Positions 1 to 37,094 of a stretch of DNA of 37,094 nucleotides are shown here, one piece after another. A model generated the notes under the pieces. That model did not search any database. It had not been told where the DNA came from and was given only the letters and a program-made list of their open reading frames with translations. How positions within the stretch are numbered: the stretch's first letter is position 1; the number at the start of each line of letters is the position of its first letter. The stretch is from Armatimonadota bacterium (GTDB lineage Bacteria > Armatimonadota > Zipacnadia > Zipacnadales > UBA11051): positions 1 to 37,094 of the forward strand of contig JABLXH010000059.1 of NCBI GenBank assembly GCA_013178155.1, read 5' to 3'. The position numbers were made by a program, and so were the translations under genes.

Positions 1-2
1 CG

Positions 3-1211
3 CTGATCATCATCCACAACCCGCCCCAGACCCACAACGTCCCGTGGAGCATCACCCACGCTGCCCGCGAAGGCCCCACGTTCACGGTGACCGTCGAGGT
101 CTGTGACATGAGTGGTGGCGTAGTCGTGACGCATAGTGAGACCCAGGTCGGGCCGGGCAGCGGGAGCTGGACCTGGGACGGCAAGATCAACGGTGTGGAC
201 GCAGCGAAGGGTCTGTACATCTCGCGGGTCTACACCTCCCACTACTTCCAGGGGGCAGGGGGCTGCAGCGACCGCGACAAGACCGATGTCCTCAGCGAGG
301 TTTCGCTAGATGCCTTCGCCTGGGTTGAGCCTGACTTCCCTGACAGAGCAGCGGTGATGCTGCAGTATACATTGGCGCAGGCGTGCTCCGACGTCACGGT
401 GACGGCATACGCACCCAATCTCGAAACTACGACTATCTACGTCCCAACAGATGGCACCCTCCCGGGCAGTGCGGGTACGCACAATGTCTTTGTGGAGTTC
501 AAGGTAAGACGGGATCAGATGGGGCCGTACAGCTTCGTCATCACCGGGATGCAAGCCGATGGCTCCGCCAACCGCGACGGGCTACCCAAGGCCCTGGTGC
601 CCCAGGGCGCGGTCCAAGCGGTAGCCGCTCCAGCGACGACGGTTGCCAGCGACGGTTTCGGAAGCTGGTTTTTCGACCTTGCCAAGGCTGCAACCCTCGC
701 GGAACAGACAGAGCACAACCTGCCTTACGCGATCGGCTCAGCGGAGGCGACAACGTGGGCGATCACCGACACGCTTAAGCATGCTGCCGTTCTTGCCTAC
801 TACGGCCACTCTGATGCGACCTCGATTGGCGACGGTTCAGGCAACAACAAGTATCTCTTCTCAAGCGACCTCGATGGCCTCAGTGTGGGGCACGTTCTCT
901 TTGCCCTGTGGGGGGGCTGTGACACTGCCAATCCCACGCAGTACACTGGTGAGAACTGGCTCGTGGCATCGCAGAGGAATGGCATAGACTGCGCCGTCGG
1001 ATGGACGACCTCCGTATCCCTTGGCGCGCTTGCGAAGTTTGCCGAATTCCTCTGGCACGACCTATCTGCAGATAGCGCTTGGGTGTCGCTGGCATGTAAC
1101 GACGCAGCCTGGACAACACACCTCTGGTTCCTATGCGTCCCCACTGGGATCCTGAATTACAACATGTACGGCGACGTGCAACTGATGCCCGCCCGTTTCG
1201 GGGAGCGATGA
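3..1211 (+). CDS. Exported caspase-fold (clan CD-like) protein with FlgD-like domain, 5' end outside window
   Basis: The frame is open to the left window edge, so the N-terminus is missing; GTG at 87 is only an internal codon. The visible part starts with beta-rich sequence and a FlgD-like Ig segment (SWTWDGKINGVDAAKGLY). A second beta domain follows, and then a C-terminal domain with the spaced pair YGHS (His codon 807-809) and WGGCD (Cys codon 918-920), 37 codons apart. Hydrophobic strands precede both residues. This His/Cys layout is that of caspase-like clan CD peptidases (CHAT, C25, metacaspase). The protein aligns by motif order with the protein at 34151-36249 (for example GCSDRDKTDVL versus GCSDQDKAETL). 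Its stop codon overlaps the next start (ATGA). Peptidase activity is inferred, not shown. Confidence 0.7.
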   Translation: MIIIHNPPQTHNVPWSITHAAREGPTFTVTVEVCDMSGGVVVTHSETQVGPGSGSWTWDGKINGVDAAKGLYISRVYTSHYFQGAGGCSDRDKTDVLSEVSLDAFAWVEPDFPDRAAVMLQYTLAQACSDVTVTAYAPNLETTTIYVPTDGTLPGSAGTHNVFVEFKVRRDQMGPYSFVITGMQADGSANRDGLPKALVPQGAVQAVAAPATTVASDGFGSWFFDLAKAATLAEQTEHNLPYAIGSAEATTWAITDTLKHAAVLAYYGHSDATSIGDGSGNNKYLFSSDLDGLSVGHVLFALWGGCDTANPTQYTGENWLVASQRNGIDCAVGWTTSVSLGALAKFAEFLWHDLSADSAWVSLACNDAAWTTHLWFLCVPTGILNYNMYGDVQLMPARFGER

Positions 1212-1744
1212 GGATGACCAAGTACCGGGCCGCGGCCATGACGATTGCCGTCGCTGCAGCACTGCTTGGCTTGTGGCTTACCTGGCAAGGCTATCTACTG
1301 GTCCTGCGGTCGCGCATCGCCAGCTTCGTTGGCGTCCCGACAGCCTATGTTCAGCCGCAACACAATGGCCTGCTCGGCATGCATACGCCGGGGCCGTACT
1401 TCAACGTCACGGCCCCAGATGGCCATCACCTTGCGACCGCCTTTGCGACGCTCTCTGGTACCGTCAGCGGGATAACGTTCGCTGTGCGACCCGGCGGGTT
1501 GATCGAGCCCCGCGAACCGGACCCCCTGCTGACCGCTGAAGGCACCGACAGACTGGCTCGGGAGCTAATCGAGCGATTCTGGGACAACGCCCCCGTATCG
1601 CTGCAGAGAGTCAATTACCAGAAGGACAAACCCGGCGGGGTAAAGGCTTCCTGGCGTACCTCGGGACCCGAAGTGAGGGTCTACACCCTCATTGGGATGC
1701 CCGGCCGCTTCGTCGCCATTGAAAGAGGTGAGCCCCAACCATGA
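1208..1744 (+). CDS. Small membrane-anchored protein of unknown function
   Basis: This 178-residue protein starts with ATG in an ATGA overlap with the upstream caspase-fold gene. An in-frame upstream codon at 1133 would run into the previous gene and is not favoured. Residues about 8-32 form one hydrophobic segment (MTIAVAAALLGLWLTW) after a basic N-terminus, so it is probably a signal anchor with the rest outside the membrane. The remainder has no motif I recognise. The stretch near LLTAEGTDRLARELIERF resembles the helix that opens PepSY/YcdB-type modules, but this is weak. It overlaps the next gene by ATGA, so the three genes are almost certainly co-translated. The right-hand locus at 34-37 kb has no counterpart at this position. 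Confidence 0.7.
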   Translation: MRMTKYRAAAMTIAVAAALLGLWLTWQGYLLVLRSRIASFVGVPTAYVQPQHNGLLGMHTPGPYFNVTAPDGHHLATAFATLSGTVSGITFAVRPGGLIEPREPDPLLTAEGTDRLARELIERFWDNAPVSLQRVNYQKDKPGGVKASWRTSGPEVRVYTLIGMPGRFVAIERGEPQP

Positions 1745-2595
1745 CCACGGGACGCCTTGCTTCACTGCGCGTCGCGGCCGTCGCGGCCAGCGTCGTCCTG
1801 GTCTGCCATGTAGTGCCCTGCAGGGCGGCAGACGAGGGAACAGGGTCGCAGGCTGCGGCGCTGGCGGCCCTCGCCAACATCATCGGGTGTCCCGAGGGGG
1901 AACTGACCCTGGAGCCACTGCCCCCGCTCCCCACGGGGCATGTCTGGGAGAAGCGGGTCGTCCGGTACCGCATCGCGACACCCGGATCGCAGGACATCAG
2001 GAAAGCGATGAATGGCCTCCTGCTCTTCGATACGAGGCACGCCACCGTATGCCGGATCGTCCTGTATGACCGGCTCGCCGGCGCCCCCAAGTACGAGGCG
2101 GACTACTCCCCACCGGAGTCCCTGCGGGTGGTTGCGCAAGCCATCGCTGAGCGTATCAGCGGCTTCGATGTCAGTGCGATGGCCGGACCGACGATAGGGA
2201 CTATCCAGTCGCGCCTCTACGAGTACACATGGCAGGAGCGAGCCGCCGGCAGCGAGGCGCTCACAGGAACATCGGTTGGTGTGGCATTGTCCCCCGCTAC
2301 CGGCGAGTGGGTTGCGCTGTCGATCTGGCGCGCCGACCCGAAGGTCACGGTGGAAACGGTGGGGCTGTCTGAAGCTGCGGCGCGCGACAAGGCCCTGGAG
2401 CGAGTGCGGCCTGCGCCGGATGTGGAGGTCGGTGAACGAGGACAACTCATGCTGTCAATGGCCCTTGTGCCCGGGGAAGGTCCGGGGTGGGTCTTTGAAC
2501 TGCGCGACCGTCGCACTGGCCGCAGTGGGCACATGGTGATTGATGCTCAGACTGGCGCCGTCGTCACGAGCACGCTCGACCTGCCTGCGCAATGA
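1741..2595 (+). CDS. Exported PepSY/YcdB-like protein
   Basis: The protein has 284 residues and starts with ATG inside the upstream stop (ATGA). Residues 1-29 look like a Sec signal peptide with a basic start, a hydrophobic core (VAAVAASVVLVCHVV) and a likely cut near CRA-AD. The mature part looks like two related modules. Each has a helix with regularly spaced Ala/Arg (ESLRVVAQAIAERI; LSEAAARDKALERV), strands, an aromatic strand such as YEYTW, and an ending like VIDAQTGAVV. This is the pattern of PepSY and YcdB/YcdC repeat domains, which in M4 peptidase propeptides act as inhibitors or folding aids. The gene at 36249 has the same architecture and the same position after a caspase-fold gene. 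A role as inhibitor or chaperone of the upstream protein is inference. Confidence 0.65.
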   Translation: MTTGRLASLRVAAVAASVVLVCHVVPCRAADEGTGSQAAALAALANIIGCPEGELTLEPLPPLPTGHVWEKRVVRYRIATPGSQDIRKAMNGLLLFDTRHATVCRIVLYDRLAGAPKYEADYSPPESLRVVAQAIAERISGFDVSAMAGPTIGTIQSRLYEYTWQERAAGSEALTGTSVGVALSPATGEWVALSIWRADPKVTVETVGLSEAAARDKALERVRPAPDVEVGERGQLMLSMALVPGEGPGWVFELRDRRTGRSGHMVIDAQTGAVVTSTLDLPAQ

Positions 2596-2614
2596 CGTGA
2601 CCACTGCTCACCCC

Positions 2615-2648
2615 CCGCGCCGGAGGCCCTCCTTGGCCTCCGGCGCGG
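2615..2648. terminator. Bidirectional hairpin terminator
   Basis: A perfect 14-bp inverted repeat (2615-2628 with 2635-2648, arm CCGCGCCGGAGGCC) encloses a 6-nt loop. It lies 19 nt after the stop of the PepSY-like gene and 36 nt after the stop of the convergent response regulator. No long T-run follows on either side, but its position between convergent genes and its GC-rich stem make termination for both strands the natural reading. Confidence 0.75.
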
Positions 2649-2684
2649 CAGGTTCAGGGAATGTGCAGGGAAGTCAGGATGGGC

Positions 2685-3092
2685 TCACGAAGAGGCGGTG
2701 ACCCGGATCAAGGCTTGTTGGATGTCCGCCAGGCGGAAAGGCTTCAGGAGCTGGGGCTGGTCGTCGCGCAGCAGGCACTGGGCCGGAAGGGTCTCCATCT
2801 CCTCGCCGGTGATGAAAATGAACCGTCGAGCCAGTTCCCCACGCAGCGATCGGCAGGCCTGGTAGAGCTGGTCTCCGTCCATGTGAGGCATGTAGAGGTC
2901 GCAGATGACCGCCTCATAGTCGTTGCTCTGCAGCTTGGGCAGGGCTTCGCGACCATCCTTGGCCAATTCGGACTGGTAGCCCAGAGCTGCGAACATGGCC
3001 TCCAGACAGCCGCGCACTGCTGCATTATCGTCAACGATCAGGACTTTGGCGCCGTTCCCACGGCGGCGCCGTGCTTCAGTGGGGTAGGGCAT
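2685..3092 (-). CDS. Stand-alone response regulator receiver (CheY/Spo0F-like)
   Basis: This is a single phosphoacceptor domain with no output domain. The hallmarks are the acidic pair in KVLIVDDNAAVRG, the phosphorylatable Asp in AVICDLYMPHMDG, the Thr in FITGEE and the Lys in LLKPF. With the chosen ATG at 3092 it has 135 residues, a short basic N-terminus and then the receiver. An alternative ATG at 3146 would add 18 residues, but it lies only about 2 nt from the transcript start predicted by the candidate promoter at 3155-3182. The gene is transcribed alone, convergent to the PepSY-like gene and divergent from efp. No histidine kinase is in the window, so it must receive phosphate from an enzyme encoded elsewhere. 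Its target process is unknown. Confidence 0.88.
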   Translation of the reverse strand: MPYPTEARRRRGNGAKVLIVDDNAAVRGCLEAMFAALGYQSELAKDGREALPKLQSNDYEAVICDLYMPHMDGDQLYQACRSLRGELARRFIFITGEEMETLPAQCLLRDDQPQLLKPFRLADIQQALIRVTASS

Positions 3093-3154
3093 CGTGGCAG
3101 TTGCCCCCTCAGGCGTGCCGCGATGATACACAACCAGGCAATACACGCAAGCTG

Positions 3155-3182
3155 ACTATACCCTCTTGCACGCCAAGTGTAA
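3155..3182 (-). promoter_or_regulatory. Candidate sigma70-type promoter for the response regulator
   Basis: Reading the minus strand, TTACAC (3182-3177) and TATAGT (3160-3155) are separated by 16 bp. The predicted transcript start near 3148 gives a leader of about 56 nt for a start at 3092. This is a match by eye only. Confidence 0.45.
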
Positions 3183-3226
3183 CATCGGCCATGTCAGCGC
3201 GAGCTTAAGGCCCCTTCAAATGTCAA

Positions 3227-3236
3227 TCAAGCTTGA
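3227..3236. repeat. 10-bp palindrome in the divergent intergenic region
   Basis: TCAAGCTTGA is a perfect palindrome inside an AT-richer stretch (about 3213-3250) between the divergent response regulator and efp promoters. Imperfect outer arms (CTTCAAATG on the left, CATTGAAAG on the right) extend the symmetry. It could be an operator, but no regulator is identified. Confidence 0.25.
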
Positions 3237-3335
3237 AATGGCATTGAAAGCACATGGGGCGGCTGCTGAGCGCACGTGTACGGCCTCTTGAGCCAGACCG
3301 AAGGCACACCCTTGCCCGGCCTGGTCACACGCGCT

Positions 3336-3364
3336 TTGACTTTTGGGGGGGCATCATGTAGAAT
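3336..3364 (+). promoter_or_regulatory. Sigma70-type promoter of the efp-led operon
   Basis: TTGACT at 3336-3341 and TAGAAT at 3359-3364 are separated by exactly 17 bp, each one or two changes from consensus. The predicted start near 3371 gives a leader of about 44 nt before the GTG start of efp. It is the best promoter-like match I saw in the window and precedes an almost 15-kb co-directional gene run. Confidence 0.7.
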
Positions 3365-3414
3365 CGCCGCCATGGCAAAAGGGGTGGGCCATTGTCGAGC
3401 CTGGGAGGACCGAC

Positions 3415-3978
3415 GTGATCTCCACTTCTGATTTCAAGAGCGGCCTGACCATTGAGTTGGATGGGAAGGTCTACCAGATTGTCAGCACAGAGTTCCACAA
3501 GCCGGGCAAGGGCCAGGCCGTGGTACGCACGCGCCTGCGGGATCTGGAGACCGGCAACGTGTTCGCCAAGACCTTTCGGTCGGGGGAGAAAGTGGAACCG
3601 GCGCGGGTTGAGCGTAAGGAGATGCAGTTCCTGTACGCCACGGGCGAGAGCTTCGTGTTCATGGATCTGGACACCTACGACCAAGTCGAGCTAACGGCTG
3701 AACAGGTGGCCGACCAGGCCAAGTGGCTCAAGGACGGCGAATCCGTGTGGTTCATCAGCCACAACAACCGCATTCTGGGCATTGATGTGGCCAACACGGT
3801 AGACCGCCGGGTCATCAAGACCGATCCGGGCGTGCGCGGTGACACGGCGCAGGGCGGGACCAAACCTGCGGTCATTGAGGGGGGCGCCACGGTGACCGTG
3901 CCTCTCTTCGTGAGCCAGGACGAGATCATCCGGGTTGACACGCGCACCGGCGAATACGTAACCAGGGTAAGTAACTAA
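3415..3978 (+). CDS. efp: Translation elongation factor P
   Basis: EF-P enters the ribosomal E site and relieves stalling at polyproline stretches. The 187-residue length fits the family and its three beta-barrel domains. The N-terminal KOW-like domain contains the loop HKPGKGQ, in which Lys32 sits at the tip that reaches the peptidyl-transferase centre and is modified in many bacteria. The C-terminal OB region (GATVTVPLFVSQDEIIRVDTRTGEY) is typical. I chose GTG at 3415 because it gives the canonical start MISTSDFKSG and has GGGAGGA five bases upstream. An upstream in-frame ATG region from 3343 overlaps the promoter and is unlikely. The modification enzyme is not encoded nearby. The gene leads the operon and is followed 41 nt later by the accB-like gene. 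Confidence 0.97.
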   Translation: MISTSDFKSGLTIELDGKVYQIVSTEFHKPGKGQAVVRTRLRDLETGNVFAKTFRSGEKVEPARVERKEMQFLYATGESFVFMDLDTYDQVELTAEQVADQAKWLKDGESVWFISHNNRILGIDVANTVDRRVIKTDPGVRGDTAQGGTKPAVIEGGATVTVPLFVSQDEIIRVDTRTGEYVTRVSN

Positions 3979-4019
3979 GCGGTTTCGGCCCCCGTCGGAA
4001 CTTCGCAGGCGGACTCAAC

Positions 4020-4475
4020 GTGGAAATAGACCGCGACCGTATCCTCGAGCTGGTGCGAATTCTAAAAGCCTCCTCCGCGGCCGAACTGACCGTCGAGGAA
4101 GGGGGCGTGACGGTGCGCCTGGTCCGGGCCCTCACGCCCACCGCGACCGAGCCGGTGGTTACGGTCGCCGCCGGCGATGACCCACCGAGTACGGTACCGC
4201 TGTCCGAAACGCCGGCGCCTGCAGGACCCACCGTTGATACGGTCACCGTGACCTCCCGGTTCGTTGGGCTCTTTTACCCCGGCAGGGGACCTGGCGGACC
4301 TCCACTGGTGGAGGTGGGCCAGGAAGTGGCCGAGGGACAGGTGCTGGGTGTGGTTGAGGTCCTCCGCAAGCCCATGGACGTCACCAGCCCGGTGGCCGGT
4401 GTCCTGGTCGAGAGGGTGGCCGAGGAAGGGGCGCCGGTGCAATACGGCGACCCGCTTTTCGCCATCAGAGTCTGA
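4020..4475 (+). CDS. accB: AccB-like biotin carboxyl carrier protein lacking the biotinyl-lysine
   Basis: In fatty-acid synthesis BCCP carries CO2 on a biotinyl-lysine between biotin carboxylase and carboxyltransferase. This 151-residue protein has the normal BCCP layout: an N-terminal helix and strand (DRDRILELVRILK... LTVEEGGVTVRLVR), a Pro/Thr-rich linker at about 37-75, and a C-terminal biotinyl domain ending in YGDPLFAIRV. The biotinylation hairpin, normally EAMKM, reads EVLRKPMDV. Alignment to the following VAG needs no gap, so Arg116 occupies the lysine site and Lys117 is shifted by one. Arg is encoded by CGC at 4365-4367. It precedes accC with a prepilin-like gene between. Either biotin attaches at Lys117, or this is an unbiotinylated, BADC-like regulatory or structural subunit. 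Family assignment is sure, function is not. Confidence 0.88.
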   Translation: MEIDRDRILELVRILKASSAAELTVEEGGVTVRLVRALTPTATEPVVTVAAGDDPPSTVPLSETPAPAGPTVDTVTVTSRFVGLFYPGRGPGGPPLVEVGQEVAEGQVLGVVEVLRKPMDVTSPVAGVLVERVAEEGAPVQYGDPLFAIRV

Positions 4476-4503
4476 ATGGGCGCTATCCAGGAGCTGTCGC
4501 TGC

Positions 4504-4851
4504 ATGCGCCGCCAAGGGTTTGCACTGGTTGAACTGCTGGTCGTGATCGCCATTGTCGCGGTCCTGGTGGTGGCCTATATGGGCTTCCGCAGCAAGCGAG
4601 ACAAGGCGGGACCGGAGACGATCCCCGGGAAAGCCATCCAGAAGGCGGAATCGGTGGAGTGTCAGTCGAACCTTAGCCAGATCCGGCAGATGGTTCAGAT
4701 GGAGGTCATGGATAGCGAGCAGTACCCGGCGCGCATTGACCAGGGCGCGACAGCCAGCATCAGCAAGTGCCCGGTGAGCGGGAAGCCCTATTCGTACAAC
4801 CCCCAGACTGGCCAGGTCTGGTGCACCACCCCGGGCCATGAGAAGTACTAG
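4504..4851 (+). CDS. Type IV prepilin-like (pseudopilin) protein
   Basis: The 115-residue product has a class III signal: a short basic leader (MRRQG) and then FALVELLVVIAIVAVL. The prepilin peptidase would cut after Gly and leave an N-terminal Phe with Glu at +5, as in type IV pilins and type II secretion pseudopilins. After the hydrophobic helix comes a small globular part that ends in CPVSGKPYSYNPQTGQVW, a Cys-containing tail motif seen in pseudopilins. ATG at 4504 is preceded by AGGAG at 4489-4493. No pilus assembly or prepilin peptidase gene is in the window, so it must use machinery encoded elsewhere. Its place between accB and accC, with gaps of 28 and 41 nt, is unusual and looks like an insertion into a conserved pair. 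Confidence 0.85.
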   Translation: MRRQGFALVELLVVIAIVAVLVVAYMGFRSKRDKAGPETIPGKAIQKAESVECQSNLSQIRQMVQMEVMDSEQYPARIDQGATASISKCPVSGKPYSYNPQTGQVWCTTPGHEKY

Positions 4852-4892
4852 CACCGGAGCACGGCAGACCTCCCCGGCAACCGAGGATTCAC

Positions 4893-6254
4893 ATGTTCGA
4901 GAAGATACTGGTGGCCAATCGCGGCGAGATCGCCTGCCGCGTCATGCAGGCTTGCCGCGAGCTACACGTCGCCACCGTCGCCGTCTACTCCGAAGCGGAC
5001 CGAGACTCGCTGCATGTGCAGATGGCTGACGAGGCGGTCTGCATCGGCCCGCCTCCCAACCGCGACAGCTACCTGAACGCTGCTAACATCATCAGTGCGG
5101 CGGTCATCACCGGGGCGGAGGCCATCCATCCCGGCTATGGCAACCTCTCCGAGGTGCCGAGCTTTGCGGAGGTCTGCGAGGCCTGCAAGATCAAGTTCAT
5201 CGGTCCGCCGTCGCACGTGATCAGCAAGATGGGGGACAAGGCCGCGGCGCGCAAGACAATGCAGGACGCTGGGGTTCCTGTCATTCCAGGGAGCGACGGC
5301 CCGGTATCCGATCTCAAAGAGGCCCGTGATATTGCCGCACAACTGGGGTACCCGGTCCGCATCAAGGCCGTCTCAGGCGGAGGTTGGCGCGGTATCCGGG
5401 TAGTGCACAACGCAGAGCAGATCGGCGCCGCACTGGAGGCCGCGCGGGCTGAGGCCAAGGCCGCTTTTGGCAGCGGTGACGTCTACATTGAGAAAGACAT
5501 CGAGGAACCGCGCCACGTTGAGGTGCAGGTGCTCGCCGACGAGCATGGGAATGTGGTTCACCTCGGTGAGCGCGAGTGCTCGATACAGCACCGCAACCAG
5601 AAGCTGCTGGAGGAGGCGCCGTGTGTGGCTGTCTCCAACTCGCTGCGCCGTCGTCTTGGCGAGGCGGCGGTGAAGGCGGCCCAGGCGGTAGGCTACACCA
5701 ATGCCGGCACCATCGAGTTCCTGCTGGACAAGCGGGGCCGCTTCTACTTCATGGAGATGAACACCCGGGTGCAGGTGGAGCACCCGGTCACGGAGATGCT
5801 CACCGGCGTTGACATCGTGCGCGAGCAGATTCGGATTGCGGCGGGTGAGAGACTGAGCATCGAGCAGGGCCGTATTTGGTTCAACGGCCACGCCATCGAG
5901 TGTCGCATCCTGGCTGCCGACGGTGACCGGGAGTTTGCGCCTTCGCCAGGCACGATCACCGAGTGGCAGCCCCCGGCTGGTCCGGGCATCCGTGTGGACA
6001 CCGGGGTGCGGGCGGGCTCCGTCATCTCGTCCTACTATGACCCCATGGTGGCCAAGGTGATCTGCTGGGCACCGGACCGCGCCGCTGCTATCGGCAAGAT
6101 GGAGGGCGCGCTGAAGGGTATGATTGTCAAGGGCATTCGCACCACCATACCCTTCCATCTGCGCTTGCTAGGCAACGCCTACTTCCGGCGCGGGGAGATT
6201 GACACCCACTTCCTGGAGCGCCGTATGCCCAAGTCTGGGGAGGACCGGCCATGA
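4893..6254 (+). CDS. accC: Biotin carboxylase (AccC family) with altered ATP-grasp loop
   Basis: AccC carboxylates biotin on BCCP using ATP and bicarbonate. The 453-residue length and order match: N-terminal domain (ILVANRGEIACRV), ATP-grasp domain, and C-terminal biotin-carboxylase domain. Retained residues include Lys158 in RIKA, EK in YIEKDIEEPRHVE, the Lys of NQK, and the metal/catalytic set in TIEFLL, MEMNTRVQVEHPVTE and ECRI. Unusual residues are a Trp (W165) in the Gly-rich lid loop (SGGGWRG, normally all Gly), NLSEV instead of FLSEN after HPGYG, and HRNQK for the more common RRHQK. ATG at 4893 has GAGGA upstream. It overlaps the next gene (ATGA). Because its carrier partner also deviates, substrate or role may differ from ordinary acetyl-CoA carboxylase. 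No accA/accD is in the window. Confidence 0.93.
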   Translation: MFEKILVANRGEIACRVMQACRELHVATVAVYSEADRDSLHVQMADEAVCIGPPPNRDSYLNAANIISAAVITGAEAIHPGYGNLSEVPSFAEVCEACKIKFIGPPSHVISKMGDKAAARKTMQDAGVPVIPGSDGPVSDLKEARDIAAQLGYPVRIKAVSGGGWRGIRVVHNAEQIGAALEAARAEAKAAFGSGDVYIEKDIEEPRHVEVQVLADEHGNVVHLGERECSIQHRNQKLLEEAPCVAVSNSLRRRLGEAAVKAAQAVGYTNAGTIEFLLDKRGRFYFMEMNTRVQVEHPVTEMLTGVDIVREQIRIAAGERLSIEQGRIWFNGHAIECRILAADGDREFAPSPGTITEWQPPAGPGIRVDTGVRAGSVISSYYDPMVAKVICWAPDRAAAIGKMEGALKGMIVKGIRTTIPFHLRLLGNAYFRRGEIDTHFLERRMPKSGEDRP

Positions 6255-6424
6255 ACCACGAGACTGGGAGTATCCATCCTTTCTGGCGGGCGCTGGTCGG
6301 CGCCAGCTTCGGACTGGCCATCGGCGCCATCGGGGCCTTCGCCGGGTTCTGGGCTGCCGTGCTCACCACCGTCTTGGTGCTGCTGGGCGGCATCCTGGGG
6401 GTACTGCTGATCAGTGGCGACTGA
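6251..6424 (+). CDS. DUF2273-like small membrane protein
   Basis: A 57-residue protein starts with the ATG that overlaps the accC stop (ATGA). After a short polar start (MNHETGSIHPFWRAL) it is nearly all hydrophobic, with two Gly-rich membrane segments (GASFGLAIGAIGAFAGFWAA and VLTTVLVLLGGILGVLLI) and a short polar end. Size, composition and position just before nusB match the DUF2273 proteins that in Gram-positive bacteria sit beside asp23 and amaP and help anchor Asp23 to the membrane. No asp23 gene is present here, so either it lies elsewhere or the protein acts alone. Assignment rests on length, topology and synteny. Confidence 0.65.
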   Translation: MNHETGSIHPFWRALVGASFGLAIGAIGAFAGFWAAVLTTVLVLLGGILGVLLISGD

Positions 6425-6490
6425 CGCGAACGGTGAACCCGGGGACGTCCGGGTCTTCCCGCCACTGGGGACTGCGGGCTGGAGCGAACA

Positions 6491-6967
6491 GTGAAAACAG
6501 CCGGAGCACGACGCAAAGCGCGCGAGCTGGCCCTGAGCATCCTCTTCGCCGCTGATGTGGGCGGAGTAGGGCCGGGCAAGGCCATGGCCGAAGCAGACCA
6601 TACCTTGTCAGTGCTTCTGGAGGTCTGGGACGTTGGGGAGGACGAGAAGCGAAAGCTCGTGGCTGAGATCGAGGACTATGGCCGCCGGTTGGCGGACATC
6701 TACTTCCGCAGCGCCCCTCAGGTGGACCAGCTCATCAACGAGTACTCCCACGAATGGGCCTTGGACCGAATGCCGGGCATTGACCGCAACCTGCTGCGGA
6801 TCGCCCTGGCCGAGCTGATGTTCTGCCCCGATGTCCCCGTGAGCGCAGCGATCAACGAGGCGGTGGAACTGGCCAAGGAGTACGGGGGGGCCGAATCGGG
6901 CAAATTCGTCAACGGCATCCTGGGTGCCTTCGCCCGCGACCACCAGTCGAGCATCGCTCCGCGGTAA
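6491..6967 (+). CDS. nusB: Transcription antitermination factor NusB
   Basis: NusB with NusE (ribosomal protein S10) binds boxA RNA and promotes antitermination of rRNA operons. The 158-residue product is all-helical with the expected landmarks: ARRKARELALSILFAAD at the N-terminus, IDRNLLRIALAELMF in the middle, and INEAVELAKEYGGAESGKFVNGILGAF at the C-terminus. I chose GTG at 6491; 66 nt separate it from the DUF2273-like gene. It lies in the accC to xseA stretch where nusB is found in many Gram-positive genomes. The gap after it (74 nt) is GC-rich and shows no clear terminator, so it is probably co-transcribed with xseA. Confidence 0.96.
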   Translation: MKTAGARRKARELALSILFAADVGGVGPGKAMAEADHTLSVLLEVWDVGEDEKRKLVAEIEDYGRRLADIYFRSAPQVDQLINEYSHEWALDRMPGIDRNLLRIALAELMFCPDVPVSAAINEAVELAKEYGGAESGKFVNGILGAFARDHQSSIAPR

Positions 6968-7041
6968 CAGGGCCAGGCAGCCGGGGCGGGCGCCGCGCAG
7001 GTGTCCTGGCGCCACCGGCGCGTCTTGCACAGGAAAGCGAC

Positions 7042-8268
7042 GTGGATAGCACTCCCACACTTACCGTACATACCGTACAAGAGCTCACCACCCGCGTCCG
7101 GCTACTGCTGGAGCATGATGAGGTGCTGAAAGAGGTAGCGGTGCGCGGCGAGGTCTCAAACTTCAGCCGCCATTCGTCCGGGCACCTGTACTTCTCACTC
7201 AAGGACGATCGAGCAACGCTGAGTTGCGTCTGTTTCCGGGGTGCGGCTATTGGTCTGAAGTTCGAGCCGCAGGACGGCCAGAGCGTCATTGCGTACGGCA
7301 GCATCACCGTCTACGAGAAGCAGGGGCGGTATCAGCTCATGGTCCGCTTCATGCGCCCCGATGGCGTGGGCGACCTGGCGGCGGCGCTGGAAGCCCTCCG
7401 CAAGCGGCTAGACGAGGAAGGGTTGTTTGCCCCGGAGCGCAAACGCCCCCTGCCCCGTTTCCCGCGGGCCATTGGCCTGATTACTTCGCCCACTGGCGCC
7501 GCCGTCGAAGACATGAAGCGCATCATCGGCCAGCGGTACCCGCTGGCGCGAATCGTGGTCGTCCCGACCATCGTCCAGGGAGAAGCCGGGGCATCCAGCA
7601 TCGTCGCTTCCCTGCGGCGGGCCAACTGCCGCGACGACCTGGACGTGCTGATTGTGGGACGGGGCGGTGGCTCTCTGGAGGACCTCTGGTGCTTCAACGA
7701 GGAGAGCGTCGCCCGCGCTGTCTTCGCCAGCCGGCTGCCGGTCATCAGCGCGGTGGGCCATGAAACCGACACCACGATCTGCGACCTGGTGGCCGATGTC
7801 CGGGCCGCAACGCCCTCCAATGCCGCTGAACTGGTGGTTCCCGACCAGCAGGAACTGCGGCGCCATCTGCAGGCTCTCGGGCGTCACCTCGCGGCTGGTC
7901 TTGAGAAGCAGTTGACACGCTGGCGGCGAAGACTGGAGCAGGCAGCCCGGCATCCGCTGTTGCAGCGACCGGAGATGCTCCTGCACTCCTGGGTGCTGCG
8001 TCTGGACACTGCCGCCACCGGCCTGCTCGATGGCATCGAGAAGATCGTCGGCGCCCTGCGCGCGCAGTTGGATAAGGCCAGCGTGCGACTCGACGCACTC
8101 AGCCCGGTGGCCGTACTCGGACGCGGCTATGCCATCGTCCGCAGGCGCGAGGATGGGGCAATTGTGCGCCAGGTCGGACAGGTTTCACCCGGAATGGGTC
8201 TGACCATCACCGTCGCTGACGGTGACTTCGGGGCCCTGGTCCAGGGTCCTGACACCGCCGCCGTCTGA
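7042..8268 (+). CDS. xseA: Exodeoxyribonuclease VII large subunit
   Basis: XseA is the catalytic subunit of exonuclease VII, which degrades single-stranded DNA from both ends to oligonucleotides. The 408-residue protein has the N-terminal OB fold (VRGEVSNFSRHSSGHLYFSL) and the nuclease core with GLITSPTGAAVEDM, IVGRGGGSLEDLWCFN, SAVGHETDTTICDLVAD and RAATPSNAAELVVPD. A helical region that forms the contact with XseB follows, and it ends with the typical LGRGYAIV segment. GTG at 7042 has AGGAAAG upstream and gives the usual N-terminal length. The small subunit follows after 33 nt, so the enzyme is encoded as a unit. It is slightly shorter than the E. coli protein, which is common outside proteobacteria. 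Confidence 0.97.
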   Translation: MDSTPTLTVHTVQELTTRVRLLLEHDEVLKEVAVRGEVSNFSRHSSGHLYFSLKDDRATLSCVCFRGAAIGLKFEPQDGQSVIAYGSITVYEKQGRYQLMVRFMRPDGVGDLAAALEALRKRLDEEGLFAPERKRPLPRFPRAIGLITSPTGAAVEDMKRIIGQRYPLARIVVVPTIVQGEAGASSIVASLRRANCRDDLDVLIVGRGGGSLEDLWCFNEESVARAVFASRLPVISAVGHETDTTICDLVADVRAATPSNAAELVVPDQQELRRHLQALGRHLAAGLEKQLTRWRRRLEQAARHPLLQRPEMLLHSWVLRLDTAATGLLDGIEKIVGALRAQLDKASVRLDALSPVAVLGRGYAIVRRREDGAIVRQVGQVSPGMGLTITVADGDFGALVQGPDTAAV

Positions 8269-8301
8269 TTACCGCGCCGACAGCTTCGGGGAGTGTGACC
8301 T

Positions 8302-8547
8302 GTGGAAGACACCCAGAATCTGAGCTTTGAGGCCGCGCTTCAGCGTCTCGAGGAAATCGTCGCCAAGCTCGACGGTGGTGAACTCTCACTGGAGGAGGCT
8401 ATCGCCTGCTTCCAGGAGGGCAACCGATTGCGCGAGTACTGCGAACAGAAGCTCAAGGAGGCGACGTCTCAGGTAGAGGAGCTTCTGCCCGAGGCCGGTC
8501 CCGAGACTGCCGAGGAGATCAGTGGCGGCCTCTTCGGGGATGACTGA
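8302..8547 (+). CDS. xseB: Exodeoxyribonuclease VII small subunit
   Basis: This 81-residue protein has the full XseB signature: LSFEAALQRLEEIVAKLDGGELSLEEAIACFQEG followed by a helix (LREYCEQKLKEATSQVEELL) and an acidic tail. Several XseB copies form a coiled-coil stalk on each XseA and are needed for activity. GTG at 8302 gives the standard start. The gene follows xseA by 33 nt and its 3' end comes close to, or overlaps, the dxs start depending on the dxs start codon used. Confidence 0.95.
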   Translation: MEDTQNLSFEAALQRLEEIVAKLDGGELSLEEAIACFQEGNRLREYCEQKLKEATSQVEELLPEAGPETAEEISGGLFGDD

Positions 8548-8593
8548 CCCGGGAGGCCGGCAGCCGCGTCGGCCCCGTGGTCCTGAGCAAGAG

Positions 8594-10495
8594 ATGGCAC
8601 CCATACTGGACCGTATCAACAGCCCTGCTGACCTGAAGGCCCTCAGTCGCGACGAGCTGAGAGAACTGGCGCACGAGATCCGGCAGACCATCATCCGGAC
8701 GGTCTCCTGCACTGGTGGCCATCTTGCCCCTAACCTGGGCGCCGTGGAGCTCACCCTCGCCCTGCATCGGGTCTTTGACTCGCCCCGCGATAAGCTGATC
8801 TGGGACGTGGGGCACCAGTGCTATACCCACAAGCTGGTCACCGGTCGCCGCCAGGAGTTCGAGCGTATCCGGCAACAGGGAGGCCCTTCTGGCTTTCCGC
8901 GTAGATCGGAGAGTGAACACGACGTGTTCGGGGCGGGGCACGGCAGCACGTCCATATCGGCGGCACTGGGCTTCGCCACGGCGCGCGACCTGCGGGGCGG
9001 TAAAGAGCACGTGGTGGCGGTCATTGGAGATGGGGCGCTAACCGGCGGGATGGCGTTTGAGGCGCTGAACCACGCCGGTAGCCGCAGTATTGACTTGATT
9101 GTCGTGCTCAACGACAACGAGATGAGCATCAGCCCCAGTGTCGGTGCCGTGGCGGCGTACCTGTCGAGGGTCCGCGCGGGGCTAGTCGAACCTACGGTGC
9201 GACGGGCTCGCAGTGACATGAAGCGGATTCTGCACCGCATGCCGGGAGGCGAGACCATGCTGTTGGCCATGGATCGCCTGAGGGACGGCATGAAGCAGCT
9301 CGTCGTGCCCGGCATGCTCTTTGAGCAGCTTGGTTTCACCTACCTGGGACCCATTGACGGCCACGACCTGCAGGGCCTGCTTGACATGCTGGAACACGCC
9401 AAGCGGTTGCGGGGCCCCATCCTGCTGCACGTCCTGACCACCAAGGGCAAGGGTTACGACCCGGCCGAGTGCGACCCTCAGGGCTTTCACGGCACCCGCC
9501 CCTTTGATGTGGAGGACGGCACCTGTCTACCCAGCGAGGGTCCGCCGACCTACAGCCAGGTCTTCGGGGAAACCCTCTGCCGCCTGGCTCAGAGAGACCC
9601 GCGCATCGTCGCCATCTCGGCCGCTATGATTGTGGGCACCGGCCTGCAGCCCTTCCAGGAGCGTTTCCCCGAACGCTGCTTCGATGTCGGTATGGCGGAG
9701 GAGCACGCCGTCACCTTCGCCGCCGGCCTGGCGGCCTGTGGGTTCAGGCCGGTCGTGGCTATCTACTCCACCTTCCTGCAGCGGTCCTACGATCAGATAC
9801 TCCACGATGTCGCGTTGCAGCGACTGCCGGTCGTCTTCGCCCTCGATCGCGCCGGACTGGTGGGCGATGACGGGCCAACCCACCATGGCGTTTTCGACCT
9901 GAGCTACCTGCGCACCATCCCCGAGATGGTCATCATGGCACCGCGCGACGAGCGCCAACTGCGCGACATGCTGGCCACGGCTTTTACATGCAGTGGGCCA
10001 GCCGCCCTGCGCTACCCGCGCGGCCAGGGCCGGGGCCTGGACCTGACCGGCGAACCCGGTGTAGTGCCACTGGGACAGGCCGAGATCCTGCGCGAGGGCG
10101 CGGACATAAGCCTCCTGGCCGTCGGAACCACAGTGGCCGCCGTCGAAGAGGCAGCGCAGTTGCTCGCAGAACGCGGTCTGCAGGCCGCAGTGGTTGATAT
10201 GCGCTTCGTCAAGCCCATCGATGAGGACACCGTCCTGGCCTGCGCCGCCCGGGGCCCGATCGTGACCGTCGAGGAGAACGTCCTCGCGGGAGGCTTTGGC
10301 GCGGCTATCGTCGAACTGCTGCAAGACCGCGGGGTTTGCTGCCCGAGCGTCCGTCGTCTGGGGCTGGCCGATCGGTTCGTTGAGCACGGAGACACGGCAG
10401 TCTTGCGAACCCAGGCTGGCCTGGATGCAGCCAGTATCGCCGCCGCCGCCGAACGGCTCCTGACCGAGACAACACGGCCTGGACCGAGACGCTGA
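8594..10495 (+). CDS. dxs: 1-deoxy-D-xylulose-5-phosphate synthase
   Basis: DXS joins pyruvate and glyceraldehyde 3-phosphate with thiamine diphosphate, the first step of the MEP isoprenoid pathway. The 633-residue length is normal. Landmarks are CTGGHLAPNLG (His43), the DVGHQCYTHKLVTGR segment, the ThDP site GDGALTGGMAFEAL...LNDNEMSIS, the catalytic Glu in MAEEHAVTFAAG, and YSTFLQRSYDQILHDV with DRAGLVGDDGPTHHG. ATG at 8594 gives the usual start MAPILDRINSP. An in-frame ATG at 8540 would overlap xseB by 8 nt and add 18 poorly conserved residues; neither has a strong ribosome-binding site. In related operons ispA sits between xseB and dxs; it is missing here. Confidence 0.97.
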   Translation: MAPILDRINSPADLKALSRDELRELAHEIRQTIIRTVSCTGGHLAPNLGAVELTLALHRVFDSPRDKLIWDVGHQCYTHKLVTGRRQEFERIRQQGGPSGFPRRSESEHDVFGAGHGSTSISAALGFATARDLRGGKEHVVAVIGDGALTGGMAFEALNHAGSRSIDLIVVLNDNEMSISPSVGAVAAYLSRVRAGLVEPTVRRARSDMKRILHRMPGGETMLLAMDRLRDGMKQLVVPGMLFEQLGFTYLGPIDGHDLQGLLDMLEHAKRLRGPILLHVLTTKGKGYDPAECDPQGFHGTRPFDVEDGTCLPSEGPPTYSQVFGETLCRLAQRDPRIVAISAAMIVGTGLQPFQERFPERCFDVGMAEEHAVTFAAGLAACGFRPVVAIYSTFLQRSYDQILHDVALQRLPVVFALDRAGLVGDDGPTHHGVFDLSYLRTIPEMVIMAPRDERQLRDMLATAFTCSGPAALRYPRGQGRGLDLTGEPGVVPLGQAEILREGADISLLAVGTTVAAVEEAAQLLAERGLQAAVVDMRFVKPIDEDTVLACAARGPIVTVEENVLAGGFGAAIVELLQDRGVCCPSVRRLGLADRFVEHGDTAVLRTQAGLDAASIAAAAERLLTETTRPGPRR

Positions 10496-10526
10496 CACCG
10501 AGAGTGACCGAAGGAGCTGACACCTG

Positions 10527-12014
10527 GTGCGAAGGCATTTCTCTGCCTCGTTGGTACTTGCCCTCGTGGCTGCTGTGGCGGCCGGGAGTGTCTCGACTGC
10601 GCTGGCCCAGGCGACCGCCAGACCTGCCGAACGGGGTCAGCAGGCGGTTCGCGAAGGCCGTCTCGATGAGGCCATTAAATGCTTCCAGGAGGCGCTCAAG
10701 GCGGACCCCCGCAATGCGGGTCTGCATGCCTGGCTGGGCTCCACCTACCTCCAGCAAGGGGCTGTCTCAGAGGCCGAGAAAGCCCTCAAAGAGGCTCTGG
10801 CGCTGGATCCCAAGCTGGCTGCGGCGCACAACAACCTGGGCAACGTCTACTTCGGCCGCGGCCAACTGGAGTTGGCGGAGAAGAGCTATCTGCAGGCCAC
10901 GAAGCTTGACCCGAAATCCTTCGATGCCCACTACAACCTGGCGAACCTCTACCAGCGCATGGGCAAGCATGAGCCATCCTGGGTCTACTACACCCGGGCC
11001 TTGCTCATCAATCCCAACGATGTCGAGGCTCACATCGCCTTTGGGCGCGCCTTGCAGCAGATCGGTGAGGTGCAGAAGGCCATTCGGGAGTACGAGCTGG
11101 CGCGTCGGCTCCAGCCGGGCAACGTTCAGCTACTGAACACCCTGGGCCTGCTGTACACGAAAATCGGCCGTTACCAGGATGCCTATGACCGAAGCACAGA
11201 GGCTCTGAAATACGAGCCCAATTCCGTTGAGGGGCACATCGGCGCCGGAGTGGCGCTGTACCACCTGGGGAAGCTGGACGAGGCCGCCAGCCACTTCCAG
11301 GAAGCGCAGAAGCTCGACCCAGCCAATGCCGCCGCGCGGGACAACATGGGCCTGGTGCTGGCAGCCAAGGGGGACTTGCAGGGCGCCGAGGATATCTACC
11401 GCAAGGCCCTGGCTGAACGCCCCGAGGATCCGGTGGCCCTGCACAATCTGGCTTCGGTGTGCCTGAAAGCAGGGCGGACCGACGAGGCCGTTGAACTGCT
11501 GCGCAAGGCGGTCGCCGCCGACCCGAAGTTGGCCGAGGCTCAGGTCAATCTGGCGGTAGCTTTGGAGCAACAGGGGCAGGCCGACGCGGCTTTGGCCCAG
11601 TGGGAAGAGGCGGTGCGCCGGTGTCCCCGTTGCGCAGAGGCTCAGGCCGGCCTGGGGAAGGCCCTGTACGAGCGCAAGGACTACGGGGCGGCGTTGACGG
11701 CCTACCTACGCAGTCTGGAACTGAAGGAAGAGAATCCTCTGGCGCACAACGGTGCGGGGCTGATCTATCTGGCTCGCGACAACCTCGTCAGCGCCGGCAC
11801 CCACTTCAGGGCTGCCGTCCGGCAGGACCCCGGCTTTGCCGAGGCGATGAACAACCTCGGGGTCGTCCTCGAACGTGAGGGGAAGCGCTCTGAAGCCCTG
11901 CAGCACTATCAGAGGGCCCTGGAGATTGACCCGGAGTGTCAGCCGGCACGGGAGAATCTGCAACGACTCCAGGCGCCGACCGCACCGCCCGCCGACCGCA
12001 GCGGCACCGGATAG
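10527..12014 (+). CDS. Exported tetratricopeptide-repeat protein (13 TPRs)
   Basis: The product has 495 residues. Residues 1-28 form a Sec signal peptide (MRRHFSASLVLALVAAVAAG, cut near ALA-QA). From about residue 34 to 475 there are 13 back-to-back 34-residue TPR units with almost no gaps, each with the W/N-LG-Y-G-Y-A-F-A-P spacing, for example NNLGNVYFGRGQLELAEKSY. A short Pro-rich tail (PTAPPADRSGTG) ends the protein. No enzyme domain is present, so it is a superhelical scaffold outside the cytoplasm, with partners unknown. GTG at 10527 has GGAG upstream. It sits 31 nt after dxs and 3 nt before nadK, a place where tlyA is often found in comparable operons. The repeats themselves give no hint of a link with isoprenoid or NADP synthesis. 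Confidence 0.9.
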   Translation: MRRHFSASLVLALVAAVAAGSVSTALAQATARPAERGQQAVREGRLDEAIKCFQEALKADPRNAGLHAWLGSTYLQQGAVSEAEKALKEALALDPKLAAAHNNLGNVYFGRGQLELAEKSYLQATKLDPKSFDAHYNLANLYQRMGKHEPSWVYYTRALLINPNDVEAHIAFGRALQQIGEVQKAIREYELARRLQPGNVQLLNTLGLLYTKIGRYQDAYDRSTEALKYEPNSVEGHIGAGVALYHLGKLDEAASHFQEAQKLDPANAAARDNMGLVLAAKGDLQGAEDIYRKALAERPEDPVALHNLASVCLKAGRTDEAVELLRKAVAADPKLAEAQVNLAVALEQQGQADAALAQWEEAVRRCPRCAEAQAGLGKALYERKDYGAALTAYLRSLELKEENPLAHNGAGLIYLARDNLVSAGTHFRAAVRQDPGFAEAMNNLGVVLEREGKRSEALQHYQRALEIDPECQPARENLQRLQAPTAPPADRSGTG

Positions 12015-12017
12015 GCC

Positions 12018-12917
12018 GTGACTACCACCATGTCAGTCGCGCGGATGCAGCGCATTGGCTTGACAGTCGCCACGCACAAGCGGCGGGCGGTCGATTTCGC
12101 TGGCCCTCTCGTGGCACGCCTCGTGGAGCGAGGGATTGAGGTCCTGCTGGCTGACGGAGAGGATCAACTGCCAGCCCTGCCAGGGGCCAGCCCGGTCTCT
12201 CTGGTGGAATGCGTGGCCACCGATCTGGTTATCGCGCTGGGCGGCGACGGCACCCTCCTGCATGCAGCGCGCGCCGCAGCCCCCCAGGGAACACCGCTCC
12301 TGGGCGTGGACCTGGGCAGTTTCGGCTTCCTGGCCGCTGAAGACCCCGACTACCTGCTGGCGCACCTGGACGACGTACTCGCGCAGCGCTTTGAGATCGA
12401 GCCACGAATGCTGCTGGCCGCCAGCATCGCGAACCGGGACGCAGTGGCCTCAGAGTGGCTGCTGGCCTTCAACGACGTGGTCGTTAGCAGGGGACTGCAG
12501 GCGCGTCTGATCCGCCTGCGGACGACACTGGATGGCGTCCGTACCGCGACCTTCCCTGCGGACGGGCTGATCGTGGCTACCGCCACCGGCTCCACCGCCT
12601 ACAACATCTCGGCTGGCGGACCGATCCTGGACCCGCGGATGCCGGCGATGGTGCTGACCCCCATCTGCCCCCACACGCTCTACTCGCGTCCCCTTGTTGT
12701 GCCAGCCACGGTCGAGGTCGAGTTGGTCCTTGAGGACCGGGGGATGGGCGAGGAGCAGGCCCTGGTGACCGTGGACGGGCAGGACATGCATGTGCTGGGA
12801 AGCCATCAGCGCCTCGTGGTGCGACGGGCACCCTACGATGCCCGCCTCGTACGTCTACGCCCACTGGAGTTCTACGAGCGACTGCGTGAGAAGCTGCGCT
12901 GGGGTATGGAGCGCTAG
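12018..12917 (+). CDS. nadK: NAD kinase
   Basis: NadK phosphorylates NAD to NADP using ATP or polyphosphate. The 299-residue protein shows the family hallmarks: GGDG at 75-78 in VIALGGDGTLLHAAR, the LGSFGFLA stretch, the FNDVVVSR segment (usually NE; here ND), and the nucleotide-binding region DGLIVATATGSTAYNISAGGPI. The C-terminal strand ends normally after RLRPLEFYERLREKL. GTG at 12018 lies 3 nt after the TPR gene, implying translational coupling; an ATG at 12030 is an alternative. Position between dxs and recN matches the conserved order in Gram-positive and other Terrabacterial genomes, although argR is not present. Confidence 0.96.
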   Translation: MTTTMSVARMQRIGLTVATHKRRAVDFAGPLVARLVERGIEVLLADGEDQLPALPGASPVSLVECVATDLVIALGGDGTLLHAARAAAPQGTPLLGVDLGSFGFLAAEDPDYLLAHLDDVLAQRFEIEPRMLLAASIANRDAVASEWLLAFNDVVVSRGLQARLIRLRTTLDGVRTATFPADGLIVATATGSTAYNISAGGPILDPRMPAMVLTPICPHTLYSRPLVVPATVEVELVLEDRGMGEEQALVTVDGQDMHVLGSHQRLVVRRAPYDARLVRLRPLEFYERLREKLRWGMER

Positions 12918-12955
12918 CCTGAGCCTCCAGCGCACGCCGGGTTGGAGCTTTGGCC

Positions 12956-14722
12956 GTGCTTACCGAACTCACGATCCGCAACTTCGCCCTCATTGAGGAG
13001 CTATCGCTGTCACTGCCGCCCGGTTTCTCGGTGCTGACAGGGGAGACCGGCGCTGGCAAGTCGATCATCATTGACGCGCTTTCCGCGGCACTTGGCGAAC
13101 GGGTGAACGCGGAGCTGGTGCGGGGAGGCGCCGAGGCCGCCAGCGTGGACGCGGTGTTTGATGTGGCCAATAACCCCCGGGCCTTGGCAGCGCTGCAAGC
13201 CAATGGTCTGGCTGACGGCGACGACACCGTGGTGGTCTTGACCCGGCAGATCAGTGCGGGGCGCAGCCCGTGCCGCGTTAACGGACGCCCGGTCACCCTG
13301 GGCGTGCTGCAGGAAATCAGCCGCCATCTCGTGGACATCCACGGCCAGCACGAACACCAGGCCCTCATCCACGAGGAGAACCATCTGGAGTTCCTGGACC
13401 AGTCCGGCAGCACAGAGCACCGGGCTTTGCGCGACGCTTACGAGGCAGCCTATCAGGCCTACCACGACGCCCGCGTGGCGCTGGACGACCTGCGGGCCCG
13501 CGCCCGCGACCGCGCGCAGCGCCTGGATATCCTGCGCTACCAGGTGCAGGAGATCCAGGAAGCGGACCTTCGGGCTGGGGAGGAAGAGGAGCTACTGGGC
13601 GAGCGGCGGCGCCTGCAGTCTGTGGAAAGGCTGCGGGAGTGGGCCTCACAGGCACGGCGCTTGCTGGAGGGTGATGGGGACAACCCGGGTGCCGCCGCGG
13701 CGGTGCAGGAGGCTGCTGCTACCGTCTCGCGGCTGGTGGAGATTGATGGCACGCTCACCGACATCGGCCGCGAGCTGGTCGGCGCCGCCAACATCGTCAC
13801 CGAAGCCGAAAGCACCCTGCGACACTATGAGCAGGACCTGGAGGCTGAGCCTGAGCGTCTGGAATGGATCGAGCGTCGTCTGGACCTCTTCGCTCGTCTC
13901 CGCCGCAAGTATGGCGATACGCTGGCCGATGTGGTATCCTATGGCGAGGCGGCCGCTGCCGAGCTGGCAGAGTTGGAGAATGCCGAGGACGCCGAGGAGC
14001 GTCTGGCGGCCGAGGTGGAGCGAACGCGTCAGCAGGCAGGGGCGGCGGGTGTGCGGCTTAGCGCCTCGCGCAGGCAACTGGCAGAGCGTCTGGCCCAGCA
14101 GGTCTGCCAGACCGTGGCCACGCTGGGGATGCCGGCGGCGCAGTTTGTGGTGCAGCTCGACGCGACCGAAGACCCGGACGGACTGCCAGGTGCCGACGGC
14201 AGGCGGCTGCGAGCCGGTCGCCGGGGAACCGACACTTGCCGCTTCCTGCTTTCGGCGAACGCAGGCGAGGAGCCGCGACCGCTGGCGAAGGTTGCCTCCG
14301 GCGGCGAGCTCTCGCGGCTGATGTTGGCTTTCAAGTCGTTGTGCTCGCGGAGCGCAGAGATCCCGACGATCGTGTTCGACGAGATAGACGTTGGCATCGG
14401 CGGCCAGACGGCGCACCAGATCGGCGCACGGCTCAAGGAACTGGCCGCTCATGCTCAGGTGTTGTGTGTGACCCATCTGCCCCAGATCGCGGGGCTGGCA
14501 GACCACCAACTGGCCGTTGAGAAGGTCGTCGTTGACGGCCGGACGGTGGTCGCGGCCCGCGTGCTCGCACCGGACGAACGAGTGGAGGAGTTGGCGCGCA
14601 TGCTCGGCGCCGCGGAGGGCGACCAGGCCGCCCGCGAACACGCCGCCACGCTGCTTGGGCAGACCGCCGTCCCCCGCGCCAAAGGTCGTCGCGGCCCCGC
14701 ATCGCAAAGGACGTTGCCATGA
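12956..14722 (+). CDS. recN: DNA repair protein RecN
   Basis: RecN is an SMC-like ATPase that holds DNA ends together during double-strand break repair. The 588-residue protein has the N-terminal Walker A GETGAGKS (29-36), long coiled-coil arms rich in Glu, Arg and Ala in the middle, the ABC signature KVASGGELSRLMLAFK, and Walker B IPTIVFDEIDVGIGG with the following DH-type region LCVTHLPQIAGLAD. I chose GTG at 12956 because it gives MLTELTIRNFALIEEL, the usual RecN start, with GGAG eight bases upstream. A TTG at 12950 would leave only 2 nt to that site. Its stop overlaps the ferredoxin-like gene (ATGA), which couples a DNA repair gene to a metabolic enzyme set. Confidence 0.97.
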   Translation: MLTELTIRNFALIEELSLSLPPGFSVLTGETGAGKSIIIDALSAALGERVNAELVRGGAEAASVDAVFDVANNPRALAALQANGLADGDDTVVVLTRQISAGRSPCRVNGRPVTLGVLQEISRHLVDIHGQHEHQALIHEENHLEFLDQSGSTEHRALRDAYEAAYQAYHDARVALDDLRARARDRAQRLDILRYQVQEIQEADLRAGEEEELLGERRRLQSVERLREWASQARRLLEGDGDNPGAAAAVQEAAATVSRLVEIDGTLTDIGRELVGAANIVTEAESTLRHYEQDLEAEPERLEWIERRLDLFARLRRKYGDTLADVVSYGEAAAAELAELENAEDAEERLAAEVERTRQQAGAAGVRLSASRRQLAERLAQQVCQTVATLGMPAAQFVVQLDATEDPDGLPGADGRRLRAGRRGTDTCRFLLSANAGEEPRPLAKVASGGELSRLMLAFKSLCSRSAEIPTIVFDEIDVGIGGQTAHQIGARLKELAAHAQVLCVTHLPQIAGLADHQLAVEKVVVDGRTVVAARVLAPDERVEELARMLGAAEGDQAAREHAATLLGQTAVPRAKGRRGPASQRTLP

Positions 14723-14949
14723 TCAAGCTTGTGATTGACCGTGACCGCTGCAAGAGCTGCGGGCTCTGCGTCGCTGTGTGCCCGCGCCGAAACCTCCGTC
14801 TTTCCGAGAGTATCAACGAAGCTGGCTACCACCCCACCGAGCAGTGTGAAGAGGGTAAGTGTTCGGGCTGCGGCCTGTGTGCCCTCATGTGTCCGGACAT
14901 CGTCTTCAGTATTTACCGGGTCAGGGGAAGGGGGGAAAGCAATGAGTGA
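14719..14949 (+). CDS. korD: 2-oxoacid:ferredoxin oxidoreductase delta (ferredoxin-like) subunit
   Basis: This is a 76-residue ferredoxin-type protein with two 4Fe-4S motifs, CKSCGLCVAVCP (Cys 11, 14, 17, 21) and CSGCGLCALMCP (Cys 48, 51, 54, 58). It passes electrons from the thiamine-dependent core to ferredoxin. It starts in the recN stop (ATGA) and overlaps the alpha-subunit gene by 8 nt. The delta-alpha-beta-gamma order is the one found in bacterial and archaeal KOR/VOR operons. Substrate (2-oxoglutarate or branched-chain 2-oxoacid) cannot be decided from this subunit. Confidence 0.93.
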   Translation: MIKLVIDRDRCKSCGLCVAVCPRRNLRLSESINEAGYHPTEQCEEGKCSGCGLCALMCPDIVFSIYRVRGRGESNE

Positions 14950-15997
14950 ACGCGTGCTGATGAAGGGTAACGAGGCCTGCTGTCACGGCGCCATCGCCGG
15001 CGGCTGCCGGTATTTCTTCGGCTACCCGATCACGCCCCAGAACCAGATTCCCGAATACATGTCGCTGCACCTCCCCGAAGTCGGCGGGGTCTACCTGCAG
15101 GCAGAGAGCGAGGTGGCGGCCATCAACATGGTCTATGGCGCGGCGGCCACGGGAGTGCGGGTGATGACCAGTTCCTCCGGCCCCGGCGTCTCACTGATGC
15201 AGGAGGGCCTGTCCTACATGATAGGCTCCGAGCTCCCCTGCGTGGTCGTCAACATCGTGCGCGGGGGGCCGGGCCTGGGGAATATCGCCGCGGCCCAGTC
15301 CGACTATTTCCTGGCCACCCGGGGAGCCGGACACGGTGACGGCTCGGGGCTGACGATCGCGCCCTACAGCGTCCAGGAGATGCATGACCTCACGGCCCGT
15401 GCCTTTGATCTCGCCGAACGGTACCGGATGCCAGTGACGGTTCTGGGCGACGCCATCCTGGGGCAGATGGCCGAGCCCTGCCGTCTGGCGCCATGGGGCG
15501 AGGCGCCTCAGCCCGACCTGGACTGGGCCATCGGGGGCGCCCGCCACGGGCGTGAGCGGCGCATCATCAACTCGCTGTATGTGGCGCCTGAGGACCTGGA
15601 TGCCCACAACCGCCTCATCGCCAGCAGAGTGGAGCAGGCCTCCCGCGAGGTAACCGAATGGCAGGAGTATGGTCACGACGCCCCCGACCTGCTGCTCTGC
15701 GCCTATGGCATCTGCGCACGCGTTGCCGAGACCGTGGTTGACTGGGCAGGCGAGCAGGGCCTGAAGGTCCGCCTCTTGCGGCCGATCAGTCTCCTGCCGT
15801 TTCCCGTTGAGCCGCTTCGGAGCTGGGCCGAGCGTGTGCAGCAGATACTCGTCGTTGAGCTATCCTTGGGGCAGTTCGTCCAGGACGTGCGGCTGGCAGT
15901 CGAAGGGCGCTGTCCGGTACACCTGCAAGCCGCAACCGGCGGCGTCCTGTTGACACCCGAGGACGTCCTGGCTGAAGTGAAAAGCCTGATGAAGTGA
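14942..15997 (+). CDS. korA: 2-oxoacid:ferredoxin oxidoreductase alpha subunit (KorA/VorB type)
   Basis: The enzyme oxidatively decarboxylates a 2-oxoacid to an acyl-CoA and reduces ferredoxin; in reverse it can fix CO2. The 351-residue alpha subunit carries the pyrimidine-binding domain: LMKGNEACCHGAIAGGC, YFFGYPITPQNQIPEYM, LQAESEVAAINMVYGAAATG, TSSSGPGVSLMQEG and RGGPGLGNIAAAQSDYF. This pattern is the form often named VorB (3-methyl-2-oxobutanoate) or KorA (2-oxoglutarate). ATG at 14942 overlaps korD by 8 nt and has GGGGGAAAG upstream. The C-terminal half has the transketolase-like third domain. Sequence alone does not separate KOR from VOR here; the presence of a separate short delta subunit fits both. 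Confidence 0.94.
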   Translation: MSERVLMKGNEACCHGAIAGGCRYFFGYPITPQNQIPEYMSLHLPEVGGVYLQAESEVAAINMVYGAAATGVRVMTSSSGPGVSLMQEGLSYMIGSELPCVVVNIVRGGPGLGNIAAAQSDYFLATRGAGHGDGSGLTIAPYSVQEMHDLTARAFDLAERYRMPVTVLGDAILGQMAEPCRLAPWGEAPQPDLDWAIGGARHGRERRIINSLYVAPEDLDAHNRLIASRVEQASREVTEWQEYGHDAPDLLLCAYGICARVAETVVDWAGEQGLKVRLLRPISLLPFPVEPLRSWAERVQQILVVELSLGQFVQDVRLAVEGRCPVHLQAATGGVLLTPEDVLAEVKSLMK

Positions 15998-16035
15998 GAG
16001 GCGGCCAGGCAACCGGCCGCGGAAGGCAAGAGACC

Positions 16036-16842
16036 ATGAGCACACATCCAGACCAGTTGGACCTCGAGGAGCAGTTTGACATCGAGCAGGTCATCTACGC
16101 CCGCCCCGCTGGGCTCGTGGACCGCAAGATGCGCTACTGCCCGGGCTGCACCCACGGCATTGCCCACCGCCTGGTGGGCGAGGTGCTGGACGAGCTGGAC
16201 CTCACCGACCGCACCGTGACAGTGGCGAGTGTCGGCTGCTCTGTCTACGCCTACGAGTACTTCAACACCGATGCCATCCAGGTGGCCCACGGACGGGCGC
16301 CGGCAGTTGCCACGGGCATCAAGCGCGCCCGGCCGGACACCGTCGTCTTCACCTACCAGGGCGACGGCGACCTGGCCTCCATCGGCATCGGTGAGCTTAT
16401 CCATGCGGCGGGCCGTGGTGAGAACTTCACCATCATCTTCCTTAACAACGGTGTCTATGGCATGACGCAGGGCCAAATGGCGCCAACGACGCTGCTGGGC
16501 ATGACCACCACGACCACCCCGCTGGGGCGCAAGGCCGAGGTGGACGGGCTGCCGATGACCGTCTGTGAGCTGCTGGCGACCATCCCCGGTGTCGCCTACC
16601 TCGCTCGCGAGACCATGATAGACCCCAAACATGTGCGACAAGCGAAGAAGAGCATCCGCAAAGCCTTCGAGAGCCAGCTGGCTGGAGCCGGCCTGTCTCT
16701 TGTTGAGTTGGTGAGCACGTGCCCCACCTGGTGGCACATGAAGCCGATCGAGGCCATGGAGTGGCTGCGCACGGAGATGCTCGCGCAATACCCCCTGGGA
16801 GTCTTCAGAGACTGGACCAAAGGACAGGACGAAAATGCGTAG
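16036..16842 (+). CDS. korB: 2-oxoacid:ferredoxin oxidoreductase beta subunit
   Basis: The beta subunit binds thiamine diphosphate. The 268-residue protein shows YCPGCTHGIAHRLVGEV, VGCSVYAYEYFNTD, AHGRAPAVATGIKRA, the ThDP/Mg site GDGDLASIGIGELIHAA followed by FLNNGVYGMTQGQ, and the C-terminal CPTWWHM segment common in KOR/VOR beta chains. I chose ATG at 16036, preceded by GGAAGG; an in-frame ATG at 15994 would overlap korA and add non-conserved residues. It lies 38 nt after korA and overlaps korC by 8 nt, so the four subunits are made together. Confidence 0.94.
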   Translation: MSTHPDQLDLEEQFDIEQVIYARPAGLVDRKMRYCPGCTHGIAHRLVGEVLDELDLTDRTVTVASVGCSVYAYEYFNTDAIQVAHGRAPAVATGIKRARPDTVVFTYQGDGDLASIGIGELIHAAGRGENFTIIFLNNGVYGMTQGQMAPTTLLGMTTTTTPLGRKAEVDGLPMTVCELLATIPGVAYLARETMIDPKHVRQAKKSIRKAFESQLAGAGLSLVELVSTCPTWWHMKPIEAMEWLRTEMLAQYPLGVFRDWTKGQDENA

Positions 16843-17386
16843 AGAGGTATTCATGGCCGGCACGGGTGGCCAGGGTGTGCTGCTGATCGGCCAGATCCTG
16901 ACCCAGGCCGCTCTGGAAGCGGGGCTGGAGGTCTCCTGGTTCCCTGTCTACACGCCCGAGGTTCGGGGCGGCTCAACCACTTGCACCGTCATCATCGCCG
17001 ACGAACGGGTGGGCAGTCCCATCTCGGGAGCGCCCAGCGTGGTCATGGTCATGGACCAGGTCGCGGCTGACGCCAATGTTGCCAGGACCAGGCCGGGCGG
17101 TTCGGTGCTGATCAATTGCTCCCTGGTCAGCCATGTGGGCCGCGATGACGTTCAAGTGGTGGCCGTGCCCGCCAGTGCTATCGCGGCCGATCTCGGCGCC
17201 GACCAGGTGGCCAATATGGTCATGCTGGGGGCCTACGTCGAACTGACCTCGGCCGTGACGCTGGAGGCCCTGGAGCAGGCGCTGAAGGTCGTGCTGCCCG
17301 AGCGCCGCCACCATCTCCTGCCCCTAAACATGCAGGCCCTGCAAGCCGGAGCCGAGGCCGTGCGAGCCGCAAGCACAGCGAGGTGA
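16835..17386 (+). CDS. korC: 2-oxoacid:ferredoxin oxidoreductase gamma subunit
   Basis: The gamma subunit completes the enzyme and takes part in CoA binding. The 183-residue protein starts REVFMAGTGGQGVLLIGQIL, the Gly-rich signature of the family. It continues with SWFPVYTPEVRGGSTTCTVIIADERVGSP and ends with the LEALEQALKVVLPERRHHLLPLN segment. It overlaps korB by 8 nt at its start and the translin-like gene (GTGA) at its end. Its length is typical. Confidence 0.94.
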   Translation: MRREVFMAGTGGQGVLLIGQILTQAALEAGLEVSWFPVYTPEVRGGSTTCTVIIADERVGSPISGAPSVVMVMDQVAADANVARTRPGGSVLINCSLVSHVGRDDVQVVAVPASAIAADLGADQVANMVMLGAYVELTSAVTLEALEQALKVVLPERRHHLLPLNMQALQAGAEAVRAASTAR

Positions 17387-18024
17387 TCATGCTCAGCAAG
17401 CTGGAACAGATAGCCGACGCGATACGTGTGGAGTTCGACCGCCTGGACCAGGCGCGCGAGACGGCGTATGTTCGGTCGCGCGAAGTCGTGCGGGCGGCTT
17501 CGACCACCATCAAGCATGTCCACCGGGGTGAGATGGCCGAGGCCCGCGAACAGCTTGCTGAGACCCAGCGGCTGACCGCGGAGATGCTGGCGGCGGTCGC
17601 CGAGACGCCGGAGTTACGCTATGGCGGGTTCGTCTGCGATGCCGAGAAGGAGTGCGCCGAAGCAGCCATTGTCCTGGCCTGCATCACCGGCGAAGCGCTG
17701 CCGGGGCCGGAGGAGATCGGCGTCTATCCGGCAGCCTGGCTCAATGGCCTGGCCGAGGTGGTGGGAGAGTTTCGGCGTCACGTGCTGGACATGATCCGCA
17801 CCGATGATCTGGACCGCGCCGAGGAGTACCTGGCGGCGATGGACACCATCTACCAGACTATCATGGCCTTCGACTACCCCAATGCCATCTCCCTGGGTCT
17901 GCGGTCACGGTCGGACAACGCCCGGGGCATGGTGGAGCGCACACGCGGCGACCTGACCAACGCCTTGCGGGCGGCGCGGCTGGAGAAGCGCATGGCGGAG
18001 CTGGAGGAGAAGCTGGGGAACTAG
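17383..18024 (+). CDS. Translin/TRAX family RNA- or DNA-binding protein
   Basis: This all-helical 213-residue protein matches the bacterial and archaeal translin family in length and landmarks: REVVRAASTTIKHVHRGE, the YGGFVCDAEKECAEAAIV helix, GVYPAAWLNGLAEVVGEFRR, YPNAISLGLRSRSDNARG and RTRGDLT. Eukaryotic translin and TRAX form the C3PO ribonuclease, in which TRAX supplies acidic catalytic residues. Here KECAE (Glu90, Glu93) and the Asp in SRSDNARG occupy what appear to be the corresponding places, so the protein looks more like nuclease-type TRAX than inactive translin; this is my inference. GTG at 17383 overlaps korC; ATG at 17389 is the alternative. Some databases may label such proteins haloacid dehalogenase, but no HAD motif is visible. 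Confidence 0.8.
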   Translation: MIMLSKLEQIADAIRVEFDRLDQARETAYVRSREVVRAASTTIKHVHRGEMAEAREQLAETQRLTAEMLAAVAETPELRYGGFVCDAEKECAEAAIVLACITGEALPGPEEIGVYPAAWLNGLAEVVGEFRRHVLDMIRTDDLDRAEEYLAAMDTIYQTIMAFDYPNAISLGLRSRSDNARGMVERTRGDLTNALRAARLEKRMAELEEKLGN

Positions 18025-18064
18025 ACGCAACGCTGCGGTGTCCATGGTGTCGCGGAGGGCCGCC

Positions 18065-18292
18065 ATGAGACGCGCCGCCGCTGTGGCGTTGCTGGCCACG
18101 TCGTTCGCTTTCGCCCAGCCTGTCGTCGAGCCCCCGCATCCCCGGGAGGGCTGGGATCCCCCTGCTGCTGCCGTCCCTGTCCCCAACGCCTTCGACGTCA
18201 TCGGGCCCGACAGCGTTGATGACCTCGGGACGCCGATCGAGGGACCCGTCCAGGCCGACTCGAGGGGCGACTTGGTGGTCATCGTGGGGTGA
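18065..18292 (+). CDS. Small exported Pro-rich protein of unknown function
   Basis: The 75-residue protein starts with ATG at 18065, with GGAGGG five bases upstream; a GTG at 18038 and an ATG at 18044 are possible earlier starts. Residues 1-18 (MRRAAAVALLATSFAFAQ) form a plausible Sec signal peptide. The mature part is short, acidic and Pro-rich (PVVEPPHPREGWDPP, ending in RGDLVVIVG) and has no Cys or known motif. It lies 40 nt after the translin-like gene and is the last gene of the run, ending 9 nt before the stop of the convergent GH39-like gene. It is likely but not certainly translated. Confidence 0.5.
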   Translation: MRRAAAVALLATSFAFAQPVVEPPHPREGWDPPAAAVPVPNAFDVIGPDSVDDLGTPIEGPVQADSRGDLVVIVG

Positions 18293-18324
18293 CAGTGCCA
18301 GCTAGCGCTCGGCGGTGACCACCA
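18273..18324. terminator. Possible convergent-gene hairpin
   Basis: TGGTGGTCA at 18273-18281 and TGACCACCA at 18316-18324 are perfect complements with a 34-nt loop that spans the stops of the two convergent genes. Both arms are inside coding sequence and the loop is long, so this is a weak candidate. No better terminator is visible at this junction. Confidence 0.25.
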
Positions 18325-20074
18325 GCGAGGCGAAGGCGACGGCGAGGCGTGGGTTGTCGGCAGGCTCCGCCAGCCGCACAGTCAGCGTGTTGGCTCCGGT
18401 TTCCGGCGCTGCGTCCAGCGGGATGTCCTGAATGGTGACGGCATCCGCAGTAAGGTCATGGCCGTTCAGTGCGACCCGTAGGCGCTCCTTGCCCGTGGCG
18501 CCGAGAAGGCCCAGGCGCAGGACCACCTTCCCTCGTGACGCGTCAGGCAGAGGCAACTGGAGCGTTACCGGGTCAGTTCCGCGCAGGAACCGTAACGTCT
18601 CCGCGGCAAAGTGCTCCGTGGTTGTGCGCTGCCGGCCGGGACGCGCGAAGTGATCCAGTCGGAAGCTGATGGAGGCGGTGGCATAAGCTGGCAGCTCCAC
18701 GGTACCGACTGCGCCCGGCGGCTCGTGGCGGAAGTCCCCTGTACGCAGTTGCGGTCGTGTGAGCCCGCCATGATCCCCCTGACCGATGGCGCGCACCGCC
18801 GGTCCCGTCCACCAGCCGCCCGGCAGAGCGGCGCGGATCGTCACTTCGCGGCTCTCGCTGCTGTCGTTGAAGGCGATGACCGTGAGCCGGTCCTCTTCGA
18901 GCGTGGCATACGTGGTCACGGCCGGGTCATCGCTTTCAGCCAGCAGCCGTGTGCCCCGCAGGTCGCGCAGGATCCACAGCAGCCAGTACATGGCCTCGGG
19001 GCTCTCAGGGTCACCCAGGACGCGGAAGGCCTGGGCCGCCAGGTCATGCACCAGGTTCCCCGCCACCTTGTCAGCCTGGGGCAGCATGCCGTGGAGCAAC
19101 AGCCGTTCATAGGGCAGCACGCGTTTGGCCCAGATCGCCGCCGGGTCCGCTCGCTCCTCGGCGCTCAGGTCGTAGTTGCTCTCCGTGATCCATAGGGGCA
19201 GGTCACGGCCCTGGATGGCCCGCGCGGCCGCCGCCACCATCTCACACTGCACCTGGAAGTCAGCCGGGCTCACGTTGTAGACATGAAAGTCAAAGAAGTC
19301 CATCGTCTCCCGAGTACCCTCGAGCCACGGGAGGGTCCACAGGTCCCAGGTATACCACGGTTTCATGCCCGTCTGGCTGGCGGGCCAGGACGGGGGCCAG
19401 CACAGCACCGGCCCGCCCACCTCCACATCCGGGAAGCGGGCCTTGATGGCCCGGGACACCTTGTTGGCCATCTCGATGTGGAGCGCGGCTTCACTGAAGC
19501 CGGCCTTCACCCGCGGGTCTTTGAACCACGAAGCGTTGGGCTCATTCCAGACCTGCACCAGCCGCAGGTCCGGGTCGAACCGGCGCCACAGGCTCACGTA
19601 TCCAGCGCACAGGGCGGCCCACTGGTCGAAGTCAGAGGGGTTGGCGGTGCCCTCCAGCGTCAGGTAAGGGGGCGGGTTGCCGAGGGAGAGCATGCTCTCG
19701 GCGCCCATCTCCCGCACCAGGGGCAGGAAGCGCCCATACGGGTACCGCGCCCCCAGCAGGAGTGTCTCCTGGAACTGGCGGGCAGCCTCGGGGGTATCGT
19801 ACCAGCCCGGGTCGAACTGGTCGGGGGCAAACCATGACACCGCGCCGCCGAAGCGGAATACGCCCGGCCGCAGGGCCTGCACCCGCACCCGGTAGTCAAG
19901 GTCGCCCACCACAGAGGGAAAGCCCTCGAAAGCCGTGATACCGAATAGCCGGGAGCTGACCTCGGCCTGTGTGCCGAGGACCACCGCAGTGCCGGCGTCC
20001 ACAGTGACGGTGGCCGGCCATGCTTGCGAGCAGAGAGCCATGGCCAGGGCAGCGACTACGGGAGAGCGCCACAT
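18302..20074 (-). CDS. Exported clan GH-A glycosidase, GH39/GH86-like
   Basis: The 590-residue protein has a signal peptide (MWRSPVVAALAMALCSQAWPA) and then a TIM-barrel glycosidase. The barrel shows GVFRFGG, the acid/base motif VQVWNEPN (Glu178), a YGRFLPLVREMG stretch, and the probable nucleophile in LWITESNYD (Glu298), the pattern of clan A enzymes. After about residue 370 come beta domains: a CRLTVIAFNDS-type domain of retaining glycosidases and a C-terminal NTLTVRLAEP sandwich. The fold and motif spacing recall GH39 (xylosidase, iduronidase) and GH86 (agarase, porphyranase); I cannot choose between them. It is the last of five closely spaced minus-strand genes (27 nt after the DUF4091 gene). 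Two acidic catalytic residues are present, so it is likely active. Confidence 0.75.
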   Translation of the reverse strand: MWRSPVVAALAMALCSQAWPATVTVDAGTAVVLGTQAEVSSRLFGITAFEGFPSVVGDLDYRVRVQALRPGVFRFGGAVSWFAPDQFDPGWYDTPEAARQFQETLLLGARYPYGRFLPLVREMGAESMLSLGNPPPYLTLEGTANPSDFDQWAALCAGYVSLWRRFDPDLRLVQVWNEPNASWFKDPRVKAGFSEAALHIEMANKVSRAIKARFPDVEVGGPVLCWPPSWPASQTGMKPWYTWDLWTLPWLEGTRETMDFFDFHVYNVSPADFQVQCEMVAAAARAIQGRDLPLWITESNYDLSAEERADPAAIWAKRVLPYERLLLHGMLPQADKVAGNLVHDLAAQAFRVLGDPESPEAMYWLLWILRDLRGTRLLAESDDPAVTTYATLEEDRLTVIAFNDSSESREVTIRAALPGGWWTGPAVRAIGQGDHGGLTRPQLRTGDFRHEPPGAVGTVELPAYATASISFRLDHFARPGRQRTTTEHFAAETLRFLRGTDPVTLQLPLPDASRGKVVLRLGLLGATGKERLRVALNGHDLTADAVTIQDIPLDAAPETGANTLTVRLAEPADNPRLAVAFASLVVTAER

Positions 20075-20101
20075 CAGGCCGACCTCCAGGACTCCGGCGG
20101 T

Positions 20102-22504
20102 TCAGCGCGTCATTCGCTCGATCCGGGCGGCGATCTGCTCGCGGGTCTGCGAAAGCACCTGCGGATCCAGGGTGAACGTCGTCAAGTTCTCCGTCACCGG
20201 CAGGCATGCCCGGCGGGCTGTCTCGACGCTACCGGTCAACTCGCCCAGCTTCCACAGGTACTCGTAGTCCTCCAGGCCGTCCCGGATGTTAGCCAGACGG
20301 ATGCAGCCCAGGGGGCCGTCCTTTGCGGGGTAAAGCAGTTCACCGTCGCCATGCAGCGCCGAGGTCCAGTCCACTCCGGGCGGGCTGGTGGTGATGCTCC
20401 AGCGCAGCTTCGGGCCGTCGCGCTCCGGGTCTATCAGGTAATTGTTGTTCTGCCGATCCCAGATGTTCAGCCCCCAGAACAGGAAGCCATCGAACTTCTG
20501 GTGATAGGCCTGCCACCACAGCAGGCGCGACTCGATGAGCGGGTCGTCGCCCAGAATGTTGGCGAAGGGCTTGCGCGGCCCGCAGCACGTGTAGGCCCAG
20601 ACCTGAAGCCCCGCCTGACGGCAGGCCTCCGCCTGATCGTACTTGTATACCGCAGTCAACGGGCAGTTCCAGTCCACGTTGAGGTCTTTCATGAGCACAG
20701 GGTCCTGGGCTATGTATGCCGTCGTGAGAGTGGGAATACCGTAACGCTCCCTGACCATGCCAAAGTACTCGCGGATCACCGGCCAGAACTCCTGGCCGCG
20801 CTCGTCGAAGGTGTAGATGTAGGCCTTTCCAAAGAGCCCTCGTCGTTTGAGCTCAGCCACATAGGGATCCAACCGCGCCATGAGTTGCTGCTTGAAGGTG
20901 GGCGTGTAGACCTCCAGCGGGCTCCAGCACACCCAGATGGCCTCGCCCCGTGGTTCCACCATATTCAGGACATTGAAGGCGTTCAGGCCGCGGGAGTCAT
21001 AGTATTGCAGGTCATCCAGGTCCGGTGGCTCGGTGCGTGAGATGTCGTCGGGGTTGAGGCGGTGCTGCAACACATAGTCGCCATAGGCCCGGCGCAGCTT
21101 TGTCGTCAGGGGCTTGCCGTAGAGCTTCTCCAGATAACCGTCCATCAGCGCGAAGGCGGTCTTCATATGGGGCTGAACCGGTACATCGAAGTCGTACACC
21201 CGCGCCTCGACCGTCACCTCGACAGGCTCCGCATTGGCCGGCTCAATGGTGACCTGGCCTCGGTAGGTCCCGGGTGGCGTGCCGGGAGGGGCATAGACGG
21301 TAAACCACAGGGGCTGCGTGAAGGCCGGGGGCACGCTGAAGTCGCGAACCGGCAGGAGCGGATCGGGCCACCACCCCGGCGCGGCATCCTCTGGCAGCTC
21401 CGCTCCGGGATTAAGCTCCGCGTAATGGACGAAGCCCTCCTGGTGCCACTGCAGGCATCGGGCCGGGATAGCATGGCCTCTGCCGTCGCGGAGGCTGCTC
21501 ATGCTCACCCGGCAGTCGCGCAGTTCGGCGTTCGGCGCCGTGCGCAGTACCACCTGGTAGCTCTCCCATTCACCCCGCGCGAGAGAGACACGGGCTTGCA
21601 GTCTGTCCGGAACGCGCCGCGGCACGGCGGTGGGCAGGATGCGCGTCATGCTGCTCTCGGTCCAGGCCACGAAGCCTTTGGCCGGGCCGGAGGGTGTGAC
21701 GAACTGCCGGTCGTAGGTGATCTTCTCTCCGAGAAGCTTGTCCGAAGCCTCTACGCGCAGCGTGTAGTGACCGCCGGGCAGGAGCTTCCCATCGGCGCCG
21801 GTCCCTCCCCAGGCCAGGGACGCGCAGACCCCCTCGCCCGAGGTGCTGAAGACCTCCTGGCCGCTTCTCAGGACACTTGCCGTCCACGTCGCGGGCAAGG
21901 AGAAATGCAACTGCCCGTCGAGGCTGTTGCCGCCATAGAGGCCCGGTTGCAGCCGCGCCCGCATGACCTTGAAGGGAGCCAGAGTGAGCCTCAGGTCGTC
22001 AAACCAGGCCTCGCCCAGGCAGTTGCGGAAGAGCACGAAGTACTGAACCCTGGTCACTGGCTTGGCGACATCGAAGGCGTATTCCAGGTACTCCCAGCCA
22101 TGGGAGCCCGGTCGGAAGTCCTTGCGCTGGCCCCAGAGGTTGGTTCCATCGGCGTACCACACATCCACGTAGAGGCAGTAGTCAAGCCCCTGAGCGTCCC
22201 GGGCCGTGCTCCAGCCGGAGACGGTGAAGGGATGCTGCACCGGGGGGTCGAAGACCATTTCCTGGACCGCGCCGAGCGTCTGACGCCACTCGCTGGACCG
22301 GCAGTAGATGGCCCGGCTCCCGGGCGGTCGGCCTGGAGCCAGACTATACCCCGCTCCGGCGGGCGACCAGGCCTCAGCCGTATCGCCGACAACCCGCTCG
22401 AAGCTCGGATTGGTCAGCAGGTTCTCCCCGCGCTGCGGGGCAGCAAGAGCGACGGTGGCTCCACACAGCATCAACAAGGCGTGAAAGACCGGTCTCATTC
22501 GCAC
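20102..22504 (-). CDS. Exported DUF4091/GH123-like glycosidase with N-terminal binding domain
   Basis: The 800-residue protein has a signal peptide (MRMRPVFHALLMLCGATVALA). A jelly-roll carbohydrate-binding-like domain follows (NLLTNPSFERVVGDTAEAW ... AWFDDLRL), then a FlgD-like Ig segment (LAWGGTGADGKLLPGGHYT), an N-terminal sandwich of the DUF4091 type (SLARGEWESYQVVLRT, PPGTYRGQVTIEP), and a TIM barrel with AYIYTFDERGQEFWPV. The C-terminus has GCIRLANIRDGLEDYEYLWKL, the DUF4091 signature. GH123 beta-N-acetylgalactosaminidases share this barrel and use an adjacent Asp-Glu pair; here the pair is in TFDER. Activity on an N-acetylhexosamine-containing glycan is a reasonable guess. It is 12 nt downstream of the next glycosidase gene in the same transcript. 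Confidence 0.8.
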   Translation of the reverse strand: MRMRPVFHALLMLCGATVALAAPQRGENLLTNPSFERVVGDTAEAWSPAGAGYSLAPGRPPGSRAIYCRSSEWRQTLGAVQEMVFDPPVQHPFTVSGWSTARDAQGLDYCLYVDVWYADGTNLWGQRKDFRPGSHGWEYLEYAFDVAKPVTRVQYFVLFRNCLGEAWFDDLRLTLAPFKVMRARLQPGLYGGNSLDGQLHFSLPATWTASVLRSGQEVFSTSGEGVCASLAWGGTGADGKLLPGGHYTLRVEASDKLLGEKITYDRQFVTPSGPAKGFVAWTESSMTRILPTAVPRRVPDRLQARVSLARGEWESYQVVLRTAPNAELRDCRVSMSSLRDGRGHAIPARCLQWHQEGFVHYAELNPGAELPEDAAPGWWPDPLLPVRDFSVPPAFTQPLWFTVYAPPGTPPGTYRGQVTIEPANAEPVEVTVEARVYDFDVPVQPHMKTAFALMDGYLEKLYGKPLTTKLRRAYGDYVLQHRLNPDDISRTEPPDLDDLQYYDSRGLNAFNVLNMVEPRGEAIWVCWSPLEVYTPTFKQQLMARLDPYVAELKRRGLFGKAYIYTFDERGQEFWPVIREYFGMVRERYGIPTLTTAYIAQDPVLMKDLNVDWNCPLTAVYKYDQAEACRQAGLQVWAYTCCGPRKPFANILGDDPLIESRLLWWQAYHQKFDGFLFWGLNIWDRQNNNYLIDPERDGPKLRWSITTSPPGVDWTSALHGDGELLYPAKDGPLGCIRLANIRDGLEDYEYLWKLGELTGSVETARRACLPVTENLTTFTLDPQVLSQTREQIAARIERMTR

Positions 22505-22516
22505 CTCACGGAAACG

Positions 22517-25351
22517 CTACGGGATCGGCACTACCTGCAGCGCGTCGAACCAGGCCGCGCCAGCGCTCAGCAGCCTCAAGCCGATCTGACTTCGCGCTCC
22601 CACCCCTTCGGAGGCCGTGAACTCCACGGCATACTCCTGCCACTCGGTGCTCAGAACGTGCGTGCCCTGTTGATCATCCACGGCGTCCAGCGTCAGGGCC
22701 ATGCGCTGTCCCGGGCGCTCTCCCCGGGCCCAGACTGAAAGCCGATAGCGCTTGCCGGCCTCCAGCGTGATGGGGAAGGGGCGCAGACCAATGCTCTGAC
22801 CATCCGCCGGGGCCTGCAGTCGCAGGGACTGCCGTCCGTGAGCCGCGGTCCGCGGGTCCAAGTACCACGAGGCGCCCTTGTCCTGCGGGGTGCTCAGGTA
22901 CGACCCGTCCGGCGTGCCAGTGTTGTGCGCCTCCTCGAAGCTGGGATTGAACACCAGGTTGCCATCGGCCAGTGTCGCCAGGTCAGCCGGGGCCCGATCC
23001 ACCTGCAGCCGGTAGGCCCGGGTCCCGAAGGGCTCGATCGTGTCCACCAGCCTACCCTCCATCACAGCGACCTGACGGTTCTCGAAGAGGACCTCGGCAC
23101 TCCCCGACCACTTGAGGCCCTCCAGGACCACCTCCAGAGGCAGGGGCTCGTTCGCCACGTTCGCACACAGGACGGTCAAGGCGCCACGCTCGCGGAAGGC
23201 GGCCACGTGCACCTGCGGTTGTGCCGCGCTCACCTCGGGCGCTGCTTCCGGCGAGGAGAGCGCCGGCACGAGCTGGGAGAGCTCCAGCATCAAGCGTCGG
23301 CACTCACTCCACAGGTCCGGCGAGGTCGGGTTGCCCACGATCGGGCGGCGGATGAAGTACTGGATACCCCGGGCCCCGTGGATCAGGGCCAGGTAGGTCA
23401 TGGCCCGTTCCTCCTGGCGCGAGGGCTCGCGGCGCCACCATTCCCCGCCACCGAAGGCCTGGGGGACAACCCACAGGGGCATGCAGTCCGACAGGTCGCC
23501 CCGGATCCGTTCGCAGAAGTCCACCACCTGCGTGATCGGTCCGTTCGGGATGGGGTAGGGGTCGGTCATGCAGATGTCCATGCCCTTGCTGTAGCGCAGC
23601 GCCGCCGCCGACTGGCAGAAGACCATGGTCACCGGATGCCAGGGGTCGAGCTCCTTCAGACGGCGGTAAGCCGCTTCGCACTGTTCGGGCGTGGCCCAGC
23701 CTAGCTCCGGTTCGTCGGCCAGATAGTAGGTCAGGAGCGCCGGGTGGTCGCGGAAGTACTCCACCTCTTCCTTCACAAACGCCCATTTCTCCTCATCCTG
23801 CGGCTCGTGCGAAGCCAGCAGCATGCCCAACTGCACATAGATCCCCAGTTGCGCGCAGCGGTCCATGAACCGGCGGAACTGCTCACGGCTGGCCCGGCGT
23901 GTGGCAATGTCGTTGCTCAGATAGGGTGACACCAGGTTGAAGCCCTGCTGGGCCTCCTGTTCGATCATCTCGTCTACGGACTGAATATCGGCATAGGCAG
24001 CCTGGGGCACAAAGGGCAGTCCCTTGACCCGCAGGGTGTGGCTGCGGTGGTCGATGGCTACACCGTTGGGGTTGGGCTCCGCCAGAAGCACTTCGCAGGT
24101 GGCCGAGCCGAGCTTCTCGGCCCCGCGGTAGAGCGTGCCTCGCACCGTGGTGAAACCCAGAGGGAAACGGTCCAGGGGCACTCTCATCTCGGTCCGTTTG
24201 CCCGGAAGAGCCGGTCCCTCGGCCAGCTTCCTGCCCTCGCTCTCCAACACCAGTCTGATGCCTTCACCAACACCCTCGTCCGCGTTGGCAAGAACCAGCC
24301 CCTGTTCGCCCCGGGCAAAGGGAACCCGTCCCGGCAGGAGCGTCAGCAGGCGCGGCACCTCAAAGGAGAAAGAGGGCGCGCGGTAGACCACTTCACCGGC
24401 GGCCAGCAGCTCCAGATGCGCCGTCTGTCGCCCCGGACCCGGCAGGGGCAGGGCCAGCTTCACCGCCGCGGGCCCATCGGTGAGACGCACCGTCGTCTCC
24501 ACGGACTCGGCTACGGCCGGGTCATCGTGAACCAGGCGCGCAGTAACGGTCTCCGGGCCGTCCTGCAGGCGGGAAAGATCGAAGCTCACATCAAGAACCT
24601 CGCGGTTCGTGCGGTCCGGCACACGCAGATTGGCCAGTCGTAGCCCGGCAACATCAAAGGGCTTGGCCTCGAAGGCGAAGTCGGCTTCCCAGTGCTGTTG
24701 CTGTCCCTGCGGCCAGGCGGCGTCGCGCCCCAGCCAGAAATGCGATCGGTGCGCGTAGTCATAGAGCGTCAACCCCGCCGTCGCGCTGATGGACAGCGTA
24801 CCGTACAAGGCGTCAAACGTGATCTCCGTAGCGCTGGCGAAGGGATGGTCCACGCCCTCATACTGCAGCGGGATCTGCCCCTCCCTGGGCCCCGCCGGAC
24901 CATTCACCTTGTAGGTCGCCCCGGCGAACCAGCTCGTGACAGGAGTGCACAGGCACACCTCCGAGTTCAGGGGCGTGCCCCAACCGGTCTGCGTGAACCA
25001 ATAACCGATGGAGAAACGGTCTCCCGGATAGGCCGTGACAACCTGTTTCCACCAGACCTTGTCATCCCTGCAGATGATTCGAAGGACCTGGTTGCTGTCC
25101 GTCCGCTCCACTTCAACGCTCACCATATCAGAACCCCAGGTCCGATGGCTCCAGGCCCAGCCCGGCGGGTAGGCCACCACCGGCGACACGCTTCCCCCCA
25201 GCATCATCCGGCCGTCGCACCAGACTGTCAGGCCCGAGTCGAGGTCCCACTTCAGGGTCAGGTGGTCCAGTTCGATCCGCACCGGCTTCGTCTGTGCTGC
25301 AGCCTGCATCGCCAGCCCTCCCAGCAAGACAGTGAGCAGCAGAGGTCGCAT
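22517..25351 (-). CDS. Large exported glycosidase-like protein with C-terminal carbohydrate-binding domain
   Basis: I chose ATG at 25351, which gives a signal peptide (MRPLLLTVLLGGLAMQAAAQ) and 944 residues; an in-frame upstream ATG at 25489 would overlap the GH5 gene. The N-terminal half is beta-rich. A TIM barrel of GH2/GH-A type follows, with NLVSPYLSNDIATRR, the acid motif TYYLADEPELGW and MDICMTDPYPIPNGP. The C-terminus is a CBM4/9-like jelly roll (NLVFNPSFEEAHNTG ... GAAWFDALQVVPIP) similar in motif to the N-terminal domain of the next gene product. The substrate is unknown. The second catalytic carboxylate is not evident by eye. Gaps to neighbours are 20 and 12 nt, as expected for an operon. 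Confidence 0.75.
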   Translation of the reverse strand: MRPLLLTVLLGGLAMQAAAQTKPVRIELDHLTLKWDLDSGLTVWCDGRMMLGGSVSPVVAYPPGWAWSHRTWGSDMVSVEVERTDSNQVLRIICRDDKVWWKQVVTAYPGDRFSIGYWFTQTGWGTPLNSEVCLCTPVTSWFAGATYKVNGPAGPREGQIPLQYEGVDHPFASATEITFDALYGTLSISATAGLTLYDYAHRSHFWLGRDAAWPQGQQQHWEADFAFEAKPFDVAGLRLANLRVPDRTNREVLDVSFDLSRLQDGPETVTARLVHDDPAVAESVETTVRLTDGPAAVKLALPLPGPGRQTAHLELLAAGEVVYRAPSFSFEVPRLLTLLPGRVPFARGEQGLVLANADEGVGEGIRLVLESEGRKLAEGPALPGKRTEMRVPLDRFPLGFTTVRGTLYRGAEKLGSATCEVLLAEPNPNGVAIDHRSHTLRVKGLPFVPQAAYADIQSVDEMIEQEAQQGFNLVSPYLSNDIATRRASREQFRRFMDRCAQLGIYVQLGMLLASHEPQDEEKWAFVKEEVEYFRDHPALLTYYLADEPELGWATPEQCEAAYRRLKELDPWHPVTMVFCQSAAALRYSKGMDICMTDPYPIPNGPITQVVDFCERIRGDLSDCMPLWVVPQAFGGGEWWRREPSRQEERAMTYLALIHGARGIQYFIRRPIVGNPTSPDLWSECRRLMLELSQLVPALSSPEAAPEVSAAQPQVHVAAFRERGALTVLCANVANEPLPLEVVLEGLKWSGSAEVLFENRQVAVMEGRLVDTIEPFGTRAYRLQVDRAPADLATLADGNLVFNPSFEEAHNTGTPDGSYLSTPQDKGASWYLDPRTAAHGRQSLRLQAPADGQSIGLRPFPITLEAGKRYRLSVWARGERPGQRMALTLDAVDDQQGTHVLSTEWQEYAVEFTASEGVGARSQIGLRLLSAGAAWFDALQVVPIP

Positions 25352-25371
25352 GTCGGTCACTCTCCCATGTC

Positions 25372-26351
25372 TCAGAACTCCTGCAGCAGCTCCAGCAGCT
25401 TGCGGTCCAGCTTGTGCCCGTACCAGTCCTCGTAAGCCGCATCCTCGCGCTCCGAATCCAGGATGCCAAAGCTGCCGCGGAAGTTCCACAGTGCCAGCCG
25501 ATGCCGTAGCCCGTCAGGATCTCCAGCACGTCGCGCAGCCAGGCCAGGACCACCTCGTGGGGCGTGAAACGGAAGGCTCCGCCTTCGCCGCAATGTACCC
25601 CGACGCCCTGTTTGATGAGCTGGCCCCATGGCGCGTAATGAGCTTCCAGGCGCGCGCGGTCCCAGCCCTCGGCGCCCGGCCAGGTCGGCAGGGCAAAGCG
25701 TTCGCCGTTGACCCAGGGCGCCTTGTAGTGGCTCACCGTCATCGGCGCGTAAGCTCGGGTGCTCTGGCCGGTCCCGAGGTCCGCTAGCTCCGGACAGGGC
25801 TCATTGCCCCAGGTGAGACCATCCAGGATGATCAGTCGTTGCGGGTCCACGGCCCGAATGCGACGCACCGCCTCGCGCATGACGCGCTCGTGGTCCTCCC
25901 GGGTCATGCGTTCGGGGTCAGGGTTCGTGGGCTCATTGACCAGGTTGAAGCTCAGACGCTCGGAGCTGATGCCCCGATAGCGCCGCGCGAACAGCTCCCA
26001 CTGGAAGCAGAAAGCCTCCAGGGCCTCGCTGTCGCGCCACAGGTTGTAGGGCTCCTGGCGCTCGGGATTGACCGAGTAGCCGGGAGCGCGGTGGAAGTTG
26101 AGGTTCACGTGCAGTCCGTACGCACCACCCCACTCGACTGCCTGGTCTATGCGCGCGAGGATGTCCTCGCGCGGGCGGTAGGGGTCGCCGTCCTCGACCC
26201 AAAGCAGGTAGCACATGGGCAGGCGCACGAAGTCAAAGCCCCAGTCGGCTATCCAGCGGAAGTCGTCCTCCCGCCACTGGCAGTCGCTGCGAGTGTGAAA
26301 CATCTCCAGCAGGTTGAAACCTCGCCAGCGCGGCAGCGCGTTGCTGGCCAT
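25372..26351 (-). CDS. GH5-like endoglycosidase, one-base frameshift near the 3' end
   Basis: A GH5-type enzyme starts with ATG at 26351 (MASNALPRWRGFNLLEMF) and has no signal peptide. Landmarks are FDFVRLPMCYLLW, LHVNLNFHRAPGY, the acid/base FNLVNEPTN (Glu140) and the nucleophile VHCGEGGAF (Glu256). Near codon 285 the frame fails: reading straight on gives low-complexity sequence into the next gene. Shifting by one base gives GIGWALWNFRGSFGILDSER and ends in LLELLQEF with stop at 25372. TGGCAC must become TGGGCAC, so one C is missing in the run at 25494-25495. Both catalytic residues precede the shift. It is either a consensus error or a gene that makes an altered C-terminus; a programmed shift is unlikely. 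It lies 18 nt after the upstream glycosidase gene. Confidence 0.75.
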
Positions 26352-26369
26352 ACCCGGACCTCCTCTCCG

Positions 26370-28694
26370 CTAGTGGCTCACCCTATAGACATGCACACCC
26401 AGAGGCGCGAACTGGTCGGAGATCGTGCCCCCCTGGACGCTTGCGGAGCGACCCTCAAACAGCACCTCAGCCTGACCGTCGCCCAGGCCTGGCGCGGGAA
26501 CGGAGTGGTGGGCCTCAGCCTGGGCCACACTGACGGCGATCACGTAGCTGGCCTCGTCGCCGCGATAGAGGGCGGCAAACAGGCCTTCCGCCTCACCCCG
26601 GTTCCGGGCCGTCACCTCATGCTCACAGGTCAGCAGCTCGGGCCCCAGAACGGCCAACTCGCCGTTGATGGCCTTGACCGCCTCCATGAGCTCCGCGTCA
26701 TGGGTCAGGCCGGTGGGCCCGTCCTCCCACGGGTAGTAGAAGATCGCCTTCGCGCCCCAGACCAGGCCCTGGTACACCATGTTGCGCTCCTCGGCGGGGG
26801 TGGGGTAGCGGCCGCGCTCCGGGTGCCCGCCGTAGGCCTCCCAGTTGTGCAACTGCGGGATGAGCCACACCGGCTTGCGGCCACGGGCCGCCTCCTGGGC
26901 CATCTCCATCCATGAAGACACCATCGTCACCGGAGCTGCCGGTATGGGGTACGGGTCCACAGCGAAGATGTCGGTAACCCATACGTAGCGTCGGAATTCA
27001 CCGGGTGAGCACGAGACCAGGTAAGTTGGGTGGTGCGGGTCCCTGGCAGCGATGTACTCATTGGCCTGTGCGCACCACCGCAGCCGCTCGTCGCCCGACG
27101 GTTCATCGGTGATGTACCAGGCCAGCAGAGCCGGATGGTCACGGCCCATGTCGAGGGTGGGGTTCATGGCCGCGAAGTCACCGTTGTTCGCCGCGTAAGT
27201 GACACCTTCGAGAACCACCTTCAGCCCGGCCTCGCGGGCGGCGTCAAGGTTCGCCCTGGCGTCACCCAGGGTCGTGCCCCATGCCTGGACGCTATTGAAG
27301 CCAAGCGATCTGACCCGCCCATAATCCTGGGCTGGCACATGGTAGATGCAGATGGGGAAAAACAGCTTGCCATCCACGCGCGTGTTGAGGTCCTCGTCAA
27401 CAAACACCTGGTTGGGTCGCTGCGGGATGACCGGGATGGGTCGCCGGGCCATCCCCATCACGTCCCCAAAGCCGTCGGTGAGCGTGACCTCGAGCACCAG
27501 GTCCTCACCGCGCAGATCGCGCAAGGGTAGCGAAACGGTGAAGCTCTCTCGCTCCACCGGACGGACCGCGGTCTCGGCAATGATCCGCCGTCCCTCCAGC
27601 AGGCGGGCCGTGTAGGTGGCCCCCTCCAGGCTCCGGTTGAAGGGATGCAGGACCACCTCGGCCTTCACTCGCGACGGTGGCGCGGCCAGCATCACACAGC
27701 CCCGATAGCGCGGCTCCACCAGCTCAACCTCCACCATCTCCGGGATGGTCACCGTGGACTGGGCCGCCGGGAGAGCTTTGTCACCGGCCCGCACGCTGAC
27801 ACTGAAACGATAGCTCCCGCGGTGCGGCAGAGGCACGTCGGTCGTCACCTGCGCGGTCTGCAGGGAGGGGACCGTGGCCTCGGTGGTCAGGGTCTGCTGC
27901 TGGCCCCCCGGGTGCAGCACCTCGATCACCAGGGCGACCGGCAGAGGCGCGTCCGTCAGGTTGCGGAAGGTGGCCCTGGCCTCGTTGTGGCCCAGCGTGA
28001 AGCCTGCGACGTCTGGCAACAGTGGCAGCACTCCCGCCCGTGTATACTGCAGCGTCCCCCATAGGTTGCGCAACTGCGGCACACCGTGGGGCCAGAAGCT
28101 CGTCAACAGGATGAACCCGCGGCCCATGGGACGGAACAGCGCAGTGGCGCCGTCGTCCGCGCACCGCGCCAGGACCTCCCAGCCCTCGCCCGGCACCATG
28201 TGGGTCCAGCTACCCGGCAGGCCCGTCGTGGGCGCGGCGCTGCAGAAGATCGGGTGCCTGCGGTCAAGCCACTTGTTGGCCGTCCCCTCACGTCCGCACG
28301 AGGCCAGTCCGACCGCCCAGTCGGGTCCCCACTTGGCCAGCCAGCCTACGTGGTCCGGGTAGTTGCAGTCGGTCAGAACCAAAGCGCCGCCGCGGGCCAT
28401 GAAGGCCGTAAGCTCCTCCCTGTAGACCGAGAAGTCTTGCACATTCTGGGCATAGTTGAACAGGGCTGTGCCCAGCAAGATGTCGTAATCGTCCAGGCGT
28501 CCTGCGAGCGCGGTGAAGTTCTTGTTCTCGAACTTGTCCAGCGTCCAGCCAAGCTGCTGCATGGCGCCATCGTAGTCATCGCGGTGGCGGAAGTTGCCGT
28601 AACTGCCGTGCAGCAACGCCACTCGCGGCTCCTCTGCTCCCGCCAGGCTCACAAGCCCCACAACCATTGCCGTCATCGCCAACCTGCTGGTCAT
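26370..28694 (-). CDS. Exported GATase/ThuA-like domain plus GH2-like glycosidase fusion
   Basis: The 774-residue protein has a signal peptide (MTSRLAMTAMVVGLVSLAGA). Residues about 21-230 resemble a glutamine-amidotransferase/ThuA-like alpha/beta domain (RVALLHGSYGNFRH, DYDILLGTALFNYAQ, FMARGGALVLTDCNYPD), a fold also used for trimerisation in some beta-galactosidases. Beta-sandwich segments follow, and then a TIM barrel (LFFPICIYHVPAQDYG, VQAWGTTLGDARAN) with the probable acid in LAWYITDEPSGDE. The C-terminus is a beta domain ending GVHVYRVSH. GGGAGG lies 7 nt before the ATG. It is the first gene of the five-gene minus-strand operon. The substrate is unknown, and the barrel is related to that of the gene at 22517 by the motifs WYITDEP and DPYPIP. 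Confidence 0.72.
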   Translation of the reverse strand: MTSRLAMTAMVVGLVSLAGAEEPRVALLHGSYGNFRHRDDYDGAMQQLGWTLDKFENKNFTALAGRLDDYDILLGTALFNYAQNVQDFSVYREELTAFMARGGALVLTDCNYPDHVGWLAKWGPDWAVGLASCGREGTANKWLDRRHPIFCSAAPTTGLPGSWTHMVPGEGWEVLARCADDGATALFRPMGRGFILLTSFWPHGVPQLRNLWGTLQYTRAGVLPLLPDVAGFTLGHNEARATFRNLTDAPLPVALVIEVLHPGGQQQTLTTEATVPSLQTAQVTTDVPLPHRGSYRFSVSVRAGDKALPAAQSTVTIPEMVEVELVEPRYRGCVMLAAPPSRVKAEVVLHPFNRSLEGATYTARLLEGRRIIAETAVRPVERESFTVSLPLRDLRGEDLVLEVTLTDGFGDVMGMARRPIPVIPQRPNQVFVDEDLNTRVDGKLFFPICIYHVPAQDYGRVRSLGFNSVQAWGTTLGDARANLDAAREAGLKVVLEGVTYAANNGDFAAMNPTLDMGRDHPALLAWYITDEPSGDERLRWCAQANEYIAARDPHHPTYLVSCSPGEFRRYVWVTDIFAVDPYPIPAAPVTMVSSWMEMAQEAARGRKPVWLIPQLHNWEAYGGHPERGRYPTPAEERNMVYQGLVWGAKAIFYYPWEDGPTGLTHDAELMEAVKAINGELAVLGPELLTCEHEVTARNRGEAEGLFAALYRGDEASYVIAVSVAQAEAHHSVPAPGLGDGQAEVLFEGRSASVQGGTISDQFAPLGVHVYRVSH

Positions 28695-28715
28695 CTGCGG
28701 CCTCCCGAAAGCAAC

Positions 28716-28745
28716 GCGCCGAGTGAGGAGTTCCTCACCCGGCGC
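28716..28745 (-). terminator. Hairpin between lipoprotein gene and glycosidase operon
   Basis: The arms GCGCCG and CGGCGC plus inner arms GTGAGG and CCTCAC pair around one A-C mismatch, with a 4-nt loop. It lies 31 nt after the lipoprotein stop and 22 nt before the first glycosidase start. Only a weak T-stretch follows on the minus strand (TTGCTTT), so it may be a terminator, a partial attenuator or a leader hairpin. Confidence 0.5.
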
Positions 28746-28775
28746 AGCGTCCCTTCCGTACCAGGTCCTGGAGCG

Positions 28776-29336
28776 CTACATGCCTTCGATTACCTGAATC
28801 GCGATCTTGGTCTTGCCGGACTCTTCATCCTTCATCACCATGATCAGCTTGTGGGTGCCTTGTCCCCCCATGGTGATCATGGTCTGGCCCTCTTGCTCTA
28901 CCACCTGGCTTCCCTGGCCGTACTTGTCCTTATAGAACTGGGCGACCTTGTCTACCGGGTCATCCGTAAGCAGCTCCACGCTGCGCACATTCCCAGTGTC
29001 CTGGCCTTCGGAACTGACCTTAGCCCCCGTCCCGACTTCGGCTCCTGGGTAGAAAGCGATGCCGATGTCCTCTTCCGTGACCTTTCCCTCACCCACTTCA
29101 CCGGTCATGGTTCCCTTGTCCGAGCTGATCGTCCACTTGCCTGACTCGGCGCCGGTCTGGTCCGTCTCCACCTTGACCTCCTGCCCGTCCTCGCCCTTCA
29201 CGGTAAAGCTCCCGTCCTGGGCGTCCTGGGCAACTCTTGCCACTTCGGCCGCCTCTCGGACCTTCTTGCCACACCCCGCCGCCAGCAGCATCCCAGCCAA
29301 CAGCGCAGCGCCCATCAGCACGGCGATGCCTCGCAT
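28776..29336 (-). CDS. Predicted lipoprotein of unknown function
   Basis: The 186-residue protein starts with a lipoprotein signal peptide (MRGIAVLMGAALLAGMLLAAGC) and a clear lipobox LAAGC. The mature protein is hydrophilic and rich in Gly, Glu and Lys (SFTVKGEDGQEVKVETDQ). A later part resembles the small domain found in other lipoproteins of uncultured bacteria: IGIAFYPGAEVGTGAKV, then LLTDDPVDKVAQFYKDKYG. No enzyme motif is visible. ATG at 29336 has AGGAGGGG upstream. It is probably transcribed alone, upstream of the hairpin. Any link to the glycosidase operon is positional only. Confidence 0.8.
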   Translation of the reverse strand: MRGIAVLMGAALLAGMLLAAGCGKKVREAAEVARVAQDAQDGSFTVKGEDGQEVKVETDQTGAESGKWTISSDKGTMTGEVGEGKVTEEDIGIAFYPGAEVGTGAKVSSEGQDTGNVRSVELLTDDPVDKVAQFYKDKYGQGSQVVEQEGQTMITMGGQGTHKLIMVMKDEESGKTKIAIQVIEGM

Positions 29337-29632
29337 CGATTACCCCTCCTTGGGAGATCCCTGACAAAGCGCGCTTCGCCGCGCTCCTGGCGATCTCCTG
29401 CCCACAGCATCCGCTTCCGCCCCTGCCGCCGAGATTGCATGGTGGCACTGTCGAATGGTGTGGTCACGGTGCAAGCGTTGGCTCGCGGCTGGACGGTGGG
29501 CGCTACTGGGGCGCAAGCGATTCCACCTGAGCGGGGGTCAGGCAGAGCCGACAACCAGACTCCGGCGGAACAGGCAGCGGGCGTGGCCTCGAGAGCTCGC
29601 ACCCCGGAACGGGAGGCCACTGATGCGAGTGG
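29337..29632. other. Divergent intergenic region
   Basis: These 296 bp separate the lipoprotein gene (leftward) from the DUF4838 gene (rightward). No convincing promoter pair, repeat or small RNA was found. Near its right end GGGAGG at 29611-29616 stands 6 nt before ATG 29623, a well-placed start signal that is out of frame with the downstream gene by one base. Confidence 0.5.
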
Positions 29633-31990
29633 GTGCTGGCAGGCGTGGTGTTGCTCTTGCCGTTGATGGCGGGAGCCCAGGAGCCTCCTCTTACGCTGGT
29701 GGAGGGGGGTGAGGTACGCAGCGCTATCGTGGCCGCGGCGGGCATCAGCGTCGCTGAGCGCTTCGCCGTTCAGGAGCTGCAGAGCTTCATCGAACAGATG
29801 AGTGGCGGGAAGCTACCGGTGTGCGAGCCCGGCCAGAAGCCGCCCGGAGCGGAGCCGGAGGCGTGCATCGTGGTGGGCAAGAGCACGGTGCAGGCGCTGA
29901 ATCCGGAGGTAGACCTGGACGTCCTCGGCGCCGAGGGCTTCGTCATCAGAACCGTTGGCAGGGACCTCATCATCGCGGGCAGCGAGACGAGGGGCACCCT
30001 CTACGGTGTTTACAGCTTCCTGCAGTCCCTGGGCTGCCGCTGGTGGTCCGACGACGCCAGCACGATCCCTGCACTCCGCACCATCCGCGTTCCCGCCACC
30101 GACCGGCAGGAGACCCCAAAGCTGGTCTACCGCGAAGTGCTGTATCAGGAGCAATGGGGCGCGAACCTCTGGGGCGTGCGCAACAAGATCACGAACATGG
30201 TCGGTGGGGCCAGCGAGATCAGACCCGAGTGGGGCGGCTCCGGCCCCACCTTCCATTCCAGTCTCGTCCACTCCTGGCGGTCTCTCATCAACGAGGAAGG
30301 GACCCTGGACTATGAAGGCAAAGCGGGGCAGGCTGACCCGAAGTGGTATGCCCTGGTGCCCGACTGGGAGGGGAAGCTCCAACGTGAACGGTCCCAGCCC
30401 TGCACCCGCAACCCCCAGGTGCGGGAGGCCATTATCAACGGCGCCCTGAAGCGGTTGCGCGCCCATCCTGAGGATCTGTTCGTAACGGTGGGCCAAGAGG
30501 ACGGCCCGGCCTACTGCCACTGCACCGAGTTCGACTGCGCGGAGCTTGTCGAGCGCGAAGGCTCGGCCTCGGCCCTGGTTCTGGATATCGCCAATGCCGT
30601 GGCCGAGCGCGTGGCGCGGGAGTTCCCGGGCAAGCTGGTCATGGCCCCCGCCTACGCCTGGGGACTCAAGCTACCCCGGGCCCTGCGGCCCCGCGACAAC
30701 GTGATCATCTGCCTGGCTCCCATCGAGAACGACTTCGGGCACCCTGTGGCCACCGGGAGCCACGAGCGCAACGTGCAGTGCCGCGCCGTGGTCGACGAAT
30801 GGGCGAGCACCGGCCGGCCCATCTGGGTGTGGGACTACACCACCAACTTCAACCACTACCTGATGCCTCATCCGAACCTGGACGTCTTGGCCGCCAACGT
30901 GAAGTACTACGTCGACCGGGGCGCCACGGGCTACATGGCCCAGGGCAGCCACACCTGTATCAATGCCGAGTTCTCGCGGCTGCGGATGTGGGTGCTGGCG
31001 CAGGCGATGTGGAACCCGGAGCTGGACAACCGGGCTCTGGTGGAGGAGTTCTGCCACGGCTACTACGGCCCTGCCGGCCCGGCGGTGCTGCGGTACATTG
31101 ACACCATCCACCAGCCGGTGCGCCAGCAGCCTGGGCTGCTCGTGCCGTGCTACTACGACTTTGACCCGCCGTGGCTGGCCCCGGAGGTCCTGGTCGAGGC
31201 AGAACGCCACATGCGGGAGGCCGAAGCCGCCGTTGCAGACGACCAGACGCTACTGGACCGGGTGCGCCTCGCACACATCCCGCTGCAGTATGTGCTGGCG
31301 GTCCGCCAGCCCACCAGCGCGACCTGGCGCCTGATCGAGGAGCGCCTGGGCAACCTGGAGCCTGCGGCCTTAGCCACCCAGGTCGCTGCCGACATGGAGC
31401 GCTTCTTCGTCGCCACTGGTAAGCCCTACGGCATGGACGAGTCCGGTGGGCGCAGCTTCGTGGACTTCGTTGCCTACCTGCGCCAGTGGGCGGCCAAGTG
31501 TGGGGCGAAGGGTGATGCCCTCCCGCCAGAGCTGGTGGGCCAGACTGGCTGGTTCCGGCTCATCCACCCGTGGCAGGTAGACCAGAACAGCCTGAGTTGG
31601 GGCACTCGCCCCTTCGAAGATGCGGACGCCAGTGACGGCTGGGCCATGAAGGCCACCAGCGAAGGCTGGACCATGGGCTACAGCTTCGTGGTGGGGGATG
31701 ACTACACTCCGGGGAAGCGCCACACGCTGTATGTGCGGGTAAAGTGCCCCGAGCCCACCTTCGACGGCGACGCCTTCTCGTGCGGCATCTACGGCAAGGA
31801 CCCGCTCCCGAAGATCGACAGGACGGTCAGCACTAAGGAGCTGACACCGGCTCGCTATCAGGTCATCGAGGTCGGCACGCTTGAGTTGGCACCCGGCCAC
31901 CGGTTCTGGATCTGCACCAACAAGCGGGATGGCCGCTACGCGGTCTCCGAAGTGCGGCTGGACTGCCTGTGGCTCCGCGAGGCCCCCTAG
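29633..31990 (+). CDS. Exported DUF4838 protein (GH67-like N-terminal domain)
   Basis: The frame opens at GTG 29633 and gives 785 residues with a signal peptide (MLAGVVLLLPLMAGAQ). The N-terminal domain (VAERFAVQELQSFIEQMSG, ACIVVGKSTV, FVIRTVGRDLIIAGSETRG, GVYSFLQSLGCRWW) is the GH67-like alpha/beta domain. The central DUF4838 barrel has VTVGQEDGPAYCHCTEFDC, VMAPAYAW, IWVWDYTTNFNHYL and GYMAQGSHT. A C-terminal beta domain follows. ATG at 29623 with GGGAGG six bases upstream would give MRVVLAGVVLLLPLMAGAQ if one G of the run 29631-29633 were absent, so the real start is probably 29623 and the sequence may carry an extra base. DUF4838 proteins occur with glycoside hydrolases; activity is not proved. 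Confidence 0.78.
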   Translation: MLAGVVLLLPLMAGAQEPPLTLVEGGEVRSAIVAAAGISVAERFAVQELQSFIEQMSGGKLPVCEPGQKPPGAEPEACIVVGKSTVQALNPEVDLDVLGAEGFVIRTVGRDLIIAGSETRGTLYGVYSFLQSLGCRWWSDDASTIPALRTIRVPATDRQETPKLVYREVLYQEQWGANLWGVRNKITNMVGGASEIRPEWGGSGPTFHSSLVHSWRSLINEEGTLDYEGKAGQADPKWYALVPDWEGKLQRERSQPCTRNPQVREAIINGALKRLRAHPEDLFVTVGQEDGPAYCHCTEFDCAELVEREGSASALVLDIANAVAERVAREFPGKLVMAPAYAWGLKLPRALRPRDNVIICLAPIENDFGHPVATGSHERNVQCRAVVDEWASTGRPIWVWDYTTNFNHYLMPHPNLDVLAANVKYYVDRGATGYMAQGSHTCINAEFSRLRMWVLAQAMWNPELDNRALVEEFCHGYYGPAGPAVLRYIDTIHQPVRQQPGLLVPCYYDFDPPWLAPEVLVEAERHMREAEAAVADDQTLLDRVRLAHIPLQYVLAVRQPTSATWRLIEERLGNLEPAALATQVAADMERFFVATGKPYGMDESGGRSFVDFVAYLRQWAAKCGAKGDALPPELVGQTGWFRLIHPWQVDQNSLSWGTRPFEDADASDGWAMKATSEGWTMGYSFVVGDDYTPGKRHTLYVRVKCPEPTFDGDAFSCGIYGKDPLPKIDRTVSTKELTPARYQVIEVGTLELAPGHRFWICTNKRDGRYAVSEVRLDCLWLREAP

Positions 31991-32011
31991 CCGGCCCGGC
32001 CGCGATCCCTC

Positions 32012-32590
32012 TCAGGCCATCAGCTTCCGGGCCAGCTCCTCCGCCTGCCCCATGAGCTCCGGGTTCACGCTGGCGTCTGATGGCGCTCGCAAACCCAGAC
32101 CGCGCAGGAAGTGCATTTCATAGCCGAACCAACCCGGCCCTAGAAAGCCGCCGTAGGTCTCAAGGGGGCCCCCGAAGCGGTCCTCGCCAGGGTAGCCCTG
32201 GGTGGTGATGAACAGACACTTCTTGCCCGGGGCCAGCCGCGAGGGGTTGCCGCCGGTAAGGTACTCCGGCGTCATCAGCGAGTACATACGGTCGATTGCC
32301 TTCTTGAACTCGCCGGTCACGTCACCGAAGTAGATGGGACTGGCGAGAATCAGGATGTCGGCCTCCTTCATGGCCCGCAACACCGGAGTCAGGTCGTCCC
32401 GCAGCACGCACTCCTCACTGCCTGTCTTGCAGGCCATGCAAGCCACGCAGCCCCGGAAGTCCATGTCATAGACGGAGTAAACCTGCGCCTCGGCCCCCAG
32501 CTCCTCGCACGTCTCCACCACTTTCCGCACCAGCGCCTGACACCCGCCCGTCCTGCGCGGGCTGCCCACGATGCAGAGAATCTTCTTCAT
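32012..32590 (-). CDS. Flavodoxin-fold iron-sulfur flavoprotein (Isf/NADPH-dependent FMN reductase type)
   Basis: The 192-residue protein has an FMN-binding flavodoxin fold: the phosphate loop KILCIVGSPRRTGGCQALV, and ADILILASPIYFGDVTGEFKKAIDR. It contains CVACMACKTGSEEC, a C-x2-C-x2-C-x6-C cluster motif like that of Methanosarcina iron-sulfur flavoprotein, so it probably binds a 4Fe-4S cluster and FMN. I chose ATG at 32590, preceded by GGAAGAAGG; the frame extends upstream to 32638, but that would overlap the sulfatase stop. It follows the sulfatase gene by 44 nt on the same strand and converges with the DUF4838 gene. The physiological electron partner is unknown. Confidence 0.88.
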   Translation of the reverse strand: MKKILCIVGSPRRTGGCQALVRKVVETCEELGAEAQVYSVYDMDFRGCVACMACKTGSEECVLRDDLTPVLRAMKEADILILASPIYFGDVTGEFKKAIDRMYSLMTPEYLTGGNPSRLAPGKKCLFITTQGYPGEDRFGGPLETYGGFLGPGWFGYEMHFLRGLGLRAPSDASVNPELMGQAEELARKLMA

Positions 32591-32634
32591 GCGCACCCTT
32601 CTTCCGGGGACACGGCACTTGCCAAGAACCGCTC

Positions 32635-33972
32635 TCACGGCTCGTAGTGCGTGTCTCCCTGGTCGTTTAGACGGATACCGTACCGGGCCACGATCTCCTG
32701 GCCGGTCTCGAACTGGTCACCCATCGCGGCCAGGCGCTGCTGGAGTTGGGCCTCCAGCGCCTCCCGGGCCTCCCCATGGCTGACCTCGCCCACCAGGTTC
32801 GTCTGCTGGTACGGGTCCTCCTCGTTATCGAACAGCAACCATGGCCCACCCAGATCCCGTACATAGATGTAACGGTCCGTACACAGGCCCCGGTACTCGC
32901 GCCCGCCGCGGCTGTAGTGCCATTCGTGGAAGGGCAGGTAGCAGGCCAGGACGGTGCTGTGACCGGTGTCGGGCGCCTCGCCGCGGGCCACCGCTGACCA
33001 GTCGCGGCCCTCTACCGTCTCCGGGATGTCCACTCCACAGAGGCTCAGCAGCGTCGGCATCACGTCTGGCGCGTCCAGGGGCGTGACTACCTTTCGGGCC
33101 GCGAGCCCTGGCCCACGCAGTAATAACGGGACGCGGACGCTTTCCTCATAGGGCCATTGTTTGCGGTGCACGCCGTGGCTGCCCAGCATGTCGCCATGGT
33201 CGCTGGTGAAGACCACGACCGTGTCGCCGGCCAGGCCCAGCCCCTCCAGCTCATCCAGCAGCCGCCCAAAGCAGCTATCCAGAGCCGAGCAGTGGGCGTA
33301 GTAGCCGGCCAGGTCGGTCCGCGCCTGCGCCTCGGCCTCCGGGGGCACGTTGGGCCGCAGCACGAGGTCTTCCGGCCGGTAGAGCGCCCGGAACTCCTCC
33401 GGCGCGGTCTCGTAAGGGTTGTGCGGCGGGCCCCAGGACACGAACAGCGCCCACGGCCGACCGTCCCGCTCCTCGCGCAGAAAGCGGCAAGCCTCCGCTG
33501 TCTGGGCCGCCGCGTCGTAGCCTTGCCAAAGCCGCGCCTCGTCACTGTCGGCGTAGTAGGGTGAGTGGTTGTAGTCGTGGGTGCACTCGAAGCCCCGCCA
33601 GAACTGAAACCCCAGCCGGCGCTCCGGCGGCACGAACCGCGAACGCCCATGGCCATCAATGTGCCACTTGCCGATGTAGCCGGTCTGGTAGCCCGCCGCG
33701 TTCAGGGCGTCGGCAAAGGAGGTGAACTCGCCAATCCGCAGCGACTGATCGTTGACCACCATGCCGTGGGTCAGGGGGTACTGCCCTGTCAGGAGCGAGG
33801 CGCGATAGGGGCTGCACACCGGGCAGCCACTGACTGCGTGAGAGAAGTTCACACTCTCGGCGGCGAAACCGTCCAGCCGCGGCGTCTGCACATTAGGGTC
33901 GCCGGCATAACCGCAGGCCTGCGCCCGCCACTGGTCGCCGAAGACGAAGAGGAGGTTGGGCTGGTCGCTCAT
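32635..33972 (-). CDS. Type I sulfatase (arylsulfatase family), cytoplasmic
   Basis: Type I sulfatases cleave sulfate esters using a formylglycine made from Cys or Ser. The 445-residue protein has Cys53 in CSPYRASLLTG, which fits the C-x-P-x-R recognition motif. Metal-site residues include Asp13 in LLFVFGDQWR and the pair in VVFTSDHGDMLGSHG, and HNPYET and KWHIDGHG are also typical. ATG at 33972 gives the usual start MSDQPNLLFVFGD; an upstream extension to 34167 has no conserved sequence. There is no signal peptide, so it should act in the cytoplasm on imported sulfated sugars. No formylglycine-generating enzyme is in the window. It is transcribed with the Fe-S flavoprotein and diverges from the caspase-fold gene at 34151. 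Confidence 0.93.
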   Translation of the reverse strand: MSDQPNLLFVFGDQWRAQACGYAGDPNVQTPRLDGFAAESVNFSHAVSGCPVCSPYRASLLTGQYPLTHGMVVNDQSLRIGEFTSFADALNAAGYQTGYIGKWHIDGHGRSRFVPPERRLGFQFWRGFECTHDYNHSPYYADSDEARLWQGYDAAAQTAEACRFLREERDGRPWALFVSWGPPHNPYETAPEEFRALYRPEDLVLRPNVPPEAEAQARTDLAGYYAHCSALDSCFGRLLDELEGLGLAGDTVVVFTSDHGDMLGSHGVHRKQWPYEESVRVPLLLRGPGLAARKVVTPLDAPDVMPTLLSLCGVDIPETVEGRDWSAVARGEAPDTGHSTVLACYLPFHEWHYSRGGREYRGLCTDRYIYVRDLGGPWLLFDNEEDPYQQTNLVGEVSHGEAREALEAQLQQRLAAMGDQFETGQEIVARYGIRLNDQGDTHYEP

Positions 33973-33979
33973 GGCCCGC

Positions 33980-34008
33980 AGTCTGCGCCATGTCCGGGCG
34001 GCTGTCAA
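33980..34008 (-). promoter_or_regulatory. Candidate promoter giving a leaderless sulfatase transcript
   Basis: On the minus strand TTGACA (34008-34003) is followed after 17 bp by CAGACT (33985-33980), a weak -10. The predicted transcript start falls at or within a base or two of the sulfatase ATG (33972), and no ribosome-binding site precedes that ATG. The two facts agree with leaderless translation. The -10 match is poor. Confidence 0.35.
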
Positions 34009-34150
34009 GACCAGCAGGAATCCCGGGAACTCATATCGAAGGGAAGTGTTACTGGCATGCAGGAGGTGGTGCAGGAGCCAGCACGTTCCCCGTCGTCCGT
34101 TTCGCCCCGTAGTGCCAGGTCGCGACATTTCAGTGCTTGGGGAGGATGAA

Positions 34151-36249
34151 ATGGTACCGCGTCGCACGCACCTGGTCGTTTGGCTGCTTCAACTTGTCGT
34201 AGTAGCTTCCTGTTGGGGGGTGTAGGGTGGGCTGAGCTGGCCCTCCAGATCACCACCCCCGACATGGACCCGGCCACGCTCTCGCTCGGCGAGACCTGCG
34301 ACTTCACCGCCGTCGCCACGCTCGACGGCAAGCCCCTCGACGCGACCGACCTCACCTGGGAATGGGACTTCGGCGACAAGTCCGAGCTGTGCAAGGACAA
34401 CCCCGCGCCCCACGCCTACACCGACCCCGGCGAGTACCTCGTCACCGTTGCCGCCTTCTACGAGAAGCAATCCACCTCGGCCAAGGTGACGGTGATTGTC
34501 GAGGGCGTCATGCTGAACTACCCGACCGACGGGCCAGGGATCATCATCTTCACCCCCGACGTGGGCGGCGAGATCTGTGACACCGGCGCTGTCCTATGCG
34601 CCGTCCCGCGGGCTTGGCTCAATGCCAACCCCTCCAAGAGCTTCGCCGGCGCGCGGTTCTACCGGTACGTCAACGGTCAATGGGAGCGGGAGGACGAGGC
34701 GGGTGACGGCTGGGTCACACCGGACCCGTATGACTTCCTCTGGGAGGGCGCCTACTACAAGGTCTGCCGTCTCGGTTCGTGGTTCACTCCGTCGTTGCCT
34801 AACGTGTCGACCACGTGGAAGGCCGACTACTGGATCGGCACCCCATCTGCGCCTCCGCCAGGCCGCGTCGTCTACACTCCCTACACCACACCGCAGCGCA
34901 GCGTCACGCCCAACAACGGCGTGGTCACCTCCACCAGCAATCCGCTCATCTTCCACACTGACAACCCGCAGTCGCACCCAATCGAGTGGAACGTCGCGCA
35001 CCTGGACTACCCCACCACGCCGCAGCACATCCAGTTCGCGGTGACGGTGACCGTTCACAATCTCAGCGGCGACACGGTCTGGACCGGGTACGCCTCGCGG
35101 GAAGGCCCGGGCGGTGGCACCACGATATGGCCCGGCACCGTCACCGGCGGGGGCTCGGCGGCCAAGGGCATCTACACCTTCAAGGTCACCGCGACCCACT
35201 CCGAGAACCAGGGGTGCAGCGACCAGGACAAGGCGGAGACTCTCGCGATCTCAGACGTCGACACTACGAGCCTCACGTTCAACGAACGTGACTTGGTGTT
35301 AGAGGGCAGCGTCGAGTATACGCTGAGTGAGGACGCCGACGAGGTCACAATCCAGGCCTACAGGCCTGACCTGCAGACAGCCGGTAGTGAGATCACCGGA
35401 ACCTGCGACGCCGGCGAGAACAGCGTCGAAGTGAGCATCCCAGTCACGGCCAGTTGCCTCGGCACGTATTGCCTTGTTGTGCAGGCCAAAGAGACCGAGG
35501 AGGCCGCCGAGACAAACAATAACCGCGACCAGCAGCAGCGTTGGGCCGTGCCCAAAGGGTGCGGCATGTCGGCCATCGCGCGGACCTACGGGTTCCAGGG
35601 CGTCGGGTCCAGCCTCAACTATGTAAAGGACATGCTCGAGGAGGCCGGCGAACAGCAGGAGCATGCGCCTGACGGAACCCACTACCCACCGCCGGCGTAC
35701 AACGCGGACCTGTACCTGATCAATGACGCTCAGGCGCTGTATACGTATCCTCGTCTGGCGGGTCAGGACCCGGACACCGGTGACAACTGGACGCACCGCG
35801 ACGCGTTGATCATGTTTGCGGGGCACGGCAGCCCGGGGCAACTGCATATCCAGAACACGTGGGCTGACTGGCACAAGCTACGCGCTTGGGAGGGCACCGA
35901 CGGCACCCAGGACTGTTACTACTTGCCCAATCTCCCGAGCGGCTGCCTGTCGCGCTGTCTATGCGTCCTGCTTGTCGGCTGTGAGACGGGCTTGGACGCA
36001 CCGGACGGCAGCAACCTGCTGGACGTGTTCACCGCCAAGGGGGCAGGCTGCGCCATCGGCAGCACGCGGGATATCTATACTGCCGAGACGCAGGACTTCT
36101 CCGATGAGTTCTGGCGCAGCGCGATGGAGGACGGTGCGACGATCGGCGCGGCCATCGCCAGCGCGCGTGTCGCAGCCGACATGGAGCCGTCAGACTGGGC
36201 AACCGCTGGCGACACTAGCCAGAGCATCCGGCCGGGGAGGTACCAGTGA
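34151..36249 (+). CDS. Exported PKD/FlgD-like/caspase-fold protein, frame break in a G-run after the signal peptide
   Basis: ATG at 34151 has GGAGG five bases upstream and opens MVPRRTHLVVWLLQLVVVAS, a signal peptide with a lipobox-like VASC. That frame stops at 34223. The main frame (codons from 34180, about 680 residues) continues after the G6 run at 34215-34220; one extra G would join them. Domains are PKD (about residues 30-110, WEWDFGDKSE...YLVTVAAFYE), beta domains, a FlgD-like segment near 35100-35200 (GTVTGGGSAAKGIYTFKV), and a caspase-like domain with FAGHGSPGQL (His codon 35824-35826) and LLVGCETGLDA (Cys codon 35980-35982), 52 codons apart. The stop overlaps the next ATG. A TTG at 34180 would give no good signal peptide. 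Function is unknown; a peptidase is inferred. Confidence 0.68.
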
Positions 36250-37094
36250 TGAGTGTGCAGACCCGCCGTACCGCAACCCACCGCAGCGCAGGCGCCGTTG
36301 TGGCGTTGCTGCTGTCGCTCTCTGCCGCAGCCTTGCCGTGTCACGCCCAAGGCCCCGACCTCGAGCGCGCCAAGAGCGTCGCCGCCGAGTTCCTCGGCAC
36401 CACTGTCGGCGAGACGGTGTGGCTCAGTGTGCGCCCTAGAGACGGAGTCCCGAACTGGTACAACGCACTGGTCGTGCACGTGCCTGACCCGCCAACCTCG
36501 GCAACTGCAGGGGGCGGGGGGATCAGGCTCTACATTGACCCTAGGGGTTACTACGTCTGCCGCACCCAATGGAGCCAGCGTTTCCCCACGGAGGGGCTGA
36601 CTGAGGCGGAGGCGTTATCCCTCGGTGAGACCCGCGCCATTGCCGAGGCCTTCGTGGCCGGCCATTTCCCTGGGTGGTCCGAACGCATGCGGCTCAAGAG
36701 CGAGTGGGCCGGCTCCACCTCGCGCAAGCCGGTCATCTTTGCGCACGAGTTCTGGTGGGAGGAGTGGCTCGATGGTGTACGCACGGGCTCGTACGTGCGC
36801 TGTGGGGTCAGTCCCCGGCCGCCCGGCACGATCTACAGCTATGCCGCCTACATTGCCCCCAAGTGGTCGCCCGACGTGGTCAAGGTGACAAGGGAGGAAG
36901 CTGAGCAGACCGCCCTCAAGCTCCTGGAGGAGCGCGGCGCTGAGAAGCCGTGGGTCCTGAAGGCCGACCTGTTCCTGAGCAAGCCGTTCATGGAGCAGCC
37001 ACACTGGTTCGTAGGCTTGGACTACGCTAACCGCGACGGGGGGTTTCTCGAGCAACTGCTCATCGATGCCGTGACTGGCGAGGAGCTGAAGCCC
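36249..37094 (+). CDS. Exported PepSY/YcdB-like protein, 3' end outside window
   Basis: ATG at 36249 overlaps the preceding stop (TGATG). The frame is open for 282 codons to the right window edge. Residues 1-36 are a signal peptide (RSAGAVVALLLSLSAAALP, cut near CHA-QG). Two modules follow, each with a helix (GPDLERAKSVAAEFLG; VTREEAEQTALKLLEERG), strands, and a VxxDxxxG-like turn (IRLYIDPRGYY; LLIDAVTGEEL). An aromatic strand HEFWWEEW matches YEYTW of the gene at 1741-2595. This is the PepSY/YcdB repeat pattern. Position directly after a caspase-fold gene is the same as in the left locus. The mature domain is probably extracytoplasmic. Confidence 0.68.
   Translation, partial: MSVQTRRTATHRSAGAVVALLLSLSAAALPCHAQGPDLERAKSVAAEFLGTTVGETVWLSVRPRDGVPNWYNALVVHVPDPPTSATAGGGGIRLYIDPRGYYVCRTQWSQRFPTEGLTEAEALSLGETRAIAEAFVAGHFPGWSERMRLKSEWAGSTSRKPVIFAHEFWWEEWLDGVRTGSYVRCGVSPRPPGTIYSYAAYIAPKWSPDVVKVTREEAEQTALKLLEERGAEKPWVLKADLFLSKPFMEQPHWFVGLDYANRDGGFLEQLLIDAVTGEELKP

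Follow-up and report, generated by a model that had tools for sequence, protein, structure and literature searches.

A biotin carboxyl carrier protein paralogue without its biotinyl lysine beside accC in Armatimonadota, and its possible BADC-like role in acetyl-CoA carboxylase

Acetyl-CoA carboxylase performs the first committed step of fatty-acid synthesis, and its biotin carboxyl carrier protein (BCCP, AccB) is a textbook case of a protein defined by one lysine. What, then, could be the role of a gene that occupies the usual place of accB and encodes a recognizable BCCP with an arginine at the position of that lysine? Such a gene, whose product we call AccB*, is found in the window analyzed here, a stretch of 37,094 nucleotides from a 5.53 Mb, 96% complete genome of Armatimonadota, near Candidatus Zipacnadia. 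The gene order is efp - accB* - small pseudopilin-like ORF - accC - nusB - xseA, which places AccB* next to accC, with one small ORF in between. The relevant features are as follows:

3415..3978, + strand: efp (elongation factor P), TIGR00038 242 bits; upstream neighbour conserved with AccB* (synteny)
4020..4475, + strand: accB-like gene (AccB*), an ORF with a GTG start, 151 aa; lysine-less BCCP paralogue
4020..4130, + strand: N-terminal segment of AccB*, helix and beta hairpin, conserved as in E. coli BCCP
4236..4472, + strand: biotinyl (hammerhead) domain with thumb, residues 73-151, AlphaFold2 pLDDT ~93-98, aligned to 4HR7 with VIA-align
4365..4367, + strand: codon CGC, Arg116, at the biotinyl-lysine position (E. 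coli Lys122) in the ungapped 4hr7_B alignment; R, G or S order-wide
4368..4370, + strand: codon AAG, Lys117, adjoining the acceptor site; lysine not conserved there
4504..4851, + strand: small single-TM pseudopilin-like gene between accB* and accC, PF07963 N_methyl 28.5 bits
4893..6254, + strand: accC (biotin carboxylase), TIGR00514 665 bits; catalytic residues intact, single copy
6491..6967, + strand: nusB, TIGR01951 120 bits; downstream neighbour

The first-pass annotation placed an arginine at the biotinyl-lysine position with gap-free flanks, and the alignment bears this out. In the reading frame of the ORF at 4020-4475, positions 4356-4370 (GAG GTC CTC CGC AAG) translate to E V L R K. The family profile aligns to residues 2-148 of E. 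coli BCCP (4hr7_B, E 5e-34), and since the biotin hairpin and its flanks need no gap, Arg116 stands on the biotinyl lysine. AccB* consequently lacks the lysine of the EAMKM hairpin that characterizes AccB, and with arginine at that hairpin position it also lacks the lipoyl lysine of a lipoyl carrier or H protein. The protein scores 72.1 bits against the AccB equivalog TIGR00531, below the cut-off of 115.2, and 43.6 bits against PF00364 (Biotin_lipoyl), above the cut-off of that family. A change confined to this assembly, the alternative raised in the first-pass annotation, is at odds with the relatives: all 29 same-family and same-order orthologues beside accC have R, G or S at this site, never lysine. 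An assembly error at Arg116 was thus discarded, as orthologues agree across the order and single-contig genomes show the same pattern; glycine is the acceptor residue in two single-contig Armatimonadota genomes (L127 in G066, 3.4 Mb, and L323 in G145, 5.2 Mb).

Apart from the acceptor, AccB* has the architecture of a bacterial BCCP. Its AlphaFold2 model (mean pLDDT 83, higher in the biotinyl domain) finds its best match in 4HR7, E. coli BCCP in complex with BC (Z 15.8, rmsd 1.0, 77 residues), followed by Arabidopsis BCCP1 (Z 14.9). The model aligns to 1BDO over 80/80 residues, which indicates that the thumb is present, so that both the hammerhead domain and the AccB-type thumb are found. AccB* therefore shares with the bacterial AccB/BCCP of TIGR00531 the fold with its thumb, the N-terminal segment, the linker and the accBC neighbourhood, and departs from it in the missing biotinyl lysine and the sub-threshold score.

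Could biotin be attached to a different lysine, leaving AccB* a carrier after all? The first-pass annotation had named Lys117, directly after Arg116, as a fallback, and a K at this +1 position recurs in several Zipacnadia relatives. However, the sites of these relatives (Candidatus Zipacnadia and Armatimonadetes MAGs) read EALRK, EALRN, ESLRQ, EALGK, EALSK and similar, with K, N, R, Q and others at +1. Because the residue varies among orthologues, Lys117 is no conserved stand-in: K occupies +1 in just 16/77 lysine-less copies. Moreover, given the specificity of biotin ligases, an offset lysine would put biotin out of place on the hairpin. We regard a carrier biotinylated at Lys117 or elsewhere as scarcely credible, and the fallback is not upheld.

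If AccB* does not carry biotin, another protein should do so in this genome. A second accB with an EAMK site, which the first-pass annotation suggested searching for, does exist: a stand-alone AccB with an EAMKLYN site (G000:C171:24098-24529), next to a gene identified by eye from its sequence as homoserine dehydrogenase. A genome search found one AccC, one AccD and one AccA (the latter two side by side), together with two proteins of the biotin/lipoate-ligase family; a second AccC to serve the EAMK AccB was searched for in the genome and none was found. Since there is a single AccC/AccA/AccD set and just one EAMK copy, the gene content points to the EAMK AccB as the only full AccB available to carry biotin for the one acetyl-CoA carboxylase that was found. 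A separate ORF in the same genome (L002:1405-1965, G000:C150) joins a lipoyl-type domain (EIETAKAVV) to a CAKCVACEELI... segment; the sequence suggests an uncommon fusion of a lipoyl domain, in which the partner may be thioredoxin-like.

A degenerate AccC partner was also considered and discarded on account of its conserved catalytic residues: K116, K159, H209, K238, E276, E288, N290, R292, Q294, E296 and R338 are conserved in all lineages wherever the aligned row covers them, and the F84N, N88V and H236N substitutions of this AccC also occur in lysine-bearing lineages. As a separate observation, the ATP lid of this AccC has a Trp at 5385-5387 (TGG, GGGWRG) in place of E. coli G166. All 113 other aligned AccCs have Gly there, as does the AccC of the closest genus (G001), and G166W, private to this genome, is either a one-base private change or an assembly error.

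To place the locus in its phylum, we drew representatives of most families from 201 Armatimonadota genomes and took AccC together with the sequence upstream of it. Lysine is present in 34/111 of the AccBs beside accC and absent from the remaining 77/111, where the acceptor is G, R, S, N, D, H or T, that is, seven residue types. Stand-alone AccBs, on the other hand, have lysine in 45/45 rows, some of them from other phyla; the assignment as stand-alone or operonic follows proximity to accC and so depends on short loci and contig ends, and two efp-linked rows without an accC match that fell among the stand-alone ones (L025 with R, L073 with T) were set aside. Further stand-alone loci from lysine-less genomes have lysine in 30/30 cases, and a stand-alone copy is present in 38/39 genomes checked, the exception (G073) being ~80% complete. 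A VEYG motif is common to lysine-bearing and lysine-less operon copies and absent from stand-alone copies.

How often the lysine went was addressed with a phylogeny (LG+G4, 114 rows) of the AccC proteins linked to these AccBs, obtained by a quick search without a mixture model and with long outgroup branches. Parsimony requires at least 17 switches between lysine and other residues on this tree. Counted as losses, on the assumption of no regain (which is not formally excluded), 18 are needed, 17 once branches with SH-aLRT below 80 are collapsed, and 14 once those below 95 are collapsed. Six families (f14, f17, f18, f24, f26 and f32) include both states. Some losses are old: one spans 30 rows of Zipacnadia relatives and another 17 rows (families f13, f21, f43 and f44), and in both groups the gene is still kept. 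On the AccB tree, which has few columns and was used solely for asking whether efp-linked copies group, these copies mostly do so (6 changes, 2 of them forced by starred branches).

Beyond Armatimonadota, we covered Chloroflexota, Bacillota and a few single genomes; the Chloroflexota and Bacillota loci are those that scored best against a profile built from K and non-K sequences together, which makes the following frequencies rough. Among 17 efp-linked Chloroflexota AccBs, 7 have K, 5 N and 5 Q, with further efp-linked examples having R, N, D and G, while the second copies from lysine-less Chloroflexota genomes read EAMK or ETMK in 11/11 cases. In the Bacillota control no loss was seen (EAMK in 31/31). 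The lysine-less Chloroflexota loci are L211, L218, L222, L226, L227, L229, L233, L234, L236, L238, L240, L241 and L288-L290. Judging from these alignments, the biotin lysine has been lost repeatedly, in two phyla.

A simple explanation would be that AccB* is a redundant duplicate, drifting to loss after the stand-alone AccB took over, with the unneeded lysine the first to go. The very diverse acceptor residue is what an unconstrained position would display, and at many columns the lysine-less operon copies vary somewhat more than the lysine-bearing ones. Pairwise dN/dS, however, is 0.07-0.31 for lysine-less AccB, close to the 0.08-0.22 of lysine-bearing copies (computed for few pairs with a simple Nei-Gojobori script; dS was saturated in several of them), with the adjacent AccC lower, at most 0.14. 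These ratios indicate that the lysine-less copies are under purifying selection, consistent with the first-pass view that this is not simple decay. Drift is also opposed by reading frames that are still intact, next to accC across Armatimonadota and next to efp in Chloroflexota, by the strong conservation of the fold residues G106, G133, V146, G149 and L152 (E. coli numbering) in lysine-less copies, and by the retention of the gene after the two old losses. We therefore consider a decaying duplicate quite unlikely. Purifying selection and synteny do not by themselves name the function of AccB*, and since the tip residue varies widely among lysine-less copies, the acceptor tip offers no positive signature of a new interaction.

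By analogy with plant BADC proteins, AccB* probably belongs to acetyl-CoA carboxylase as a subunit that takes no part in catalysis and has a structural or regulatory task. It would be a pseudo-BCCP that has lost the biotin lysine but keeps the fold of BCCP with its thumb, as well as the N-terminal segment and the flexible linker. Without biotin it would carry no carboxyl group, and the catalytic shuttling would fall to the stand-alone EAMK AccB, working with the one AccC and with AccA and AccD. AccB* would then bind AccC, true BCCP or both, in place of a second biotinylated carrier, and thereby either help the AccC-BCCP subcomplex to assemble or dilute the active carriers so as to tune flux, as has been described for plant BADC.

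Plant BADC proteins lack the biotinylation motif and have been described as the glue of the BC-BCCP subcomplex, and earlier as inhibitors (PMC11926652). AccB* resembles them as a BCCP paralogue without the biotin lysine that coexists with a biotinylatable BCCP in the same organism, here the EAMK copy at G000:C171 and likewise in other genomes. It differs in being bacterial, in lying beside efp and mostly accC, and in having lost the lysine at least 14 times, to several replacement residues. As the losses nest among lysine-bearing bacterial AccBs, the sequences suggest convergence rather than descent from plant BADC. The parallel drawn in the first-pass annotation is thus good as a functional analogy: AccB* is likened to BADC in its working, and membership of the plant family is not claimed. 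Non-catalytic subunits of the acyl-CoA carboxylases of some bacteria, cited as glue in PMC11926652, embody the same proposed idea of a non-catalytic assembly helper; the likeness is one of description only, and unlike them AccB* is a BCCP paralogue. Our search of the open-access (PMC) literature yielded papers on plant BADC and on the evolution of carboxylases in general (PMC3199775), and no earlier report of a bacterial lysine-less BCCP.

The two roles ascribed to BADC bear directly on what AccB* would do. As a purely competitive inhibitor, it would fill the BCCP sites on AccC and lower activity, its dose set by the efp-accB*-accC cluster; the position of accB* just upstream of accC would tie the amounts of the two proteins, and inhibition is how the in vivo work on plant BADC was interpreted (Salie 2016 and Keereetaweep 2018, both cited in PMC11926652). 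Later plant reconstitution, however, speaks for glue (Shivaiah 2020, cited in the same paper), and a fixed ratio of inhibitor to target would give little control. Pure inhibition is accordingly an unlikely reading, if the strongest of the competing ones. Between assembly and flux tuning, we lean to assembly, because operon copies with and without the lysine have their position, their fold and the VEYG motif in common, as if the non-carrier job were older than the loss of the lysine.

The remaining neighbour in the cluster raises one more alternative, namely that AccB* no longer belongs to acetyl-CoA carboxylase and serves another process, for instance together with the pseudopilin-like protein encoded before accC. 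A similar single-TM ORF fills the accB-accC gap across much of Armatimonadota (loci L010-L192), which would fit such a partnership. Yet lysine is missing (D or G instead) also from the copies of L126-L128 and L131, where hardly any gap remains, and lysine-bearing copies have the same pseudopilin-like neighbour, making a role elsewhere very improbable. In the gap ORF itself, a pilin-like methylation motif at the N-terminus is accompanied by the conserved residues ECxxNLxQIR ... CPVxGxPYxY ... C, and in some members the prepilin GFxxxE site is lost. A membrane protein within an acetyl-CoA carboxylase gene cluster might anchor the enzyme.

Returning to the non-catalytic subunit, a broader version, which we put forward tentatively as a real possibility, is that the phylum-spanning efp-linked BCCP orthogroup became an obligate non-catalytic subunit once carriage had moved to the stand-alone AccB; the lysine would then have been lost independently at least 14 times in Armatimonadota and again in Chloroflexota, and this would be the first bacterial BADC-like system, arisen by convergence. 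A loss recurring at least 14 times, and in two phyla, is beyond what a view of the single locus could show. That the lysine is lost again and again beside accC while the gene is kept points to another job, apart from carrying biotin, that matters enough for a BCCP to be preserved. Whether plant BADC is glue or inhibitor is disputed, and the question may thereby be approached by comparison over many natural bacterial replicates, single-contig genomes included. Finally, annotation by neighbourhood, which takes the accB beside accC or efp for the biotin carrier, would name the wrong gene in much of two phyla.

What the first reader, a model, noticed from the sequence alone, without database searches (positions are those of the whole stretch)
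34151..37094. Caspase-fold secreted protein overlapped by a PepSY-like protein gene
Two loci in the window, 1-2595 and 34151-37094, pair a secreted protein carrying a His/Cys clan CD-like domain with a PepSY/YcdB-like exported protein, using overlapping start and stop codons. The two caspase-fold proteins share FlgD-like segments and motif order but differ clearly in sequence, so the pairing has been kept through divergence. PepSY domains in M4 propeptides inhibit peptidases, so the pair could be an extracytoplasmic peptidase and its inhibitor or chaperone. I know of no described system with this pairing.
Basis: partly seen in the sequence, partly recalled or inferred. Interest (0 to 1): 0.75.

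Follow-up and report, generated by a model that had tools for sequence, protein, structure and literature searches.

The report
Shuffled exported peptidases with matched partners
An uncultured bacterium of the phylum Armatimonadota carries a family of exported proteins whose tail is an interchangeable protein-cutting enzyme, each followed by its own matching exported partner that probably restrains it; the set looks like a toxin-and-antidote arsenal, and I found no earlier description of it in this phylum or with this kind of antidote.

Summary
The pairing is real. The window is a whole contig of a metagenome-type genome (Armatimonadota, same order as Candidatus Zipacnadum) that breaks at both ends inside a repeated gene family. 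The ends encode Sec-type PKD/FlgD-Ig proteins with a clan CD (caspase-fold) C-terminal module; across 19 divergent modules only the His, the Cys and two Gly are invariant. The downstream exported protein has a YpeB/PepSY-like fold. Two corrections: the 34151 start is out of frame with the enzyme (run of six G at 34215-34220), and at the left end a third small gene lies between the pair.

The pair is one case of a larger layout. Relatives keep an N-terminal leader and a FlgD-Ig 'handle' but change the C-terminal module: clan CD, C39-like, DUF7689, HExxH metallopeptidases and unidentified ones. Each module type has its own exported or lipoprotein partner type; no partner type crosses module types among 35 loci. 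Arrays contain modules without signal peptides, handles are homogenised within genomes, and leaders are enriched in long G/C runs of differing length. I read this as a polymorphic effector/cognate-inhibitor (toxin/immunity-like) system with likely phase-variable expression. Inhibition, toxicity and delivery are inferred, not shown.

The parts
34000..34150 (+). Upstream leader DNA repeated at four other places in the genome (contigs C68, C50, C86, C13)
   Evidence: 93% identical to C68 and C50 over about 311 bp, 86-89% to C86 and C13 over shorter stretches; alignment A1
34151..34225 (+). Start codon and signal-peptide reading frame (MVPRRTHLVVWLLQLVVVASCWGV*), out of frame with the enzyme ORF
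   Evidence: Three-frame translation; the C68 copy reads on as ...CWGGVGWAELALQ
34215..34220 (+). Run of six G at the end of the signal peptide; G9 in C68 (in frame) and G8 in C50 (out of frame): candidate phase-variation tract
   Evidence: runs of 8 or more in 6/16 leaders against 1.03% of 1946 background windows
34180..36249 (+). Enzyme ORF: PKD (34270-34500), Ig-like region, FlgD-Ig (35038-35199) and following Ig-like domain, C-terminal clan CD module
   Evidence: Pfam PKD 4.1e-11, FlgD_ig 1.2e-05, Peptidase_C25 2.4e-05
35542..36246 (+). Clan CD (C25/CHAT-like) module; His codon 35824-35826 (GHG), Cys codon 35980-35982 (GCET)
   Evidence: C25 27.3 bits against cutoff 23; only H95, C147, G167 and G173 invariant in 19 modules; PDB profile hit 8tl0 CHAT E 2.6e-05 with His and Cys aligned; fold match
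36249..37094 (+). Partner: exported YpeB/PepSY-like protein, start overlaps enzyme stop (TGATG); last about 8 residues lie beyond the contig end
   Evidence: Model pLDDT 74, three alpha-beta repeats; Foldseek 5boi YpeB E 4.7e-05; VIA Z 9.7 to 5boi, 7.3-7.5 to propeptide entries 3nqz and 4k90
1..1211 (+). Second enzyme, 5' truncated by contig end: FlgD-Ig handle (about 1-590) and clan CD module (591-1208) with GHS and GGC dyad
   Evidence: FlgD_ig 26.9 bits; DNA 98% identical to C24 over 1-305, then about 60% and lower; invariant H and C
1208..1744 (+). Small exported or membrane-anchored protein between enzyme and partner (178 aa; ATGA overlaps at both ends)
   Evidence: Weak PepSY-model score (10.6 bits); genes of similar size in the same position at L054 and L064
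1741..2595 (+). PepSY-like exported partner of the left locus
   Evidence: Pfam PepSY E 0.0015, 19.3 bits, below cutoff 24; member of the partner family model

Best explanation
These genes are members of a polymorphic exported-effector system. A constant front part (Sec signal peptide, PKD and Ig domains, FlgD-Ig 'handle') carries an interchangeable C-terminal module; in the window it is a clan CD cysteine peptidase. The gene right after the module encodes its own exported partner; for clan CD modules this is a YpeB/PepSY-fold protein that most likely binds its cognate peptidase and keeps it inactive until it is away from the producer (inhibitor or immunity protein, possibly also a folding aid). 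Other module types in the family have other partner types. Module plus partner move as one cassette by recombination in the nearly identical handle DNA, and orphan modules without signal peptide act as donors. Expression of the leader-bearing gene is probably switched by slippage in a G or C run at the signal peptide or promoter; the window copy reads as OFF. Shown here: architecture, folds, His/Cys invariance, module-partner concordance, orphan modules, handle homogenisation, enriched homopolymer runs. Inferred: peptidase activity, inhibition by the partner, toxicity to rivals, phase switching.
For: Clan CD fold and dyad. PepSY/YpeB fold, the same as inhibitory M4 propeptides and as YpeB, which is needed for stable incorporation of the lytic enzyme SleB into spores (PMC6660665: there the YpeB N-terminal domain, not the PepSY part, was the best in vitro inhibitor of SleB). 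PepSY-like partner beside all 21 clan CD modules (one of them a fragment cut by a contig end, 15 bits) and beside none of 14 other modules. Partner clusters match module clusters with no crossing: clan CD x21, DUF7689 x3, HEIGH metallopeptidase x2, type Y x2 (chance 2.8e-6 for the non-clan-CD set if loci were independent). Independent test: a search with the DUF7689 partner alone found two further DUF7689 module/partner pairs, one in a distant low-GC family. Orphan modules and strings of partners. Handle DNA about 90-97% identical over 200-300 bp between modules of different type within G013, then about 40%; clan CD module 70% and partner 66% identical between G013 and G028 while their handles are only 45%. 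G/C runs of 8 or more in 6/16 leaders against 1% background; C10 and C8 both out of frame in G029, with an interrupted in-frame equivalent in G010.
Against: No activity, toxicity or inhibition was measured. No delivery machine was identified. PepSY-like proteins also occur without a clan CD neighbour (G010:C27, G019:C386 and others), so the fold is not exclusive to the role. The clan CD model has low confidence (pLDDT 54). Only one of 19 modules reaches Pfam C25 by itself. Three of five new DUF7689-partner hits had no module upstream. The genomes are MAGs, so length variation of the G/C runs was seen only between paralogues, not within a population. P values treat related loci as independent.
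Confidence: 0.6

Rival explanations
1. Diversified digestive peptidases. The cells secrete a range of peptidases to feed on sediment protein; partners are detached propeptide-like inhibitors that only prevent self-digestion before export. Diversity reflects substrates, not conflict.
For: All identifiable modules are peptidase-like. PepSY is the fold of self-inhibitory M4 propeptides. Zipacnadia MAGs carry extracellular peptidases (PMC10290634).
Against: Does not predict orphan signal-less modules, handle homogenisation, type-matched partners of unrelated folds, orphan partner genes or contingency-type homopolymer runs.
Confidence: 0.2
2. The partner is a dedicated chaperone or export adaptor that folds or carries the peptidase; it does not inhibit it.
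For: Weaker fold matches to the Rhs/T6SS effector chaperones SciW and EagT6; co-translation through overlapping start and stop; matched divergence.
Against: Partners of other module types have unrelated sequences (HEAT repeats, lamin tail domain, BNR-like) and many are lipoproteins, which fits module-specific binding or immunity better than a common export role.
Confidence: 0.12
3. Self-processing surface proteins: the clan CD module cuts its own stalk or neighbours to release or anchor them, with varying tails for antigenic variation.
For: Caspase-like domains act as processing peptidases in other large exported proteins (PMC3482391); PKD/Ig stalk.
Against: The module is the last domain, with nothing behind it to release, and it is replaced as a whole by other peptidase types with other partners.
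Confidence: 0.05
4. Decaying repeat family: frame breaks and truncated modules mean that most copies are pseudogenes and the pairing is a relic of duplication.
For: Frame breaks in window, C50, L063, L067 and L072; deletion relic in C86.
Against: dN/dS of about 0.24 (module) and 0.32 (partner) between G013 and G028; His and Cys invariant in 19 modules; in several genomes the break sits at a G/C run in the leader.
Confidence: 0.03

Closest known systems
Polymorphic toxin systems (Zhang, Iyer and Aravind 2012, PMC3482391), Sec-dependent branch with Tox-Caspase; also CDI and Rhs loci
   Same: Constant N-terminal export and presentation part, variable C-terminal module, toxin-then-immunity gene order, standalone cassettes, strings of partner genes, caspase-like C-terminal modules and HEAT-repeat immunity proteins known
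   Different: Every module type identified here is peptidase-like; partners are exported or lipoproteins; constant part is PKD plus FlgD-Ig; PepSY and Armatimonadota do not occur in the main text held; G/C-run switching of the leader; no toxicity shown
Gingipains (peptidase family C25) with inhibitory N-terminal prodomain, e.g. RgpB 4ief
   Same: Clan CD fold, His/Cys dyad, Ig-like neighbour domain, need for an inhibitor before release
   Different: Inhibitor is a separate downstream protein of PepSY fold; FlgD-Ig precedes the catalytic module; no C-terminal type IX sorting domain seen
YpeB/SleB of Bacillus spores
   Same: Three-repeat PepSY-fold exported protein paired with an exported hydrolase that depends on it
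   Different: SleB is a lytic transglycosylase, not a peptidase; one fixed pair, no module exchange; the inhibiting part of YpeB in vitro is its N-terminal domain (PMC6660665)
M4/fungalysin PepSY-FTP propeptides (vibriolysin 3nqz, fungalysin 4k90)
   Same: Fold of the partner; propeptide inhibits and helps fold its peptidase
   Different: Acts in cis on a metallopeptidase; here the partner is in trans beside a cysteine peptidase

Membership tests
Clan CD cysteine peptidase (C25/CHAT-like) | His/Cys catalytic dyad after beta strands | tested here: met
   H95 and C147 invariant in 19 divergent modules; aligned with the corresponding His-Gly and Ala-Cys positions of SAVED-CHAT 8tl0
Clan CD cysteine peptidase (C25/CHAT-like) | Caspase-like alpha/beta fold | tested here: met
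   Foldseek best hits CHAT, gingipain and separase; VIA Z 9.2-8.0 to the same groups. Model pLDDT only 54
Peptidase family C25 (PF01364) | Pfam gathering score | tested here: inconclusive
   Window 34180 protein passes (24.2 whole, 27.3 module, cutoff 23); the other 18 modules do not. Filed as C25/CHAT-like, not as C25
PepSY (PF03413) | Pfam gathering score | tested here: not met
   Best 19.3 bits against 24; 5 of 16 partners at E < 0.1, best 0.0015. Not filed as a PF03413 member
PepSY/YpeB fold | Tandem helix plus antiparallel sheet repeats as in YpeB | tested here: met
   Three such repeats; YpeB 5boi E 4.7e-05, Z 9.7, rmsd 7.8 over 202 residues
Polymorphic toxin system | Constant N-terminal part with variable C-terminal module | tested here: met
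Polymorphic toxin system | Module-specific gene directly downstream | tested here: met
   Partner clusters match module clusters in 35 loci; extra DUF7689 pairs in L182 and L184
Polymorphic toxin system | Standalone cassettes and strings of immunity-type genes | tested here: met
   Modules without signal peptide 90-130 bp after a previous partner (L064, L066); C50 with four PepSY-like ORFs and an orphan clan CD ORF; orphan partners L159 and L180
Polymorphic toxin system | C-terminal module is toxic and the partner protects | not testable with these tools
   Needs expression and competition assays
Polymorphic toxin system | Identified delivery route | tested here: inconclusive
   Sec-type signal peptide seen; no dedicated secretion machine sought beyond SprA
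Type IX secretion cargo (gingipain-like) | C-terminal sorting domain and SprA translocon | tested here: inconclusive
   FlgD/CHU_C-like domain is internal, not C-terminal. SprA_N search negative, but its control genomes gave no signal either
Phase-variable contingency locus | Long mononucleotide run at start region or promoter, enriched over background | tested here: met
   6/16 leaders with G/C run of 8 or more, background 1.03%
Phase-variable contingency locus | Run length varies within one population and switches expression | not testable with these tools
   Only paralogue differences seen (G6/G8/G9; C8/C10)

The most novel reading that the evidence does not exclude
A phase-variable, cassette-switching arsenal made of peptidase modules, found across Armatimonadota, in which clan CD peptidases are held by free-standing PepSY/YpeB-fold immunity proteins, a family of immunity proteins not recognised before, used for conflict between related cells in sediments.
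Probability: 0.4. Interest if true: 0.85.

Novelty: new variant of a known kind. Interest (0 to 1): 0.72.

Why it matters
If the reading is right, uncultured Armatimonadota, including common deep-sediment Zipacnadia, have a toxin/immunity-like conflict system built from exported peptidases, and PepSY/YpeB-fold proteins can act as separate immunity or inhibitor proteins for cysteine peptidases. It would give a general role to many exported PepSY-like proteins of unknown function, provide natural specific inhibitors for caspase-fold peptidases, and offer a testable case of recombination handles plus homopolymer switching in a phylum with almost no genetics.

Tried and rejected
Type IX secretion was considered because FlgD-Ig resembles CHU_C and PorU: set aside because the domain is internal; the SprA search was uninformative. 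Known anti-phage defence: no PADLOC match. A PepSY label from sequence alone was rejected (below cutoffs; no PepSY-type hit by profile among PDB sequences); it rests on fold. An assembly-error reading of the 34151 frame break cannot be excluded for this copy, but long G/C runs recur at leaders in several genomes, and G029, with C10 and C8, comes from an Illumina HiSeq 4000 study (PMC10290634). Exclusive clan CD/PepSY linkage was rejected as too strong: PepSY-like genes also occur alone or in other contexts. The Mantel result was checked without near orthologues: it drops from r 0.67 to 0.27.

Full report
1. Setting. The window is the whole of contig C167 (37094 bp) of a 5.53 Mb genome in 211 contigs, 95.6% complete. 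Both contig ends fall inside a repeated gene family, which is probably why the assembly stops there. Other copies or fragments lie on C50, C24, C68, C86, C30 and C13.

2. The observation. ORF 34180-36249 has PKD, FlgD-Ig and a Peptidase_C25 match just above its cutoff. Its C-terminal 235 residues hold GHG and GCET; across 19 divergent modules (mean column identity 24%) only this His, this Cys and two Gly are invariant. A profile of these modules finds the SAVED-CHAT peptidase 8tl0 among PDB sequences with His and Cys aligned (E 2.6e-5). A low-confidence AlphaFold2 model (pLDDT 54, seven sequences) still matches CHAT, gingipains and separases by two programs. The partner 36249-37094 gives a better model (pLDDT 74) with three alpha-beta repeats; best matches are YpeB (5boi), an uncharacterised protein (5coz) and, further down, the propeptide entries of vibriolysin and fungalysin.

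3. The ATG at 34151 reads a signal peptide that runs into TAG at 34223. The enzyme frame would be joined by one extra base in the G run 34215-34220. The C68 copy has nine G and reads through; the C50 copy has eight and does not. At the left end a 178-aa exported protein lies between enzyme and PepSY-like gene, with ATGA overlaps on both sides. The right partner is cut at the contig end; C30 starts with 204 bp that differ at one base and supplies the last residues.

4. Mosaic structure. Window and C50 copies are about 85-95% identical in DNA through leader, signal peptide and PKD, then fall to 60% and 45%. Window left end and C24 are 98% identical over 300 bp of the FlgD-Ig segment, then about 60% and then 40%. 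In G013, modules of different types share about 90-97% DNA over 200-300 bp of the FlgD-Ig handle and about 40% beyond. Conversely, an orthologous clan CD cassette in G013 and G028 is 70% (module) and 66% (partner) identical while the two handles are 45%. Handle similarity also crosses module types: the handle of the clan CD gene L058 is closest to that of the metallopeptidase gene L061. This is the signature of cassette exchange on a homogenised handle (inference).

5. Variable modules, matched partners. Among relatives with the same front part, the C-terminal module can be clan CD, Peptidase_C39_2, DUF7689, HEIGH or HELEH metallopeptidase, or of unknown type (the two HExxH calls are from sequence motifs). 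Each is followed by an exported protein, often with a lipobox. In 35 loci, blastp clusters of modules and of nearest partners coincide: clan CD with the PepSY-like family, three DUF7689 modules (two families of bacteria) with one partner family, two HEIGH metallopeptidases with another, two type Y modules with another; no partner cluster spans two module clusters. The PepSY model scores every clan CD partner, one of them a contig-end fragment, and none of the 14 others. The chance of the non-clan-CD concordance is 2.8e-6 if loci were independent, which they are not fully. As a separate test I searched 151 genomes with the DUF7689 partner alone: two new hits lie directly behind DUF7689 modules, one of them in a distant low-GC family (L184), and three are orphan partners. 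Further metallopeptidase genes found by module search had recognisably similar downstream genes by eye in G045 (L185, L186) and in G020 and G011 (L187, L188).

6. Spread. Clan CD modules with an adjacent PepSY-like gene are found in about 19 genomes of 12 families in the phylum, some with tandem pairs. Divergence of module and partner is correlated (Mantel r 0.67, p 1e-4; r 0.27, p 0.002 without two near-orthologue pairs). dN/dS between G013 and G028 is about 0.24 for the module and 0.32 for the partner.

7. Orphans. In G013 modules begin 90-130 bp after the previous partner's stop, at the handle, with no signal peptide (L064 2787, L066 2360). C50 has one full gene, four PepSY-like ORFs and an orphan clan CD ORF. 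C86 keeps the leader fused to a partner remnant. L159 has PepSY-like genes with no peptidase. These are the features listed for polymorphic toxin loci in PMC3482391.

8. Homopolymer runs. G/C runs of eight or more lie in the leader region of 6 of 16 leader-bearing genes against 1.03% of 1946 background windows. In G029 the in-frame length is nine C; its two genes have ten and eight, both out of frame, while the same-genus G010 has an interrupted in-frame version. In G017 nine C lie downstream of a TTGACA, a possible promoter spacer. G029 comes from a study that used Illumina HiSeq 4000. Phase variation is the natural reading but needs read-level data. Paralogues share ancestry, so the six are fewer than six independent events; they come from four genomes.

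9. Mechanism. Most likely the peptidase is exported on a PKD/Ig stalk, and its PepSY-fold partner, probably made from the same mRNA and exported too, occupies or distorts the active site as propeptides do, protecting producer and kin. Foreign cells without that partner would be exposed. Steps shown: anatomy, folds, pairing, exchange pattern. Steps inferred: activity, inhibition, conflict role, switching. A purely digestive role remains the main rival.

10. Verdict. The pairing is real and widespread; it is one module of a polymorphic exported-peptidase system. This is a new variant of the polymorphic effector/immunity kind, with PepSY/YpeB-fold partners, not reported as immunity proteins in the literature I could search.

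Noticed in passing
L071 (G017:C451) within 140 bp upstream of 6033: Nine C just after TTGACA and before TATAGTGTTACGAT, a possible promoter-spacer run of the kind known from transcriptional phase variation.
   Followed up: partly
L015 (G000:C86) 3498-4262, minus strand: Leader and start of the signal peptide fused by deletion to the C-terminal part of a PepSY-like partner: relic of a lost enzyme.
   Followed up: yes
L146 (G010:C27) 7515-8432 and L144 (G019:C386) 7267-8226: PepSY-like lipoprotein gene in a conserved, unrelated context between a GFO/IDH-type oxidoreductase gene and an M42-like peptidase gene; no clan CD neighbour.
   Followed up: partly
L141-L143 (G022, several contigs): Nine PepSY-like matches in one genome with no clan CD module detected by my models; possible partner-only arrays.
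   Followed up: partly
window 1208-1744; L054 7604-8125; L064 1199-1714; L159 5370-5885: Recurring 171-178 aa exported protein between clan CD module and PepSY-like gene, or beside an orphan PepSY-like gene; possible second partner of one sub-clade.
   Followed up: partly
L154 (G084:C41) 2-1081 and 2847-3749: Low-GC genome in which the same FlgD/Ig segment occurs at both ends of the contig, suggesting tandem module duplication.
   Followed up: no
L187 (G020:C468) and L188 (G011:C145): HETGH/HEVGH metallopeptidase genes both followed by similar long proteins sharing 'SGYRDSGDPEHGT' (WD40/PD40-like by eye).
   Followed up: partly
L149 (G027:C184) 191-3776: HEIGH-type metallopeptidase module followed by a 427-aa repeat protein and then a PepSY-like gene: the one mixed arrangement seen.
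   Followed up: no
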